A DNA stretch of 64,000 nt from Sphingomonas rosea (lineage in GTDB: Bacteria > Pseudomonadota > Alphaproteobacteria > Sphingomonadales > Sphingomonadaceae): NCBI RefSeq assembly GCF_039538065.1, contig NZ_BAABBR010000001.1, positions 713,501 through 777,500 on the forward strand. Reading direction: 5' to 3'. Both the position numbers and the translations under genes were made by a program. Position 1 is the first letter of the stretch. Each line of letters opens with the position of its first letter. The notes under the pieces were generated by a model, which ran no database searches, was not told the DNA's origin, and saw nothing but the letters and a program-made list of their open reading frames with translations. Of this stretch, positions 1 through 64,000 are shown one piece after another.

Positions 1-82
1 GGGTCATGACCCGGGGCTTGGTCAGCGCGAACAGGTCGCGCCAGTCGGCCGGAAGGTCGCGGGTGGGGACGGCAATGCTCAT
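1..82 (-). CDS. ctaB: Protoheme IX farnesyltransferase (heme O synthase), N-terminus only
   Basis: Only the first 27 codons are inside the window; the gene runs off the left edge. The translated start reads MSIAVPTRDLPADWRDLF followed by ALTKPRVMT. The LTKPRVM segment is the conserved beginning of the UbiA-family heme O synthase, which farnesylates heme B for the aa3 oxidase. Its presence 2.7 kb downstream of coxB-ctaD on the same strand supports the call, since alphaproteobacteria commonly have ctaB next to ctaD. The ATG at 82-80 is the only good start seen. The call rests on a short fragment and on context. Confidence 0.8.
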   Translation of the reverse strand, partial: MSIAVPTRDLPADWRDLFALTKPRVMT

Positions 83-140
83 GGATGGGCGCCCTATAGT
101 CCGCTTTACGTGGCAGCGAAAGGCGGCATAAGGTCGTTGC

Positions 141-749
141 ATGACCAATGGATTATTGATTGCGATCAGCAGCTTGGCGCTCGCCGCCGGCGTTGCTCAG
201 GCGACCCTGCCGAGCGCCGCCGCTCCCGCCGCCCAGGCTCCCGCCAAGGAAGACCTCGTCCGCGTCGCGCTCGACACCGAAAAGGGGCGAATCGTCCTCG
301 ATCTCGACCGCGGCCGAGCGCCGGTCACGACCGCCAATTTCCTCCGCTACATCGATGCCGGGCGCTTCGACGGAATCACCTTCTACCGCGCCATGCCCTA
401 CGGGAAGGACAATGGCCTCATCCAGGGCGGCATCACCAGGGACGCCAAGTTGCTCTACCCGGCGATTGCCCACGAGCCGGCGAGCAAGACCGGGATCCGA
501 CACGAGCCCGGCACCATCCTCATGGCCAATGCCGGGCCGGGCACCGCGAAGAGCGACTTCTTCATCACGATCGGCGCCATCCCCTTCGGCGACGATTTCG
601 CGCCCTTCGGCCATGTGGTCGAGGGCATGGACGTGGTGAAGGCGATCTTCGCCTCGCCCACCGATCCCGAAAAGGGCCTCGGCGCAATGAAGGGGCAGAT
701 GCTCTCGCCGGGAATCAAGATCACCGCGGCCAAGCGGGTCGCCGGCTAG
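141..749 (+). CDS. Exported cyclophilin-type peptidyl-prolyl cis-trans isomerase
   Basis: The 202-residue protein begins with a cleavable signal peptide (hydrophobic stretch of about residues 4-20, then Ala-rich sequence), so it probably acts in the periplasm as a proline isomerase or folding helper. The cyclophilin fold is recognisable from LDTEKGRIVLDLDRGRAPVT near residue 45, NFLRYIDAGRFDGITFYRA, the IQGG motif and the late FGHVVEGMDVVKAI segment. It lacks the full FHRVI...QGGDF signature (FYRAM...IQGGI here), so catalytic strength is uncertain. It is plus strand and ends convergently with the J-domain gene, overlapping it by 4 bases. It lies between ctaB and ctaD, an unusual position. Confidence 0.85.
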   Translation: MTNGLLIAISSLALAAGVAQATLPSAAAPAAQAPAKEDLVRVALDTEKGRIVLDLDRGRAPVTTANFLRYIDAGRFDGITFYRAMPYGKDNGLIQGGITRDAKLLYPAIAHEPASKTGIRHEPGTILMANAGPGTAKSDFFITIGAIPFGDDFAPFGHVVEGMDVVKAIFASPTDPEKGLGAMKGQMLSPGIKITAAKRVAG

Positions 750-1294
750 CGCGCGGGTGCGGGCGCCTTGCCGTCCGCGCCGATCACCGTGCACGGACCG
801 TCGGCATAGCGGCACCCGGGCTCGCGCGTCGGGTCGACCATCGTCTGGCCCGCCTGCGCCGTTCGGGCCGGCACCGGCTCGGGCGGCGGGGTGATCGAGG
901 TGAAGGTGAAGAAGAAGATCGTCACCAGCGCCGCCAGCCCGAGAATGACGACCTTCGCCTTGCGCGAGGGCGGCTCGACCTCGACTTCATAGGGCCGCGG
1001 CGGCTGCCAGTGCGTCGCGCGCGGCCGCGGGCGCCGATAGCTCTGGTCGGGTCCGGTGAAGATCGGCCCGGGCTTGGGCGACGCCCGTTGCCGGTCATAG
1101 GCCGCCCGCGTGTCCGGGTCCTTGAGGCAGGCATAGGCCTCGTTGATCGCCTGCGCCTGGATCGCCGCATCGTCCGACCGGTTGATGTCGGGATGATAGC
1201 GCCGCATCAGCGTGCGATAGGCGAGACGGATCGCGGCATCGTCGGCACCGCGCTCGACCCCGAGGGTCGCATAATAGTCGCCCGAGGCTTCCAT
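746..1294 (-). CDS. Membrane-anchored J-domain (DnaJ-like) protein
   Basis: The 182-residue protein has an N-terminal J domain at residues 5-68. It contains YYATLGVERGADDAAIRLAYR, the diagnostic HPD tripeptide (YHPDINRS) and AYACLKDPDTRAAYDRQ. The J domain is followed by a Pro/Arg-rich linker and one transmembrane helix at about residues 113-133 (VVILGLAALVTIFFFTFTSI). A short tail carries a Cys pair (CRYADGPC). J domains stimulate Hsp70/DnaK ATPase, so the layout suggests a co-chaperone tethered to the inner membrane with its J domain in the cytoplasm. No Gly/Phe region or zinc finger is present, so this is not DnaJ itself. It converges on the cyclophilin gene. Confidence 0.85.
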   Translation of the reverse strand: MEASGDYYATLGVERGADDAAIRLAYRTLMRRYHPDINRSDDAAIQAQAINEAYACLKDPDTRAAYDRQRASPKPGPIFTGPDQSYRRPRPRATHWQPPRPYEVEVEPPSRKAKVVILGLAALVTIFFFTFTSITPPPEPVPARTAQAGQTMVDPTREPGCRYADGPCTVIGADGKAPAPAR

Positions 1295-1391
1295 CTTTCA
1301 GCAGGATAGCGAGCGGGACTGCTCGGGCCAAGGGCGTCCTTAACCCTAACCGCTGGGACTGACGTTAACCTGGAGCAGCTAAACGGGCTGC

Positions 1392-2732
1392 ATGTTTCAT
1401 CGATCGATCAGCGTCCCCATGGCCACCCGCGCCGAGATCATTGCCGCCTTCAGCTATGCCCTCGACCTCACCGAAGGCCAGCCCGCCGGCCATTGCATCC
1501 GCGCCTGCTGGATCGGGATGCAGGTCGGCCGGGCCCTCGGCCTCCCCAGGCGCGACCTCGGCGACCTCTACTACACCCTGCTCCTCAAGGACCTTGGCTG
1601 CAGCAGCAACGCGGCGCGCATCTGCGAGCTCTACGAAGCCGACGATCGCGCCTTCAAGCAGGGCTACAAGACCGTCGGGACCAGCCTCGCCGCCACCCTG
1701 CACTTCGTCTTCAGCAAGACCGCCCGCGGAAAGCCGCTCGGTCGCCGCCTGTCGGCGATCGGCAACATCCTGAGGAACGGCGACGAGATTGCGCAGGAGC
1801 TGATCGTCTCGCGTTGCACCCGCGGCGCCGACATCGCCCGCACGCTGCGCTTCTCGCCAGTGGTATGCGAGGGCATCTACCGTCTCGACGAGCATTGGGA
1901 CGGCTCGGGCCGCCCGGGCCGGCTCCAGGGCTTCGCGATCCCGCTCGTGTCGCGCATCGCGCTCCTCGCGCAGGTGGTCGACGTCTTTCACGGCCATGCT
2001 GGGCCCGAGGCCGCACTCGACGAGGCCCGCCGCCGCAGCGGCATCTGGTTCGATCCCGACCTCGTCCGCGCGCTCGAGGAAGCCGCGCTGAGCCCGACCT
2101 TCTGGACCAACCTCGGCTCGCCGACGCTCGAAGGCCGGGTCGTCCGCCTCGCGCCCATGGACGACACAGAGCGCTTGGGTGAGGATTATCTCGACGCCAT
2201 CGCCGACGCCTTCGGCCAGGTGATCGACGCCAAGAGCCCGTTTACCGCCGGACATTCGCAGCGCGTCGGCGACCTGTCCGGGCGGATGGCCCGCGCCTTC
2301 GGTCTCGATTCCGACCGCGCGCGCTGGCTGCGCCGCGCCGCGGTTCTCCACGATGTCGGCAAGCTGGGCGTCTCGAGCGCGATTCTCGAAAAGCCCGCCG
2401 GTCTCGACGAACGCGAGTGGCAGGAGATGCGCACGCATGCCACCCACACTCGCGCCATCCTCGGCCGGATCGGCGCGCTCGCCGACATCGCCGACATCGC
2501 CGCCGCCCACCATGAGCGGCTCGACGGCACCGGCTATCCCCTCGCCCTTCCCGCCGCCGCGATCGGCCGCGAGACCCGGATCATCACCACCTGCGACTAT
2601 TATGACGCGCTGACCTCGGACCGCCCCTATCGCGCGGCGATGTCGGTCGACGAGGCGCTCGCCACGATGGACGCCGCCGCCGGCACCGCGCTCGACCCCG
2701 ATTGCCTCGCCGCGCTCAAGCGCAGCCTCTGA
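1392..2732 (+). CDS. Tandem HD-GYP protein (c-di-GMP phosphodiesterase family)
   Basis: The C-terminal half is a standard HD-GYP domain: HDVGKLGV with H320/D321, then HHERLDGTGYP at residues 373-383, then CDYYDALTSDRPYR. This family hydrolyses c-di-GMP. The N-terminal half repeats the same architecture in degraded form: LLKDLGCSSNAAR at about residue 63 has Lys in place of the catalytic His, and LDEHWDGSGRPGRL at about residues 165-178 mimics the GYP loop. The first domain is probably a regulatory or dimerisation module. No signal peptide, membrane segment or receiver domain is seen. A GGAG 15 bases upstream gives weak support to the ATG at 1392; the in-frame ATG at 1419 is an alternative. 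Confidence 0.88.
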   Translation: MFHRSISVPMATRAEIIAAFSYALDLTEGQPAGHCIRACWIGMQVGRALGLPRRDLGDLYYTLLLKDLGCSSNAARICELYEADDRAFKQGYKTVGTSLAATLHFVFSKTARGKPLGRRLSAIGNILRNGDEIAQELIVSRCTRGADIARTLRFSPVVCEGIYRLDEHWDGSGRPGRLQGFAIPLVSRIALLAQVVDVFHGHAGPEAALDEARRRSGIWFDPDLVRALEEAALSPTFWTNLGSPTLEGRVVRLAPMDDTERLGEDYLDAIADAFGQVIDAKSPFTAGHSQRVGDLSGRMARAFGLDSDRARWLRRAAVLHDVGKLGVSSAILEKPAGLDEREWQEMRTHATHTRAILGRIGALADIADIAAAHHERLDGTGYPLALPAAAIGRETRIITTCDYYDALTSDRPYRAAMSVDEALATMDAAAGTALDPDCLAALKRSL

Positions 2733-2749
2733 CCGCCGTCGCCTGAAAC

Positions 2750-2790
2750 GAGAAAGGCCGGCCCCGCATCGCGCGGGACGGGCCTTTCTC
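2750..2790. terminator. Bidirectional rho-independent terminator
   Basis: A GAGAAAGGCC arm (2750-2759) pairs with GGCCTTTCTC (2781-2790), with further G/C pairing inside. It sits in the 78 bases between the convergent HD-GYP and ctaD genes. Read from either side it gives a GC-rich stem followed by a short U-rich tract, so it can end both transcripts. Confidence 0.85.
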
Positions 2791-2810
2791 TTGTTCGGGT
2801 CCGGACTGCC

Positions 2811-4514
<1,704 letters not shown>

Positions 4515-5654
4515 TTAGTTGGCCGCGCCGGCCGCGGGGGTCGCAGCGGGGGCGGAAGAATTGGCGGGGGCGGCGGCGGGCGTCGGCGCGGCGGTCACCG
4601 CGGCCGGGCTCACCGTGGTCGAGCCGGTGCTGTCGGGCGCCGCGGCCGGGGTCGCGCCCGGCATGGTCCCGCCCTTGGTGGCGACCCACTGCGCGTAGCG
4701 CTCGGGAGTCACGACCTCGATCGCGATCGGCATGAAGCCGTGGCGCGCGCCGCACAGTTCGGAGCACTGGCCGAAATAGACGCCGGGGCGATCGACCTTG
4801 ACCCAGGTCTCGTTGAGGATGCCCGGGTTGGCATCGGTCTTGATCCAGAAGGCCGGCATGGCGAAGCTGTGGATCACGTCGTTCGAGGTGACGATGAACT
4901 TCACCACCTTGCCCGCCGGGATCACCAGCCGCTCGTCGACCGCGAGCAGCTTGGGGCCGTCGGCGTCGGTGCGGAACTTGGCGCCGGCCGGCTGCTCGCC
5001 CTTTTCGTGGAGCATGTTCGAGACGATCTCGAAGCCGCCGTTGTCCGGATACTGGTAGGTCCAGTACCACTGGTTGCCGACCACCTTGACCGTGAGGTCG
5101 GCGGGCGGCGGGCTGTACTGGTGGCGGATGAGGCGGATCGACGGAACCGCGATCGCGACCAGGATCAGCACTGGCGCCAGCGTCCAGATGACCTCGACCA
5201 CCGTGTTGTGGCTGGTGCGGCTCGGGACCGGGTTCGCGCCGCGGCGGAACTTCAGGATCACGTAAATCAGCAGGATCAGGACGACCGCGCTGATGATCGC
5301 GCACAGCACGAGCAGCCAGTTGTTGTGGAAGGCGGCGGCCTCCTTGCCGACCGGCGAGAACTGGTCCTGCAGGCCCGCGCGGCCATCGGGAACGCCGATG
5401 CCGGGGGTCGGCGCGGCATGCTGGAAGGCGGGCGCGGCGCCGGTGGCGGGCGCAACGGCGCTCGCACCCGGGGTGGGATCGGTCGCGGTCGCAGCAGGCG
5501 TCGCGGCCGGATTGGCGGCGGCGGCGCTCGGGCCGGCCGGGGTCGCAGCTTGCTGCTGTTCCTGCGGAGCCGCCGTCGTCGCCGTCTGTCCCTGGGCGGC
5601 CGCGGGAACCATCCCGGCGGCAGCAAGCGCAATCAACCAATTTCTCAAGTTCAT
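4515..5654 (-). CDS. coxB: Cytochrome c oxidase subunit II (CuA subunit)
   Basis: The 379-residue protein starts with a signal peptide (MNLRNWLIALAAAGMVPAAA) and two membrane helices at about 112-134 and 157-176. The periplasmic cupredoxin domain takes electrons from cytochrome c. CuA ligands are visible: H262 (DVIHSFAMP), C297, E299 and C301, H305 and M308 in CSELCGARHGFM. The aromatic patch NQWYWTYQY is present. Two low-complexity Ala/Pro/Thr/Gln-rich stretches are unusual: about residues 22-80 after the signal peptide, and about 332-379 at the C-terminus. The ATG at 5654 was chosen over a start 59 codons upstream because it begins the signal peptide and has a GGGG tract upstream. Confidence 0.96.
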   Translation of the reverse strand: MNLRNWLIALAAAGMVPAAAQGQTATTAAPQEQQQAATPAGPSAAAANPAATPAATATDPTPGASAVAPATGAAPAFQHAAPTPGIGVPDGRAGLQDQFSPVGKEAAAFHNNWLLVLCAIISAVVLILLIYVILKFRRGANPVPSRTSHNTVVEVIWTLAPVLILVAIAVPSIRLIRHQYSPPPADLTVKVVGNQWYWTYQYPDNGGFEIVSNMLHEKGEQPAGAKFRTDADGPKLLAVDERLVIPAGKVVKFIVTSNDVIHSFAMPAFWIKTDANPGILNETWVKVDRPGVYFGQCSELCGARHGFMPIAIEVVTPERYAQWVATKGGTMPGATPAAAPDSTGSTTVSPAAVTAAPTPAAAPANSSAPAATPAAGAAN

Positions 5655-5830
5655 CTCAGCCCCGGTCACAGGTTCAAGCCATCGGTCGACCCGGCCGGGC
5701 CACCTGAAATCGGCGGCCTTATAGGCAGGGGTTCCCGCACGCTCAAGCGCTTGTCTGTGCCCGCCGGGCTGCCATAGAACAACCCATCCGAAAAGCGGTG
5801 TCCGATCCGCCGGGGGAAGGGGCCAAAACA

Positions 5831-6412
5831 ATGACCGAAAACGATATTCTGGCCGAGTTCCGGGCCGCCGAGGCGCTTCTCGAGGGTCATTTCATCCTTT
5901 CCTCGGGTCTTCGGTCCCCGCGCTACCTCCAGTGCGCGCGAGTCCTGATGGATCCGCGTCGCGCCGAACGGCTCGCCACCGCCCTCGCCGAGCGCATCGA
6001 TCCGTCGCTCCGTGCCCAACTGCAGGCGGTCGTCTCGCCCGCGATGGGCGGGGTGATCATCGGCCACGAAATGGGCCGCGCGCTCGGCCTCCCGGCCATG
6101 TTCGTCGAGCGCCCGACCGGCACGTTCGAGCTGCGCCGCGGCTTCCGCCTCGAGCCCGGCACCCGGGTCCTGATGGTCGAGGACGTCGTCACCACCGGCC
6201 TTTCGAGCCGCGAGGCGATCAGGGCGATCACGGCGGCCGGCGGCGAGGTGATCGCGGCCGCCGCGCTGGTCGACCGATCGAACGGCACCGCCGACCTCGG
6301 CGTCCCCTTCACACCCCTCATCCGCCTCGACGTCCCGACCTACGAAGCCGACGCGCTTCCCCCCGACCTCGCCGCCATCCCCGCGATCAAGCCCGGCAGC
6401 CGCGCCGCGTGA
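5831..6412 (+). CDS. pyrE: Orotate phosphoribosyltransferase
   Basis: This cytoplasmic pyrimidine-synthesis enzyme joins orotate and PRPP to give OMP. The 193-residue protein carries the PRPP-binding loop [14 protein letters not shown] near residue 115. It also has [17 protein letters not shown] at the N-terminus and [20 protein letters not shown] in the middle. The ATG at 5831 was chosen because a strong purine-rich GGGGGAAGGGG lies 7-17 bases upstream; an in-frame start 11 codons earlier would overlap that site. It is divergent from coxB across 176 bases, which must hold both promoters. The following gene begins 2 bases after its stop. Confidence 0.96.
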
Positions 6413-6414
6413 TC

Positions 6415-7416
6415 ATGCCCCTCGCCGCCGCCGCTGCGCTTGCCGCCGCTCCGCTCGGCGCGACTGTCGACAAGATTGCCGCCGACAGCGGCTTTGCCGG
6501 CGAGATCCTGATCGGCAAGGGCGACAAGATTGTCCTCAACAATGCCTATGGCGCCGTTGCACCGAGCGGCAAAGCGAAGCACCAGGTCGGCGCGCACTGG
6601 CGCCTCGCCTCGATCACCAAGCAGGTCACGGCCACGCTCTTCCTCAAGGCCATGGAAGAAGGTCGCGTGCCCGGGTCGCTCGATACTCCGATCGACGGGC
6701 TCGGCGACGTCACCTGGCGAATGCTGCTGACCCACCGCAGCGGTCTTCCCAACCCCGACGAAACGCCCAAGGATGCCGCGGGTGTGCCGGCTTTCTACAA
6801 CCAGCCGCTCACCCAGGCGATCGCCCATTGCTCGTCGCGGCCCGGCAAACCCGGCGCCGACTTCGCCTACAACAATTGCGATTATCTCGTCCTTGGCGGC
6901 GCGGTCATGGGTCGCAACCTGCTCGCCGACCCACAAGGGTGGCGGGGCTGGCCCGCGGGCATGACCATGGCGCGGCCGGGCGAGCTCGGCGTCCCCGGCT
7001 TCGTCGCCGGCAAGCCCGAACCGCGCTTCCGGCTCGATACCTTCTCGACCTCGGGCGGCCTGATCGGCACCGCTCGTGACGTCTTTCGCTTTGACCGCCA
7101 GCTGATGACCGGCAAGCTCCTTTCGCCCGCCGCCCGCGCGCTGATGTGGACTGCGGAGGGCGGTCGCAGCTATCAGGCGCTCGGCCAATGGGTCTTCCCC
7201 GGCAAGCTCGAGGGCTGCGCCGACCCCGTGCAGATCGTCCAGCGCGACGGCGAGATCCAGGGTGTGCAGGCGCGCAACTTCATCCTCCCCGACAAGGACG
7301 TGGCAGTGGTCCTCTTCACCAATCGCAGCAGCGACGATTTCGCGCTCGGCGAGGTGTGGCAGGGCAAGGGGTTCGTCTACGACCTGCTCTCCGCCGCCGC
7401 CTGTCCGACCGCATGA
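6415..7416 (+). CDS. Serine hydrolase, beta-lactamase/penicillin-binding-like family
   Basis: The 333-residue protein has a short hydrophobic leader. It shows the SxxK nucleophile motif as SITK (RLASITKQVTA, about residue 66), the LLTHRSGLPN segment, and YNN as the YxN motif. This is the class C beta-lactamase / DD-peptidase-like superfamily, whose members are mostly esterases or peptidases of unknown substrate. The third motif (KTG/HxG) is not clear near the C-terminus, where QRDGEIQG occupies its expected place. A GTG at 6409 overlapping the pyrE stop is an alternative start. It interrupts the pyrE-pdxJ neighbourhood, so it may be a later insertion. No resistance function should be inferred. 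Confidence 0.82.
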   Translation: MPLAAAAALAAAPLGATVDKIAADSGFAGEILIGKGDKIVLNNAYGAVAPSGKAKHQVGAHWRLASITKQVTATLFLKAMEEGRVPGSLDTPIDGLGDVTWRMLLTHRSGLPNPDETPKDAAGVPAFYNQPLTQAIAHCSSRPGKPGADFAYNNCDYLVLGGAVMGRNLLADPQGWRGWPAGMTMARPGELGVPGFVAGKPEPRFRLDTFSTSGGLIGTARDVFRFDRQLMTGKLLSPAARALMWTAEGGRSYQALGQWVFPGKLEGCADPVQIVQRDGEIQGVQARNFILPDKDVAVVLFTNRSSDDFALGEVWQGKGFVYDLLSAAACPTA

Positions 7417-7457
7417 TTGAACAATAGGATTTCGCCTGTCATGCCGGTCCGGGGGGC

Positions 7458-7576
7458 GCTTGCCTCGCGCTCCGGGGCGAGGCGAGCCAGGGTCACAGTA
7501 CGTGACTTTCGCCGTGACCCTGTACGAAGGGGGATGGGGTCACTAAATCGCAGGGGGATCCTGGGACCTTTAGTGA
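7458..7576. repeat. Cluster of three inverted repeats upstream of pdxJ
   Basis: The 170-base gap before pdxJ holds three consecutive hairpins. The first pairs GCTTGCCTCGC (7458-7468) with GCGAGGCGAGC (7476-7486), with one G-T pair. The second pairs CAGGGTCAC (7488-7496) with GTGACCCTG (7514-7522). The third pairs TCACTAAA (7540-7547) with TTTAGTGA (7569-7576), with inner CAGG/CCTG pairing. The first could end the serine hydrolase transcript. The other two look like a dispersed palindromic repeat or a regulatory structure just upstream of the pdxJ start. Confidence 0.6.
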
Positions 7577-7586
7577 TGCACCGCCG

Positions 7587-8315
7587 ATGACCTTTCCCCT
7601 CCGACTCGGCGTCAACATCGACCATGTCGCGACCATCCGGAACGCCCGCGGCGGCGATTTTCCCGATCCGGTCCGCGCCGCGCACATCGCCGAGGCGGCC
7701 GGCGCGCAGGGCATCACCGCCCACCTCCGCGAGGACCGCCGCCACATCCGCGACGACGACCTCGTCCGCCTCAAGAACGAGATCGCCCTCCCTCTCAACC
7801 TCGAGATGGCCGCGACCGAGGAGATGCTCCGGATCGCGCTCCAGACCCGCCCCCACGCCGCCTGCATCGTCCCCGAGAAGCGCGAGGAACGGACCACCGA
7901 GGGCGGGCTCGACGCCGCCGGCAAGCGCGACCACCTCGCCCGTTTCTGCGACGAGCTCGGCGCCGCGGGCATCCGCGTCTCGCTCTTCATCGAACCCGAG
8001 GCGGCGCAGATCGACGCCGCCGCTTCGCTCGGCGCGCCGGTGGTCGAGCTTCACACCGGCCGCTACGCCCATCTCCCCGAGGACGGCCGCGAAGCCGAAC
8101 TGAAGCGCCTCGCCGACGCCGCCGCGCTTGCCGCCAAGAACGGGATCGAGCCCCATGCCGGCCATGGCCTGACCTTCGCCAACGTCGTCCCCGTCGCCGC
8201 CATCCCGCAGCTCGCCGAGCTCAACATCGGCCATTTCCTGATCGGCGAAGCCATCTTCGTCGGCCTCGAAACCAGCATCCGCCGCATGCGCGACCTGATG
8301 GACAGCGCGCGTTGA
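7587..8315 (+). CDS. pdxJ: Pyridoxine 5'-phosphate synthase
   Basis: PdxJ condenses 1-deoxyxylulose 5-phosphate with 3-amino-2-oxopropyl phosphate, the ring-closing step of DXP-dependent vitamin B6 synthesis. The 242-residue TIM-barrel protein shows the family N-terminus [18 protein letters not shown], then [39 protein letters not shown] and, near the end, [11 protein letters not shown] followed by [12 protein letters not shown]. These contain the expected phosphate-binding and catalytic His/Glu residues. It is the first gene of a tight pdxJ-acpS-lepB run; its stop overlaps the acpS start. Confidence 0.97.
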
Positions 8316-8722
8316 TCGTCGGCCTCGGCTCGGACCTCTGCAACATCGAGCGGATCCAGAATTCGCTCGACCGCTTCGGCGAGCGCTTCCTCAACCGCGT
8401 CTTCACCGAGGTCGAGCAGGCCAAGGCCGCGCGCCGCCCCTTCACCGCCGCGGGCACGCTGGCCAAGCGCTTCGCCGCCAAGGAAGCCTTCTCCAAGGCG
8501 GTCGGGACCGGCTTCAAGCGCGGGGTCTTCATGAAGGATATCGGGGTCGTCAATCGACCAAGCGGCGCCCCCACGCTACAGTTGGATGGAGGGGCCCGGG
8601 CGCGGCTTGACGCGCTCACCCCTGCGGGCCACGCCATGCATGTGCATCTGACCATGACCGACGATCACCCCTGGGCGCAGGCCTTCGTGATCCTCGAGGC
8701 CGTCCCCCTTTCGGAGAGTTGA
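8312..8722 (+). CDS. acpS: Holo-[acyl-carrier-protein] synthase
   Basis: AcpS transfers 4'-phosphopantetheine from CoA to acyl carrier protein. The 136-residue protein has the family motifs [14 protein letters not shown] at the N-terminus and [18 protein letters not shown] at about residues 48-65, providing the Mg-binding Asp and Glu. The start is a TTG overlapping the pdxJ stop (TTGA), and the family N-terminus begins exactly there. Translational coupling to pdxJ is likely. The pdxJ-acpS-lepB order is common in alphaproteobacteria. Confidence 0.96.
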
Positions 8723-9610
8723 GTGAGCGAGACCGTAGTCCAAAAGGCCGAGGCCGCTTCGCAGGCGCCCGCCGCGACGCCCGACGACAAGGCGCCGCCG
8801 GCCGACAAGGGCTCGGCCCTGTGGCGCGAGATCAAGGGTCTGTTCTGGGTGCTGATCGCGGTGCTGCTGTTTCACAGCTTCGTCGCCAAGCCCTTCTACA
8901 TTCCCAGCGAATCGATGATGCCCAACCTGCTAAAGGGCGACCGGCTGGTGGTCAGTAAGTATCCCTACGGCTGGTCGTGGGTGAGCCCAAGCTTCTACGT
9001 CTGGCCCGAACAGAAGGGCCGCATCTTCGGCAGCCTTCCCAAGCAGGGCGACATCGCCATCGTTACCCCGCCCGGCCGCAAGGAAGACTGGATCAAGCGC
9101 GTGATCGGACTTCCCGGCGACACGATCGAGGTTCGCGGCGGCCGCCTCATTCTCAATGGCGTCCCGGTCAAGCGCCAGATCCTTCCGCCGCGCCTCGTGC
9201 CGGTCGACGCCAACGCACCCTGCTCGCCCGTCCAGTTCGCCGGACGGCTCGTGCAGACCGGCAATGGCCAGTTCGCCTGCTCGCTGCCGATCGTCCGCGA
9301 GACCCTGCCCGATGGCGCGACCTATGACACGGTCGACCTCGGCCAGTCGCAAGGCGACGACTTCGGGCCCGTCACCGTTCCCGAACGCCACGTCTTCCTG
9401 ATGGGCGACAATCGCGATCGCAGCGCCGACAGCCGCTACACGCTCGACGAGGGCGGCCTCGGCGGACCGGTGCCGTGGGAGAATATCGGTGGACGGGCCG
9501 AGTTCGTCACCTTCAGCCTCGACGGGCAGGCGGAATGGTGGAACCCGATCAGCTGGTTCACCAGCCTGCGCGGAGGCCGAGCCGGCACCAGCCTTCGCTC
9601 CGGGGTCTGA
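8723..9610 (+). CDS. lepB: Signal peptidase I
   Basis: This inner-membrane serine protease removes signal peptides from exported proteins. The 295-residue protein has a cytoplasmic Ala/Lys-rich leader and one membrane helix at about residues 38-55. The catalytic Ser is in FYIPSESMMPNL and the Lys in DWIKRVIGLPGD, followed by the conserved MGDNRDRSADSR box. The start is a GTG directly after the acpS stop, preceded by CGGAGAG. One large loop between the Lys and MGDNRD boxes includes two Cys. It is coupled to acpS and 2 bases from the next gene. Confidence 0.96.
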   Translation: MSETVVQKAEAASQAPAATPDDKAPPADKGSALWREIKGLFWVLIAVLLFHSFVAKPFYIPSESMMPNLLKGDRLVVSKYPYGWSWVSPSFYVWPEQKGRIFGSLPKQGDIAIVTPPGRKEDWIKRVIGLPGDTIEVRGGRLILNGVPVKRQILPPRLVPVDANAPCSPVQFAGRLVQTGNGQFACSLPIVRETLPDGATYDTVDLGQSQGDDFGPVTVPERHVFLMGDNRDRSADSRYTLDEGGLGGPVPWENIGGRAEFVTFSLDGQAEWWNPISWFTSLRGGRAGTSLRSGV

Positions 9611-9612
9611 GC

Positions 9613-10785
9613 ATGACCGGGGGGCAGGAGATCGCAGGGCACGTCGAGCTTCCCGGACCGACCGAATTCGAGGACCCGCTGGTCCGCACCGAGTTTCGCA
9701 AGGCGTGGGTCTGGATCGGCTCGATCCTCGCCGTCGCCGCGCTGATCTTTCTCTCCAAGCCACTGCTGCTGATCGTCGGCGCAATGGTCTTCGCGGTGCT
9801 GCTGGACGGAGGGACGCGTCTCCTCGGTCGGGTTCTCCCTATAAAGCGCGGCTTCCGGCTCGCCATCGTCACGCTCGCCGCCTTCGGCTTCCTCGGCTGG
9901 GTTCTCTACACGGCCGGCTCGACCTTCGTCGGCCAGTTCGCCGCGCTCGCCGCGACCATCGAGACGCAGGCGCTCCGGCTCTACGCCTGGGCAATGCAGA
10001 TCGGGCTCGTGCCGCAGGGACCGGTCGAACATTTCACCGACGTGCTGCGCGGGCTTGCCAGTAACCTCGGCGGCGGGGCGATCTCTGCAGGGACCAGCGG
10101 CTTCGGGCGGCTGACCAGCGCGATCGGCGGGTTCGTCGCGGCGCTGACCAACGCCTTCCTGATCATCGTCCTCGGCATCTTCCTCGCGACCGAGCCCAAG
10201 GTCTACGACCGGGGCGTCGCGTGGATGATCCCACTCCGCCACCGCGGCGAATATTATCATATCCTCGCGAGCGTCGGCTTCACGCTTCGCCGGCTGCTGT
10301 TCGGCCGCCTCGTCGGCATGCTGGTCGAAGGGATCTTCACCTTCTTCATGCTCTGGGCAGGCGGCGTGCCGATGGCAGCCCTGCTCGGCCTGATCACCGG
10401 TATCCTTGCGTTCATTCCCAATGTCGGGGCGATTGTCTCGGGACTGCTGATGGTCGCGGTCGGCTTCTCGGCCGGGACCGATCAGGGAATCTGGGCGATC
10501 GTCACCTACTTCGCCGTCCAGAACATCGACGGCTATCTGATCCTGCCCTACATCGCCCGCAAGACGGTCGACCTGCCGCCCGCGATGGTGCTGGCGGCGC
10601 AGCTGGTCTTCGGCGCCCTGTTCGGCTTCCTCGGACTGCTGCTCGCCGACCCCATCATGGCGACGCTCAAGGTGACGCTCGAGAAGATCTCCGAGCGAAA
10701 GGGCGTTACTGACCCGGCGGCAGCTGGCCACCCTGCTGCTGCATTGCCTGCAGCGCCGCATTCGCCACCACCCGCTTCACCGTGA
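9613..10785 (+). CDS. AI-2E-family (PerM-like) membrane transporter
   Basis: The 390-residue protein has the family layout: two N-terminal helices (about residues 32-70), a third at about 82-105, a long soluble segment, then a C-terminal helix bundle. The bundle contains GLITGILAFIPNVGAIVSGLL, the conserved FIPNVG signature, and NIDGYLILPYIARKTVDLPP. Members export or import small molecules, TqsA exporting AI-2; the substrate here cannot be told. The last 26 codons (Ala/Pro-rich tail) overlap the 3' end of the convergent FKBP gene by 80 bases. The ATG at 9613 follows the lepB stop by 2 bases. Confidence 0.9.
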   Translation: MTGGQEIAGHVELPGPTEFEDPLVRTEFRKAWVWIGSILAVAALIFLSKPLLLIVGAMVFAVLLDGGTRLLGRVLPIKRGFRLAIVTLAAFGFLGWVLYTAGSTFVGQFAALAATIETQALRLYAWAMQIGLVPQGPVEHFTDVLRGLASNLGGGAISAGTSGFGRLTSAIGGFVAALTNAFLIIVLGIFLATEPKVYDRGVAWMIPLRHRGEYYHILASVGFTLRRLLFGRLVGMLVEGIFTFFMLWAGGVPMAALLGLITGILAFIPNVGAIVSGLLMVAVGFSAGTDQGIWAIVTYFAVQNIDGYLILPYIARKTVDLPPAMVLAAQLVFGALFGFLGLLLADPIMATLKVTLEKISERKGVTDPAAAGHPAAALPAAPHSPPPASP

Positions 10786-11212
10786 TCTCGAAGTCGAGCG
10801 GGCTGTTCGGCGGGATCTTCGAACCCGGGGGCGGATTGGCGCCGTAGGCGAGCGCGCCGGGGATGCGGATCTTGTAGCGACCGCCCTGCTGCATGTTCTG
10901 GAGCGCCTCGGCAAAGCCCGGAACGACCTGACCGACGAGCAGCGGCGCGTCCTGCGCCTCGTCGAACTTGGTCCCGTCGGGCGTGGTCCCGACATAATCG
11001 ATCAGGACACCGTCCATCGCGGTGATCTTGGGACCTTGGCCAGGCTTGATCGTCCGGATTTCGAGGCCGCTCGGCTTCACCTCGGGTCGCATCGGCGCGG
11101 CGCCCGCCCAGGCAAGGGCAGCGCCGGCCAGCACCAGCAGGATGAGCCCGAAGGCAAGCCGCAGCTTGGTGCCGGCGGCGACGGGGCGGATCGGGACCTG
11201 GGTGACGCTCAT
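10706..11212 (-). CDS. FKBP-type peptidyl-prolyl cis-trans isomerase, membrane-anchored
   Basis: The 168-residue protein has one N-terminal membrane helix (about residues 18-40) and then an FKBP domain. The domain shows VLIDYVGTTPDGTKFDEAQD, FAEALQNMQQGGRYKIRIPGALAYG and PNSPLDFEITVKRV. Such proteins accelerate proline isomerisation of envelope proteins. The C-terminus is Gln/Pro-rich, and its last 80 bases are antisense to the AI-2E transporter gene. The start ATG lies upstream of a positively charged stretch and the helix, consistent with a signal anchor. The rpsU terminator lies just upstream. Confidence 0.9.
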   Translation of the reverse strand: MSVTQVPIRPVAAGTKLRLAFGLILLVLAGAALAWAGAAPMRPEVKPSGLEIRTIKPGQGPKITAMDGVLIDYVGTTPDGTKFDEAQDAPLLVGQVVPGFAEALQNMQQGGRYKIRIPGALAYGANPPPGSKIPPNSPLDFEITVKRVVANAALQAMQQQGGQLPPGQ

Positions 11213-11246
11213 CGGGATGTTCTCGCTGGCTGGAGCACAAATGGAA

Positions 11247-11272
11247 AGGCCGCCCGGTAAGGGGCGGCCTTG
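11247..11272 (-). terminator. Rho-independent terminator of rpsU
   Basis: AAGGCCGCCC (11247-11256) and GGGCGGCCTT (11263-11272) form a 10-bp stem. On the minus strand it lies about 30 bases past the rpsU stop and is followed by TTTCC. It sits upstream of the FKBP start, so it separates the two transcripts. Confidence 0.75.
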
Positions 11273-11302
11273 ATACCGGTCAAGAGTGAGCCGGCCGGAA
11301 CC

Positions 11303-11509
11303 TTACCGGGCGCCTTCACGCTCGGCGCGCTTGCGCTCGAGCTTGCGGGCCCGGCGGATCGCTGCGGCGCGCTCACGCGCGCGCTTCTCCGACGGCTTCT
11401 CGTAGTGACGGCGCAGCTTCATCTCGCGGTAGACGCCCTCGCGCTGCAGCTTCTTCTTGAGCGCGCGCAGCGCTTGGTCGACATTATTGTCGCGAACGAT
11501 GATTTGCAT
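11303..11509 (-). CDS. rpsU: 30S ribosomal protein S21
   Basis: The 68-residue basic protein begins [19 protein letters not shown] and continues [20 protein letters not shown], the S21 signature, with an Arg/Lys/Ala-rich helix to the end. S21 binds the 30S platform and helps mRNA 3'-end base-pairing during initiation. The ATG at 11509 matches the family N-terminus exactly; longer in-frame starts are not credible. It is transcribed alone, with its own terminator. Confidence 0.97.
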
Positions 11510-11822
11510 AAAAGGTCCGTCACTCCATGTCTTAAAGGTTGCGCCCACGCCGCGCCTTTCAAGAGCGGCTAGGCATCGCACCGACCTCGACCAGAGCCGG
11601 AAGGTACAGGCGACCAAAGCGGTCCGCGCAGGCACGTCGCCCGCCGGAAGGGCAGGCACCTAACAGCGATGACCCGATTCGACAAGCGGCGTTCCGCGAC
11701 TGCGACGAAACGCCGAGTCCGCGCGGTCGGACGAGGGCCGGCGCGCGCAATGGTTATCGCGTGTTAACCTATTGGCATGTATACGACTTTCTGCACTTTC
11801 GATTTTCCGGGGGCACGAATTC
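11510..11822. other. Intergenic region between divergent rpsU and L,D-transpeptidase genes
   Basis: These 313 bases should contain both promoters. No convincing coding sequence, RNA gene or strong repeat was seen. The AT-richer stretch at about 11750-11815 (GTTAAC..., then TGTATACGAC) just upstream of the transpeptidase is the likeliest promoter area, but I could not define a clear -35/-10 pair. Confidence 0.5.
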
Positions 11823-12533
11823 ATGAGCTTCAATCGCCGCGACATGCTGCGCAATCTGGGCCTCGGCGGCGCGGCCGCCCTGGTTTCCGGCGCAGCGCTC
11901 GCCGCGGATTTGCCCGGCCTCATTGCCGGGCAGAAGGCGCTGACAAGCGAGCCGCTGGTGCCCGTGACCCCGGTCGCGACCGTTCCGGCGAATGTTGCGT
12001 CGATGCCGGCCGCGCCTGTCGGGGTCGATCCCGCGCTCTTCGCCCGAGCCAAGGACGCGCTCGAGCGGCACCGCAATTCGCTTCGGCACACCGACAAGAT
12101 TGGCGTGGTGGATTTTTCCAAGGCGAGCCGCGAGGCGCGCTTCCACGTGGTCGATCTGGCCAATGGTCAGGTCGCGAGCCATTTCGTCGCGCACGGCCGC
12201 GGGTCGGACACCGGCCACACCGGTTTCCTCGAGCAATTCTCGAATGCGTTCGGTAGCAATGCGACGTCGAACGGCGCCTATTCGAGCGGCGACTTTTATC
12301 AGGGAAAGTACGGGCTCTCGATGAAGGTCGATGGGCTCGACTGGACCAACAACAATGCCCTGGGCCGCGCCATCGTCGTCCACTCGGCCTGGTATGCCGA
12401 GCAGGACATGATCGCGCTCCATGGGAAGCTTGGGCGTTCGGAAGGCTGTTTCGCCTTCGGCCAGCAGAGCCACTTCGAAGTGATGCGGCAGCTTGCCGAC
12501 GGACGCCTCATCTACGCCGACAAGATCGCCTGA
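11823..12533 (+). CDS. Exported murein L,D-transpeptidase catalytic-domain protein (YkuD_2-like)
   Basis: The 236-residue protein begins with a Tat-like leader, MSFNRRDMLRNLGLGG, followed by a hydrophobic stretch ending ALAADL. The catalytic region near the C-terminus reads VVHSAWYAEQDMIALHGKLG then RSEGCF, with the Cys nucleophile in the SxGC context of L,D-transpeptidases, consistent with the compact YkuD_2 family. A role in cell-wall remodelling is likely but the substrate is unknown. The ATG at 11823 was preferred to an upstream start because it opens the signal peptide. It converges on a second, larger L,D-transpeptidase. Confidence 0.85.
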   Translation: MSFNRRDMLRNLGLGGAAALVSGAALAADLPGLIAGQKALTSEPLVPVTPVATVPANVASMPAAPVGVDPALFARAKDALERHRNSLRHTDKIGVVDFSKASREARFHVVDLANGQVASHFVAHGRGSDTGHTGFLEQFSNAFGSNATSNGAYSSGDFYQGKYGLSMKVDGLDWTNNNALGRAIVVHSAWYAEQDMIALHGKLGRSEGCFAFGQQSHFEVMRQLADGRLIYADKIA

Positions 12534-12554
12534 CTTTCAGCGGGCGCTGAGAAG

Positions 12555-12592
12555 AAAGAGGGCTCCGGCGCTGTCGCCGGAGCCCTCTTTTG
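12555..12592. terminator. Bidirectional rho-independent terminator
   Basis: AAAGAGGGCTCCGGCG and CGCCGGAGCCCTCTTT form a perfect 16-bp stem around a CTGT loop. It lies between two convergent L,D-transpeptidase genes; a T-run follows in the plus direction (TTTTGTT) and a TTTCTTC tract in the minus direction. Confidence 0.93.
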
Positions 12593-13903
12593 TTATTTGG
12601 CCGCCGACTTGACCGCGGGCTTGGTCCCGCCGTCGCGGTCCATCAGCGCGGCCATCACCGGCGCGTCGCGCTTGTAGAGGTCGGTGTACTTGACGATGCT
12701 GCCGTCGGTCAGGGCCGCGACCGAGAAATAGACGATGTAGACCGGCACCTTCTTCACGAAATTGGCCTGCACGGTCTTGTTTGCCGCGAGCGTGGTCTGG
12801 ACCCGCTCGGCATTCCACTCGCCGCCATCATCCGCCAGCAGCTGGCTGGCGAGATCGAGAATGTCCTTGGTGCGGATGCAGCCATGGCTGAAGAACCGCG
12901 CCTGGCTGTCGAACAGGCCGCGATTGTTCGTGTCGTGCAGATAGATGTTCTGCGGATTGTACATCACGAACTTCATCTTGCCGAGCGCATTGCCCGGGCC
13001 CGGCGGCTGCCGCCAACGCTGGACCTTTCCGTCCTTGCCCTTGACCGCGACATAGCCCTTCTTGCCGGCAACGTCGCTCGACAGGCTCGGCGGCACTTCC
13101 CACCAGGGATTGAGGATCACGCCGGTCGCCTCGACCGCGAGCTGCGGGGTCGGGGTCTTGGTCGCGCCGGCAATCGCCTTGTTCTTCCAGCGCGTGACGC
13201 CGTTCTCGACCAGCGTCGCATGCTCGCCCGGCACGTTGACGATGATGTAGCGGCTGCCGAGGTCGCGCGGCAGCCAGCGCCAGCGATCCATGTTGAGACG
13301 GATCTTGGCGACGGTCGCAGTGTCGGTCTTGCTCGCCTTTGCCAGTGCCTGGCGGAGCGACCCATATTGAGGATGGGTCGGAAGCAGGCCGTCGAGCACG
13401 GCGGCAATCCCCTCGCCCGCGAACGCCTGGTCAAGGAGAGTCCGGCTGCGGCCCTCGGGCATGTCCGGATCCTTGACGAACCACTGCACCCGGGCCGAAC
13501 CGCGGACGTGGCCGAGCGCCACATCCTTGGCGAGCTTGTCGAACGTGCTGGTGGCGACCGCCGAATAAGCGACCGGGTCGCCAGCCTTCAGCGCCGCGTC
13601 GAGCACCGCCGGATCATAGTCACGCGGATCGAGCCCCTCCTTGCCGACACCGCGGATGTAGCTCAGCAACTCGAGCACCTGCGGTGCCTGCCACACCGGT
13701 GGCGGAAGCTGGACCACCGGCGGCGCAACCACCGGCTGCACCGTCGTGGCAGCCTGACCGGGCGCGGGCTGCGGCGCGAGCGGATCGGTCGTCGGAGGCG
13801 TCGACACCACCGGGTTCGCCGGCGTTCCTGCCGGGCGCGTCTGCGCCAATGCCGTGCCGGCGCTCAACGCCAGAACCACCGAAGCCACCGCATACCCACG
13901 CAT
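12593..13903 (-). CDS. L,D-transpeptidase, YcbB/LdtD type
   Basis: The 436-residue exported protein has a signal peptide (MRGYAVASVVLALSAGTALA) and a Pro/Thr/Gln-rich linker. A scaffold domain at about residues 75-200 follows, then the YkuD catalytic domain with GSRYIIVNVPGEHATLVENG, ILNPWWEVPPSL and the active site FFSHGCIRTKDILDLA with the nucleophilic Cys. LdtD-type enzymes make 3-3 cross-links between meso-diaminopimelate residues in peptidoglycan. The ATG at 13903 was chosen over an in-frame GTG 9 bases upstream because AAGG lies 9 bases before it. It is convergent with the YkuD_2-like gene. Confidence 0.92.
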   Translation of the reverse strand: MRGYAVASVVLALSAGTALAQTRPAGTPANPVVSTPPTTDPLAPQPAPGQAATTVQPVVAPPVVQLPPPVWQAPQVLELLSYIRGVGKEGLDPRDYDPAVLDAALKAGDPVAYSAVATSTFDKLAKDVALGHVRGSARVQWFVKDPDMPEGRSRTLLDQAFAGEGIAAVLDGLLPTHPQYGSLRQALAKASKTDTATVAKIRLNMDRWRWLPRDLGSRYIIVNVPGEHATLVENGVTRWKNKAIAGATKTPTPQLAVEATGVILNPWWEVPPSLSSDVAGKKGYVAVKGKDGKVQRWRQPPGPGNALGKMKFVMYNPQNIYLHDTNNRGLFDSQARFFSHGCIRTKDILDLASQLLADDGGEWNAERVQTTLAANKTVQANFVKKVPVYIVYFSVAALTDGSIVKYTDLYKRDAPVMAALMDRDGGTKPAVKSAAK

Positions 13904-14150
13904 TGTCGCCACCCTTCGCTCTTCCTTATCGGCGGGCCTTCTGCCCTTGCCTCCTGTTACCCGAGATGAACGTCATTCTCCAGTGTCCGGCAGGCCACAT
14001 TCGACCTCACGCAACAGTCTTTTCGTCTTGTTGCTCCAAGGCTTAGCTTGGTCTGGCCTTTAATTGCCGATTGCGCCATAGCGACCGCTTGGCAAGCGGC
14101 CCGGCCGACGCCATCCCATCCTAAGTTTGCAGTCCCAGGAGTTTTCTCGG

Positions 14151-14465
14151 TTGGTCATCGACGCCCATATCGCCCAGGACCCGTCGGGCGGCGATCGCCG
14201 TGGCCTGCCGCGCGCGCCGGTCGATCTCGAGGCGCATGTCCGAGAGATGGGGACGACAGGGACCGAAGCGCGGGTGCTCAACATCTCCGCCGAGGGCTTC
14301 ATGGCCGAAACCAGCGCGGAATATGAGGTGGGTGCGCGGGTCTGGCTGCTCCTGCCCGGCCGCGAACGGGCAAGCGCGGTGGTGCGCTGGACCGCCGCGG
14401 GCAAGCTCGGCGCACAGTTCGCCGAGCCGCTCAGCGAGGATGCGCTCGCCCAGCTCGGCGGTTAG
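14151..14465 (+). CDS. PilZ-domain protein (c-di-GMP receptor candidate)
   Basis: The 104-residue single-domain protein contains DRRGLPRAPVDLEAHVRE, resembling the RxxxR plus downstream PilZ pattern, and later NISAEGFMAETS (the D/NxSxxG box) and GARVWLLLPGRER. PilZ domains bind c-di-GMP and act as effectors. The TTG at 14151 was chosen because AGGAG lies 9 bases upstream; a further TTG 24 bases earlier has no such site. It ends convergently with the TesA-like gene, overlapping by 4 bases. With the HD-GYP and GGDEF proteins nearby it completes a synthesis, degradation and effector set for c-di-GMP, without evidence that they work together. Confidence 0.85.
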   Translation: MVIDAHIAQDPSGGDRRGLPRAPVDLEAHVREMGTTGTEARVLNISAEGFMAETSAEYEVGARVWLLLPGRERASAVVRWTAAGKLGAQFAEPLSEDALAQLGG

Positions 14466-15139
14466 CTTCGGTCGCGCCGCTTGAGGGCGCGCTGGACCGT
14501 CGGCAGCATGCCGGTGACGATCCGCTTCACGCCTTCGAAATTGGGATGCACGCCGTCGCCGAGCAGCAGTGCGCGATTGCCGACCACGCCCTGCAGCATG
14601 AACGGATAGAGCTCGGCGTCATATTTGCGTGCGAGCGTCGGGAAGATGGCTTCGTAGCGGCGACGGAAATCAGGCCCGAGATTGGGCGCGGCGAGCATGC
14701 CGGCGACGAGGATCGGAATGCCCTGCCGATGGAGTTCGCCGAGAATGGCGTCGAGATTGGCTTCGGTGATCTTGGGATCAACCCCGCGCAGCATGTCGTT
14801 GGCACCAAGCTCGACGATCGCCAGCGTTGGCTTCTGCCCGAGGCGCTGAAGAGTCCAGCCGAGCCGCGCGCGCCCGCCCTGCGTGGTGTCGCCCGACACG
14901 CCCGCGTCGTGGACGGTCGCCTTGAGGCCGTGCCGGCGAAGGCTGTCCTGGAGCTGCGGCGCGAAGCCGAGACCACGGCCAAGGCCGTAGCCGGCGGTCA
15001 GGCTGTCACCGAAGGCAAGGATCAGCGGCCCCTCGCTCGCCTTGTCAGCGGTCGGCTGCGCAGTCGCGGCAGCAACGGGGGCGGAGGCGATCATGAAGGG
15101 AAGCAGGAACCAGCGGTGCACCCCCGCCATGTAGGCCAT
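14462..15139 (-). CDS. Exported SGNH hydrolase / arylesterase (TesA-like)
   Basis: The 225-residue protein has a signal peptide. It carries the SGNH blocks: FGDSLTAGYG with the nucleophilic Ser (block I), the Gly of block II in DAGVSGDTTQGG, ELGANDMLRG (block III) and DGVHPNFEG with the catalytic Asp/His (block V). The family hydrolyses acyl esters and thioesters in the periplasm. It is divergent from the YbbA-type ABC gene with 36 bases between starts, the same tesA-ybbA-ybbP arrangement known from enterobacteria. ATG at 15130 is an alternative start. Confidence 0.92.
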   Translation of the reverse strand: MAYMAGVHRWFLLPFMIASAPVAAATAQPTADKASEGPLILAFGDSLTAGYGLGRGLGFAPQLQDSLRRHGLKATVHDAGVSGDTTQGGRARLGWTLQRLGQKPTLAIVELGANDMLRGVDPKITEANLDAILGELHRQGIPILVAGMLAAPNLGPDFRRRYEAIFPTLARKYDAELYPFMLQGVVGNRALLLGDGVHPNFEGVKRIVTGMLPTVQRALKRRDRS

Positions 15140-15175
15140 TGCCGATGCCCTTCAAGCTTCCTAGCTCGGCATGGC

Positions 15176-15847
15176 ATGACCTCCGTCCTTGTTCAGCTCG
15201 CCGATGTTCGCCTCACGCTTGGCAAGGGCTCGGCCCGCACCGAGATCCTCCGGGGAATCGATTTCATCATCGCCGAGGGCGAGACCGTCGCGGTGCTCGG
15301 CGCATCGGGTTCGGGCAAGAGTTCGCTGATGGCGGTGATCGCGGGCCTAGAGCGAGCGACCTCCGGCTCGGTGCAGGTGCTCGGTGAGGACATGAGCCGG
15401 CTCGGCGAGGACGCGCTGGCGCGGCTTCGTGGCCGCTCGGTCGGGGTGGTACTACAGGCCTTTCACCTGCTTCCGACCATGACTGCGCTGCAGAACGTCA
15501 TGGTCCCGCTCGAGCTCTCCGGCGCGACCGATGCGCGGGATCGGGCGCGCGCCGAACTGGCCGCGGTCGGGCTCGGCGCGCGCGAAGGCCATTACCCTGC
15601 GCAGCTTTCGGGCGGGGAACAGCAGCGCGTGGCAATCGCCCGCGCCACCGCCCCGGCACCGAAGCTGCTGCTCGCCGACGAGCCGACCGGCAATCTCGAC
15701 GCCGCGACCGGTGCCCGGATCATCGACCTCCTATTCGACCGCGTGGCGGCGGCCGGGGCGAGCCTCCTTGTCATCACGCACGATCCCGTGGTGGCGGCGC
15801 GCGCGGGACGGATCGTGCGGATCGCCGACGGGCTGCTCACCGCATGA
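15176..15847 (+). CDS. ABC transporter ATP-binding protein (YbbA/LolD-like)
   Basis: The 223-residue ATPase has Walker A GASGSGKSS, the Q-loop LQAFHL, the signature LSGGEQQRVAIARA, Walker B LLLADEPTGNLD and the H-loop VITHD. This places it in the MacB/LolD/FtsE group that works with large FtsX-like permeases. The permease gene overlaps its stop by 4 bases (ATGA), so they form one transporter. The ATG at 15176 is the first in-frame start downstream of the divergent tesA-like gene. YbbA/YbbP substrates are not established. Confidence 0.93.
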   Translation: MTSVLVQLADVRLTLGKGSARTEILRGIDFIIAEGETVAVLGASGSGKSSLMAVIAGLERATSGSVQVLGEDMSRLGEDALARLRGRSVGVVLQAFHLLPTMTALQNVMVPLELSGATDARDRARAELAAVGLGAREGHYPAQLSGGEQQRVAIARATAPAPKLLLADEPTGNLDAATGARIIDLLFDRVAAAGASLLVITHDPVVAARAGRIVRIADGLLTA

Positions 15848-18324
15848 TCGCCGGGCTCCGGCTCGGCCGCCGGGACCTCGCGCAGGGGATCGGCGGGCTG
15901 TGGCTGCTGCTTGCCTGCCTCACGATCGCGGTTGCAGGGCTGGCCGCCGTCACCAGCCTCGCAAGCGCGATCGGCTCGACCATCGACGGTCAGGCGCGCG
16001 AGTTGCTCGGGGGCGACGTGGCGCTCAGCGTCTCGCAGCGGCAGGCAAGCGAAGCGGAGCTGGCGGCGATGCGCCGGCTCGGTACCGTCCGGGGCAGCGT
16101 CACCTTGCGCAGTACCGCGCGGCTGCCGGGCGAGCGGACCGTGCTGGTCGACCTGAGCGGGATCGAGCCGGGCTGGCCCGCCGCCGGGCGCATCACGCTC
16201 GCCTCGGGCCGGCTGCCCGGAAGCGCTGGCGAGGCCGCGGTCGGGCGCGAATTGGCCGAGCGTTATGGCCTCGGCATCGGGAGCCCGGTGCGGATCGGCT
16301 ATGCGAACCTTCGGGTCAGCGGCATCGTCGACGAACTCCCCGCGCCATCAGGCTTTGCCCTGTCGCCGCCGGTTCTCGTGAGCCAGGCCGGCCTCGCCGC
16401 CAGCCGGCTCGTCCAGCCCGGCAGCCTTTACACCAGCAGCTACCGCCTCGCGCTTCCGCCGGGCGCCGATGGCGCAGCGCTCGGCAAGGCCTTCCAGCAG
16501 CGCTTTCCTGATGGCGGCTGGCGAGTGACCGACAAGGGCGACGCCGCCTCGGGCACGCGACGCTTCACCGACCGGACGGGACAGATGCTGCTGCTGATCG
16601 CGCTCGGCGCGCTCGGGATCGGCAGCATCGGGATCGCGTCGGCCGCCTCGGCCTTCGCCGCCTCGCGCCGCGCCACCATCGCGATCCTCAAGGTCCATGG
16701 CGCGCGGCAGCGCGACCTGCTGATCATGCTGGGAACGAGCGTCGCCCTGCTCGCCGGCCTGGCGATCCTGCTCGGTCTCGCGATCGGCGCGGTGGTGCCC
16801 GGCGTCGTCGGCAAGGCGGCGGCCGATCTCCTTCCCGTGGCCCCCGATCCCAGCCCGCAGTGGGGTGCCCTTGGACGCTCGGCCCTGTTCGGCCTGTTGG
16901 TGACGCTCGCCGCTACCTGGCTTCCCCTCGCCCGGGCAGCCCGGGCACGACCGGCGGCGGTGCTCCGCGGCGACGTCGATGAAGGCGGTACGCGTGCCCG
17001 GGACCTCATCGTGCCTCTGCTTGCCGCCGCTGGCGTGGTCGCGCTGGCGATGCTCACCTCGGAAAACAGACTGACGACGGGAGTGACGATCGTTGGCGCG
17101 CTCGCGCTGGCCTTCCTGTTCGCGGGTGCCGGCTGGGTGATCGCACGGCTCGCCCGCGCCGCGAGCGGCGTCGGCGGCCCCCTGACCCGCCTCGGCCTTG
17201 CCGCGCTCCACCGTCCGGGCGCGGCGACCGTTCGCCTCAGCGTCGCGCTTGGCCTTGGCCTGTCGCTCCTCGTCGCGCTGTCGGGAGTCGGGGCCAGCAT
17301 CCGAAGCGAGCTAGGCGAAAACATTCCCGCCAAGGCCCCGGCCTTGTTCATGCTCGACATACCCGCCGCCGAGGAAGCCCGCTTCCGGCAACTTGCGGCA
17401 GCGACGGCGCCGGGCGCCGACCTTCGCCTTGTCCCCTCGCTGCGTGGTCCCGTGACGGCCTTGAATGGCCAGCCGGTCTCGGCGATGCGCGCCATCCCCG
17501 AGGGCGCGTGGATCCTGCGCGGCGATCGCGGCCTGACCTTCGCGCGCGACCTTCCGGTCGGCAACAAGGTCGTCGCGGGAGGCTGGTGGCCGCGCGACTA
17601 TGCCGGCCCGCCGCTGGTCAGCATCGACATGGAGGCCGCCAAGGCGCTCAACCTCAAGATCGGAGACACGCTGACCGTGGCCGTGCTCGGCGTTCCGATC
17701 GAGGCGCGGATCGCGAGCTTTCGGACGATCGACTGGCGCAGCTTCGGCTTCAACTTCGCAATCATCTTCGCACCGGGCACGCTCGAGCAGGCGCCATACA
17801 CGTTGATGGCGACGATCGCGCCGCCTCGCGGAACCTCAACCCTCCGGTTCGAGCGCGACCTTGCCGAGGCGCTGCCGATGGTCAGCACCATCCGGGTGAG
17901 CGACGTCGTCACCCGAGTGACCGCGATTCTCGAGGGCCTCGACGGCGCGATCCGGATCGCGACGCTTGTCGCCATCCTCATCGGGGTGACTGTCCTCGCG
18001 GGCGCGGTCGCCGCCACGCGCCGGGCACGCACCCGCGAGAGCGTGCTTCTGAAGCTTGTCGGTGCGTCGCGCTCGGACGTCCTTAAGGCGCAGGGAATCG
18101 AGTTTGCGGCGATGAGCGGGGGAATCGTTCTCCTGGCCTTCGCCGCCGGCACGATCGCCGCGTGGCTGACTGTGACCAGGCTGTTCGACTTCGCCTTCCG
18201 GCCCGACTGGCTGATCCTGGTCGCGCTTCCGCTGGCGGGGATGCTGGTGGCAATCCTGACCGCTCTCGGCGCCGCCTGGCCGGCGCTCCGGGCCCGTCCG
18301 GCCGCTGCGCTTCGCGACCTTTGA
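15844..18324 (+). CDS. ABC transporter permease (YbbP-like, FtsX family)
   Basis: The 826-residue membrane protein has an N-terminal helix (about residues 15-40) and a large periplasmic domain. A bundle follows (about 250-430, with the FtsX segment AFAASRRATIAILKVHGARQRDL), then a second helix region near 460-490, another periplasmic domain, and three C-terminal helices carrying TRRARTRESVLLKLVGASR. The duplicated FtsX-like half is typical of YbbP. The start overlaps the ATPase stop (ATGA), so translation is coupled. The pair likely moves or extracts a membrane lipid or lipoprotein; the substrate is unknown. Confidence 0.92.
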   Translation: MIAGLRLGRRDLAQGIGGLWLLLACLTIAVAGLAAVTSLASAIGSTIDGQARELLGGDVALSVSQRQASEAELAAMRRLGTVRGSVTLRSTARLPGERTVLVDLSGIEPGWPAAGRITLASGRLPGSAGEAAVGRELAERYGLGIGSPVRIGYANLRVSGIVDELPAPSGFALSPPVLVSQAGLAASRLVQPGSLYTSSYRLALPPGADGAALGKAFQQRFPDGGWRVTDKGDAASGTRRFTDRTGQMLLLIALGALGIGSIGIASAASAFAASRRATIAILKVHGARQRDLLIMLGTSVALLAGLAILLGLAIGAVVPGVVGKAAADLLPVAPDPSPQWGALGRSALFGLLVTLAATWLPLARAARARPAAVLRGDVDEGGTRARDLIVPLLAAAGVVALAMLTSENRLTTGVTIVGALALAFLFAGAGWVIARLARAASGVGGPLTRLGLAALHRPGAATVRLSVALGLGLSLLVALSGVGASIRSELGENIPAKAPALFMLDIPAAEEARFRQLAAATAPGADLRLVPSLRGPVTALNGQPVSAMRAIPEGAWILRGDRGLTFARDLPVGNKVVAGGWWPRDYAGPPLVSIDMEAAKALNLKIGDTLTVAVLGVPIEARIASFRTIDWRSFGFNFAIIFAPGTLEQAPYTLMATIAPPRGTSTLRFERDLAEALPMVSTIRVSDVVTRVTAILEGLDGAIRIATLVAILIGVTVLAGAVAATRRARTRESVLLKLVGASRSDVLKAQGIEFAAMSGGIVLLAFAAGTIAAWLTVTRLFDFAFRPDWLILVALPLAGMLVAILTALGAAWPALRARPAAALRDL

Positions 18325-18412
18325 AGGGCCATCAATCCATCGCAAAGCGCCGCAGTGTCACGGAACCTTCACGAGGCCCATGCCGTTGAAAGCCCTCGAA
18401 AGGATTATCGGC

Positions 18413-18673
18413 ATGACTAGCTTCCCGTCTCTTGGCGACCTCGGCCTCAAGCACGATCCCAAGGGCCGCGGCTATCATGCGGTCTACCGCGACCACGAGG
18501 TCAACCACTGCCCCGGCTGCGGCCGTACGCACTGGCTGATCGGTCGGATGTCGGCCGAATGTGCCTTCTGCGCGACGGCCTTGCCGCTCGCCGAAGCGAG
18601 CACGCGGCATCATAGCGGTCCCGCGGTGATCCAGCATCGCAACCGGAATCAAGGACACGCCTGGGCGGCGTAA
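18413..18673 (+). CDS. Small zinc-ribbon-like hypothetical protein
   Basis: The 86-residue protein is not recognised as a named family. It has two CxxC knuckles, HCPGCGRTHW (about residue 33) and AECAFCATAL (about residue 49), spaced as in a zinc ribbon, and otherwise no transmembrane or signal sequence. The ATG at 18413 was chosen because GAAAGGA lies 8-9 bases upstream. It stands alone between the YbbP-like gene and a convergent cyclophilin gene. A DNA/RNA- or protein-binding regulatory role is possible but unproven. Confidence 0.65.
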   Translation: MTSFPSLGDLGLKHDPKGRGYHAVYRDHEVNHCPGCGRTHWLIGRMSAECAFCATALPLAEASTRHHSGPAVIQHRNRNQGHAWAA

Positions 18674-18738
18674 CGAGACGTCCCCACGGCGTCAGGGAAG
18701 GGCAGCGGTAGTAGCGCTAGCCTGTCGATTGGGGACGA

Positions 18739-19629
18739 CTAACGCGAGGATGAAGGCGCCGGTGTCCGTCTGACGGGCACCGGCGCATTGCATAGGTCGA
18801 CCCCTCCGGCCGGGACCTGGAAGAACTGATCCTGCCGATTGGCCCGCGCGTGAATATAGCTCGCGAAGGTCGCGCCCGTGGTGCGCATCACCTGGAAGCT
18901 CGGACGATCGGTTGCCGGCATCGCCGACGCGAGGCGGACCGAGGCGATCTTCCGCGCCACCGTCCCGGCCTTGTAGAACCCAAGCGCCTCGGTGCCGCGC
19001 GGCAGCGCCGACATGTTCTCGATCCCCTCGATTACCCGGCCGACGAGCGCGATGTTGCGATCGAGGTGGCGCGGGGCCTGCCCGATCACCGCGTAGAGCT
19101 CGCCGCCCATGCCCGTGTCGGGTGCCATGTCGCGGCCGACACCGACCATCCCGTAGCAATGGGTGAGATTGGCCCGGCCCGTCTTTGGATTCCATGCGAC
19201 CGGCCAACCGCCGGCGTGCCCGACACGCGGCGCATATTGATCGGCATAGCCGAGCGGCCGCAGGGTCAGCCCCTTGACCGATCGGCTATATTCCGCCGGC
19301 GGCTTGGCGACGACGCCCGCCGGGGTCGGCGGACCGCCCTCATTCACCCCCCATTGCGCGACATAATTGTCCTGCACCCGGTAGATGCTCGAGCCCTTCC
19401 AATAGCCCGCATTCGCGAGCGCGCGGACGTTGGCGACGTGAACCGGCGCGAAGTCGGGCGCGAGCTGGATGACCGTCCGTCCACCGCCCTCATAGTCGAT
19501 GACGAGAAGATCGGCCGGCGACACCGTCTGCCAGTCGGCAGCGGGCGCCTTGGACACGATTTCGGAGGGGGTTAGCGGCTTGGCCGAGGGCGCGGCGGCC
19601 ACGGCGGCGAGAGCGAGGAGCGCGATCAT
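18739..19629 (-). CDS. Exported cyclophilin-type peptidyl-prolyl isomerase (long form)
   Basis: The 296-residue protein has a signal peptide (MIALLALAAVAAAPSAKP). Its cyclophilin core shows RTVIQLAPDFAPVHVANVRALA, SSIYRVQDNYVAQWG in place of FHRVI..FMIQGG, and HCYGMVGVGRD corresponding to the substrate-binding strand, with LVGRVIEGIENMSALPRG later. The active-site Arg of the first motif is retained in YRVQ. At nearly 300 residues it is longer than minimal cyclophilins. It starts divergently from purT, the two start codons only about 19 bases apart. Confidence 0.85.
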   Translation of the reverse strand: MIALLALAAVAAAPSAKPLTPSEIVSKAPAADWQTVSPADLLVIDYEGGGRTVIQLAPDFAPVHVANVRALANAGYWKGSSIYRVQDNYVAQWGVNEGGPPTPAGVVAKPPAEYSRSVKGLTLRPLGYADQYAPRVGHAGGWPVAWNPKTGRANLTHCYGMVGVGRDMAPDTGMGGELYAVIGQAPRHLDRNIALVGRVIEGIENMSALPRGTEALGFYKAGTVARKIASVRLASAMPATDRPSFQVMRTTGATFASYIHARANRQDQFFQVPAGGVDLCNAPVPVRRTPAPSSSR

Positions 19630-19648
19630 GACCTTACCCTATCGCGGG

Positions 19649-20851
19649 ATGACGCGTTGCGGTAGCACCCACCCCATGTTCCTCGCCAAGCTGATGCTGC
19701 TCGGATCCGGTGAACTCGGGCGCGAGTTCGCGATCGCCGCCAAACGCCTCGGTTGCATGGTCGTCGCCTGCGACCGTTATCCCGGTGCTCCCGCAATGCA
19801 GGTCGCCGATGCGAGCGAGGTCTTCTCGATGCTCGACGGCGCGGCGCTCAGGGCCGCAGTCGAGAAGCACCGCCCCGACTTCCTCGTTCCCGAGATCGAG
19901 GCGATCGACACAGCCGCGCTGGCGCAGCTCGAGGGCGAGGGCTGGCACGTGGTACCCTCGGCAAAGGCCGCGCAGCTCACCATGAACCGCGACGGCATTC
20001 GCCGCTTCGCCGCCGAGGAGCTCGGCCTCACCACCAGCCGCTACCGCTTCGCCGAGAGTGAGGACGAGGCGCTCGCCGCGGTCGATCACGTCGGGTTGCC
20101 TTGCGTCATCAAGCCCGTCATGTCCTCTTCGGGCAAGGGGCAAAGCACCGCCACGACGACAAATGAGGTCCGCTCCGCCTTCCGCAACGCGATCGAGAAA
20201 ATGCGCGGCGACCGGCCGCGGGTGATCGTCGAGGAATATATTCGCTTCGACAGCGAGATCACGCTGCTGACGGTCGCGGCGGCCGACGGCGTGCATTTCT
20301 GTCCGCCCATCGGGCATCGCCAGGAGGCGGGTGACTATCGCGAGAGCTGGCAGCCGGCAGCGCTCTCGCCCGGCGTGCTCGAGGCCGCCCAGCGGCAGGC
20401 GGCGACGATCGTCTCGGCACTTGGCGGCCGAGGACTGTTCGGCGTGGAGTTCTTCGTCGCCGGCGACCGCGCGATTTTCTCCGAGCTCAGCCCGCGTCCG
20501 CATGACACCGGCATGGTGACGCTCATCAGCCAGTCGCCGAACGAGTTCGAACTCCACCTCCGCGCCATCCTCGGCCTGCCTGTCGCACCGATCCTCGCTG
20601 CGGGTCCGAGCGCGTCGGCGGTGATCCTTGCCGACCGGGCTAGCACCCGATTCCGCTTCGAAGGCGTGACCGACGCCCTCGCCCTTTCGCAAGAGGCAAC
20701 CCCGGTCGACCTTCGGCTGTTCGGTAAACCGGAAACCCTTCCGGGTCGGCGCATGGGCGTGGCGCTTGCGCGCGCGGCCAGCACCGAGGATGCCGTAGCG
20801 CTCGCCAAGCGCGCCGCGGCGGCGGTCCGGATCGATTACGAAGAGGAATGA
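19649..20851 (+). CDS. purT: Formate-dependent phosphoribosylglycinamide formyltransferase 2
   Basis: PurT makes formyl-GAR from GAR, formate and ATP, an alternative to PurN in purine synthesis. The ATP-grasp protein has MLLGSGELGREFAIAAKRLG at the N-terminus, DRYPGAPAMQVAD, KPVMSSSGKGQS (ATP-binding loop) and FGVEFFVAGDRAIFSELSPRPHDTGMVTL with metal-binding Glu residues. It is 400 residues here, against 392 in E. coli. Starts at 19628 and 19676 are also in frame; 19649 (MTRCGSTHP) best matches the family N-terminus but no strong ribosome-binding site decides it. It overlaps the next gene by 4 bases. Confidence 0.95.
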   Translation: MTRCGSTHPMFLAKLMLLGSGELGREFAIAAKRLGCMVVACDRYPGAPAMQVADASEVFSMLDGAALRAAVEKHRPDFLVPEIEAIDTAALAQLEGEGWHVVPSAKAAQLTMNRDGIRRFAAEELGLTTSRYRFAESEDEALAAVDHVGLPCVIKPVMSSSGKGQSTATTTNEVRSAFRNAIEKMRGDRPRVIVEEYIRFDSEITLLTVAAADGVHFCPPIGHRQEAGDYRESWQPAALSPGVLEAAQRQAATIVSALGGRGLFGVEFFVAGDRAIFSELSPRPHDTGMVTLISQSPNEFELHLRAILGLPVAPILAAGPSASAVILADRASTRFRFEGVTDALALSQEATPVDLRLFGKPETLPGRRMGVALARAASTEDAVALAKRAAAAVRIDYEEE

Positions 20852-21264
20852 CGATGCGCCTGTTGTTCGTGCCCGCCCTCCTTCTCGCCACCGCCGCCTG
20901 CGGAGGCGGCGACAACAAGGCGGCCGCGCCCAAGGACCCCGCCATCGCGGTCCGCGGACCCGAGCAGGAGCGGCTTCACCAGCTCACCGACGAAATGCGC
21001 GACATCGCGCTCAAGCGGGCGATCCTCGCCAGCGGCCTGCGCTGCAAGCGGGTGGTCCGCTCGGGCTACGTCACCGAGTATAACAAGCTGTCGATGTGGG
21101 AAGCCGACTGCGACGACAAGCGGCAGTGGGGCATCTTCGTGGGGCCCGACGGCAGCGCTCAGGTTCGTCCCTGCACCGACAATGCGCGCTTCAAGCTGCC
21201 GGCTTGCCAGATCGCGGCCGATCCCAGCGGCCGCACCGCGCGGGGCATAAAAAAGGAGGGCTGA
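20848..21264 (+). CDS. Putative lipoprotein of unknown function
   Basis: The 138-residue protein has a lipoprotein signal: a short charged N-terminus, a hydrophobic stretch and the lipobox LATAAC, followed by GGGDN. The mature part has four further Cys, probably disulfide-bonded, and a WGIFVGPDGSAQV segment. I do not recognise the family. Its start overlaps the purT stop (ATGA), so it is translationally coupled, although no functional link to purine synthesis is apparent. A hairpin overlaps its last codons. Confidence 0.75.
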   Translation: MTMRLLFVPALLLATAACGGGDNKAAAPKDPAIAVRGPEQERLHQLTDEMRDIALKRAILASGLRCKRVVRSGYVTEYNKLSMWEADCDDKRQWGIFVGPDGSAQVRPCTDNARFKLPACQIAADPSGRTARGIKKEG

Positions 21265-21281
21265 CCGTTCGGTCGCCCTCC
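21247..21281 (-). terminator. Rho-independent terminator for the 21310-21594 gene
   Basis: GGAGGGC-GACC (21255-21266) pairs with GGTC-GCCCTCC (21271-21281). On the minus strand the stem is followed by TTTTTT, so it ends the small secreted-protein transcript. On the plus side it lies over the stop of the lipoprotein gene and lacks a good T-run. Confidence 0.8.
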
Positions 21282-21309
21282 TCATCATCATTTGCACTCA
21301 CCGCAGCGC

Positions 21310-21594
21310 CTAATCGCAGCGGCGGCTTTCCTTGAACTCGCCGGTCGCGGTCTTTTCGCGAACGACGATGCAGTTGCCCTGCTTGCTTTCCTCGCGCCAG
21401 CTTCCGTCCGGATTGTTGATTCGGTTGCCGGGCTTGGGCACGCGCTGGCCGTTGCAGATCATGTAGTTGAGGCCGGGCGGCGAGACGCAGCCCTGCCCGC
21501 TCGACTGCGCCGCTGCCGTCCCCGGCAACGCCGCTAGACCGAAGCCGGCCGCGGCGAGCGCGGCAGCAAGGGTGGTGGACATCAACGTACGCAT
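21310..21594 (-). CDS. Small secreted Cys-containing protein of unknown function
   Basis: The 94-residue protein has a clear signal peptide (hydrophobic to about residue 29, cleavage near TAAAQS). The mature part is about 65 residues with four Cys (GCVSPPG, MICNGQ, NCIVVRE, RRCD) suggesting two disulfides. It is conserved-looking but I do not recognise a family. A terminator follows it on the minus strand. Signal peptide and Cys spacing make it very probably a real gene. Confidence 0.7.
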   Translation of the reverse strand: MRTLMSTTLAAALAAAGFGLAALPGTAAAQSSGQGCVSPPGLNYMICNGQRVPKPGNRINNPDGSWREESKQGNCIVVREKTATGEFKESRRCD

Positions 21595-21715
21595 CGAATC
21601 AGGCTCCTTCGCAAGAATGCTGATACGCGAAGCGACCTGAACCGTCGATGACGGCAGGCCGCTCTGCTCTTGCGATGAATCGAGCCGCCCCGTTTGGGGA
21701 CGGTTCAGCCAGAAC

Positions 21716-21841
21716 TTAGCCCTGGCGCGCCTTGAAGCGGCGATTCGTCTTGTTGATGACGTAGGTACGGCCGCGACGACGGATCACGCGGTTGTCCCGG
21801 TGACGGTCCTTGAGGCTCTTGAGCGAATTGCGAATCTTCAT
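21716..21841 (-). CDS. rpmJ: 50S ribosomal protein L36
   Basis: The 41-residue basic protein starts [18 protein letters not shown] and continues [20 protein letters not shown]. It is the longer, non-zinc form of L36 (no CxxC), as found in many alphaproteobacteria. It lies alone between the secreted-protein gene and the M28 peptidase gene. The ATG at 21841 is the family start. Confidence 0.96.
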
Positions 21842-21928
21842 GGCGGGACGCCCGTCTCTTTATATACTGGTTGTCGGCTGACGCCCGTAGGCTTCGGCGA
21901 GCGCCCCTATGGGAGGGCGCCGCCCGAG

Positions 21929-23503
21929 TCAAGGTTTGGCGAAGTAATCGCCCTTCTTCCAGGCCGGCCGCTTGGGGCTGTCGGCGAGCTCGCGGGCGAT
22001 ACGATAGTTGAGCTCGCCATAGCGGGCCAGCGCGCCCCAGTTGATTGCCTGGTTCAGGTCGTCGTTCGGACGGTGATAGGTGTCCTCGAAGAACTTGTCC
22101 CAGAACGGCTTGCCGCCATTGGCATGGCCGGTGAACATCAGGATCGCCGGGATGCCGCGCAGCACCAGCGGATAATGGTCCGAGCGGACAAAGATGCCCT
22201 GCTCGGGCATGGGGTCCGGACCGACGGAAATGCCCATCGTGCGGCCGGCCTTGGCGACGGCGTCGGCGATCGTGCTGTGTTCGGCCCCGAAAGCGGTGAC
22301 GTCGGTAAAGTCGTAAAGCGGGAGCGGCATGTCGAGATCGACGCCCGCGACGATATCCTTCACCGTCGGATGCTCGGCCCAGTAGGACGCGCCCAGAAGG
22401 CCCAGCTCCTCGCCGGTGTTGGCGACGAACAGGAGCGAGCGCTTGGGTCGCTGGCCCGACGCCTTGAAGCGCTCGGCGGCCTCGAGCATCGTCGCGACCC
22501 CCGCGGCATTGTCGAGCGCGCCGTTGAAGATCGCGTCCTCGCCCGGCTTGGCATTTTCGTTGATGCCGAGGTGATCGAGGTGGCCCATCAGGACAACATG
22601 CTCGCCCGCAAGGCGCGGATCGCTGCCGGGCATGCGGCCGATGACCTCGGGGCTGGTGAAGTCGCTCCAGCTCGACTTGACGTTCATCGCGATCGACGAT
22701 CCCAGCGCGAAGCCCGGAAGCGGCTTGCCCGCCGCGCGGGCGGCGAGGATCGCGGAATAGGGCTTGGGCGAAGCAGCGAAGAGCCGCTCGGCGAGCGAGC
22801 GGGCGATGACGCCGCGGACGCGCAGACCCATCGGGGTCGAACCGGCGCGGCCGGCCTTGTCGATCCAGTCGGTCACCGGACGGGTGCCGGCATTGCCGCC
22901 GCTGATGTCGAGGATGCCGATTGCGCCGGCCTGCGCCGCCATCTCGGCCTTGCGAGAGGACAGGTGGGCGGCGATGTCGCTCGGCAGGCCCGGCGGCGTG
23001 CCGCCCAGCGTGATCACGATCTTCCCGCGAACGTCGAGCCCGGCATAATCGTCGAGCTTGAGCTTGGGGTCGCGGAGGCCGTAGCCGACGTAGACCAGCG
23101 GCGCGCTGAGATTGCGGACCGCCTCGGTCACGCTCGGGCGAACCGCGATGTCCTTGGTCGTCAGCGCTTCGGTCTTGCCGCCGAGCGTCAGATTGAAGGT
23201 CGGCGTGCCGTCGATCGACGCGCGGCGGAAGGGCACGCGCTGGTACCAGGTGCCATTCTCGCCGGCGGGCTCGAGGCCGAGCGCCTTGAAGCGGCTGGCG
23301 ACATAAGCAGCGGCGATCTCATGGCCGCGCTTGCCGGTGCCGCGACCCTCGAGCAGGTCGTCGGCCAGGAACTGGACGGTGGCATGGACCCGGTCGGCCT
23401 GATCCTGCGGCGCCTTGTAGAGCGGTGCGATTTTGGCGGTGGGCGCGGGCGCCGCGGCGATGAGGACCGCGGCGAGCGGGACGGCGAGCAGATTCAGGCG
23501 CAA
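21929..23503 (-). CDS. Exported M28-family zinc metallopeptidase (PA-domain type)
   Basis: The 524-residue protein has a signal peptide and an inserted protease-associated domain at about residues 110-270. The M28 zinc site follows: GHLDHLG, GALDNAAG, NTGEELGLLG, DLDMP and YHRPNDD provide the His, Asp and Glu ligands. M28 enzymes are aminopeptidases or carboxypeptidases. The start chosen is a TTG at 23503 (MRLNLLAVPL), which gives a proper signal peptide and lies 8 bases after AAAGAAG; it overlaps the end of galE by 10 bases. A longer reading frame upstream would lie wholly inside galE. Confidence 0.9.
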   Translation of the reverse strand: MRLNLLAVPLAAVLIAAAPAPTAKIAPLYKAPQDQADRVHATVQFLADDLLEGRGTGKRGHEIAAAYVASRFKALGLEPAGENGTWYQRVPFRRASIDGTPTFNLTLGGKTEALTTKDIAVRPSVTEAVRNLSAPLVYVGYGLRDPKLKLDDYAGLDVRGKIVITLGGTPPGLPSDIAAHLSSRKAEMAAQAGAIGILDISGGNAGTRPVTDWIDKAGRAGSTPMGLRVRGVIARSLAERLFAASPKPYSAILAARAAGKPLPGFALGSSIAMNVKSSWSDFTSPEVIGRMPGSDPRLAGEHVVLMGHLDHLGINENAKPGEDAIFNGALDNAAGVATMLEAAERFKASGQRPKRSLLFVANTGEELGLLGASYWAEHPTVKDIVAGVDLDMPLPLYDFTDVTAFGAEHSTIADAVAKAGRTMGISVGPDPMPEQGIFVRSDHYPLVLRGIPAILMFTGHANGGKPFWDKFFEDTYHRPNDDLNQAINWGALARYGELNYRIARELADSPKRPAWKKGDYFAKP

Positions 23504-24504
23504 ACGGCGGCTTCTTTCTGAAAGAGGCGGCGCTCCCAGGACAGGGCGCTTTCGATGATGGTCCCGGTATCGGCGAAGCGCGGCTGCCAACCCAGTCGTT
23601 CGACCAAGCGGCGATTGGCGGCGACCAACTGCGGGGGATCGCCCGCGCGGCGCGGTCCGAGGACGCGCTTGACCGGCGTTCCGTTCACCCGGTCGAGCAT
23701 CTCGAGCATCTCGAGCACCGACGTGCCCCGGCCGTAGCCGCAGTTGAAGGTGAAGCTCTCGGCCGGGTCGGCGATCAGGGCCTCGAGCGCGAGAACATGG
23801 GCGGCGGCGAGATCGGCGACGTGGATATAGTCGCGGATGCAGGTGCCGTCGGGAGTCGGATAGTCGGTGCCGAACACGTCGACGTGGCTGCGCTTGCCGA
23901 CCGCTGCCTCGCAGGCGACCTTGAGGAGGTGGGTCGCGCCCTTGCCGATCTGGCCCGAACGGCCCTTGGGATCGGCCCCGGCCACGTTGAAGTAGCGCAG
24001 CGCGCCGTAGTTGATGGCGCCGGTGGCCGCGACATCACGGAGCATCTGCTCGGTCATCAGCTTGGACCAGCCGTAGGGATTGATCGGGCGGGTCGGGGCG
24101 TCTTCGTCGATCGGCACCGTTTCGGGCGCGCCGTAAGTCGCGGCGGTCGATGAGAAGAGGAGATGGCGGACGCCCGCCTCCATCGCTGCGCCGAGCAGCG
24201 CGTGGCTCGCGACGGTATTGTTGCGATAATAGAAATGCGGGTCGGTGACGCTTTCGGGAACCACGATCGAACCGGCGAAATGCATGATCGCGCCGACCCG
24301 ATGCTCCTTCAGGACCGCGCGCATGGCGGCCGCGTCGCCGATGTCGGTTTCGATCAGCGGCACCTCGTCGGGCACCACCTCGCGCGAGCCGTTGGAGAGG
24401 TTGTCGACCACCACCACCGGCCATCCCGCGTCATAAAGAGCGAGGACGGCGTGGCTTCCGATGTAGCCGGCACCGCCGGTGACGAGGATCGTGGGCTTGC
24501 TCAT
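23494..24504 (-). CDS. galE: UDP-glucose 4-epimerase
   Basis: This NAD-dependent SDR enzyme interconverts UDP-glucose and UDP-galactose for surface polysaccharide synthesis or galactose use. The 336-residue protein begins MSKPTILVTGGAGYIGSH (the TGGxGYIG Rossmann motif) and has the catalytic pair in NPYGWSKLMTEQ, Ser/Thr in LLFSSTAATYG, and GRGTSVLEMLE late. The ATG at 24504 gives the family N-terminus. Its last 10 bases overlap the M28 peptidase start, so the two are probably cotranscribed. Confidence 0.95.
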   Translation of the reverse strand: MSKPTILVTGGAGYIGSHAVLALYDAGWPVVVVDNLSNGSREVVPDEVPLIETDIGDAAAMRAVLKEHRVGAIMHFAGSIVVPESVTDPHFYYRNNTVASHALLGAAMEAGVRHLLFSSTAATYGAPETVPIDEDAPTRPINPYGWSKLMTEQMLRDVAATGAINYGALRYFNVAGADPKGRSGQIGKGATHLLKVACEAAVGKRSHVDVFGTDYPTPDGTCIRDYIHVADLAAAHVLALEALIADPAESFTFNCGYGRGTSVLEMLEMLDRVNGTPVKRVLGPRRAGDPPQLVAANRRLVERLGWQPRFADTGTIIESALSWERRLFQKEAAVCA

Positions 24505-24565
24505 GGCTGTCGGCGCTAGCGGCCAGCCAAGTTGAAGGAAAGAGCCGCCTTTTGACGCCGTGACG

Positions 24566-24964
24566 TCAGTCGACGCGGGTCCAGACCTGCGTCTTGCAGA
24601 TGAGGCCCGCAAAGCAGCCCGACACGCTCATCTTGCCCGGCGCCTGCATGGTGACCGTGCTTCCGACCTTGGAGCGGATCTTGGGGACATAGACCTGCCC
24701 CTTCCACTTGCCGTGGCCGGCAGGACGCAGGTTGGTAAGCATCTGCTCGCCCTCCAGACCGTCTTCCATGCCGCGGGCCTTGGCCTTGGCATCCTCCCGA
24801 GCCGAGGCGCGGACGACCTTGCCGCACCAGGCCTCGCCGCACGGCGCGATACGCACGACGATCGACTTCTTGGGATTGGTCCACAGGCCTTCGAGCGGGC
24901 TCTGCGCCATCGCCGGGGTCGCGAGCAACGCCAGGGCCGAAGCGAGAAAAGCAAGGTTTCGCAT
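24566..24964 (-). CDS. Exported DUF2147-family protein
   Basis: The 132-residue protein has a signal peptide ending ATPAMA and then the DUF2147 core: PLEGLWTNPKKSIVVRIAPCG, AWCGKVVRAS and WKGQVYVPKIRSKV, with a Cys pair near the end. DUF2147 is a periplasmic beta-barrel fold with no defined activity. The ATG at 24964 begins the signal peptide. It stands between the dnaE2 stop and galE. Confidence 0.88.
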   Translation of the reverse strand: MRNLAFLASALALLATPAMAQSPLEGLWTNPKKSIVVRIAPCGEAWCGKVVRASAREDAKAKARGMEDGLEGEQMLTNLRPAGHGKWKGQVYVPKIRSKVGSTVTMQAPGKMSVSGCFAGLICKTQVWTRVD

Positions 24965-25026
24965 GGACGTGCCTATAGCATGGGAGTCTTTCGCCAGCCT
25001 TGCCGAAGCGTGGCGGGATTGTGGCG

Positions 25027-28000
25027 TCAATAGGTCGGGCAGTTGATGACTCGCGCCTTGGGGATGACCTCGGCGTCACGCGGGTGGCGGGCCATGGGCG
25101 GGCGGCTCGGCCCTGCCCCGTCTCCGCGCCCGACCTGCGGATCGAAGTGCTGGCTGTCGCTCAGCGAGCGGAGCCGCCAGCTGTCGTCCTCGAGCCGGCT
25201 GGCGATCAGGTGGCATACCGCCTCGTCGTGCTGGACGATGCCGTGCACGACCATCAGCCGGGCGCCCATCACCACCTTGCGCTGGGCGGCGAAGGCATCG
25301 GGCCAGACGACGAGGTTGGCATTGCCCGTCTCGTCCTCGAGCGTGATGAAACACACGCCCTTGGCGCTTCCGGGGCGCTGGCGGATGAGCACAAGTCCTG
25401 CGAGGCTGACGCGCTTGCCGTAGCGGACGTCGCGCAGGTCGGCGGCCCGGACGAAGCCGCGCGCCGCATAGTGATCGCGCAGGAACTGCATCGGATGCGC
25501 CTTCAGGCTGAGGCGCGTGGTCTGGTAGTCGCTGACCACATGCTCGGGGAGTGGCATGGCGGGGAGGATGGCTTTCTCCCTTTCCTCCCCCTCCTCGCGG
25601 GCACGAGCGGCGGCGAAGAGCGGAAGCTCGGGCGCGGGCCGGAGCGTCCGCGCGTCCCACAACGCTTGGCGGCGATCCATCCCGATCGAGCGGAAGCAGT
25701 CGGCCTCGGCGAGGCGGACGACGGCATGGGGCGGGACCTGGCCCCGGCGATGGAGGTCCTCGACCGCCTTGTAGGGGGCCGCCGCGACCAGCCGCGCCGC
25801 ATCCATCGCGCGCAGTCCCTCGACCTGGCGGAGGCCGAGGCGCAACGCGACTTCGGCATGCGTCCTTCGACTTCGCTCGGGACGAACGATGCCCTGGGTC
25901 GCGACATCCGTTCGTTCGTCCTGAGCGGAGTGGAGCGCAGTCGAAGGGCGCGGGACCTCGAGAGAGCAATCCCAGCCGCTCTCGTTCACGTCGACCGGCA
26001 GCACCGTCACTCCGTGCGCCTGCGCGTCCTTCACGATCTGGGCGGGGGCGTAGAAGCCCATGGGTTGCGAATTGAGCAGCGCCGCGGCGAAGGCGGCGGG
26101 ATAACGCCAGCGCAGCCAGCTCGAGACGTAGACGAGATGCGCGAAGCTCGCCGCATGGCTTTCGGGAAAGCCATATTCGCCGAAGCCGCGGATCTGGTGG
26201 AAGCAGCGTTCGGCGAACTCGCGCTCGTAGCCGCGCGTGACCATCCGCTCGACCATCTTGTCCTGGAGGAGGTCGATGGTGCCGCGCGAGCGGAAGGTCG
26301 CCATCGCCTTCCTGAGCTGGTTGGCCTCGGCGCTCGAGAATTTGGCCGCGTCGAGGGCGATCTTCATCGCCTGCTCCTGAAACACCGGCACGCCGAGCGT
26401 CCGCTTGAGGATGCGCTCGAGTTCGTCGGGCGGGCCATGGTCGGGCGAGGGGCGCGGATAGTCGACCGGCTCCTTGCCCTGCCGGCGCTTCAAGAAAGGG
26501 TGGACCATGTCGCCCTGGATCGGGCCCGGGCGGACGATCGCGACCTCGATCACCAGGTCGTAGAAGCAGCGGGGCTTCAAACGCGGGAGCATGTTCATCT
26601 GCGCCCGGCTCTCGATCTGGAAGACGCCCAGCGAATCGCCCTTGCACAGCATGTCGTAGACGCGGGGCTCCTCGCGCGGGACGGTGGCGAGGTCGAGTTT
26701 TCGCCCATGCACTTCCTCGATCAGCCCGAAGCATTTGCGAATGCAGGTCAGCATGCCCAATGCGAGCACGTCGATCTTGAGGATGCCGAGATCCTCGATG
26801 TCGTCCTTGTCCCATTCGATGAAGGTGCGGTCGGGCATCGCGCCGTTGCCGACCGGCACCGTCTCGATCAGCGGTCGCTCGGTCAGGATGAACCCGCCGA
26901 CATGCTGGCTGAGGTGGCGCGGCATGCCGATCAATTGCTCGGCGAGCTTGATCGTCCGGGCGAGATGCGGGTCGGTGAGGTCGAGCCCCGCCTCGGTGAC
27001 GTGGGTTTCGGTGACGTCCTCGCCCCAGCCCCAGATGGTCCCGGCGATCGAAGCGCAAATGTCCTCGGACAGGCCCATCACCTTGCCGACCTCGCGGATC
27101 GCCGAGCGCGGGCGATAGTGGATCACGGTAGCGCACAGGCCGGCGCGGTCGCGGCCATATTTCTCGTAGATATGCTGGATCACTTCCTCGCGCCGCTCGT
27201 GCTCGAAATCGACGTCGATATCCGGCGGCTCCTTGCGCTCCTCGGAGATGAAGCGCTCGAACAGGAGGTCGGTGGTGGAAGGGTCGACCGCGGTGACCGA
27301 CAGGCAATAGCAGACCGCGCTGTTCGCCGCCGAGCCGCGGCCCTGGCAAAGGATCGGCGGCTCGCAGCTTCGAGCAAAGGCGACGATGCTGTGAACCGTC
27401 AGGAAGTATCGCGCGAAGTCGAGCCGCTCGATCAGCCGGAGCTCGTGCTCGATCTGCCTGACGACCTTGTCGGGGACGCCATCGGGATAACGCTCGGCCG
27501 CCCCCTCCCAGGTGAGGTGGATCAGTTGCTCCTGCGGAGTGCGCCCCTCGGGCACGCTTTCGCGCGGATATTCGTAACGCAGCTCGTCGAGGCTGAAGTG
27601 GAGGCCGTCGGCGAAGTCGCGCGTCGCGGCAATGGCGTGGGGCCAGCGCTCGAACAGCCGGATCATCTCGTCCGGGCCCTTCAGATGCCGCTCGGCATTA
27701 GGATTGAGCCGCGTGCCGGCAGTGGCGAGCGTCACCTTCTCGCGGATGCAGGTCACGATGTCCTGCAGCGGGCGCTTTTCGGGGACGTGGTATAGGACGT
27801 CGTTCGACGCGAGGATGGTCGCGCCGACACTCCGCGCCAGACGGTCGAGCCGCTCGATCCGCGCGAGGTCGTCGCCGCGATAGAGGTGCGTGGCAGCGAT
27901 GTGGCGGAGGTCGGGCAACGCGGCGCGGATCGCGGGCAGCCGCGCCTCGAACGCGTCGAGGTTCTCGCCCGGGCAGGCGATGAAGGCGATGCCCTCGCGG

Positions 28001-28521
28001 TGCTCCGCGACATCGTCGAGGGTGAGGTGACACTCGCCCTTGGGAGCGCGGCCCTGCCCAAGGCTCAGCAGGCGCGACAGGCGGGCATAGCCTTCGCGGT
28101 CGCGCGGGTAGGCGAGGAACTCGATATCCCCGCCCTCCCCCTGCGGGGAGGGGGCCGGGGCGAGGCCGGGTTCGTGAAGTCCCGGGCGGATCGCGACAAC
28201 CCCTCCCCCGGCCCCTCCCGCAGGCGGGAGGGGAGACGATTGGATCACCAGCCGGCACCCGATCAGCGGCTTCAGCCCGGCCGTCTTGGCATTGGTGTGG
28301 ACCCGCACGACCCCGGCCAGCGTGTTGCGGTCGGCGACCCCCATCGCGTCCATACCGAGTTCCATCGCGGTCGGAATGAGCTCGAGCGCGTCGGACACCC
28401 CGCGCAGGAACGAGAAGGGCGTGGCGATGCCGAGCTCGACGAACGCGGCCTTGGGCATCGGCGGGAGCGGACCGTCCTCGCGCTCGAGCCGGCGGCGGGC
28501 ATAGCCTTCCTGTTCAGGCAT
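25027..28521 (-). CDS. dnaE2: Error-prone DNA polymerase DnaE2 (ImuC)
   Basis: The 1164-residue C-family polymerase is the catalytic subunit of the SOS mutasome. It has an N-terminal PHP domain (AFVELGIATPFSFLRG, MGVADRNTLAG), the palm motif PDIDVDFEHERREE, the RGSAANSAVCY block, and an OB-like C-terminal region (LVLIRQRPGSAKGVCFITLED). Two segments do not belong to the family: residues about 96-131 and 858-887 are encoded by palindromic repeats in the same frame. Both fall between conserved blocks, so activity may be kept. The start is 9 bases after the imuB stop, in an imuA-imuB-dnaE2 operon. Confidence 0.96.
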   Translation of the reverse strand: MPEQEGYARRRLEREDGPLPPMPKAAFVELGIATPFSFLRGVSDALELIPTAMELGMDAMGVADRNTLAGVVRVHTNAKTAGLKPLIGCRLVIQSSPLPPAGGAGGGVVAIRPGLHEPGLAPAPSPQGEGGDIEFLAYPRDREGYARLSRLLSLGQGRAPKGECHLTLDDVAEHREGIAFIACPGENLDAFEARLPAIRAALPDLRHIAATHLYRGDDLARIERLDRLARSVGATILASNDVLYHVPEKRPLQDIVTCIREKVTLATAGTRLNPNAERHLKGPDEMIRLFERWPHAIAATRDFADGLHFSLDELRYEYPRESVPEGRTPQEQLIHLTWEGAAERYPDGVPDKVVRQIEHELRLIERLDFARYFLTVHSIVAFARSCEPPILCQGRGSAANSAVCYCLSVTAVDPSTTDLLFERFISEERKEPPDIDVDFEHERREEVIQHIYEKYGRDRAGLCATVIHYRPRSAIREVGKVMGLSEDICASIAGTIWGWGEDVTETHVTEAGLDLTDPHLARTIKLAEQLIGMPRHLSQHVGGFILTERPLIETVPVGNGAMPDRTFIEWDKDDIEDLGILKIDVLALGMLTCIRKCFGLIEEVHGRKLDLATVPREEPRVYDMLCKGDSLGVFQIESRAQMNMLPRLKPRCFYDLVIEVAIVRPGPIQGDMVHPFLKRRQGKEPVDYPRPSPDHGPPDELERILKRTLGVPVFQEQAMKIALDAAKFSSAEANQLRKAMATFRSRGTIDLLQDKMVERMVTRGYEREFAERCFHQIRGFGEYGFPESHAASFAHLVYVSSWLRWRYPAAFAAALLNSQPMGFYAPAQIVKDAQAHGVTVLPVDVNESGWDCSLEVPRPSTALHSAQDERTDVATQGIVRPERSRRTHAEVALRLGLRQVEGLRAMDAARLVAAAPYKAVEDLHRRGQVPPHAVVRLAEADCFRSIGMDRRQALWDARTLRPAPELPLFAAARAREEGEEREKAILPAMPLPEHVVSDYQTTRLSLKAHPMQFLRDHYAARGFVRAADLRDVRYGKRVSLAGLVLIRQRPGSAKGVCFITLEDETGNANLVVWPDAFAAQRKVVMGARLMVVHGIVQHDEAVCHLIASRLEDDSWRLRSLSDSQHFDPQVGRGDGAGPSRPPMARHPRDAEVIPKARVINCPTY
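25863..25949. repeat. Palindromic repeat element inside dnaE2 (CCTTCGACTTCGCTC family)
   Basis: The left arm CCTTCGACTTCGCTCGGGAC, continuing GAACG, pairs with the right arm CGTTCGTCCTGAGCG...GTCGAAGG, which contains a 10-base insertion (GAGTGGAGCG). The total is about 87 bases. This repeat family is common between genes in sphingomonads and other proteobacteria. Here it is translated in the dnaE2 frame as SAQDERTD...VRPERSRR at about residues 858-887. Confidence 0.85.
28130..28236. repeat. GC-rich palindromic repeat element inside dnaE2 (CCCTCCCCC family)
   Basis: Two hairpin halves, CCCTCCCCCTGCGGGGAGGG and CCCCTCCCGCAGGCGGGAGG, flank a 60-base middle. The element is about 107 bases and is translated in frame as SPLPPAGGAGGG...APSPQGEGGD (residues about 96-131 of DnaE2), the peptide pattern seen when this intergenic repeat lands in a gene. 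It interrupts the PHP domain region. Confidence 0.85.
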
Positions 28522-28530
28522 GACCCGGCC

Positions 28531-30066
28531 TCACGCGAATAGCCCGTGGACGAACCACAAGGGCGCGCCGCCGCGGCCGTCACCGACGACGCCCTCGCGG
28601 AAAATCCAGAAGCGGCGGCCCTCGCTGTCCTCGACCTTGTAATAGTCACGCAGCCGGGCGGTGGAGCGCTCGCGCCACCATTCGGGCGAGATCCGCCGTG
28701 GTCCCTGCGCGCGGGCGATGTCATGCACCTTGCGGCGCCACACGAAGCGCCGCGGCAGCCCCTCGGGAGTGGCGTAGATGACCGCCACTTCCTCGGGAGC
28801 ATCGAGGAGCCGGGTGGGCTGGTCTGCGGGGGGCGCGGCGACGGCGGGCGGCGACGGGTCGGTGTCGACTCCCGCGCCCCAGCCGGCCGCGCGCTCGGGC
28901 ACATGGCTGTCGACCCGGACCGGCCGCCGCACCTTTGACGGGCCGAGCCGGACGCTCAGCCGGTCGATCAGCGCCGCCACCGCCGTCTCGCCCGTGGCCT
29001 CTCCGAGCAAGGCGTCCTGTGCCGAATCGAGCTTCTCCCACCAGCGCACCTCGAGCGCGAAGGCGTCGATCCCGAAGCCGGGGTCGATTCCCTGCCGCTC
29101 GAGCATGCCCGACAGGAGCCGATGGAGATGGTCGGGCGCGCGCGTCGGGATCGAGGTCGCGACCTGGACCTCGCCGAGACTGCCGTCGACCCGGAAGGCG
29201 GTCAGGACGAGGTGCCGTGCGCCGAGCTTGCGGGTCGCCAGTTCGCGCGCCAGCGGCGGGACCAGCCGGGCCAGCGCCTGTGCCGCGGCCTCGGGATGAA
29301 CCACCGGCTCCTTGATCGGCAACAGCGCGCGCGGCGGCGGATCCTCGGGCAAAGGGGTAAGCGGCTCGGGCTTGCGGCCAAGCGCGCGGTCGAGCGCATC
29401 GAGCGGGTGTTCGTCCTTGGGAAAGCGCCGGGCGAGCGCCTTGCGCGGCACGCCGGCAAGGTCGCCGACCTGCTTCAGCCCCAGCCGCACCAGCATGTGA
29501 TTGGCCACCGCCGACAGCCGCAGCGCCGCGATCGGGAGCGGCGCCAGGACGCGCGCCAGTTCCTCGTCATGGACCGGGCGCGGCTCGGCAGCATAGCGGG
29601 CGAGGCCCCATGCGGCGCCGGCGGTCGGGGCGATCGCGGCCCGCGCGGTGACCCCCATGGCGGCGAACCGCGCTTCCATGTCGCGCATCAGCCCCTTCTC
29701 GTCGCCGAACAGGTGCGCGACCCCGCTGACATCGAGCCGCAGCGCATGCGCGCCATCGACCTCGACCAGCGGCGACCAGCGGCTCGCCCAGCGCGCCGCC
29801 GCGCGTAGCCATGCTTCCTCGCCCGCGACGTCGGCTTGCTCGGCCTCGAGTCCGGGATCGAGCGCCCGCGCGTCGGTCAGCCGACCGCCGGGCCGTGCGC
29901 CGCGCTCGGCGGCCGCCGGGGTGACCGCATGGATCAGCTGGCCGTGACGCCCCTCGAGCGTGAGCACCACCGGCCGGGCCAGCGCCTCATCCGGTGCGTC
30001 GCTGCCATTGGCCCAGCGCTCGATCGCCAGGTTCGGCAGCCACAGGGAGCAGATTCGGCGGTTCAC
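28531..30066 (-). CDS. imuB: ImuB, catalytically inactive Y-family polymerase homologue
   Basis: ImuB is the hub of the ImuA-ImuB-DnaE2 mutasome; in studied systems it binds the beta clamp and recruits DnaE2 to lesions. The 511-residue protein begins RRICSLWLPNLAIERW and has the Y-family fold. The catalytic acidic residues of motif I are replaced (SLWLPNLAIE), as expected for ImuB. It keeps LRLDVSGVAHLFGDE, LGLKQVGDLAGVPRKALARRF (helix-hairpin-helix) and the characteristic end LWFVHGLFA. The start overlaps the imuA 3' end by 80 bases in a different frame, which suggests coupled translation. Confidence 0.95.
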   Translation of the reverse strand: MNRRICSLWLPNLAIERWANGSDAPDEALARPVVLTLEGRHGQLIHAVTPAAAERGARPGGRLTDARALDPGLEAEQADVAGEEAWLRAAARWASRWSPLVEVDGAHALRLDVSGVAHLFGDEKGLMRDMEARFAAMGVTARAAIAPTAGAAWGLARYAAEPRPVHDEELARVLAPLPIAALRLSAVANHMLVRLGLKQVGDLAGVPRKALARRFPKDEHPLDALDRALGRKPEPLTPLPEDPPPRALLPIKEPVVHPEAAAQALARLVPPLARELATRKLGARHLVLTAFRVDGSLGEVQVATSIPTRAPDHLHRLLSGMLERQGIDPGFGIDAFALEVRWWEKLDSAQDALLGEATGETAVAALIDRLSVRLGPSKVRRPVRVDSHVPERAAGWGAGVDTDPSPPAVAAPPADQPTRLLDAPEEVAVIYATPEGLPRRFVWRRKVHDIARAQGPRRISPEWWRERSTARLRDYYKVEDSEGRRFWIFREGVVGDGRGGAPLWFVHGLFA

Positions 30067-30724
30067 GCCCCACCACCCATCGTCCGGGCAGCCGCCGGCG
30101 CGAGCGGAAGAGTTCGGCGTCCCAGCGTGGGCTGCCCGGGGCCTTGGGGTCGAAGGAATGGGTTTCGCTCGGCGCGCTGCCCAGCCGCCAGCGCTCGCGC
30201 GCGCCGCTGAGATTGGCGCTGCCCTGCAACCGGACTAGCCAGCAGGCGACCCCGGACTTTTCCGCCGCCACGGCCAGCCGCCGTGTCGCGGTGAAGTCGA
30301 GCGCCTGCGGATCGCCCCACAATTCGCCGATGACGCCGCCTAGCGCAGGGCATCGCAGGCCTTCCTCCATCGCCCACAGGGCAGCCTTGGCGTCGCGCGC
30401 CTCGACATGGATGAGCTCGGCGGCCAGTGGCCCGAGACCGGCCGCATGGACCCGCCCGCCCTCGAGGATCGCCATCCGCTCTTGGATCCACAGCAAGGGC
30501 CGGGCCGGAGCAACCTGCGCGAGGACGAAGCCGGTCCATCCGGCGTCGCGCGGAGAATCGGCGAAAAGTTCGGACAGGATGGCGCTGCCGGCACCCGGCG
30601 AAAGCCGGAGCGCGGGTTTGTCGCGGGCAGGCAAAGGCCATTGGTGCCCGGCCTGTGCCGGAAAACCATCCTCTTCAGCCGCACGGCTCCCGCCGCCGGC
30701 GACAAGGCGAAAACCTCGATCCAC
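29987..30724 (-). CDS. imuA: ImuA, RecA-fold partner of the ImuB-DnaE2 mutasome
   Basis: The 245-residue protein belongs to the ImuA (SulA/RecA-like) family, with LRLSPGAGSAILSELFADSP at about residues 39-58, a GFVLAQVAPARPLLWIQER strand, and GVIGELWGDPQALDFTATRRL. The Walker A site is degenerate, as in the family. It starts with GTG at 30724, and a perfect LexA box lies 18-33 bases upstream. It is the first gene of the imuA-imuB-dnaE2 operon; the start of imuB lies inside its last 80 bases. Confidence 0.92.
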   Translation of the reverse strand: MDRGFRLVAGGGSRAAEEDGFPAQAGHQWPLPARDKPALRLSPGAGSAILSELFADSPRDAGWTGFVLAQVAPARPLLWIQERMAILEGGRVHAAGLGPLAAELIHVEARDAKAALWAMEEGLRCPALGGVIGELWGDPQALDFTATRRLAVAAEKSGVACWLVRLQGSANLSGARERWRLGSAPSETHSFDPKAPGSPRWDAELFRSRRRLPGRWVVGREPPNLLPVAAEPGDRALGQWQRRTG

Positions 30725-30742
30725 ACGACTCGCAACGTTCTT

Positions 30743-30757
30743 GTTCTGCTTTTGTTC
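30743..30757 (-). promoter_or_regulatory. SOS (LexA) box upstream of imuA
   Basis: GTTC-TGCTTTT-GTTC matches the alphaproteobacterial LexA consensus GTTC-N7-GTTC exactly (GAAC-N7-GAAC when read on the imuA strand). It lies 18 bases from the imuA start, where LexA would block transcription. A further GTTC at 30737-30740 is adjacent but not in register. This predicts DNA-damage induction of the whole cassette. Confidence 0.9.
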
Positions 30758-30801
30758 TTATTCGCGCGAGTATGCGAACGGAGTCAATCGGGCGACTCCA
30801 G

Positions 30802-31316
30802 CTACTTCAAATTGGTCCGCTGCTCCTCACAGACAGATGCGGCAAAACGGGCCACCGGCCGCAACGTCGGGCTGGATCCGCGCTCGGCATAGGACTTTTC
30901 GCGGATGATGCAGGCGTCGATCGACCGCATTGCCAGGCTTCGCCACGCCCTCGCCGGATCGGCGCTGCGCTCGAGAAACTGGAGCTCGGCGGCATGCGCC
31001 GGCCGGAGCGTCGCCGATGGCAGGATATTGAGGCGTCGCCCGGCAAGATTGAGCTGCGCCGCAATCCCGCGCTGCCCGGCCGCGATTCGGTCGGCCTCGG
31101 ACGTGAGCCCCGGCACCCGCTCCGCGATCAGCTCGGCCGCGCGGACCAGCAGCAGGGTCCGCGACGCCGACTCACCGACATATTCCTGCGGGCTGACCAG
31201 ACCGGCCGACGATCCCGATGGGCGATCGACGCGCGGCGGGACCCGAACGGGCTCAGGCGCCGGTCTCGTCGCGCAGCCGGCAAGAAGCCCGCAGGCGACG
31301 AGAGCCGCTACGCGCT

Positions 31317-31320
<4 letters not shown>
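30802..31320 (-). CDS. Putative lipoprotein (weak DUF4142-like resemblance)
   Basis: The 172-residue protein has a lipoprotein signal with lipobox LLAGC at Cys16, then a Pro/Arg-rich linker. The helical region about 44-100 ([20 protein letters not shown], then [20 protein letters not shown]) has the residue pattern of DUF4142 four-helix proteins, but I cannot confirm it. Two later Cys (IDACII, ASVCEE) may pair. Its start overlaps the fumC stop by 4 bases, so it is translationally coupled to fumC and lies upstream of imuA. Confidence 0.7.
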
Positions 31321-32708
<1,388 letters not shown>

Positions 32709-32720
32709 GCGCTTCCTTCC

Positions 32721-32804
32721 GTCATCCCGGCCTTGAGCCGGGATCCGCCTTGTTCTTCAGCGCGCGTCAAAAGGAAGGCAGACGCCGGGTCAAGCCCGGG
32801 GTGA
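32721..32804. repeat. REP-like palindromic repeat between fumC and sspB
   Basis: GTCATCCCGGCCTTGAGCCG (32721-32740, extending GGATC) and the reverse-oriented CGCCGGGTCAAGCCCGGGGT (about 32783-32802, ending GAC) form an imperfect outer inverted repeat of about 24 bases around a 36-base middle. Each arm also forms its own small hairpin. The sequence matches the common alphaproteobacterial intergenic repeat. It lies just upstream of fumC and beside the sspB stop. Confidence 0.8.
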
Positions 32805-32813
32805 CGCCAAGCG

Positions 32814-33299
32814 TCATTTCTTACGAGTGAAGTCCACCGAGACGACGTTCGAGCCGTCCTCGACCGGGGTCGCGACCGGCGCGTCATTCTCGGCGGCATC
32901 ATGCTCTTCATGGCCGTCATGCTCGGCGCCATTGGCCTGGAACTTGAGGCTGAAGTCGACCGCCGGATCGACGAAATCGGTCACGGCCGCGAACGGCACG
33001 CGCAGCGTTGCGGGGACTCCGCCGAAGCTCAGGCCGACGGTGAAATGGTCGGGCGCGACATGGAGGTCCCAGAAACGGTGCTGGATGACGATGGTCATCT
33101 CGTCCGGGAAGCGCTGGGCGAGGTGCTTGGGGATTTCGACACCGGCGAAGCGCGTCCGGAAGGTGATGTAGAAATGATGCCCGCCGGGCAGCCCGCCGCC
33201 CTTCTCGATCGAGGACAGCACGCGGCTCACGACATCGCGCAGCGCCTCCTGCACGATCTCGTCATAGGGAATCAGGCTTTCTGCGCTCTCGTCGGCCAT
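32814..33299 (-). CDS. sspB: ClpXP adaptor SspB (alphaproteobacterial type)
   Basis: SspB tethers ssrA-tagged and other substrates to ClpXP for degradation. The 161-residue protein starts MADESAESLIPYDEIVQEAL and contains GGLPGGHHFYITFRT, GVEIPKHLAQRFPDEMTIVI, the strand FWDLHVAPDHFTVGLSF, an acidic His-rich linker, and a C-terminal NVVSVDFTRKK that fits the ClpX-binding tail. The ATG at 33299 is the family start; upstream codons in frame are antisense to the HIT gene. Confidence 0.93.
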   Translation of the reverse strand: MADESAESLIPYDEIVQEALRDVVSRVLSSIEKGGGLPGGHHFYITFRTRFAGVEIPKHLAQRFPDEMTIVIQHRFWDLHVAPDHFTVGLSFGGVPATLRVPFAAVTDFVDPAVDFSLKFQANGAEHDGHEEHDAAENDAPVATPVEDGSNVVSVDFTRKK

Positions 33300-33350
33300 G
33301 GCCCGAACTGGTAGCGAGGCCGGCATTAGGGTCAACCGGGAAACGCCTCC

Positions 33351-33728
33351 ATGCCAATTGATCACAAGCATCCCTATGACGAAAACAACATCTTCGCGCG
33401 CATCGTCCGGGGCGAGCTCCCGTCGAAGAAGGTACTCGAGACCGAGCACAGCCTGGCCTTCCATGACATCAACCCGCTCGCCGCGATCCACGTGCTGGTG
33501 ATCCCGAAGGGCCCCTATGTGAGCTGGGAGGATTTTTCCGCCCGGGCGTCCGAGGCGGAAATCGCCGACTTCGTCCGGGCGATCGGCGAGACCGCGCGCC
33601 AAGTCGGTGCCGAGCCGCAGGGCTACCGGCTCCTCGCCAATGTCGGGAAGCGATCGGGCCAGGAGGTCGCACACCTCCACGTGCACATCTTCGGCGGGCA
33701 ACCGCTCGGGGCCATGCTCGCCCGCTGA
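33351..33728 (+). CDS. HIT-family hydrolase (HinT-like)
   Basis: The 125-residue protein has the histidine-triad motif HLHVHIF with the nucleophilic His in the middle, plus NIFARIVRGELPSKKVLETE and FHDINPLAAIHVLVIPKGPY. HinT enzymes hydrolyse nucleoside phosphoramidates such as AMP-lysine. Its length and motifs fit the short HinT subgroup. It is divergent from sspB with 51 bases between starts. Confidence 0.92.
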   Translation: MPIDHKHPYDENNIFARIVRGELPSKKVLETEHSLAFHDINPLAAIHVLVIPKGPYVSWEDFSARASEAEIADFVRAIGETARQVGAEPQGYRLLANVGKRSGQEVAHLHVHIFGGQPLGAMLAR

Positions 33729-33825
33729 ACCGCGATTTCAGCGCGATGTGACAACAGCATTGCGCCTCCGGAACTAGCCGCTAGGCTCCCGCGCCACGAA
33801 TTCCTTGGAGGGGATTGAATTACTT

Positions 33826-35445
33826 ATGGCAACATCGGCACCCAATGAGGGGCTGTTCGGGCGGGTCAAACCGCTCGATGCAATTCTCCGCACCGCGGAG
33901 AAAAAGTCGCTTCACCGCACGCTCGGCGCGTTTCAGCTGACGCTGTTCGGCATCGGCTGCGTCATCGGCACCGGCATCTTCGTGCTGACCGCCGCCGGCG
34001 CCCAGAAGGCTGGTCCCGGCCTGATGCTGGCCTTCGCCATTGCCGGCGCGGTCTGTATCGTCGCTGCCCTCTGCTACGCCGAGATCGCGGCCATGCTGCC
34101 GGTCGCGGGTTCCGCCTACACCTACACCTACACGACCATGGGCGAGATCCTCGCCTGGACGGTCGGCTGGGCCCTCATCCTCGAATATGCCGTCGCGGCG
34201 AGCGCCGTGTCGGTCGGCTGGTCCGGCTTCTTCTCCGGAACGGTCCTCAAGGAATTCCTCGGGGTGGAGTTGCCGACCTGGTTGTCGGGCGCCCCGCTCG
34301 CGCTCGGCGGAATCGAAGGCGGGCTGATCAACCTGCCGGCGGTCTTCATCGCCCTCATCATCACATGGCTGCTGATGATCGGCACCACCGAAAGCGCCCG
34401 CGTCAACGCGGTGCTGGTGGCGATCAAGGTCACCGCGCTGACCGCCTTCATCGGCATCACGCTGACCAGCTCCTACTTCAATGCCGACAATTTCAATCCG
34501 TTCCTGCCCGCCGGCGTCTTCGGCGGTTTCGGTTCGGGCCTCGGCGCGGTCGGCGCGGCGGCGACGATCTTCTTTGCCTATGTCGGTTTCGACGCGGTCT
34601 CGACCGCGGCGGAGGAGACCAAGAACCCGCAGCGCAACGTGCCGATCGGCCTGGTCGGTTCGCTCCTCTTCTGCACGGTCTTCTACATCCTCGTCGCCGC
34701 TGGTGCGATCGGCACCATGGGCGGCCAGCCGATCATGGGCCCGAACGGCGTGCCTTTCCCGGCCGGCTCGGAAGAGCTCGCCCGCCAGTGCGCCACCTAC
34801 GCTGCCGACAAGCTGCCGCTGGTCTGCTCGAACGAGGCACTCGCCCACGTCCTGCGCCAGATCGGCTGGTCGGGCGTCGGTAACGCACTCGGCATCGCCG
34901 CCTCGCTGGCGTTGCCGTCGGTCATCCTGATCCTGATGTTCGGCCAGACCCGCATCTTCTTCGTGATGAGCCGTGACGGCCTGCTCCCCGAGAAGCTCTC
35001 GGCGGTGCACCCGAAGTGGAAGACGCCGTATATCGTGACCGCGATGACCGGCGGTGCGGTGGCCTTTGCGGCGGCCTTCCTGCCGGTCGGCAAGCTCGCC
35101 GACATCGCCAATGCCGGTACGCTCTACGCGTTCATGATGGTCGCTATTGCGGTCATGATGCTGCGCAAGACCGCTGCGGACCGCCAGCGCAGCTTCCGCA
35201 CCCCGGCGCTGTGGCTGCTTGGACCGCTGACGATCGCGGGTTGCATCTTCCTGTTCTTCAACCTGCCGATCGACGCCATGCTCGTGCTCCCCATCTGGGG
35301 TGCCGTCGGCATGCTGGTCTATTTCGGCTACAGCCGCAAAGCGAGCCATCTCGGACGTGGCATCGTCGACGTGCCGGAAGGCGATGTCGACGCGCTGAAC
35401 CCGAGCGTCGCCGGAGTCGGTGGCGAGGGCGACCACCGCAACTGA
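33826..35445 (+). CDS. APC-superfamily amino acid permease (CAT/YfnA-like)
   Basis: The 539-residue inner-membrane protein has about 12 hydrophobic segments and the APC signature GIGCVIGTGIFVLTA at about residues 42-56. The FAYVGFDAVSTAAEETKNPQRNVP segment is typical of the cationic-amino-acid (CAT) subfamily. A cytoplasmic-loop segment of about 40 residues after the seventh helix (GQPIMGPNGVPFPAGSEELA and on) has two Cys. The start at 33826 lies 12-16 bases after GGAGGGG; the family N-terminus (LHRTLGAFQLTLFG) follows. Substrate specificity is not determinable here. Confidence 0.9.
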   Translation: MATSAPNEGLFGRVKPLDAILRTAEKKSLHRTLGAFQLTLFGIGCVIGTGIFVLTAAGAQKAGPGLMLAFAIAGAVCIVAALCYAEIAAMLPVAGSAYTYTYTTMGEILAWTVGWALILEYAVAASAVSVGWSGFFSGTVLKEFLGVELPTWLSGAPLALGGIEGGLINLPAVFIALIITWLLMIGTTESARVNAVLVAIKVTALTAFIGITLTSSYFNADNFNPFLPAGVFGGFGSGLGAVGAAATIFFAYVGFDAVSTAAEETKNPQRNVPIGLVGSLLFCTVFYILVAAGAIGTMGGQPIMGPNGVPFPAGSEELARQCATYAADKLPLVCSNEALAHVLRQIGWSGVGNALGIAASLALPSVILILMFGQTRIFFVMSRDGLLPEKLSAVHPKWKTPYIVTAMTGGAVAFAAAFLPVGKLADIANAGTLYAFMMVAIAVMMLRKTAADRQRSFRTPALWLLGPLTIAGCIFLFFNLPIDAMLVLPIWGAVGMLVYFGYSRKASHLGRGIVDVPEGDVDALNPSVAGVGGEGDHRN

Positions 35446-35466
35446 TCGGCATCACAAGCCAAAAAG

Positions 35467-35499
35467 AAAGGGCCGGAGCAGCGATGCTCCGGCCCTTTT
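35467..35499. terminator. Bidirectional rho-independent terminator
   Basis: AAAGGGCCGGAGCA and TGCTCCGGCCCTTT form a 14-bp perfect stem with a GCGA loop. It is flanked by a T-rich tract on the plus side and by AAAAAG (T-run when read from the minus side). It ends both the permease and the convergent PfkB kinase transcripts. Confidence 0.93.
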
Positions 35500-35521
35500 G
35501 CTTTGTGCCCTCTGGGCGGGA

Positions 35522-36517
35522 TCAGCCGAGGATGTCGCCGGCCAGCGCCTTGAGGTCGGCCTCGGGGCGCGCGCCATAATGCTGGATGACCTCGGCCGCG
35601 GCGATCGCGCCCAAGCGGAGCGACGCCTCGAGACCGAGCCCGCGCGCCTGTCCCGCTAGGAAGCCGGCCGCGAAAAGGTCGCCCGCCCCGGTGGTGTCGA
35701 CCAGCTTGTCGATCGGCTCGGCCGGAACCGACGCCCGCTCGCTGCCCGCGACCGCCACCGCGCCCTGCTCGCTGCGCGTGACCGCGAGCACCGGCACCTT
35801 GGCGGCAAGCGCGGCGAGCGCCGTTTCGAAGTCGCGCTCGCCCGTCATGGCGAGAAGCTCGGCCTCGTTCGCGAAAAGGATATCGACCTTCTTCTCGTCG
35901 AGCAGACGGTGGAAGCCGTCGCGGTGGCGGTCGACGCAGAAGGTGTCGCTCAAGGTGAAGGCCACCTTGCGCCCGGCCTCGCGCGCGGCGGCGATCGCCG
36001 CTTCCATCGCGGCGCGCGGCACTTCGGGATCCCAAAGATAGCCTTCGAGGTAGAGGATGCCTGCGTCGCGCACCGCTTCGAGGTCGATCGCCTCCGGCGA
36101 CAGCTGCTGCGCGGCGCCGAGGAAGGTGTTCATGGTCCGCTGCGCGTCGGCGGTGACGAGGATCAGGCAGCGCGCGGTGGCACCGACGTCGCCGCGCGCC
36201 GGCGTGTCGAACGCAACGCCGAGACTGCGGATGTCGTGCGCGAAGATGCCGCCGAGCTGGTCGTCGGCGACCTGGCCGATGAAGGCGGTCTTGATGCCGA
36301 GCGCCGCAAGTCCCGCCGCGGTGTTGCCGGCCGACCCGCCGCTCGCTTCCTTGCCCGGGCCCATCAGACCGTAAAGGCGCTCGGCCTCGGCCTCGTCGAT
36401 GAGCCGCATGCTGGCCTTGTCGAGGGCCTGGCTCTCGAGAAAGGCGTCGTCGGCATCGGCGATCACGTCGACGATCGCATTGCCGATGGCGAGCACGTCG
36501 TAGCGGGGCTGGGTCAT
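35522..36517 (-). CDS. PfkB-family carbohydrate/nucleoside kinase (adenosine kinase-like)
   Basis: The 331-residue cytoplasmic kinase starts MTQPRYDVLAIGNAIVDVIA and has GGSAGNTAAGLAALG (PfkB signature 1), FANEAELLAMTG and the catalytic LVDTTGAGDLFAAGFLAG (DTTGAGD, with the base Asp). It resembles alphaproteobacterial proteins annotated as adenosine or sugar kinase. The exact substrate cannot be fixed from sequence. A short shared terminator separates it from the permease. Confidence 0.9.
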   Translation of the reverse strand: MTQPRYDVLAIGNAIVDVIADADDAFLESQALDKASMRLIDEAEAERLYGLMGPGKEASGGSAGNTAAGLAALGIKTAFIGQVADDQLGGIFAHDIRSLGVAFDTPARGDVGATARCLILVTADAQRTMNTFLGAAQQLSPEAIDLEAVRDAGILYLEGYLWDPEVPRAAMEAAIAAAREAGRKVAFTLSDTFCVDRHRDGFHRLLDEKKVDILFANEAELLAMTGERDFETALAALAAKVPVLAVTRSEQGAVAVAGSERASVPAEPIDKLVDTTGAGDLFAAGFLAGQARGLGLEASLRLGAIAAAEVIQHYGARPEADLKALAGDILG

Positions 36518-36619
36518 GGAAGGTCCTGCAATGGCGGTTTTAATGGCCGCGGCGGGTAGCGGCGGCGGTTCGGCGCGTCCAGCCTTGCGCCGCGCGGCCA
36601 CCCTCGGCACTAGCGCTTG

Positions 36620-36973
36620 ATGCGTCGCCTGCTTCCGTTTGCCGCCCTTGCGATCACCGCCTGCGCGAGCACGCCGCCCAAGGTCACCTACACGCCGATC
36701 GCGCGTCCGCCGGTGGCCGAGGTTCGCACCGGCCTGTCCGGACTGACGCAGACGGCGCTGGTCGAGCGGTTCGGTAATCCGAGCTTCCAGGTTCGCGAGG
36801 GCAGCGGCCTGAAGCTCCAGTGGCAGAATGGCGCCTGCGTACTCGACGCCTACCTTTACCCGCCGGCAAGCGGCGCCGGCGCGGCGAGCGTCCTCCATGT
36901 CGATGCCCGGCGTCCGGGGAGCGGCGACACGATCCCGGTCGAAGGCTGCATCACGGCCCTGTCGGCGCGCTAG
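36620..36973 (+). CDS. Small putative outer-membrane lipoprotein
   Basis: The 117-residue protein has a lipoprotein signal with lipobox ITAC and then a BamE/SmpA-like segment (GLTQTALVERFGNPSFQVRE, then QWQNGACVLDAYLYP). The two mature Cys could form a disulfide. I cannot assign a specific function. The ATG at 36620 was chosen; a TTG one codon earlier is also possible. It ends convergently with queG, overlapping it by 23 bases. Confidence 0.72.
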   Translation: MRRLLPFAALAITACASTPPKVTYTPIARPPVAEVRTGLSGLTQTALVERFGNPSFQVREGSGLKLQWQNGACVLDAYLYPPASGAGAASVLHVDARRPGSGDTIPVEGCITALSAR

Positions 36974-38009
36974 CCAGTCGTTCCAGTGCCCACGTCGCGG
37001 CTTCGGCGACGACCGGATCGGCATGGCCGGCCAGCCTTTTCACCGGTCCCAGAAGCGCGTCGTCACCGCTGTTCCCCGCCGCGATGAGACAATTACGCAG
37101 GAACCGGTCGACCCCGATCCGCTTGATCGGACTACCCGCAAAGATCGCGCGAAAGCTCGCGTCGTCGAGGGCGAGCAAGTCGGCGAGCCGCGGCGCAGTG
37201 AGTTCGGCGCGCGGCAGGAACGCCTTGTTCGCCTGCGCCTGGCTCGCGAACCGGTTCCACGGACAGGCGGCGAGGCAGTCGTCGCAGCCGTAGATGCGAT
37301 TGCCGAGCGCCTCGCGAAATTCGGCCGGAATTGGTCCCGAATGCTCGATGGTGAGATAGCTGATGCAGCGCCGGGCATCGATCTGGCCCGGGCCGTCGAT
37401 CGCGCCCGTCGGGCAAGCCACCATGCAGGCGGTGCACGACCCGCAATGCAAGCTCGCCGGCGGGTCCGGCTCGAGTTCGAGCTCGGTGAAGATGACCCCG
37501 AGGAACAGCCAGTTGCCGTGCTCGCGCGACAGGAGATTAGTGTGCTTGCCCTGCCAGCCGATCCCCGCAGCGGCACTGAGCGGCTTTTCCATCACCGGCG
37601 CGGTGTCGACGAACACCTTGAGCTGCGACGGCACCGCATCGACGATGAACCGGGCCAGCGCCTTCAGCGCCTTCTTGACCGTCTTGTGGTAATCCGCCCC
37701 CTGCGCATAGACGCTGATCCGCGCCCGGTCGGGCGTGCCGGCAAGCGCCCGGGGATCGCCCGCCGGGGCATAGCTCATCGCCAGCGCGATCACGCTTTTC
37801 GCCTCTTGCCATAGCGCCTGCGGGTGGGCACGCTGCCCGGCGCGCTCCTCCATCCAGCCCATCGAGCCGTGGCGCCCGGCCGCGATCCATTCCTTCAGCC
37901 GCTCGCCTGCCTCGGGCACCGCGTCGGCGCGCGCAAAGCCGCACGAGACGAAGCCGAGGTTTTCGGCCTCGGCGCGTATCCTTTCCTTAAGGCTTGCGGG
38001 TTCAAGCAC
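36951..38009 (-). CDS. queG: Epoxyqueuosine reductase
   Basis: QueG converts epoxyqueuosine to queuosine in tRNA, using cobalamin and two [4Fe-4S] clusters. The 352-residue protein has the ferredoxin clusters as CGSCTACMVACPTGAI and, downstream, YGCDDCLAACPWN. The cobalamin-binding region includes GWQGKHTNLLSREHGNWLFL. A HEAT-like C-terminal segment ends in AEAATWALERLA. It is convergent with the lipoprotein gene and divergent from the NatA-like ABC gene. Confidence 0.95.
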   Translation of the reverse strand: MLEPASLKERIRAEAENLGFVSCGFARADAVPEAGERLKEWIAAGRHGSMGWMEERAGQRAHPQALWQEAKSVIALAMSYAPAGDPRALAGTPDRARISVYAQGADYHKTVKKALKALARFIVDAVPSQLKVFVDTAPVMEKPLSAAAGIGWQGKHTNLLSREHGNWLFLGVIFTELELEPDPPASLHCGSCTACMVACPTGAIDGPGQIDARRCISYLTIEHSGPIPAEFREALGNRIYGCDDCLAACPWNRFASQAQANKAFLPRAELTAPRLADLLALDDASFRAIFAGSPIKRIGVDRFLRNCLIAAGNSGDDALLGPVKRLAGHADPVVAEAATWALERLASAPTGP

Positions 38010-38049
38010 GGCGTCTCACTACAGAGCGGGGACAGGGGAGACCAGTCGA

Positions 38050-38997
38050 GTGCTGCAGCAAGTCACCGGCGAGGGCATGGCGGTCGAAGCCCGCAACCTC
38101 GTCAAGACCTTCGGGGACAAGCTTGCGGTCGACGGCGTGAGCCTTTCGGTCCCCACCGGCTCGATCTTCGGCCTTCTCGGCCCCAATGGCGCAGGCAAGA
38201 CCACGTCCTTGCGAATGCTGCTCGGGATCATCGATCCCGACAGCGGCGAGCGGACCCTCCTCGGTCGTTCCTCTCCGCTCGAGGCCGCGAGCGAAGTCGG
38301 CTACCTGCCCGAGGAGCGCGGACTCTATCCGGCGATGGTCGTGCGCGAGGCGATCGCGTTCATGGGTGCGCTTCGTGGCCTTCCGCTCGCCGAAGGTCGT
38401 CGCCGCGCCACCGACATGCTCGCCGAGCGCGGCTTCTCGGACTGGGCGCAAAAGCCCATACGCACCTTGTCCAAGGGCATGGCGCAGACCGTGCAATTGC
38501 TCGGCACCCTTGTTCATCGCCCCCGGCTGATCGTCCTCGACGAACCGTTCTCTGGCCTCGACGCGATCAACCAGGAAAAGCTCGAGGAACTGATTCGCGC
38601 CGAGGCGGCGGCGGGCGCGACGGTGATCTTCTCGACCCACGTCATCGCCCATGCCGAGCGCCTGTGCGAGCGGATCGCAATCATCGCCGCGGGCAAGGTC
38701 GCATTCGCCGGCGCGGTCGATGCGGCGCGCGACCGGCTCCGGCCGATAGTCCGCCTCCAGACCCGCGCGAAGGAGGGTCCGTGGCAATTGGCCCTCCCGG
38801 CGGACGCGCGCTGGACCGGCCGCGAATGGCGCTTCGAACTGCCACCCGAGGGTCCCGAGCCGCTGCTCCGTGCGCTGCTCGAGCATGACGCCGGGATCGA
38901 GACCCTTTCGATCGAGCGGCCGGGGCTCCACGACGCCTTTGTCGCCATCGCCGGATCCGCCGCGGCCGAAGCCATGGGCCAGGGAGTCGCCGCATGA
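38050..38997 (+). CDS. ABC transporter ATP-binding protein (NatA-like, DUF4162 type)
   Basis: The 315-residue ATPase has Walker A GPNGAGKTT, the signature LSKGMAQTVQLLGTL, Walker B LIVLDEPFSGLD and STHV for the H-loop. A DUF4162-like C-terminal extension of about 90 residues follows, as in Na+ or antibiotic exporters of the NatA group. The GTG at 38050 follows GGGGAG by 9 bases; the ATG at 38077 is an alternative. Its stop overlaps the permease start by 4 bases, so they form one exporter. Confidence 0.92.
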   Translation: MLQQVTGEGMAVEARNLVKTFGDKLAVDGVSLSVPTGSIFGLLGPNGAGKTTSLRMLLGIIDPDSGERTLLGRSSPLEAASEVGYLPEERGLYPAMVVREAIAFMGALRGLPLAEGRRRATDMLAERGFSDWAQKPIRTLSKGMAQTVQLLGTLVHRPRLIVLDEPFSGLDAINQEKLEELIRAEAAAGATVIFSTHVIAHAERLCERIAIIAAGKVAFAGAVDAARDRLRPIVRLQTRAKEGPWQLALPADARWTGREWRFELPPEGPEPLLRALLEHDAGIETLSIERPGLHDAFVAIAGSAAAEAMGQGVAA

Positions 38998-40199
38998 TCC
39001 GCCGTCTCAACAAGCTGCAAGCCGCGATGGTCATCGCCCGCCGCGACTACACCGCCACGGTGTTCAGCCGGACCTTCCTGTTCTTCCTGCTCGGCCCCCT
39101 ATTTCCCTTGCTCATCGCCCTCCTCTTCGCGGGCATCGGCGCGCGGGTCGCGCAGGACGAAGGCCGCCCGCGGATCGCCGTCATCGCCGCGCCGGCTGAA
39201 TTCGCACGGCTTCGGGACGCGCGTGACGAACTCGACGAGGTGCCCGGAATCGCTCGCCTGCCCGAACTCGTCGCGGCCGCCCCCGGGGCGAATGCCGAGG
39301 CGCTGCTAGCCGATCGCAAACGGCCTATCGTCGCGGTGCTGAGCGATCCCTTCGGAGCGCCTCGGATCACCGGATCGATCGATTCGAACAACGCGCTGGC
39401 CGGACAGGCCGTGCTGATCATGTCGCGTGCCTCGCCCGACACCAGGCCGCTGCCCGGTATCGTCATCAAGCGGGTGGCGGCGACCTCGGGCTCGGTCGAA
39501 GCCGTGCGCTCGACCACGGCGCGGGCCGGCCAGGCCGTCCTCTTTTTCCTGACCCTGCTCCTCTCGGGCATGCTCCTCTCACAATTCATCGAGGAGAAGT
39601 CGAACAAGGTCATCGAGGTGCTGGCGGCCGCCGTTCCGGTCGAGACCGTCTTCATGGGCAAGCTCTTCGCAATGCTGAGCGTCAGCCTCACGGGCATCGC
39701 AGTATGGTCCTCGACCGGGCTCGCCGCGGCGGCCGTGCTGGTGGATCCGGCCAAACTCGCCAGCGCGCCCGAGCCGGCGGTCGGCTGGCCGGTCTTCGCG
39801 CTCCTCGGCTGTGCCTATTTCGCGATGAGCTACCTGCTGATCGGCGCGGCGTTTCTCGGCATCGGCGCGCAGGCGGGCACTGCGCGCGAAGTGCAGACGC
39901 TCTCGATGCCCGTGACCATGGCGCAGGTGGCCCTCTTCGCGCTGGCCAATTTCGCGGTCAGCGAACCCCATGGCCCGCTCGGCATCCTTGCTGCCGCCTT
40001 CCCGCTCTCTTCGCCCTTCGCGATGATGGGCCGAGCCGCGCTCGATCCCGCCATCCTGCCGCATCTCGCGGCGCTGGCGTGGCAGGGCCTGTGGGTCGCG
40101 ATCATCCTCAAGTTCGCCGCCGCCTGGTTCCGGCGCTCGGTGCTGAGCGGCAAGGCGGGCAAGCGTCGCTGGTGGCAGCGCCAGCTCGCCAAGGCCTGA
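38994..40199 (+). CDS. ABC transporter permease (NatB-like, ABC-2 type)
   Basis: The 401-residue protein has an N-terminal helix (about residues 23-45), a periplasmic domain of about 120 residues, and five or so C-terminal helices. FIEEKSNKVIEVLAAAVPVETVFMGKLF is typical of ABC-2 Na+/drug exporters, although it varies at several positions. It is coupled to the ATPase by ATGA overlap. The exported substrate is unknown. Confidence 0.9.
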   Translation: MIRRLNKLQAAMVIARRDYTATVFSRTFLFFLLGPLFPLLIALLFAGIGARVAQDEGRPRIAVIAAPAEFARLRDARDELDEVPGIARLPELVAAAPGANAEALLADRKRPIVAVLSDPFGAPRITGSIDSNNALAGQAVLIMSRASPDTRPLPGIVIKRVAATSGSVEAVRSTTARAGQAVLFFLTLLLSGMLLSQFIEEKSNKVIEVLAAAVPVETVFMGKLFAMLSVSLTGIAVWSSTGLAAAAVLVDPAKLASAPEPAVGWPVFALLGCAYFAMSYLLIGAAFLGIGAQAGTAREVQTLSMPVTMAQVALFALANFAVSEPHGPLGILAAAFPLSSPFAMMGRAALDPAILPHLAALAWQGLWVAIILKFAAAWFRRSVLSGKAGKRRWWQRQLAKA

Positions 40200-40202
40200 T
40201 CG

Positions 40203-40796
40203 TCAGGCCGCGGCCTTCTGCTCGTACATCGCCTGATCGGCCCGGGCGAGGACGTCCTCGGGCCGGTCGCCGGGCCGGATCTCGGCAATCCCGATCGCGG
40301 CCGACAGCGGGATCGGGCGACCGTCGAACTCGAAGCCCGAATCGGCCATCCGGTCGGTCAGCCGGAGCGCCGTCTCGGTCGCCTGCTGGAGGTCGACCCG
40401 CTCGAGCAGCACCGCGAATTCGTCCCCGCCGAAGCGCGCGACGCAGTCGCTCTGGCGGACCCCGCCCGTCAGCAGCGCGGCGATGTGAATCAGCGCGGCA
40501 TCGCCCGCCTCGTGCCCGAAACTGTCATTGACCATCTTGAGGCCATCGACATCGACGAACAGCATCGCGCTCGAATCGCCATAGCGCTCGGCCCGGTCGA
40601 TAAGCTTGCCGAGCTGGCGCATGAAGCCGCGCCGGTTGGGAACTGGAACGAGGCTGTCACGGTGCGCCAGCTGGTCGAGTTCGCCGACCTGACGCTCGAG
40701 CCGCGCGACCATCTCGCGCAGCCGGGCGATCTCGGCCCGAAGGACAAGCGGATCATCCTCGACCATCGACGTCTCGTCGGTCATTGAAAGTCCCAT
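40203..40796 (-). CDS. Soluble diguanylate cyclase (GGDEF)
   Basis: The 197-residue protein has a short coiled-coil-like N-terminus (residues about 18-45) and one GGDEF domain: LFVDVDGLKMVNDSFGHEAGD, then RFGGDEFAVLLERVD with an intact active site. The inhibitory I-site RxxD is in the normal place five residues upstream (RQSDCVARFGGDEF). It should therefore make c-di-GMP from two GTP and be subject to product inhibition. No membrane segment or sensor domain is seen, so its activation is unclear. ATG at 40784 is an alternative start. Confidence 0.9.
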   Translation of the reverse strand: MGLSMTDETSMVEDDPLVLRAEIARLREMVARLERQVGELDQLAHRDSLVPVPNRRGFMRQLGKLIDRAERYGDSSAMLFVDVDGLKMVNDSFGHEAGDAALIHIAALLTGGVRQSDCVARFGGDEFAVLLERVDLQQATETALRLTDRMADSGFEFDGRPIPLSAAIGIAEIRPGDRPEDVLARADQAMYEQKAAA

Positions 40797-40907
40797 GGCT
40801 GACGCGGGAGCGCTCCATAACGCATGACGGCCTGCTTGGGGAGCGGGTGACAGCCGCCGCCGCGGCCACTAGACAGCGGGGCCACGCTTACGGGGTCAGG
40901 CAGGGCA

Positions 40908-41381
40908 ATGGACGTCGGAATCATCATGGGCAGTCAATCCGACTGGGAAACGATGCGCCATGCATCGCTTATCCTGGAGGAGCTCGGCATCGCTCATGAA
41001 GCAAAGGTGGTCTCGGCGCACCGGACCCCGAAGCGACTGTACGATTATGCGACAGGCGCGAAGGCCCGCGGCCTCAAGGTGATCATCGCCGGCGCCGGCG
41101 GCGCGGCCCATCTCCCTGGCATGGCCGCATCGATGACCAGCCTTCCGGTCCTTGGCGTCCCCGTCGAAAGCAAGGCGCTCTCGGGCATGGATAGCCTGCT
41201 CAGCATCGTGCAGATGCCCGGCGGCATTCCGGTCGGCACGCTCGCGATCGGCAAGGCCGGGGCGACCAACGCCGCCCTCCTCGCCGCCTCGATCCTCGCG
41301 CTCTCGGACGACGCGCTCGGCGAACGGCTCGAGGCTTGGCGGACCCGGCAGACCGACAACGTGGCCGAGCAGCCCGAATGA
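40908..41381 (+). CDS. purE: 5-(carboxyamino)imidazole ribonucleotide mutase
   Basis: PurE rearranges N5-CAIR to CAIR in purine synthesis. The 157-residue protein shows [13 protein letters not shown], the catalytic [10 protein letters not shown] and [18 protein letters not shown], and [19 protein letters not shown] late. It overlaps purK by 4 bases, and the two enzymes act consecutively. Divergent from the diguanylate cyclase. Confidence 0.96.
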
Positions 41382-42433
41382 TCGGCCCCGGCGGGACGAT
41401 CGGGATCATCGGGGGCGGGCAGCTCGGCCGCATGCTTGCGCTGGCCGCCGCGCCGCTCGGCCTCAAGGCGCACATCTTCGATCCGCATGAGCGGCCCTGC
41501 GCTGCCGATGTCGCCGCCGCCTTCACCCGCGCCGCCTTCGACGACGTCGCCGCGCTCGAGCGCTTCGCCGCGGCCTGCGACGTCGTGACCTACGAGTTCG
41601 AGAACCTACCCGTCGCCCCGCTCGCGACCATCGCTCACAAGCTGCGCCCGGGCCCCGAAAGCCTACGCATCGCGCAGGACCGGGCCGCTGAGAAGGCGTT
41701 CGTCGAGGACGCCGGCGGCCACCCGGCGGCGTGGCGCCAGGTCGACAATCCCGACGATCTCGCGGCGGCGATCGACGCGCTCGGCCTCCCCCTCGTGCTC
41801 AAGACCCGCCGCGACGGCTATGACGGCAAGGGACAGGCCTGGGTGCGCGATCCCGCCGATGGGCCCGAAGCACTCGCCGCGCTCGGCCATCGCCCGCTGG
41901 TCGCCGAACAGGCGATCGCCTTTGACGCCGAATTCTCGGTCGTCCTCGCGCGCGGCGCGGACGGCGACGTCGCCTTCTTCGATTCGCCGCGCAACGTTCA
42001 CGAGGACGGCATCCTGCGGCGCTCGCTCCTTCCCGCCGGCCCCGCGATCGACTCCCACGTCCCCGAGGCACGCCGCCAGGCCGCCGCCATCGCCGAGAGG
42101 CTCGGCCACATCGGCGTGCTCACGGTCGAATTCTTCGCCTGCGCCGACGGTCCGCTGGTCAACGAGATCGCGCCGCGGGTCCACAACAGCGGGCACTGGA
42201 CGATCGAGGGCGCGCGCACCTCGCAATTCGAGCAGCATGTCCGCGCCATCTGCGGCTGGCCGCTCGGCAGCCCCGACCGCACCGCCGACACCATCGAGCT
42301 CGAAAATCTCATCGGCGACGAGATCGAGCGCTGGCCGATGCTCGCGGCCGAGGCCGGGGCGCACCTCCACGTCTATGACAAGGGCGACGCGCGTCCGGGT
42401 CGCAAGATGGGCCACGTCACCCGGCTGCGCTGA
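41378..42433 (+). CDS. purK: 5-(carboxyamino)imidazole ribonucleotide synthase
   Basis: PurK carboxylates AIR with ATP and bicarbonate to give N5-CAIR for PurE. The 351-residue ATP-grasp protein starts [19 protein letters not shown], has [18 protein letters not shown] for ATP binding, and [26 protein letters not shown] with the metal-binding Glu and Asn. The ATG at 41378 overlaps the purE stop (ATGA). Confidence 0.96.
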
Positions 42434-42506
42434 GCCGGGGCGGAACGGGCGCCCGTCCCGAACGTTACGGCGCCATCCAATCCACATCTAGCGGGAGCTT
42501 CGTGCC

Positions 42507-42983
42507 TTGCGTCGCCTCGTGCCGCTCGTCCTCTTCACCGCCCTCGCGGGCACCAGCACCGCCGCCCCCGCGCCTTCGCAGGCGGGCGCGATGCTGCGCT
42601 TCATGAAGGGCGATTGCGACCGGCTCGCGCTGGCCGGCCGTTCGCGCGCGACATGCAAGCCCCAGCTCGTCAATCTCGTCTATGCCTCGGGTGCGGTGTC
42701 CTTCGTCTTCGCCGGGCAGGACGGCCGTTTGCTGAGCTTTCGCAGCCGCGTCGATCGCAGCGTCGGCTTCCAGACCAGCCTCAAGGTCGACCAGGTTACC
42801 ACCGTGACGCGCGGCGGGGGCGGCTTCGACACGCGGCCCGCGCGGGGCACCTGCACCCTCACCCCGTTTGCGGTCGATCGCAGCCGCGTCGATTGCGCCG
42901 CCAAGACCGCGAGCGGGAGCTTTGCCGGCCAGTTCCGCACCAGCGACGAGGCGCCACGCGTCCTCACCCTCGCCAGCCGCTGA
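42507..42983 (+). CDS. Secreted protein of unknown function
   Basis: The 158-residue protein begins with a signal peptide (RRLVPLVLFTALAGTSTAA). It has four Cys, two near the start (GDCDRL, ATCKP) and two later (GTCTLT, VDCAAK). The protein is rich in Gly, Arg and beta-branched residues. No family is recognised. The start is a TTG at 42507 with GGGAG about 10 bases upstream, so a real gene is likely though the start is not certain. A terminator follows it. Confidence 0.65.
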   Translation: MRRLVPLVLFTALAGTSTAAPAPSQAGAMLRFMKGDCDRLALAGRSRATCKPQLVNLVYASGAVSFVFAGQDGRLLSFRSRVDRSVGFQTSLKVDQVTTVTRGGGGFDTRPARGTCTLTPFAVDRSRVDCAAKTASGSFAGQFRTSDEAPRVLTLASR

Positions 42984-42990
42984 CCCCGGA

Positions 42991-43028
42991 TAGAAAAGGG
43001 CCCCCGCCGCAACCGGCGAGAGCCCCTT
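42991..43028. terminator. Rho-independent terminator between convergent genes
   Basis: GAAAAGGG plus CCCCCGCCG pairs with CGGCG plus AGAGCCCCTTTC with small imperfections around a CAAC loop. It lies 8-20 bases from the stops of the secreted-protein gene and the M16 peptidase gene, and can serve both. Confidence 0.75.
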
Positions 43029-43046
43029 TCCCGGCGCTCGGAGCGC

Positions 43047-45842
43047 TTACTTCGGCTCGATGACCTGGACCGGGTAGCCGATCTTGTCGAGCTGCGGCTT
43101 CACCTTGGCCGCGTCACCGATGACCACCCAGGTGAAGCCCTTCGGATCGATCGCGCCGCGGATCGCCTGGTCGATCCCGCCGGTCGTCAGCGCGCGATAG
43201 CGGTTCGCGAGCTGCTTCTGGTAGTCGTCGGGACGACCGAGCAGGCTGTTCGACAGCATCGCGTTCAACACCGCCGACGAGGTTTCGAACCGTCCCGGCA
43301 GCGAGTTGATGTTGTTGCTGAGCACGCGCTGCAGTTCTTCGTTGGTCACGCCCTTGCTCGACAGCATGTCGGTCACCTGGCCGTTGAGCGCGACCAGCGA
43401 ATCGCCGGTGCGGTCGGCCTGCACCGGCGCGGCGATCGTGTAGGGCACGCCGTTCTGGTTGAGGCTGAAATTGCCGCTCACGCCATAGGACCAGCCCTTG
43501 GCCTCGCGCAGGTCCATGTTGATGCGCGACAGGAAATTGCCACCGAGCACTTCCGAACCGGCCTGGGTCGCCAGCACGTCGCCACGCGGATTGACCGGAG
43601 TCACCTGCGCCGCGACGACCACCGACTGCGGGGCGTTGGGTACGTTGACGAGATAGACGGTCGGCGTCGCCGGGCGGGCCGGCGGCGCGGTGAAGGCCTT
43701 CACGCCCTTGGCGACACCCGCGGGCGCGGCCCAGCTGCCGAAGCGCTGCTCGAGCTGCGGGGTGAGCTGCGCGAGCGGCAGGTTCGAGACGACGAAGATC
43801 TCGGCGTTGTCGGGACGGATCCACTTCTGCTGCCAGCCCACGACGTCGGCACGGGTGAAGCCCTTGACCGCATTCGGATCACCGGCGCCGACCGTCGCAT
43901 AGGGGTGGTTCGCGCCCCAGACGAGCGAGGGCACGACGCGACCGACGATGCCGTTGGGGTCACGCTGCTGCGCCGCGATGCTGGTCAGCGTCTGCGTGCG
44001 GACGCGCTCCAGTTCGGTCGGGGCGAAGGTCGGCTGCTCGACGATCTTCTCGAGCAGATCGAGGCTTCCCCCGAGGTTGGCCGACAGTGCCGAGAGCGTG
44101 ACGGTGCTGCGGTCGAGGCTCGACCCCGTCCCGATGTCGGCGCCGAGCTCTTCCTGACGCTCGGCGAGCTGCTGGGCGGTGAGGCCGCCGGCCCCCTCCT
44201 CCATCAGGCCGAGCGCCATGCTCTGCAGGCCGCGCTGGTTGGCCGCGTCCGACGCCTGGCCGGCATCGAAGGCCAGCGCCATCGTCGTCACGGGCACGGC
44301 GTTGCGCTGCGCGTAGGTGACCTTGATGCCGTTCGACAGCGTCGCGCGCTGGATCGTCGGGAAGTCGAGCGCGGCGAAGTCACCGACCGGCGGGATGGTG
44401 CGCTTGGTCGCGGGCGGCGGGGTGCCGGCGGCCTTGGCCGCGACCGGACCCTTGGCTTCCTGATAGGCGGGGCGCTCGCCCGGCTCGAGCCGGATGCGCA
44501 GCGGCGCGCGGGTCAGCCAGGTGCGCATGGCGGTCTGGACCTGAGCCGGGGTGATCCGGGCATAGTCCTCGAGCTGCTTCTTGTAGAAATCGCGATCGCC
44601 CGCATAGAGCTGGCCCTGCGCCAGCGCGACCGCCTTGCCGCCGAAGCCACCGACCTGCTCGAGGCCCTTGATGGTCGAGGCGACCTCGCGGGTCGCGGCG
44701 CGGTTCAGTTCCTCGCGGGTCGGGCCCTTGGCGATGAAGTCGGCCATGATCTCGTCGAGGCGCTTGTCGACCGTGGCCGGATCGACGCCGGGGCGCACCA
44801 CGGTCTGGATGGTGAAGATGCCGACGCGGTGCAGCGTCTGGTTGCTCGCCGAGACCGAGACCGCGAGCTTCTCGTTGCGGACCAGCGCATTGTCGAGGCG
44901 CGAGGAGGCGAGACCGCCGAGCACCGAACCGCCGAGGTCGAGCGCATTGGCGTCCTTGCCGAGCATGCCAGGGACCGCCCAGCTGCGGCTGAGGATGACG
45001 GCCGGCACGCGGTCCTTCATGACGATGGTCTTGCCGTTGGCGGCCGGGACCGCGGCCTGCGCGGGGAGGTTCACCGGGCCGCGCTTGATCGCGCCGAAAT
45101 ACTTCTGGACGAGCGGACGGGCCTCGGCGGCGTTGATGTCGCCGGCGAGGACGAGGATCGCGTTGTTCGGGCCGTAATTGTCGATGAACCACTTCTGGAC
45201 GTCGGCGAGGCTGGCGGCATCGAGATCGGCCATCGAGCCGATGGTGGTGTGATGATATGGATGACCCTCGGGGAAGAGGTTGCCGAACAGCTCGTAGCTG
45301 ACGAGGCCGCCCGGGCGATTGTCGTTCTGGCGCTTCTCGTTCTGGACGACGCCGCGCTGGTTATCGAGCTTCTGCTGCGTGACCGCGCCCAGGAGATAGC
45401 CCATCCGGTCGCTTTCCAGGAACAGCGCCCGCTCGAGCGCAGCCTTGGGCACGGTCTGGAAATAGTTGGTGCGGTCGTAGCTGGTGGTGCCGTTGAGGTC
45501 GGTCGCGCCGATCTCGGTGGTGTACTTGAAGTAATCGTCCGGAAGGTTCTCCGAGCCGTTGAACATCAGGTGCTCGAACAGGTGGGCGAAACCGGTCTTG
45601 CCCTTGGGCTCGTCCTTGGAGCCGACATTGTACCAGACGCTGACCGCGACGACGGGGGCCTTGCGGTCCTCGTGGACGATGACGGTGAGGCCGTTCTGCA
45701 GCTTGAAGACCTGGCTCGGAATCTTGACCTGGCTGACGAGTGTCGGAAGCGGGGCCGGTGCGGGCGACGATTGCTGCGCGGCGGCGGGCACGGCCAGAAG
45801 CGCGCTGCCGAGCAGCAGGGACAGGCGAAGGTCGTTGCGCAT
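43047..45842 (-). CDS. Exported M16-family zinc metallopeptidase
   Basis: The 931-residue protein has a signal peptide (MRNDLRLSLLLGSALLAVPAA) and two M16 halves. The first has the inverted zinc motif HxxEH as HLFEH (FAHLFEHLMFNGSEN) with the family Glu ligand downstream. The second half lacks it, as is normal. Such proteins degrade short peptides in the periplasm. The ATG at 45842 was chosen over a start about 46 codons earlier because it begins the signal peptide. It is divergent from lepA. Confidence 0.93.
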   Translation of the reverse strand: MRNDLRLSLLLGSALLAVPAAAQQSSPAPAPLPTLVSQVKIPSQVFKLQNGLTVIVHEDRKAPVVAVSVWYNVGSKDEPKGKTGFAHLFEHLMFNGSENLPDDYFKYTTEIGATDLNGTTSYDRTNYFQTVPKAALERALFLESDRMGYLLGAVTQQKLDNQRGVVQNEKRQNDNRPGGLVSYELFGNLFPEGHPYHHTTIGSMADLDAASLADVQKWFIDNYGPNNAILVLAGDINAAEARPLVQKYFGAIKRGPVNLPAQAAVPAANGKTIVMKDRVPAVILSRSWAVPGMLGKDANALDLGGSVLGGLASSRLDNALVRNEKLAVSVSASNQTLHRVGIFTIQTVVRPGVDPATVDKRLDEIMADFIAKGPTREELNRAATREVASTIKGLEQVGGFGGKAVALAQGQLYAGDRDFYKKQLEDYARITPAQVQTAMRTWLTRAPLRIRLEPGERPAYQEAKGPVAAKAAGTPPPATKRTIPPVGDFAALDFPTIQRATLSNGIKVTYAQRNAVPVTTMALAFDAGQASDAANQRGLQSMALGLMEEGAGGLTAQQLAERQEELGADIGTGSSLDRSTVTLSALSANLGGSLDLLEKIVEQPTFAPTELERVRTQTLTSIAAQQRDPNGIVGRVVPSLVWGANHPYATVGAGDPNAVKGFTRADVVGWQQKWIRPDNAEIFVVSNLPLAQLTPQLEQRFGSWAAPAGVAKGVKAFTAPPARPATPTVYLVNVPNAPQSVVVAAQVTPVNPRGDVLATQAGSEVLGGNFLSRINMDLREAKGWSYGVSGNFSLNQNGVPYTIAAPVQADRTGDSLVALNGQVTDMLSSKGVTNEELQRVLSNNINSLPGRFETSSAVLNAMLSNSLLGRPDDYQKQLANRYRALTTGGIDQAIRGAIDPKGFTWVVIGDAAKVKPQLDKIGYPVQVIEPK

Positions 45843-46003
45843 CGAACGGAAACTCCAAGAGAAAACGGCAATGCGCCCTGCTGTCCGCTTTCGCGGGCGC
45901 GCGGGCGGGGCCATCGACGAACGACGCGCCGGCTTCGACGGGCGGCGGGAACGATCGGCCCGGCTGACAGCAGCCCCCAAGCCTGCTAGCGGCCTCGCCC
46001 GAC

Positions 46004-47827
46004 ATGACCGACCTATCCCGCATCCGGAACTTCTCGATCATCGCGCATATCGACCATGGCAAGTCGACGCTCGCGGACCGCCTCATCCTCAAGACCGGGG
46101 GGCTGACCGAGCGCGAGATGACCCATGGCCAAGTCCTTGATAACATGGAGATCGAGCAGGAGCGCGGGATCACCATCAAGGCCCAGACCGTGCGCCTCGC
46201 CTACACCGCCAAGGACGGCGAGACCTATACGCTCAACCTGATGGACACGCCCGGCCACGTCGACTTCGCCTACGAGGTCAGCCGCAGCCTCGCCGCCTGC
46301 GAGGGCGCGCTCCTCGTGGTCGACGCGGCGCAGGGGGTCGAGGCCCAGACGCTCGCCAACGTCTACCAGTCGATCGAGCACGACCACGAGATCGTGCCCG
46401 TCATCAACAAGATCGACCTCCCCGCCGCCGAGCCCGACAAGGTCAAGGCCGAGATCGAGGAAGTGATCGGCCTCGACGCCTCCGACGCGGTTCTCACCAG
46501 CGCCAAGAGCGGCATCGGCATCGACGAGGTCCTCGAAGCCATCGTCACCCGGATCCCGCCCCCCAAGGGCGACCGCGACGCGCCCTTGAAGGCGATGCTC
46601 GTCGACTCGTGGTACGACCCCTATCTCGGCGTCGTCATCCTGATCCGCGTGATCGACGGCGCGATCCGGAAAGGACAGGAAATCGTCTTCATGGCGGCCG
46701 GCACCCGCCACCTCGTCGACCGGGTCGGCTGCATGAACCCCAAGCTCCAGCTCCTCCCCGAGCTGGCCGCGGGCGAGATCGGAATCATCACCGCGCAGAT
46801 CAAGGAAGTCGCGCAGACCCGCGTCGGCGACACCATCACCGACGCGAAGAAGCCGACCGCCGAGCCCCTGCCCGGCTTCAAGGAAGTCCAGCCGGTGGTC
46901 TTCTGCGGCCTGTTCCCGGTCGACGCCGCCGACTTCGAGAAACTGCGCGAAAGCATCAGCAAGCTGCGGTTGAACGACGCGAGCTTCTCCTTCGAGACCG
47001 AGAGCAGCGCCGCGCTGGGCTTCGGCTTCCGCTGCGGCTTCCTCGGGCTCCTCCACCTCGAGATCATCCAGGAGCGGCTGACCCGCGAATATGACCTCGA
47101 CCTCATCACCACCGCGCCGAGCGTCGTCTACACCTTGCACCTGTCGCATTCGAAGACCGAAGATGCGAAGACGATCGAGCTCCACAATCCGGCCGACATG
47201 CCCGACGTCAACCGGATCGCGAGCATCGAGGAGCCGTGGATCGAGGCGACCATCTACGTCCCCGACGAATATCTGGGACCGATCCTCAAGCTCTGCCAGG
47301 ATCGCCGCGGAATCCAGAAGAACCTCACCTACGTCGGCGGCCGCGCGCAGCTCACCTACGAGCTGCCCTTGAATGAAGTGGTGTTCGATTTCTACGACCG
47401 GCTGAAGAGCATGTCGAAGGGGTACGCCAGCTTCGACTACCATCAGATCGGGACGCGCGAGGGCGACCTCGTCAAGATGAGCATCCTCGTCAACGAGGAG
47501 CCGGTCGATGCCCTCTCGATGATCGTCCACCGCGGCACCGCCGAACAGCGCGGCCGCGGGATGGTCGAGCGGCTGAAGGAGCTGATCCCGAGGCACATGT
47601 TCAAGATCCCGATCCAGGCCGCGATCGGCGGCAAGGTCATCGCCCGCGAGACGATCAGCGCGATGCGAAAGGACGTGACCGCCAAATGCTACGGCGGCGA
47701 CGCCACCCGCAAGCGCAAGCTCCTCGAGAAGCAGAAGAAGGGCAAGGCGCGGATGCGGGAATATGGCAACGTCAGCATCCCGCAGGAGGCGTTTATCGCG
47801 GCGCTCAGGATGGGGGATGAGAACTAG
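46004..47827 (+). CDS. lepA: Elongation factor 4 (ribosomal back-translocase)
   Basis: The 607-residue translational GTPase has [17 protein letters not shown] (G1), [16 protein letters not shown] (G3), [13 protein letters not shown] (G4) and GLLHLEI (domain IV). The C-terminal sequence [20 protein letters not shown] is the family's RNA-binding tail. LepA acts on stalled or mistranslocated ribosomes. The ATG at 46004 matches the family start. It is not followed by lepB, unlike in E. coli. Confidence 0.97.
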
Positions 47828-47851
47828 GCGTCTGCGGGCGGCAGCGACGGC

Positions 47852-48793
47852 TTACTGACTGTCGTCCCGGAGACCGCGGCGGGTTTTGGCGCCCTCGTCG
47901 GCCGTGGAGCGGGCCCGTTCGGCTTCGATCCGGGCGCGGCCTGCGGCGATCTCCTCCGGGGTGCGGGGGTTGGCGCGGAGGTCGGCGAGGATCTGGTCGA
48001 GTTCGGCTTGCTGGCGGAGGCCCTCGGGATCGAGGCGGCGCCAGTCGATCTCGTCCGGGCCGCCCTTCTCGTAGGCGCCGGTTTCGTCCTCGCTGAAGCC
48101 GGTCTCGAGCGTCTCGTTGACCTCGCGCGCGGGAAGATAGTGGATGGCGGGGTCGTGCTCGGGATGCTCGAGGCGGTCGCGGTGGGCGGCGGCGGCCTCG
48201 GCGAGGACGGCCTGCAGCGCCTCGATCTGGTCGAGCGACAGGGCGACGGGGTCGAAGTGGCGGATGAGGTTGGCCTGGTCGTCGGCGCGCTCGGCGGGCG
48301 TGGGCGCGAGCGGGGCGGCCAGCTTCGACAGGCCCTCACCCTTCCGCCGTCGCTGGCGGTTCGCGCCCTCTTCCGCGCGCGGCAGCGGGATCCGCTGGGG
48401 GCCGTGCATCCGGAGGATGAACATGAGCAGGCGGTCGTTGGTGACGCGGCGGTAGCCGACGAGCTTGCCGAAGCTCATGACGGGGACGAGCTCGCCGGTG
48501 AGCGCGCGCTCCATGGCGATGTCGCGCAGGCGCTGGACGCCGAAGTCGAGCGCGGCTTCCCAGGCGCGGCGAAAACTTTCCGCGCCGGCCTGGCGGCGGA
48601 GCATGTAGGCGCCCTCGGAGGCCATGTTGACCATGGCGCAGGCGCGGGAGACCGATCCGGTGTCGGCGAGCGCGGCGATGAAGGCGCGCTGGCGGGTCGG
48701 AGTCCATCCGTCGTGGCGGTATCGGCGATCGACCGGCTGGAAGTCAGGAAGCGGCTGGCCGCCGTTGGCGGGCGCGGGCGTGCGATTCTTCAT
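47852..48793 (-). CDS. Uncharacterised protein with N-terminal helix-turn-helix-like segment
   Basis: The 313-residue protein is not recognised as a named family. Residues about 25-70 (DGWTPTRQRAFIAALADTGS, then VSRACAMVNMASEGAYMLRR) resemble a helix-turn-helix used by terminase small subunits and some regulators. The rest is charged and helical, rich in Glu/Arg/Ala, with no membrane segment. Its base composition looks like its neighbours. It converges on lepA with 24 bases between and is divergent from the MarR-like gene. Confidence 0.7.
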   Translation of the reverse strand: MKNRTPAPANGGQPLPDFQPVDRRYRHDGWTPTRQRAFIAALADTGSVSRACAMVNMASEGAYMLRRQAGAESFRRAWEAALDFGVQRLRDIAMERALTGELVPVMSFGKLVGYRRVTNDRLLMFILRMHGPQRIPLPRAEEGANRQRRRKGEGLSKLAAPLAPTPAERADDQANLIRHFDPVALSLDQIEALQAVLAEAAAAHRDRLEHPEHDPAIHYLPAREVNETLETGFSEDETGAYEKGGPDEIDWRRLDPEGLRQQAELDQILADLRANPRTPEEIAAGRARIEAERARSTADEGAKTRRGLRDDSQ

Positions 48794-49010
48794 GGACCAT
48801 GTTGAACCATAAAGGTTCGCTGTAGGACAGAGGGTGACCGCAAAGCGTCGACCGCGAAGTTGATTGCATCCGCATCGGACTATTCGTTGTGAGGGCAGAA
48901 AGACGATCGGCGTCCATTACCTTCACTTCGGACCAAGACGGATGGGACTTTGGTCGGGGACGACGCCTAGTTTCTTCGAGCTCGGAGGTATCGCGTCATG
49001 GGGGTTTACC

Positions 49011-49511
49011 GTGGTCGTGCAACTCAACAATGCGCAATTTGGTGAAACGCGGATAAGGGAATTGATCGACGAGGTCGGGCGGATCGCCCGGACCCTCACG
49101 GTCCTGAGCGCGACCGGCAAGGAGCTTCCCTATTCGGCCGAGACCCGGCTTCCGAGCGATGGCGGCGCGGAGACGATCAAGCCCGAGACGCTGCGGGCGA
49201 TCATGCGCGCACGGCGGCTGCGCGGGAGCTTCTTCCCGGCCGACCTGTTCGCGGACCCGGCGTGGGACATCATGCTCGACCTCTACCAGGCGGAGCTGAC
49301 GCAATATCGCGTGCCGGTGTCGAGCCTGTGCATCGCGTCGGGCGTGCCGGCGACGACCGCGCTGCGGTGGATCCGGACGATGACCGAGCGGGGGCTGCTG
49401 GTCCGGCGCGACGATCCGCGCGACGGGCGGCGGGTGTTCGTCGAGATGAGCCCGGAGACGAGCGCCGCGATGCGGCACTATTTCGCGGAGGTTGGCGCCT
49501 TCGCGCTGTGA
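49011..49511 (+). CDS. Winged-helix (MarR-like) DNA-binding protein
   Basis: The C-terminal half (about residues 85-165) fits a winged helix: DIMLDLYQAELTQYRVPVSS, the recognition helix ASGVPATTALRWIRTMTERG, then the wing LLVRRDDPRDGRRVFVEMSP. The N-terminal helix RIRELIDEVGRIARTLTVLS probably dimerises. The start is uncertain: I chose the GTG at 49011 with GGGGG just upstream; the ATG at 48942 and TTG at 48864 are in frame. The protein would be 166 residues. Its regulon is unknown. It converges on gpmA with 10 bases between. Confidence 0.7.
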   Translation: MVVQLNNAQFGETRIRELIDEVGRIARTLTVLSATGKELPYSAETRLPSDGGAETIKPETLRAIMRARRLRGSFFPADLFADPAWDIMLDLYQAELTQYRVPVSSLCIASGVPATTALRWIRTMTERGLLVRRDDPRDGRRVFVEMSPETSAAMRHYFAEVGAFAL

Positions 49512-49521
49512 GGGCCGAGGC

Positions 49522-50211
49522 TCAGCGTTCGGAGAGGTAGTAGCGGTCGCGCGGCTTCAACGCGTCGTCGAGGTCGTAGACGATCGGCTGGCCGGTCGGA
49601 ATCTCGAGGCCGATGATGTCGGCGTCGCTGATGCCCGAGAGATGCTTTTCGAGCGCACGCAGGCTGTTGCCGTGGGCGGCGACGAGGACCCGTTCGCCGC
49701 GCTTGAGCGCCGGGGCGATCTCGGTCTCGAAATAGGGGAGGACGCGGGCGATCGTGTCCTTGAGGCTCTCGGTCGCGGGAACGTCGATGCCGGCGTAGCG
49801 GCGATCCTGCTGGAGCGAGGCGTAGGGGCTGTCGCCCTCGAGCGGCGGCGGCGGCACGTCGAAGCTGCGGCGCCAGATCTTGACCTGCTCCTCGCCGACC
49901 CTGGCGATCGTCTCGGCCTTGTTGAGGCCGGTCAGCCCCCCATAGTGGCGCTCGTTCAGGCGCCAGTCCTTGGTCATCGGCAGCCACACGCGGTCGAGGG
50001 CCTCGAGCGCGAGATTGGCGGTGCGGATCGCGCGCTTCTGGACCGAGGTGAAGACGCGGTCGAGGTCCATCCCCCTGGCGGCGAGCAGGGCGCCGGCGGC
50101 GCGGGCCTCGGCTTCGCCCTGCGCGGTGAGGTCGACGTCCCACCAGCCGGTGAAGCGGTTCTCGAGGTTCCACTGGCTCTGGCCGTGGCGGAGGAGGACG
50201 AGGGTCGGCAT
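49522..50211 (-). CDS. gpmA: 2,3-bisphosphoglycerate-dependent phosphoglycerate mutase
   Basis: GpmA interconverts 3- and 2-phosphoglycerate in glycolysis. The 229-residue protein has [12 protein letters not shown] with the phosphohistidine, [15 protein letters not shown], and the second catalytic His in [18 protein letters not shown], followed by [13 protein letters not shown]. It lies 5 bases downstream of the M14 peptidase gene and appears to be the last gene of the receptor-hutH transcript. Confidence 0.95.
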
Positions 50212-50216
50212 GGCGC

Positions 50217-51344
50217 TTACCGAACCTCGAGCTCGGGCAGGATCTGGTGGAGCGCGTCGAGGCAGTAGCTGGCGAGCGCCTTCGACCGCTCGGCGCTCCA
50301 GCCATAGACCGGGTCGGCCATCGGCTGGTGATCCTTGAACGGCATTTCGAGCGTCATCGAGACGCAGCCATAGCGCTCGGCGAGCTGGGTCGTGCTCATG
50401 CTCATGTTGGCCTGGCCGGGGCGCGACAGCTCATAGCCTTCCTGGGTCTGGAAGTCGGGGCAGATGCGCTCGAGCGTGTTGGCGAACAGGTGGTACAATT
50501 CCTGCTGGCGGTCGGTGACGCTCGGGATGCCCTCGAAGCCCGCGAGGAAGTTGGCGGCGATCGCCTCGTCGCCGTGGATGTCCATGGCGAAGACGGGCTT
50601 CGCCTCGTCCATCGCGTTGCGGACGCAGAGGACTTCGGGGCTGCGCTCGGCCGAGGGTGCGTGCCACTCGCGGTTCAAGTTGATGCCGGCCGCGTTGGTG
50701 CGCAGGTGGCCGCGGCGGCTCCCGTCGGGGTTCATGTTGGGGACGATGTGGAAGGTGCAGCGTGCACGCAGCGCACGCGCGACCGGATCGTCATAGTCGA
50801 CCAGCTTCTCGAGCGCGCCTTCCATCCACCATTCGGCCATGCTCTCGCCGGGATGCTGGCGGGCGTAGAGCCAGACGGTGAGCGGGCCTTCGCCGACGGT
50901 CAGGCAGTCGATCGGCTGGCCGTCGAGGCTGGTGCCGAGCGTGCGGTGGGTGACCTCGTCGAGCTCGGCCATGGTGGCGATCAGGTCGTGGTGACGCTCC
51001 ATCGAATAAGGGGCGAAATAGGCGACCCACAGGATGTCGGTGTCGGGCGTGACGCTGATGGTGAGGACGCCGTCGGCATAGCTGGTGTCGGCGAGCGTCC
51101 AGCTCTCGCGGTCGGTCGAGATCCGCGCCTGATAGCCCGGCCAGCCGAGCGGATAGGCGCTGTCGCCGCAATTGGTGATGCGCATGTTCAGCGCCTGCCC
51201 GCGCGCGCCCGACACGCGGTAGTAGAACCACTGGCGGAACTCGCCGCCGGCGTCGTCGACGATCTCGAGGTCGAGGGTGGCGCCGTCGCTCTTCACGAGG
51301 CGGATGTTGCCGGCGTCGAACGCGCTGTGGACGGTGATGGTCAT
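50217..51344 (-). CDS. M14-family zinc carboxypeptidase (cytosolic CCP-like)
   Basis: The 375-residue protein has no signal peptide. Its N-terminal beta-sandwich (about residues 1-125, including [20 protein letters not shown]) resembles that of cytosolic carboxypeptidases. The M14 zinc site follows: [16 protein letters not shown] (HxxE), NMNPDG, NLNREW, DIHGDE (third His ligand) and the catalytic Glu in MTLEMPFKD. Eukaryotic CCPs trim glutamates from proteins; the bacterial substrate is unknown. It lies between hutH and gpmA, so it may process peptides that feed histidine or glutamate use. Confidence 0.88.
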
Positions 51345-51362
51345 GGAGCGGCCTCTAAGCGG

Positions 51363-52871
51363 TCAGGGAAGAAGAAGGAAGTCGCCGGTGAAGCCGCCGT
51401 CGAGGATCGCGGCCTGAAGGCTGGCCATTTCGCCGGCGAGCATGCGGTCGGCGCCAAGATGCGGGCTGATCGCGCGAACCCGGGCATGGACCGGCGCCAG
51501 CGCCGGCGAGGTGGCGAGCGGCGCGTGATAGTCGATTCCCTGCGCCCCCGCGATGAGCTCGATCCCGACAATGCCGGCGACGTTGCGGGCGACGCGCTGC
51601 GCCTTGTGCGCGGCGATCGGGGCCATCGAGACGTGATCCTCCTGACCCGCCGAGGTCGGGATCGAATCGACCGAGGCAGGGAAGGCGTGGGCGCGATTCT
51701 CGGCAACCAATGCGGCGGCAGTGACCTGCGGGATCATCAGGCCGCTGTTCACCCCGCCATCGTCGATCAGGAAGGCGGGCAGCCCGCTCATCTTGGGGTC
51801 GACGAGGACCGAGATGCGGCGCTCGGCGAGCGAGCCGATCTCGCACAGGGCCATGGTGATGGTGTCGGCGGCGAAGGCGACCGGCTGGGCGTGGAAATTG
51901 CCACCAGAGATCGCTTCGTCGGGCGAGGTGAAGAGGATCGGATTGTCGGTGACGGCGGCGGCCTCGATGACGAGGGTGCGCGCGGCATTGTGGAGGAGGT
52001 CGAGGCTGGCGCCGAGGACCTGGGGCATGCAGCGGAAGCTGTAGGGATCCTGGACCCGGCCGCAGCGATGGTGCGAGGCGACGATCGCGCTTCCCTCGAG
52101 CAGGTCGCGGAGGATGGCGGCGACGCGGATCTGGCCGGGCTGTCCGCGAAGCTCGGAGAGGCGGGCGTCGAACGGCTTGGCGCTACCCTTCAGCGCGTCG
52201 ACCGACAGTGCGCCGGCGACCAGCGCCGCGCCCATGATCCGCTCGGCGGCAAACAGGGCGTGGAGGGTCGCGGCGGTCGAATATTGGGTGCCGTTGATGA
52301 GCGCGAGGCCTTCCTTGGGGCCGAGCTCGAGCGGGGTCAGCCCAAGCTCGGAAAGGATGGCGGCGGCGGGCCTGACGGTTCCGCGATGCGCGATCTCGCC
52401 ATGGCCCATGAGCGCGGCGGTGAGGTGCGCGAGCGGGGCGAGGTCGCCTGACGCGCCGACGCTGCCCTGGCTGGGGATGACCGGCAGCGCGTCGTGGTCG
52501 AGCAGGGCCTGGAGCGCGTCGACCACGATCCGGCGGACGCCCGAGTGACCGCGGGCGAGGCCGAGGAGCTTGAGCTGGATCATCAGCCGGACGACCGCGC
52601 CCGGCGCGGGATCGCCGAGGCCGCAGCTGTGCGACAGGATGAGGTTTCGCTGCAGCTCGGCGAGCCGGTCGCCGGGGATGCGCTCCTGCGCGAGGAGGCC
52701 GAAGCCGGTGTTGATCCCGTAGACGGTCTCGCCCCCCGCGACGATCCGCGCGACCGTCTCGGCGGCCTGGTCGACCGCGGACAGTGCAGCGTCGCTCAAC
52801 CGGGCGGGGGTGCCGGCCCAGAGCGTGCGAAGGGTGGCGAGGTCGATGGACGCGGGGTCGAGAAGGAGCAT
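51363..52871 (-). CDS. hutH: Histidine ammonia-lyase
   Basis: HutH removes ammonia from histidine to give urocanate, the first step of histidine degradation. The 502-residue protein has GSVGASGDLAPLAH, in which Ala-Ser-Gly forms the MIO cofactor, and GINTGFGLLAQERI, RNLILSHSCGLGD and QEDHVSMAPIAA. All core residues are conserved. It is 18 bases upstream of the M14 gene and 42 bases downstream of the solo winged-helix gene, in one probable operon with the TonB receptor. Confidence 0.97.
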   Translation of the reverse strand: MLLLDPASIDLATLRTLWAGTPARLSDAALSAVDQAAETVARIVAGGETVYGINTGFGLLAQERIPGDRLAELQRNLILSHSCGLGDPAPGAVVRLMIQLKLLGLARGHSGVRRIVVDALQALLDHDALPVIPSQGSVGASGDLAPLAHLTAALMGHGEIAHRGTVRPAAAILSELGLTPLELGPKEGLALINGTQYSTAATLHALFAAERIMGAALVAGALSVDALKGSAKPFDARLSELRGQPGQIRVAAILRDLLEGSAIVASHHRCGRVQDPYSFRCMPQVLGASLDLLHNAARTLVIEAAAVTDNPILFTSPDEAISGGNFHAQPVAFAADTITMALCEIGSLAERRISVLVDPKMSGLPAFLIDDGGVNSGLMIPQVTAAALVAENRAHAFPASVDSIPTSAGQEDHVSMAPIAAHKAQRVARNVAGIVGIELIAGAQGIDYHAPLATSPALAPVHARVRAISPHLGADRMLAGEMASLQAAILDGGFTGDFLLLP

Positions 52872-52913
52872 GGCGGCCCGCTTAGCCGCTAATGGCGCCG
52901 AGCGGTATTCCGG

Positions 52914-53240
52914 TCAGGCCGGCGGCGCGAACATGTAGCCGTGGCCGCGGACGGCGCGGAGGCAGCCTTCGCAGCCGAGCGCGGCGAGCGGCCGGCGGAG
53001 GCGCGAGATGGCGGCGGTGAGCGCGCGCTCGCCGGTGCCTCCGCAGGGAAGGATGGGTTCGAGCTCGGAGCGGGTGACGACCCGCCCCGGCTCGCGCATC
53101 ATCGCCTGGAGGAGCCGCGCCTCGGTCAGGGTCAGCTCCTGCGAGCGGGCCTCGCGGCGGAGACGATAGGCGAGAAGGTCGAGGCGGAGGGGTCCGCAGT
53201 CGATATACGGCTGCGCCCCCTCCTCCATCGTCGTGCCCAT
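52914..53240 (-). CDS. Receiver-less OmpR-type winged-helix transcriptional regulator
   Basis: The 108-residue protein is a single Trans_reg_C domain: QELTLTEARLLQAMMREPGR, then VVTRSELEPILP, ALTAAISRLRRPLAALG and the wing RAVRGHGYMFAP. There is no receiver domain, so it is not an ordinary response regulator. Three Cys in the middle (LPCGG, GCEGC) are unusual and could sense metal or redox, but this is speculation. It starts 4 bases after the TonB-receptor stop and precedes hutH. No HutC-type repressor was found, so it is the candidate regulator of the locus. Confidence 0.85.
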   Translation of the reverse strand: MGTTMEEGAQPYIDCGPLRLDLLAYRLRREARSQELTLTEARLLQAMMREPGRVVTRSELEPILPCGGTGERALTAAISRLRRPLAALGCEGCLRAVRGHGYMFAPPA

Positions 53241-53244
53241 CGGC

Positions 53245-55920
53245 TTAGAACTTCACCGTGCCTTCGAAACCGAAGGTGCGCGGCATGTTGAAGTTGCCAT
53301 AGTCGCCGAGGATGCTGCCCGTCCCGCCGATCGCCAGCAGGTTCGGCGTCTGCAGCGTGCTCGTGGTCTGGACCGACGGGATGCTGTTCGACGGATCGCG
53401 GCGGTAGACATACTGCTCGTTGAACAGGTTGCGCGACCACAGGCTGAGCGTCAGCTCGGTGCCCGGCGAGACGGTGATGTCGGCGAGGCTGACGCGGCCG
53501 TTGACGATGAACGAGCTGTCGGCCTTGGTCGCGAACTGGTCGAACGCCTGGGTGGCCTGGGCGTAGTTCGCATCGAGGTGGAACTTGAGCGCGGCGTCAC
53601 GATAACCGACCGGCAGCTTGTAATCGATCGATCCGCTGGCCGCGTTGCGGGGCGTGAAGACGATGTAGAACTGCTGCGGCACCGTGGTCTGGTTGGCGAC
53701 CGCGCCGACCTGCGTGCAGTTGGCGTTCGGCAGCGGCACCGGGGTCACGGCGGTGCAGAAGGCGGTGTAGGTCACCGGCACCGGCGGGATCTTGGTGTAG
53801 GTGTAGGCGTAAGACGCGCCGATCTGCAGGCCCTCGACCGGGTTCACGGTAATGTCGGCCTCGATGCCCCGGATCTTGGTGGTGCCGGGGGCATTGAAGG
53901 TGACGAGGTTGTTGAAGTTGCCGGTCGCGGTGGGCTGGATGGTCGAGAGGTCGACCTGGCTGCCCTTGCGGTTCATCACATAGCCCGCGACGTTGAGGCG
54001 GACGCGGCGCTCCCACAGCTCGGTCTTGAGGCCGGCCTCGTAGCTCTTCACGTCCTCGGGATTGAAGGCGCGATAGTCGGAGGTGCGGCTGCTGGCGCCG
54101 CCGGCGCGGTAGCCGGTCGCATATTTCAGATAGCCGTGGATGCGCGGGGTGAAGTCGTAGGCGACGATCGCCAGCGGGTTGAAGCGGGTCCACTTCTTGT
54201 CGAGCGGCTTGTAGCCGTTGGCGGCGATGATCGCGGCATTGGCCGGGTTGCGATAGTCGATGTTGCGCGAGACGAGCAGCGCGCCTTCCTTCTTGTCGAC
54301 CGTGTAGCGGCCGCCGACGGTGAGGTGCAGCGCCTCGGTCGCGTTCCAGGTGACCTGGCCATAGGCGGCGTAGCTGCGCGAGCGGACCTTGGACGCGCGG
54401 TCGATGTTGCAGCCGCGGACCGCCACGCCGACGATGTCGTTCGCGGTCGACGGATTGGTGTTCTGGCAGAACGGGATCGGGGCGTAGATCGCCTTGGTCG
54501 GATCGAACACGCCGTTGGTGAGGACCGCAGTCACGCCCATCGAATTGGGGGTGGCGGCGTCGTCGCTGACGCGCTCGTTGAAGTAGAACAGGCCGCCGAC
54601 GTAATCGACCGGGCCGACGGTGCCGACCGCCTGCAGTTCCTGGCTGAACTGGCGCTGGTGGAGGTCGGCGAGGCTGTAGCGGCTGAAGGCGCAGTTGGCG
54701 CCGGCGCAGCCGGCGGTGAGGTTGACGACCGGCACGCGGTGGTAGCCGCCGCTATTGTCCCACTGCTCGACGTCGACCCCGCGCCACGAGGTGATCGAGC
54801 GCAGCTCGAGCTCGGGGATGACCGACCAGCGCAGGCTGTTGGTGTAGCCGAAGGTCTCGTCGCGGCTCTTGCGCTGCGGCACGCCGATGTCCGCGGTGCG
54901 CTGGAGCGTATCGCCGTTGACGACCACGCCCGGGAGCAGCGGGCGGATGGTGCCGGCGGTGCTGGTGAAGGCGGTGCCGGGGGTGACGCAGGTGCTGCCG
55001 GCCGGGATGGCGATCGGCGCGGCGTTGGTGCCGCCGCTCAGGCACTTGTTGGGATTGTAGTTGAGCAGCTGGCTGTAGAAGGGCGTGTTCTTGTCGAGGC
55101 CGTAATCGTACGAGAAATCGTTGGTGATCCCGGTGAGCGGCTTGATGCGCGCCGAGACGCGGCCGCCCTTGCGGTCGAAATAGCCCCAGCCGGCCTGGCC
55201 CGCGAGCGGGTTCTTGGTGATCGGATCCTGGTGCTGGATGATGCCGTCGAGCTTGAGCGCGATGCCCGCGAAGCTCGGCAGGTTGAGGTGGGCATAAGCG
55301 TTGTGCGCGCCGAAGTTGCCCGCGCCGAAGGTCACGTTGCCCTCGAGCTTGCCGGTCGGCGACTTGGTGACGATGCTGAGCGCACCGCCCTCGGTGTTGC
55401 GGCCGAACAACGTCCCCTGCGGGCCCTTGAGGACCTCGATCCGCTCGACGTCGAACAGCGCCGCGTTGAGGCCGTGCTGGCGGCCGAGATAGACGCCGTC
55501 GACATAGACGCCGACGCCCTGCTCGCGGGCGGGCTGGTTGGCGTCCAAGGGCACGATGCCGCGGATGCCGATGGTGAGCGCCGACTGCCGCGCTTCGAAG
55601 GTCGCGATGCGGAGCGAGGGAACGCCGCCGTCGGCGAGGTCGAGAAGGCTCTGGACGCGGCGCTCGCGGATCGTGTCGGCGCCCAGGACCGAGATGGAGA
55701 TGGGGGTCTTCTGGAGGTTGGTCTCGCGCTTGGTCGCGGTGACGACGATTTCCTGGACCTCGACGTTCGAGCCGCCGGTCGGCTGCGCGGCGGCGTCCGT
55801 CGTGCCGGTCTCGGCGGTCACGGTGGCTGCCGGAGCCACCGGAACGTCGGGCGCCGCGAGGGCGGGCGTCGCCACGCCACAAAGAAGGATGGCCGTCGTC
55901 GTACGGAATGCGCTGTTCAT
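53245..55920 (-). CDS. TonB-dependent outer-membrane receptor
   Basis: The 891-residue protein has a signal peptide (NSAFRTTTAILLCGVATPAL) and a TonB box (EIVVTATKRE at about residues 56-65). A plug domain at about 65-190 shows GIRGIVPLDANQPAREQGVG, VYVDGVYLGR and EVLKGPQGTLFGRNTEGGA. A large beta-barrel ends with a C-terminal aromatic, FEGTVKF. Such receptors import metals, siderophores or other nutrients across the outer membrane. Lying between hutU and hutH suggests a histidine- or histidine-peptide-related ligand, but this is inference. A tandem direct repeat precedes it. Confidence 0.93.
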   Translation of the reverse strand: MNSAFRTTTAILLCGVATPALAAPDVPVAPAATVTAETGTTDAAAQPTGGSNVEVQEIVVTATKRETNLQKTPISISVLGADTIRERRVQSLLDLADGGVPSLRIATFEARQSALTIGIRGIVPLDANQPAREQGVGVYVDGVYLGRQHGLNAALFDVERIEVLKGPQGTLFGRNTEGGALSIVTKSPTGKLEGNVTFGAGNFGAHNAYAHLNLPSFAGIALKLDGIIQHQDPITKNPLAGQAGWGYFDRKGGRVSARIKPLTGITNDFSYDYGLDKNTPFYSQLLNYNPNKCLSGGTNAAPIAIPAGSTCVTPGTAFTSTAGTIRPLLPGVVVNGDTLQRTADIGVPQRKSRDETFGYTNSLRWSVIPELELRSITSWRGVDVEQWDNSGGYHRVPVVNLTAGCAGANCAFSRYSLADLHQRQFSQELQAVGTVGPVDYVGGLFYFNERVSDDAATPNSMGVTAVLTNGVFDPTKAIYAPIPFCQNTNPSTANDIVGVAVRGCNIDRASKVRSRSYAAYGQVTWNATEALHLTVGGRYTVDKKEGALLVSRNIDYRNPANAAIIAANGYKPLDKKWTRFNPLAIVAYDFTPRIHGYLKYATGYRAGGASSRTSDYRAFNPEDVKSYEAGLKTELWERRVRLNVAGYVMNRKGSQVDLSTIQPTATGNFNNLVTFNAPGTTKIRGIEADITVNPVEGLQIGASYAYTYTKIPPVPVTYTAFCTAVTPVPLPNANCTQVGAVANQTTVPQQFYIVFTPRNAASGSIDYKLPVGYRDAALKFHLDANYAQATQAFDQFATKADSSFIVNGRVSLADITVSPGTELTLSLWSRNLFNEQYVYRRDPSNSIPSVQTTSTLQTPNLLAIGGTGSILGDYGNFNMPRTFGFEGTVKF

Positions 55921-55988
55921 AATCTGTCCCTTGTCCCCCCGGCAGCGCTGGGCGCCGGCTTGATGCGGGGGCTCTAGGGGCGGGCAAC

Positions 55989-56032
55989 GACAGCTTGATT
56001 GCGCAAGTTCGACAGCTTGGTTGCGTGGATTC
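55989..56032. promoter_or_regulatory. Tandem 22-bp direct repeat upstream of the TonB-receptor gene
   Basis: GACAGCTTGATTGCGCAAGT (55989-56008, ending TC) is followed at once by GACAGCTTGGTTGCGTGGAT (56011-56030, ending TC), then GAC. The two units agree at 17 of 22 positions and abut, two helical turns apart. It lies about 70-110 bases before the receptor start, in the 153-base gap after hutU. It may be an operator for the receptor-wHTH-hutH operon, possibly bound by the solo OmpR-type regulator. Confidence 0.6.
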
Positions 56033-56073
56033 GACGCGGCGATGGCACGGCCGTGACAGGCCGGTGACAGGCC

Positions 56074-57741
<1,668 letters not shown>

Positions 57742-57774
57742 GGCCCGGGGCTTAGCGTCGCCGACGCCGCGCTT

Positions 57775-58170
57775 CTAGCCGAACAGCAGCGCCCACCAGG
57801 TCATGACCAGGCCGACGAGCGAAATCGAGAAGACCAGGGTGCGGATCTTGGGGATGCCGGCGGCGTAGAGCGGCAGGTAGACGATCCGGCCGACCACGTA
57901 GACGATCGAGCCCCAGTGGGTGAGCGGGCCGAGGTGGCCGACGGCCGCGGCGCCGAGCAGGGCGGCGACGAACAAAGGCAGGGTCTCGAACAGATTGGCC
58001 TGCGCCCGAAGCAGTCGCGCTGGGAAGGGATGGAGCGGCGGCACCTGCTCGTCGCGCGCGCCCATGTTCCACTCGGGCCCATATTGCCTGGTCCGCGCGG
58101 CGCCGGCCCAGAGGATGTTGACCAGTGCCAGCAGGATCAGGAGCGCAAGCATGACGAATTCGGTGGGCAT
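57775..58170 (-). CDS. MAPEG-family membrane protein
   Basis: The 131-residue protein has about four membrane helices and the bacterial MAPEG pattern: ARTRQYGPEWNMGARDE, RLLRAQANLFETLPLFVAAL (the QxNxxE motif) and VYVVGRIVYLPLYAAGI. MAPEG proteins include glutathione-dependent enzymes and uncharacterised membrane proteins. It lies between hutI and hutU with short gaps, so it is probably cotranscribed; a role in histidine use is not established. Confidence 0.88.
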   Translation of the reverse strand: MPTEFVMLALLILLALVNILWAGAARTRQYGPEWNMGARDEQVPPLHPFPARLLRAQANLFETLPLFVAALLGAAAVGHLGPLTHWGSIVYVVGRIVYLPLYAAGIPKIRTLVFSISLVGLVMTWWALLFG

Positions 58171-58188
58171 CGGGCGGCCTCGGGTGCG

Positions 58189-59403
58189 TCAGGGTTGGGG
58201 AAGACTGTCCTGCCCGCCAAAAATGCGGCGTTCGGGGAGGAGGCCGAGCCAATAGCCGAGTTCGGCGGGTTCGGCGATCCGCCAGACCGCGAGGTCGGCG
58301 GCCTTGCCGGGTTCGACGGTCCCGACTTCCTGCTCGAGGCCGAGCGCGAGGGCGGCGTTGCGGGTCATGCCGACGATCGCTTCCTCGGGCGAAAGGCCGA
58401 AGAGGTTGCACGCCATGTTCATCGCGAGTTGCGGCACGAGGCTCGGCGAGGTGCCGGGGTTGCAGTCGGAGGCGACCGCGATGCGCACGCCGTGGCGGCG
58501 CAGAAGATCGACCGGCGGCACCCTGGTCTCGCGCAGGGTGTAGAAGGCGCCGGGGAGGAGCACCGCGACGGTGCCGCTCTCGGCCATGGCCCGGGCGCCG
58601 GCCTCGTCGAGATGCTCGAGATGGTCGGCGGACAGTGCGCGGTGGTGGGCGGCGAGCGCGGCGCCGTTCGAGTTGGACAGCTGCTCGGCGTGGAGGCGGA
58701 CGGGGAGGCCTGCGGCGGCGGCGGCCTCGAACAGGCGGGCGGTTTCCTCGGGCGTAAAGGCGATGCCCTCGCAGAAGGCGTCGACGCTGGTCGCGAGGCC
58801 GAGGCGGGCGGCGGTGGGCAAGAGATCCTCGATCACGCGCTCGACGAAGGCCTCGCGGTCGGCGCCCGGCGGCAGCGCGTGGAGCGCGAGCAAGGTCGGC
58901 TCGATCCGCACGGGCTCGGAACGCGCCAGGGTGCGGATGACGTTAAGGAGGCGCAGCTCGCTTGCGGGGTCGAGGCCGTAGCCCGACTTGATCTCGACCG
59001 TTGTGACCCCGCCGCGCATCAGCGCGTGGAGGCGGGTACGGGACTGGGCGAGGAGCGCGGTGACGCTCGCCGCCGCAGTCGCGCGGACGGTCGAGGCGAT
59101 CCCCCCGCCGGCGGCCGCGATCTCTTCATAGCTGGCGCCGGCGCGACGCTGCGCATGCTCGGCGGCACGGGTCCCGCCGAAGACGAGGTGGGTGTGGCAG
59201 TCGACGAGGCCGGGGGTGACGAAGGCGCCGCCCAAGGGCACGACCTCGGTCGCGCGCGTGCCCGCAAGCTCGGTCCGGCGACCGACGCGGACGATGCGGC
59301 CGTCCTGGATCCCGATGGCAGCGTTGCGGATCAGCCCAAGCGGGTCGCCGGGAGCCGGGACCATGGTCATGACATGGCAGTCGGTTAGAAGGCGATCCCA
59401 CAT
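58189..59403 (-). CDS. hutI: Imidazolonepropionase
   Basis: HutI opens the imidazolone ring of imidazolone propionate to N-formiminoglutamate. The 404-residue amidohydrolase has the metal motif DCHTHLVFGGTRAAEH, the GGGIASTVRATAAAS segment, LHALMRGGVTTVEIKSGYGL, the ligand region RLHAEQLSN, and ASDCNPGTSPS with the metal-binding Asp. It starts 36 bases from the divergent hutG. Confidence 0.97.
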   Translation of the reverse strand: MWDRLLTDCHVMTMVPAPGDPLGLIRNAAIGIQDGRIVRVGRRTELAGTRATEVVPLGGAFVTPGLVDCHTHLVFGGTRAAEHAQRRAGASYEEIAAAGGGIASTVRATAAASVTALLAQSRTRLHALMRGGVTTVEIKSGYGLDPASELRLLNVIRTLARSEPVRIEPTLLALHALPPGADREAFVERVIEDLLPTAARLGLATSVDAFCEGIAFTPEETARLFEAAAAAGLPVRLHAEQLSNSNGAALAAHHRALSADHLEHLDEAGARAMAESGTVAVLLPGAFYTLRETRVPPVDLLRRHGVRIAVASDCNPGTSPSLVPQLAMNMACNLFGLSPEEAIVGMTRNAALALGLEQEVGTVEPGKAADLAVWRIAEPAELGYWLGLLPERRIFGGQDSLPQP

Positions 59404-59439
59404 GGGACAGGGCTGTAAGCGGCTGCTAGATGGGCGGCA

Positions 59440-60336
59440 ATGACCAGCGCCTGGCCCAATCTCTCCGAGCTTCTCGTCGCCGCCGATGCGGCAGCGCCGG
59501 TCGGACTGGTGGGGGCGCCACTCGGTGTCGGGTCAGTGACGCCGGGCCGCTGCGATCTCGCGCCGGCGGCGCTGCGCGCGGTGCTGCGGCGGATCGGGCG
59601 CTACGATCTCGATACGGAACGCGAGCTGGCGACATTGGTCGCGGACCGCGGCGACGTCGTGCTCGGGGGGAGCATCGAGGCGGCGACGGGGCCGCTGCGC
59701 GCGGCGGTGGCGGCGAGCGTCGGGGCGCACGCGCTGACCTTGCTGATCGGCGGCAACAATGCGGTAACGCGACCGGGCCTGCTCGGCATGGCCGAAGCGC
59801 TTGGGCTGCCGCTGGAACGCTGCGGCCTGATCACGCTCGACGCGCATTTCGACCTGCGCGGGCTCGATCAGGGCTTGAGCAACGGCAATCCGGTCCGGGC
59901 GCTGCTTGGCGACGGCCTGCCGGGCGCGAACATCGTCCAGATCGGGCTGGCCCCCTTCGCCAACAGCCGCGCGATGCACGAGGATGCGGTCGCGGGCGGC
60001 CATCTGGTGATCACCGCGCGCGCGGTGCGCGAGCAGGGAATCGGCGAAGCGATCGATCGCGCGCTCGACCGGCTGGAGGGGGTCGAGGCGATTTTCCTCG
60101 ATTGCGACATCGACGTGATCGAGCGGAGCCAGTTTCCGGCGGCACCGGGCGCGCGGCCGGGAGGCATGGACGTCCACCTCTTCTTCGCGGGCGTCAGGCG
60201 ACTCGCGGCCGAACCGCGGGTGCGCGCGATCGACCTGACCGAGTGGGATCCGCCGCTCGATCCCGGCGATCTGTCGTCGTTGGTGGCGGGACGCTGGCTG
60301 GCCGAGGTGCTGGCCGGGTTCGAACGCCGGGCCTAG
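59440..60336 (+). CDS. hutG: Formimidoylglutamase (arginase family, HutG-like)
   Basis: The 298-residue ureohydrolase would split N-formimidoylglutamate into glutamate and formamide, the last step of the pathway. The metal motifs DAHFD (about residue 131) and DCDIDVIE (about residue 222) are present. The first arginase motif GGDHS appears as GGNNAVT, so the usual first His ligand is missing. The position beside hutI supports the assignment, but activity needs testing; arginase or agmatinase functions remain possible. It ends convergently with the hybrid kinase (4-base overlap). Confidence 0.85.
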
Positions 60337-61898
60337 CCCATCATCTCGTCGATCGCGTCGGCGAGATCGCTGGCGGTAATCGGCTTGCGCAGGACGCGCG
60401 CCTTGCCGTCCACCGCCCGGTCGATCGCCGCGCTGTCGGAGAAGCCGCTGAGGAAGAGCATCCGCAGGTCAGGGCGCAACTCGCGCGCACGGGCGGCAAC
60501 CTCGGCGCCGTTCATCCCCGGCATGGCGAAATCGAGGAGCAGCAGCTCTACCGCCGACCGCTCGAGCTGGAGCAAGGCCTGCGGGCCATCGCCGGCCTCG
60601 GTGACCCGATGCCCGCGCGAGCGGAGCATGTCGGCCACCGCCGCGCGGACTGCGGGATCGTCGTCGACGAGCAGGATTTCGGCCGAACGGGCATTTTCCT
60701 GTCGCGGATCGGCGGCGGCCTGTTCGGGCGGCCCCAGGTCATCCTCGGCGCGCGGAAGGACGAAGGTGACGACCGTCCCCTCCCCTACCTTGCTGTCAAT
60801 GGTGAGGTGGCCGCCCGCGGCGCGCGCGACGCCATAGGCCATCGAGAGGCCAAGGCCGGTGCCGCTCCCCGGGCCCTTGGTGGTGAAGAAGGGTTCGAGC
60901 GCGCGCTCGGCCACTTCGGGGGTCATGCCGACGCCCTGGTCGATGATCCGGATCGCAACCTGATCGCCTTCCGGCTCGGCGCGGACGATGACGGTCCCGC
61001 CCATCGGCATGGCGTCACGACCGTTGATTGCGCAGTTGAGGATGGCAAGCTCGAGCTGGGTCGGGTCGGCGCGCACCGTGCCGACGTCGTCGGCGACCTC
61101 GACCTTGAGGCTCACGGTCGGGCCGACCGAATTGCGGAGCAATCCCTCCATCCCGCCGACGAGCCTGGCGACGTTGACGGGTCGCGCCTCAAGCCGCTGC
61201 TGGCGCGAGAAGGTGAGGAGCTGGCCGGTGAGCTTGGTCCCGCGCTCGGTCGCCTGCGCAGCATTGGCGGCCCAGCGCGCGACCTTGTCGGGCTTGTCGG
61301 GCATCATGCCGATGAGTTCGATATTGCCCGAGATCGCCTGCAGCAGATTGTTGAAGTCGTGGGCGATCCCGCCGGTGAGCTGGCCGACCGCCTCCATCTT
61401 GTTGGCCTGGACGAGGGCGGCCTCGGCGCGCTCGCGCTGGATGACTTCGGCGCGGAGCTGCCCGAGCACGTCGTCGCGCTCTGCCAGCGCGGCGGCGAGT
61501 TCGTCGTTCTTGCGCTGGAGCATCGAGGGGCTGGGGATCGCGAGCATCCGCGGGAGCAGCGGCCAGAGCAGGATCGCCGTCGGGATGCTGGCCGCGGCGG
61601 TAAGCGCCTTGACGACCGCCTCGAGCGCATAGTCGCCATGCCACAGGTTCCAGATGGCGAGGACGTGCGTCAGGCCGCAGGAAAGGATGAACAGCGCGAA
61701 CAGCCAGAACATCTTCCCGAATTCGATGTCGGGTCGACGGCGGACGAAGCTCACGAGCACTATCGGGATAGAAAAGTAGGCGATCGCAATCAGGGCGTCG
61801 GAGACGACGTGCGTCCAGATCAGGCCTGGCTGCCACAAGAGGCAGTAGCCGTGGGGCTGAAACTGCCCGGAGAAGAAGGTGACGGCGGCTTCAAGCAT
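60333..61898 (-). CDS. Hybrid histidine kinase with ethylene-receptor-like sensor
   Basis: The 521-residue protein has three parts. The N-terminal membrane domain (about residues 25-115) copies the plant ETR1 ethylene-binding sensor: DALIAIAYFSIP with D34, Y41, I44 and P45, and ILSCGLTH with C74 and H78, at the same spacing as D25, Y32, I35, P36, C65 and H69 of ETR1. A kinase core with the H-box GGIAHDFNNLL (H180), N-box NCAINGRDAM and G-box GTGLGLSMAYG follows, then a receiver with D456 (LLLLDFAMPG). In ETR1 the Cys/His pair binds Cu(I) for ethylene. No GAF or PAS domain is present. Confidence 0.9.
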   Translation of the reverse strand: MLEAAVTFFSGQFQPHGYCLLWQPGLIWTHVVSDALIAIAYFSIPIVLVSFVRRRPDIEFGKMFWLFALFILSCGLTHVLAIWNLWHGDYALEAVVKALTAAASIPTAILLWPLLPRMLAIPSPSMLQRKNDELAAALAERDDVLGQLRAEVIQRERAEAALVQANKMEAVGQLTGGIAHDFNNLLQAISGNIELIGMMPDKPDKVARWAANAAQATERGTKLTGQLLTFSRQQRLEARPVNVARLVGGMEGLLRNSVGPTVSLKVEVADDVGTVRADPTQLELAILNCAINGRDAMPMGGTVIVRAEPEGDQVAIRIIDQGVGMTPEVAERALEPFFTTKGPGSGTGLGLSMAYGVARAAGGHLTIDSKVGEGTVVTFVLPRAEDDLGPPEQAAADPRQENARSAEILLVDDDPAVRAAVADMLRSRGHRVTEAGDGPQALLQLERSAVELLLLDFAMPGMNGAEVAARARELRPDLRMLFLSGFSDSAAIDRAVDGKARVLRKPITASDLADAIDEMMG

Positions 61899-62013
61899 CG
61901 ACGGGTGCCCCTAGGGTCCGGCTCATCCCGGACCTCAATATTATGTCCGACGATGCTCACTTGGCTGCGACTTGTCGAGAATATCCTATAGCTGCTCGGG
62001 AGTAAGCGGGTGG

Positions 62014-62469
62014 TTAAGCGGCTCGCGGCGGCATCGGTTGGGGCGCTTGTCGGGGCGGCGGCTGGGTTTCAAAGGACGGTTGCCGTTGAACCCGGCGGCG
62101 CGATGCGCGGCGTGCGCCCGGCGGTTCAGGCGCGTTTTTCAGCGGCCGTGAAGATTGCGCAGAAACCGAGATCTTGAGGAGGACGTCCTTGTCGTCAAGT
62201 CCGAGGAGCAGGGACGCGAGCTGGTCCCCCGCCTTTTCGGTGCGGAAACAGTCGACCACGCAATCGACGCTGCGGTATTGCATCACCTTGCGCATGGCGC
62301 GATCGCCCATGCGATAGGGTTCGTTCGTACGCGTGGCGACCACGTCGTCGAGGGCGCGGCCGAGCGGCTTGCCCGCGCGCGACCAGAGCGTGAAGGCTCC
62401 GCCGCGGCGCCGGGCGAGGCTTCCGGCGTCGCCGCCGCGGTCACGCCAATCGGATCCATACCGGCGCAT
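62014..62469 (-). CDS. Basic hypothetical protein
   Basis: The 151-residue protein has no recognised family. The middle (about residues 48-100: MGDRAMRKVMQYRSVDCVVD, then CFRTEKAGDQLASLLLGLDD) looks folded, while the ends are Arg/Pro/Gln-rich. Its start ATG at 62469 overlaps the end of the xth gene by 29 bases in another frame, so it may be translationally coupled. No clear ribosome-binding site is seen, and codon bias alone argues that it is coding; it may be spurious. Confidence 0.5.
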   Translation of the reverse strand: MRRYGSDWRDRGGDAGSLARRRGGAFTLWSRAGKPLGRALDDVVATRTNEPYRMGDRAMRKVMQYRSVDCVVDCFRTEKAGDQLASLLLGLDDKDVLLKISVSAQSSRPLKNAPEPPGARRASRRRVQRQPSFETQPPPRQAPQPMPPRAA

Positions 62470-63211
62470 GATCGCTCGTCTTCGGCATTGATCGCACCGA
62501 CCGGTCGACTCCGGCCTCCACGAGTCGCGCCGCGGCGGCCGGATTGAGGAGCTGGTGGTCGATCCTGAGACCCGCGTCGCGGGCGAAGGCGTTGCGGAAA
62601 TAGTCCCAGAAAGTGAAGATCCGCTCGTCGGCATGACGATGGCGGAGCGCGTCGGTCCAGCCGGCGGTGGTGAGCCGCGCGAAGGCGTCGCGGACCTCGG
62701 GCGCGAAAAGCGCATCATCGACCCAGCGCTCCGGCTTGTACGCGTCGGCCTCGGTCGGGATGACATTGTAGTCGCCGGCGAGGACAACCGGCTCCTCGAG
62801 CTGGATGAGCTCGGCCGCGAGCGTTTCGAAGGCCGCGATCCAGGCGAGCTTGTAGTCGTATTTGGGACCGGGCCGCGGATTGCCATTGGGCAAATAGAGG
62901 CAGCCGACGAGGACGCCGTCGATTGCTGCCTCGAGGTAGCGGCTCTGCGAAGGATCGGGATCGTTCGGGAGGCCGCGGCGGGTTTCGAGCGGCTCCTTGC
63001 CGCGCGCGAGGATCGCGACCCCGTTCCAGCTCTTCTGGCCGTGCCAGATCGCGCCGTAGCCCGCATCGCGGATCGCCGCTTCGGGGAATTTCTCGTTCGG
63101 TGCCTTGAGCTCCTGGAGACAGACGACGTCGGGCTGCGTGGTCGACAGCCAGTCGAGCAGGACCGGGAGGCGCCCGTTGACGCCGTTCACATTGTAGGTC
63201 GCGATCCGCAC
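62441..63211 (-). CDS. xth: Exodeoxyribonuclease III
   Basis: The AP endonuclease / 3'-5' exonuclease of base-excision repair. The 256-residue protein has RIATYNVNGVNGRLPVLLDWL, CLQELKAPNEKFP with the metal-binding Glu, YLPNGN, AGDYNVIPTEADAY, RIDHQLL and the catalytic SDHAPVW at the end. The GTG at 63211 was chosen because a TTG at 63253 would start within the upstream tRNA terminator; either is uncertain. The final bases overlap the hypothetical gene. Confidence 0.95.
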   Translation of the reverse strand: MRIATYNVNGVNGRLPVLLDWLSTTQPDVVCLQELKAPNEKFPEAAIRDAGYGAIWHGQKSWNGVAILARGKEPLETRRGLPNDPDPSQSRYLEAAIDGVLVGCLYLPNGNPRPGPKYDYKLAWIAAFETLAAELIQLEEPVVLAGDYNVIPTEADAYKPERWVDDALFAPEVRDAFARLTTAGWTDALRHRHADERIFTFWDYFRNAFARDAGLRIDHQLLNPAAAARLVEAGVDRSVRSMPKTSDHAPVWIRLA

Positions 63212-63249
63212 GCGAAGGAGACGTCTGGCAAGCCGCTTGGCTCCAAACG

Positions 63250-63280
63250 ACAAAAGGCCGCCCCGAAGGACGGCCTTTGC
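63250..63280 (-). terminator. Rho-independent terminator after tRNA-fMet
   Basis: AAAGGCCG (63253-63260) pairs with CGGCCTTT (63271-63278), extended by inner G-C pairs around CCCGAAGGA. Read on the minus strand it lies just past the tRNA and is followed by TTTTGTCG, so it ends the rrn operon or the tRNA transcript. Confidence 0.85.
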
Positions 63281-63284
63281 TTAT

Positions 63285-63361
<77 letters not shown>

Positions 63362-63410
63362 CCAACATGTTTTGGCAACCGCAGAAAGCCGGAAGCCGAA
63401 AAGACAAGAA

Positions 63411-63443
63411 CGCCGCCGCTACCCCAAGGGGCGAGCGGCGGCG
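63411..63443 (-). terminator. Terminator-like hairpin between 5S rRNA and tRNA-fMet
   Basis: CGCCGCCGCT (63411-63420) pairs with AGCGGCGGCG (63434-63443), with inner CCCC/GGGG. On the minus strand it is followed by TTCTTGTCTTTT, so it could end most transcripts after the 5S gene, or act in processing before the tRNA. Confidence 0.6.
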
Positions 63444-63490
63444 TACTTCAACATGTGAATGGGTTTTCTCTTGTGCCCGCCGGCTGCAAA

Positions 63491-63606
63491 GCCTGGCGAC
63501 GACCTACTCTTCCGCAGCTTAAGCTGAAGTACCATCGGCGCAGTCTGGTTTCACGGCCGAGTTCGGGATGGGATCGGGTGGGTCACAGACGCTATGGTCA
63601 CCAAGC
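63491..63606 (-). rRNA. rrf: 5S ribosomal RNA
   Basis: The minus strand reads TTGGTGACCATAGCGTCTGT near the 5' end, CCCGAACTCGGCCGTGAAAC in the middle and GGAAGAGTAGGTCGTCGCCA near the 3' end. It is about 116 bases, the normal size, lying between the 23S end and the tRNA-fMet. The exact termini are approximate. Confidence 0.95.
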
Positions 63607-63721
63607 TATGAAGCCGGCGGGACAAGAGAGTTCTAGAAATCGTGCGGACCAATATTCTGGCGTCATCTAGCTGAGTGACACACCCATCGATCAGCAGAAC
63701 TGTCGATGATGGTGGGACTCT

Positions 63722-64000
<279 letters not shown>

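What the first reader, a model, noticed from the sequence alone, without database searches (positions are those of the whole stretch)
60333..61898. Hybrid histidine kinase with an ETR1-type ethylene-binding domain
The membrane sensor has the plant ethylene-receptor residues at identical spacing: D34, Y41, I44, P45, C74 and H78 correspond to ETR1 D25, Y32, I35, P36, C65 and H69, both sets shifted by exactly 9. The Cys/His pair that holds Cu(I) in ETR1 is intact. Unlike ETR1 there is no GAF domain; the sensor runs straight into a coiled coil, a kinase core and a receiver. Ethylene-binding domains are known in cyanobacteria, where SynEtr1 responds to ethylene. A proteobacterial one with a complete binding set could sense ethylene or another small olefin, or only copper.
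Basis: partly seen in the sequence, partly recalled or inferred. Interest (0 to 1): 0.75.

Follow-up and report, generated by a model that had tools for sequence, protein, structure and literature searches.

The report
Sphingomonad ethylene-receptor-like sensor kinase
This bacterium carries a membrane sensor built on the same ethylene-binding module as the plant ethylene receptor; such sensors are already known in bacteria, so this is a sound but ordinary new example, with one little-studied conserved motif before the metal site.

Summary
The gene at 61898..60333 (minus strand, 521 aa) begins with a full ethylene-binding domain (Pfam ETR1_N, 4.4e-39). All seven residues needed for ethylene binding in ETR1 are present, plus the conserved lysine. 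Kinase and receiver motifs look intact.

It is no surprise. Proteobacterial receptors are in print, and Azospirillum AzoEtr1 binds ethylene; its sensor is 47% identical. ETR1_N occurs in 13 of 71 genomes of the genus, 18 of 149 sampled of the family and 29 of 398 of the phylum. Lack of GAF is usual: 0 of 87 relatives scanned have it.

The gene lies beside hut genes in 7 of 8 hybrid-type genomes of the genus, but convergent with hutG and absent from many genomes that keep hut, so a hut role is not supported.

Possibly new: an outer His-x-x-Cys (H16, C19), kept in 101 of 105 domains with the copper Cys/His and 1 of 11 without. Many other conserved columns are co-lost too, so this is a lead only. 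No copper P-type ATPase passes its cut-off. Nothing was measured.

The parts
60333..61898 (-). EBD hybrid histidine kinase gene, 521 aa
61842..61853 (-). outer His-x-x-Cys (H16..C19, motif PHGxCLLW) just before helix 1
   Evidence: invariant in the 87 bacterial rows of A4; co-lost with the copper pair
61539..61829 (-). three-helix ethylene-binding domain, residues 24-120
   Evidence: ETR1_N 26-121; helices 24-54, 61-83, 90-120 in the AF2 model
61764..61799 (-). helix 1 residues D34, Y41, I44, P45
   Evidence: match ETR1 D25, Y32, I35, P36
61665..61679 (-). CGLTH: C74 and H78, the expected Cu(I) ligand pair
   Evidence: match ETR1 C65, H69
61197..61385 (-). HisKA dimerisation/phosphoacceptor domain, H180
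   Evidence: PF00512 1.1e-7, motif AHDFNN at 179
60747..61067 (-). HATPase_c catalytic domain
   Evidence: PF02518 1.7e-20
60351..60677 (-). receiver domain, expected phosphoacceptor D456
   Evidence: PF00072 9.5e-21, motif LLDFAMPG at 454
59440..60336 (+). hutG-like arginase-family gene (formimidoylglutamase by context), convergent, overlapping the kinase gene by 4 bases
   Evidence: PF00491 4.5e-40; coordinates
62441..63253 (-). exoA-like exonuclease gene on the other side, same strand
   Evidence: PF03372 4.1e-27

Best explanation
A Cu(I)-dependent sensor of ethylene (or a like small olefin) of the bacterial SynEtr1/AzoEtr1 kind. Shown here: a three-helix domain with all seven binding residues, joined by a long helix to a histidine kinase and a receiver with intact motifs. 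Inferred: Cu(I) sits between C74 and H78 in the outer half of the membrane. Ethylene binding on the copper shifts the helices, perhaps through D34-K97. This changes autophosphorylation at H180 and transfer to D456. The phosphate then goes on to an unlinked Hpt protein or ChpT and a response regulator that is not identified. The gene looks like an accessory trait, held at one locus in part of the genus and often missing from it.
For: ETR1_N 4.4e-39. Seven binding residues plus K97. 47% identity over 127 residues to AzoEtr1, whose residues 1-130 bind ethylene when expressed in yeast. 91 of 118 distinct domains from genome searches keep all seven residues exactly. Kinase and receiver motifs present. 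Five Hpt places and one strong ChpT-type match in the genome; the kinase and receiver part scores best against PRK13557 and CckA models, below their cut-offs.
Against: No binding was measured. No copper or heavy-metal P-type ATPase model passes its cut-off in the genome, so the plant way of loading copper seems to be missing. No response regulator gene is adjacent. 58 of 71 genomes of the genus have no match. Three aligned domains keep C74 and H78 but lack other ethylene-site residues, so the copper pair alone does not prove the ligand (L062, L245 and L248).
Confidence: 0.75

Rival explanations
1. A Cu(I) sensor: the same Cys/His pair reports copper itself, and ethylene is not the natural signal.
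For: The pair is a copper site in ETR1 (PMC13012798, section 6). The outer H16/C19 could add ligands. No Cu ATPase over cut-off in the genome.
Against: Non-copper residues of the ethylene site (Y41, P45, I71) are mostly kept where C74/H78 are kept and mostly lost where they are lost. AzoEtr1 with the same set binds ethylene. No copper genes among the eight neighbouring proteins scanned.
Confidence: 0.12
2. A local regulator of histidine utilisation that uses ethylene as a plant or carbon/nitrogen signal, encoded with the hut cluster.
For: 7 of 8 hybrid-type copies in the genus lie between exoA and hutG-hutI-hutU. Ethylene lowers nitrogen metabolism in A. brasilense (PMC11819568, passages).
Against: It is convergent with hutG in all seven, so it is not in the hutI operon. 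hutG and hutI stand side by side in 18 of 18 examined loci that have no ethylene-domain match at all. A tree of HutI, HutU and HutG needs at least four changes of presence. The eighth copy in the genus and 5 of 5 hybrid-type copies looked at in other genera have no hut gene within the stretch fetched, about 8-9 kb on each side.
Confidence: 0.06
3. A relic sensor: the residues are kept for folding, and copper or ethylene is not bound in this lineage.
For: The gene has decayed or is missing in near relatives (G205 remnant, G170).
Against: This copy is open over its whole length, and its sensor is 76-82% identical to full-length copies in six named Sphingomonas species.
Confidence: 0.07

Closest known systems
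AzoEtr1 of Azospirillum brasilense (PMC11819568; sequence taken from the Sp7 plasmid, L289:2977-4554, recognised by strain, length of 525 aa and neighbours)
   Same: Alphaproteobacterial, N-terminal ethylene-binding domain with all seven residues and the outer PHGxC motif, histidine kinase; sensor 47% identical
   Different: AzoEtr1 has a PAS domain and a separate response regulator gene just downstream; the window protein has neither but carries its own receiver
SynEtr1 of Synechocystis PCC 6803
   Same: Ethylene-binding domain on a bacterial histidine kinase (PMC11819568 and PMC6682694, passages)
   Different: SynEtr1 also senses light and signals to the response regulator slr1213; its own sequence was not compared here, only other cyanobacterial domains, about 50-60% identical to the window's
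ETR1 of Arabidopsis
   Same: Seven binding residues and the lysine
   Different: ETR1 has a GAF domain (PMC13012798, passages) and lacks the His of the HxxC motif; about a third of aligned sensor residues identical (ETR1 letters recalled)
PRK13557 / CckA type hybrid kinases
   Same: Kinase plus receiver part (9.7e-96 and 1e-77)
   Different: Below those families' cut-offs; different sensor

Membership tests
ETR1-type ethylene-binding-domain receptor | ETR1_N domain over its curated cut-off | tested here: met
   133.1 bits against 27
ETR1-type ethylene-binding-domain receptor | Seven residues required for ethylene binding in ETR1 | tested here: met
   D34 Y41 I44 P45 I71 C74 H78
ETR1-type ethylene-binding-domain receptor | Three transmembrane helices joined to a signalling output | tested here: met
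   AF2 helices 24-54, 61-83, 90-120 then a long helix; HisKA, HATPase_c, receiver. Membrane insertion itself was not predicted by a dedicated program
ETR1-type ethylene-binding-domain receptor | High-affinity saturable ethylene binding with Cu(I) | not testable with these tools
   needs a binding assay
Plant ethylene receptor (ETR1) | GAF domain after the membrane domain | tested here: not met
   no GAF in the Pfam scan
Plant ethylene receptor (ETR1) | Copper loading by a RAN1-like P-type ATPase | tested here: not met
   no TIGR01511 or TIGR01525 match over cut-off in the genome, given as 99.96% complete
AzoEtr1-type two-gene arrangement | Response regulator gene next to the receptor gene | tested here: not met
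   neighbours are hutG-like and exoA-like
Hybrid histidine kinase | Phosphoacceptor His, ATP-binding boxes and receiver Asp | tested here: met
   H180, G boxes, D456

The most novel reading that the evidence does not exclude
Bacterial ethylene receptors hold or take up Cu(I) through a second His-x-x-Cys site at the outer mouth of the sensor (H16, C19 here), which plants replaced by dedicated copper delivery. In this bacterium, which has no recognised copper P-type ATPase, that site would load the receptor straight from the periplasm.
Probability: 0.17. Interest if true: 0.6.

Novelty: new member of a known kind. Interest (0 to 1): 0.3.

Why it matters
It adds a compact sphingomonad receptor (no PAS, no GAF, its own receiver) to the few bacterial ethylene receptors studied, in a genus where relatives with and without the gene allow simple comparisons. 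The outer His-x-x-Cys, if it handles copper, would suggest how bacteria load these receptors without a RAN1-like pump, a point that I did not find addressed in the passages read.

Tried and rejected
Hut regulator: rejected as the leading reading after looking at genomes that keep hutG-hutI without the kinase. A solved structure of the domain by sequence: no convincing match, only three potassium-channel chains at E 0.79-0.97. General decay as the cause of the His-x-x-Cys association: not excluded. Of the 25 conserved columns tested besides C74 and H78, 20 are also lost more often where the copper pair is lost (Fisher p < 0.05). H16 ranks second, after I71, and C19 seventh; only D34, K97, S104, R55 and W86 show no clear association. 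On a tree, six independent pairs differ in the copper pair; HxxC goes the same way in 5.5 on average (sign test median p 0.06), against 1.0, 1.4, 3.9 and 2.5 for four control column pairs. I chose those controls, and two of them (W86/R55, D34/K97) are made of columns already seen to be unassociated, so they flatter the result. A disulfide role for C19 is the published suggestion for cyanobacteria (PMC6682694, passages) and is not excluded. Fold searches of the model never ran because the machine was busy. The second structure job (ethylene-binding domain alone) had not finished at the last look.

Full report
What is there. The gene reads from 61898 down to 60333: 521 residues, ethylene-binding domain at 26-121 (ETR1_N, 4.4e-39), HisKA 172-234, HATPase_c 278-384, receiver 408-516. 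It is the only ETR1_N place found in the 2.68-Mb genome. The review passages read here describe C65/H69 as the copper ligands, a proposed salt bridge between the binding aspartate and a conserved lysine, and the lack of a high-resolution structure of the plant membrane domain (PMC13012798, section 6). The shift of 9 ends after helix 2.

How common. Matches at E <= 0.001: 13 of 71 genomes of the genus, 18 of 149 of the family, 48 of 396 of the order, 28 of 385 of the class, 29 of 398 of the phylum, and 0 of 14 control genomes in each of these searches. The samples overlap and all include the window's own genome. A protein search with residues 1-130 gave 2362 relatives at E <= 0.001 among 2873 candidates, of which I saw the 120 best; the nearest named ones are Sphingomonas species. 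Of the 13 genomes of the genus, eight have the hybrid type (judged by length and full-length match; receiver confirmed by Pfam for the window, L029 and L035), four have a shorter type (an HWE kinase in the one scanned), and one (G205) has a remnant.

Conservation. From 121 loci of the genome searches, 119 gave a domain and 118 were distinct; 91 of 118 have all seven residues exactly. A second set, 80 loci from named genomes, was found with a pattern that demands Y41, P45 and I or V at 44, so it cannot be used to judge those columns. It shows domains about 50-70% identical to the window's in other sphingomonads, Methylobacterium, Bradyrhizobium, Tardiphaga and cyanobacteria. In a tree of 125 domains (11 of 136 rows left out, the most diverged and the cut ones) the window lies with the six genus copies that share its locus (support 100/96). 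The recalled ETR1 joins cyanobacteria on a very long branch, so its exact place is unsure; many forks are unresolved and the bootstrap had not settled. For domain make-up I scanned 87 relatives (13 of the class-level loci and the 74 complete ones of the 80 named loci): 83 have HATPase_c, 60 HisKA, 37 a receiver, at least 31 a PAS domain and none GAF at 1e-5.

Close experimental relative. The AzoEtr1 gene was found on the Sp7 plasmid, where the record held here has no annotation for that stretch: 525 aa, 47% identical over 127 residues of the sensor. [quoted passage not shown] That is the strongest reason to expect ethylene binding here. It is inference: binding was not tested.

Locus. In 7 of 8 hybrid-type copies of the genus the gene lies between exoA (with a ligase-like gene in five of the six relatives) and hutG-hutI-hutU, always convergent with hutG. 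I then fetched hutI loci from 20 of the 71 genomes: one has an ethylene-domain remnant (G205), one has its copy elsewhere (G175), 18 have no match in the stretch, and hutG and hutI stand side by side in all 20. On a tree of HutI, HutU and HutG from 26 loci (one of the 20, L133, dropped for want of hutU) the loci without the kinase are mixed with those that have it, which needs at least four changes. An old insertion with repeated loss fits, though repeated gain is not excluded; either way the hut genes are kept without the kinase.

Downstream path. Hybrid kinases usually need an Hpt protein. The genome has five Hpt places, three of them in short open frames (164, 144 and 96 aa), and one strong ChpT-type match (4.9e-33, 229-aa frame) besides weak ones in kinases, the window's included. 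The kinase part scores best against PRK13557 and CckA models. ChpT is therefore a candidate partner; this is a guess.

Copper supply. No copper or heavy-metal P1B ATPase model passes its cut-off in the genome, while 13 of 14 control genomes pass in each search. The one place that matches below cut-off is a 1010-aa frame whose translation I read by eye as KdpB-like, next to a KdpA-like frame; it was not scanned. A RAN1-like route therefore seems absent; other copper carriers were not searched for.

The outer motif. P15, H16 and C19 are invariant in the 87-row alignment of bacterial relatives. In the pattern-free set, after dropping two broken rows (L026, L059), 116 domains remain: 105 keep C74 and H78, 11 do not. 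H16 and C19 are both kept in 101 of 105 and 1 of 11. By single column, H16 is lost in 8 of 11 against 3 of 105, second only to I71 outside the copper pair, and C19 in 6 of 11 against 3 of 105. Against this reading: 20 of the 25 conserved columns besides C74 and H78 are associated with the loss at p < 0.05, so part of the signal is general decay; D34, K97, S104, R55 and W86 are not clearly associated. With relatedness allowed for, HxxC goes the same way in 5.5 of 6 independent pairs, sign test about 0.06, against 1.0 to 3.9 for four control column pairs that I chose. The single N-terminal cysteine of cyanobacterial receptors has been noted before as a possible disulfide cysteine (PMC6682694, passages); the histidine was not mentioned in the passages I read. 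ETR1 lacks the histidine, and one of its two N-terminal cysteines may align with C19. A copper-entry or extra-ligand role is my inference. Whether it is in print was looked for only by the searches, of which I saw the listings, and the passages named.

Verdict. The protein is most likely a Cu(I)-dependent ethylene sensor of a kind already known in bacteria; its GAF-less form is normal among relatives. The interest lies in the outer His-x-x-Cys and in copper loading without a recognised pump.

Noticed in passing
window 62173-62361 (-): Apparent remnant of the ligase-like gene that stands between exoA and the kinase in five of the six relatives with the same locus; only 63 residues of the relative's protein still match, at 56%.
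   Followed up: partly
L079, L080, L081, L082: The second, shorter ethylene-binding-domain kinase type of the genus lies between nusG-like and rplK-rplA-like genes in the four genomes that have it; those names come from reading the translated neighbours, not from a scan.
   Followed up: partly
L117 7813-8013 (G205): A decayed copy of the ethylene-binding domain (matching residues 1-67 only) beside hutG, in a rearranged hut region.
   Followed up: partly
window 50217-59403 (-): Hut cluster with an aromatic amino acid lyase (hutH), a TonB receptor, urocanase, a MAPEG protein and hutI-like amidohydrolase on one strand, followed by an M14 carboxypeptidase gene.
   Followed up: no
L043, L047: Alphaproteobacterial frames of 142 and 153 codons that hold an ethylene-binding domain and no room for a kinase.
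   Followed up: no
L246, L247, L060, L272 and others: Relatives with open frames of 431-555 codons whose ethylene-binding domain has lost C74 or H78, so some family members may sense something else or nothing; their output domains were not scanned.
   Followed up: partly
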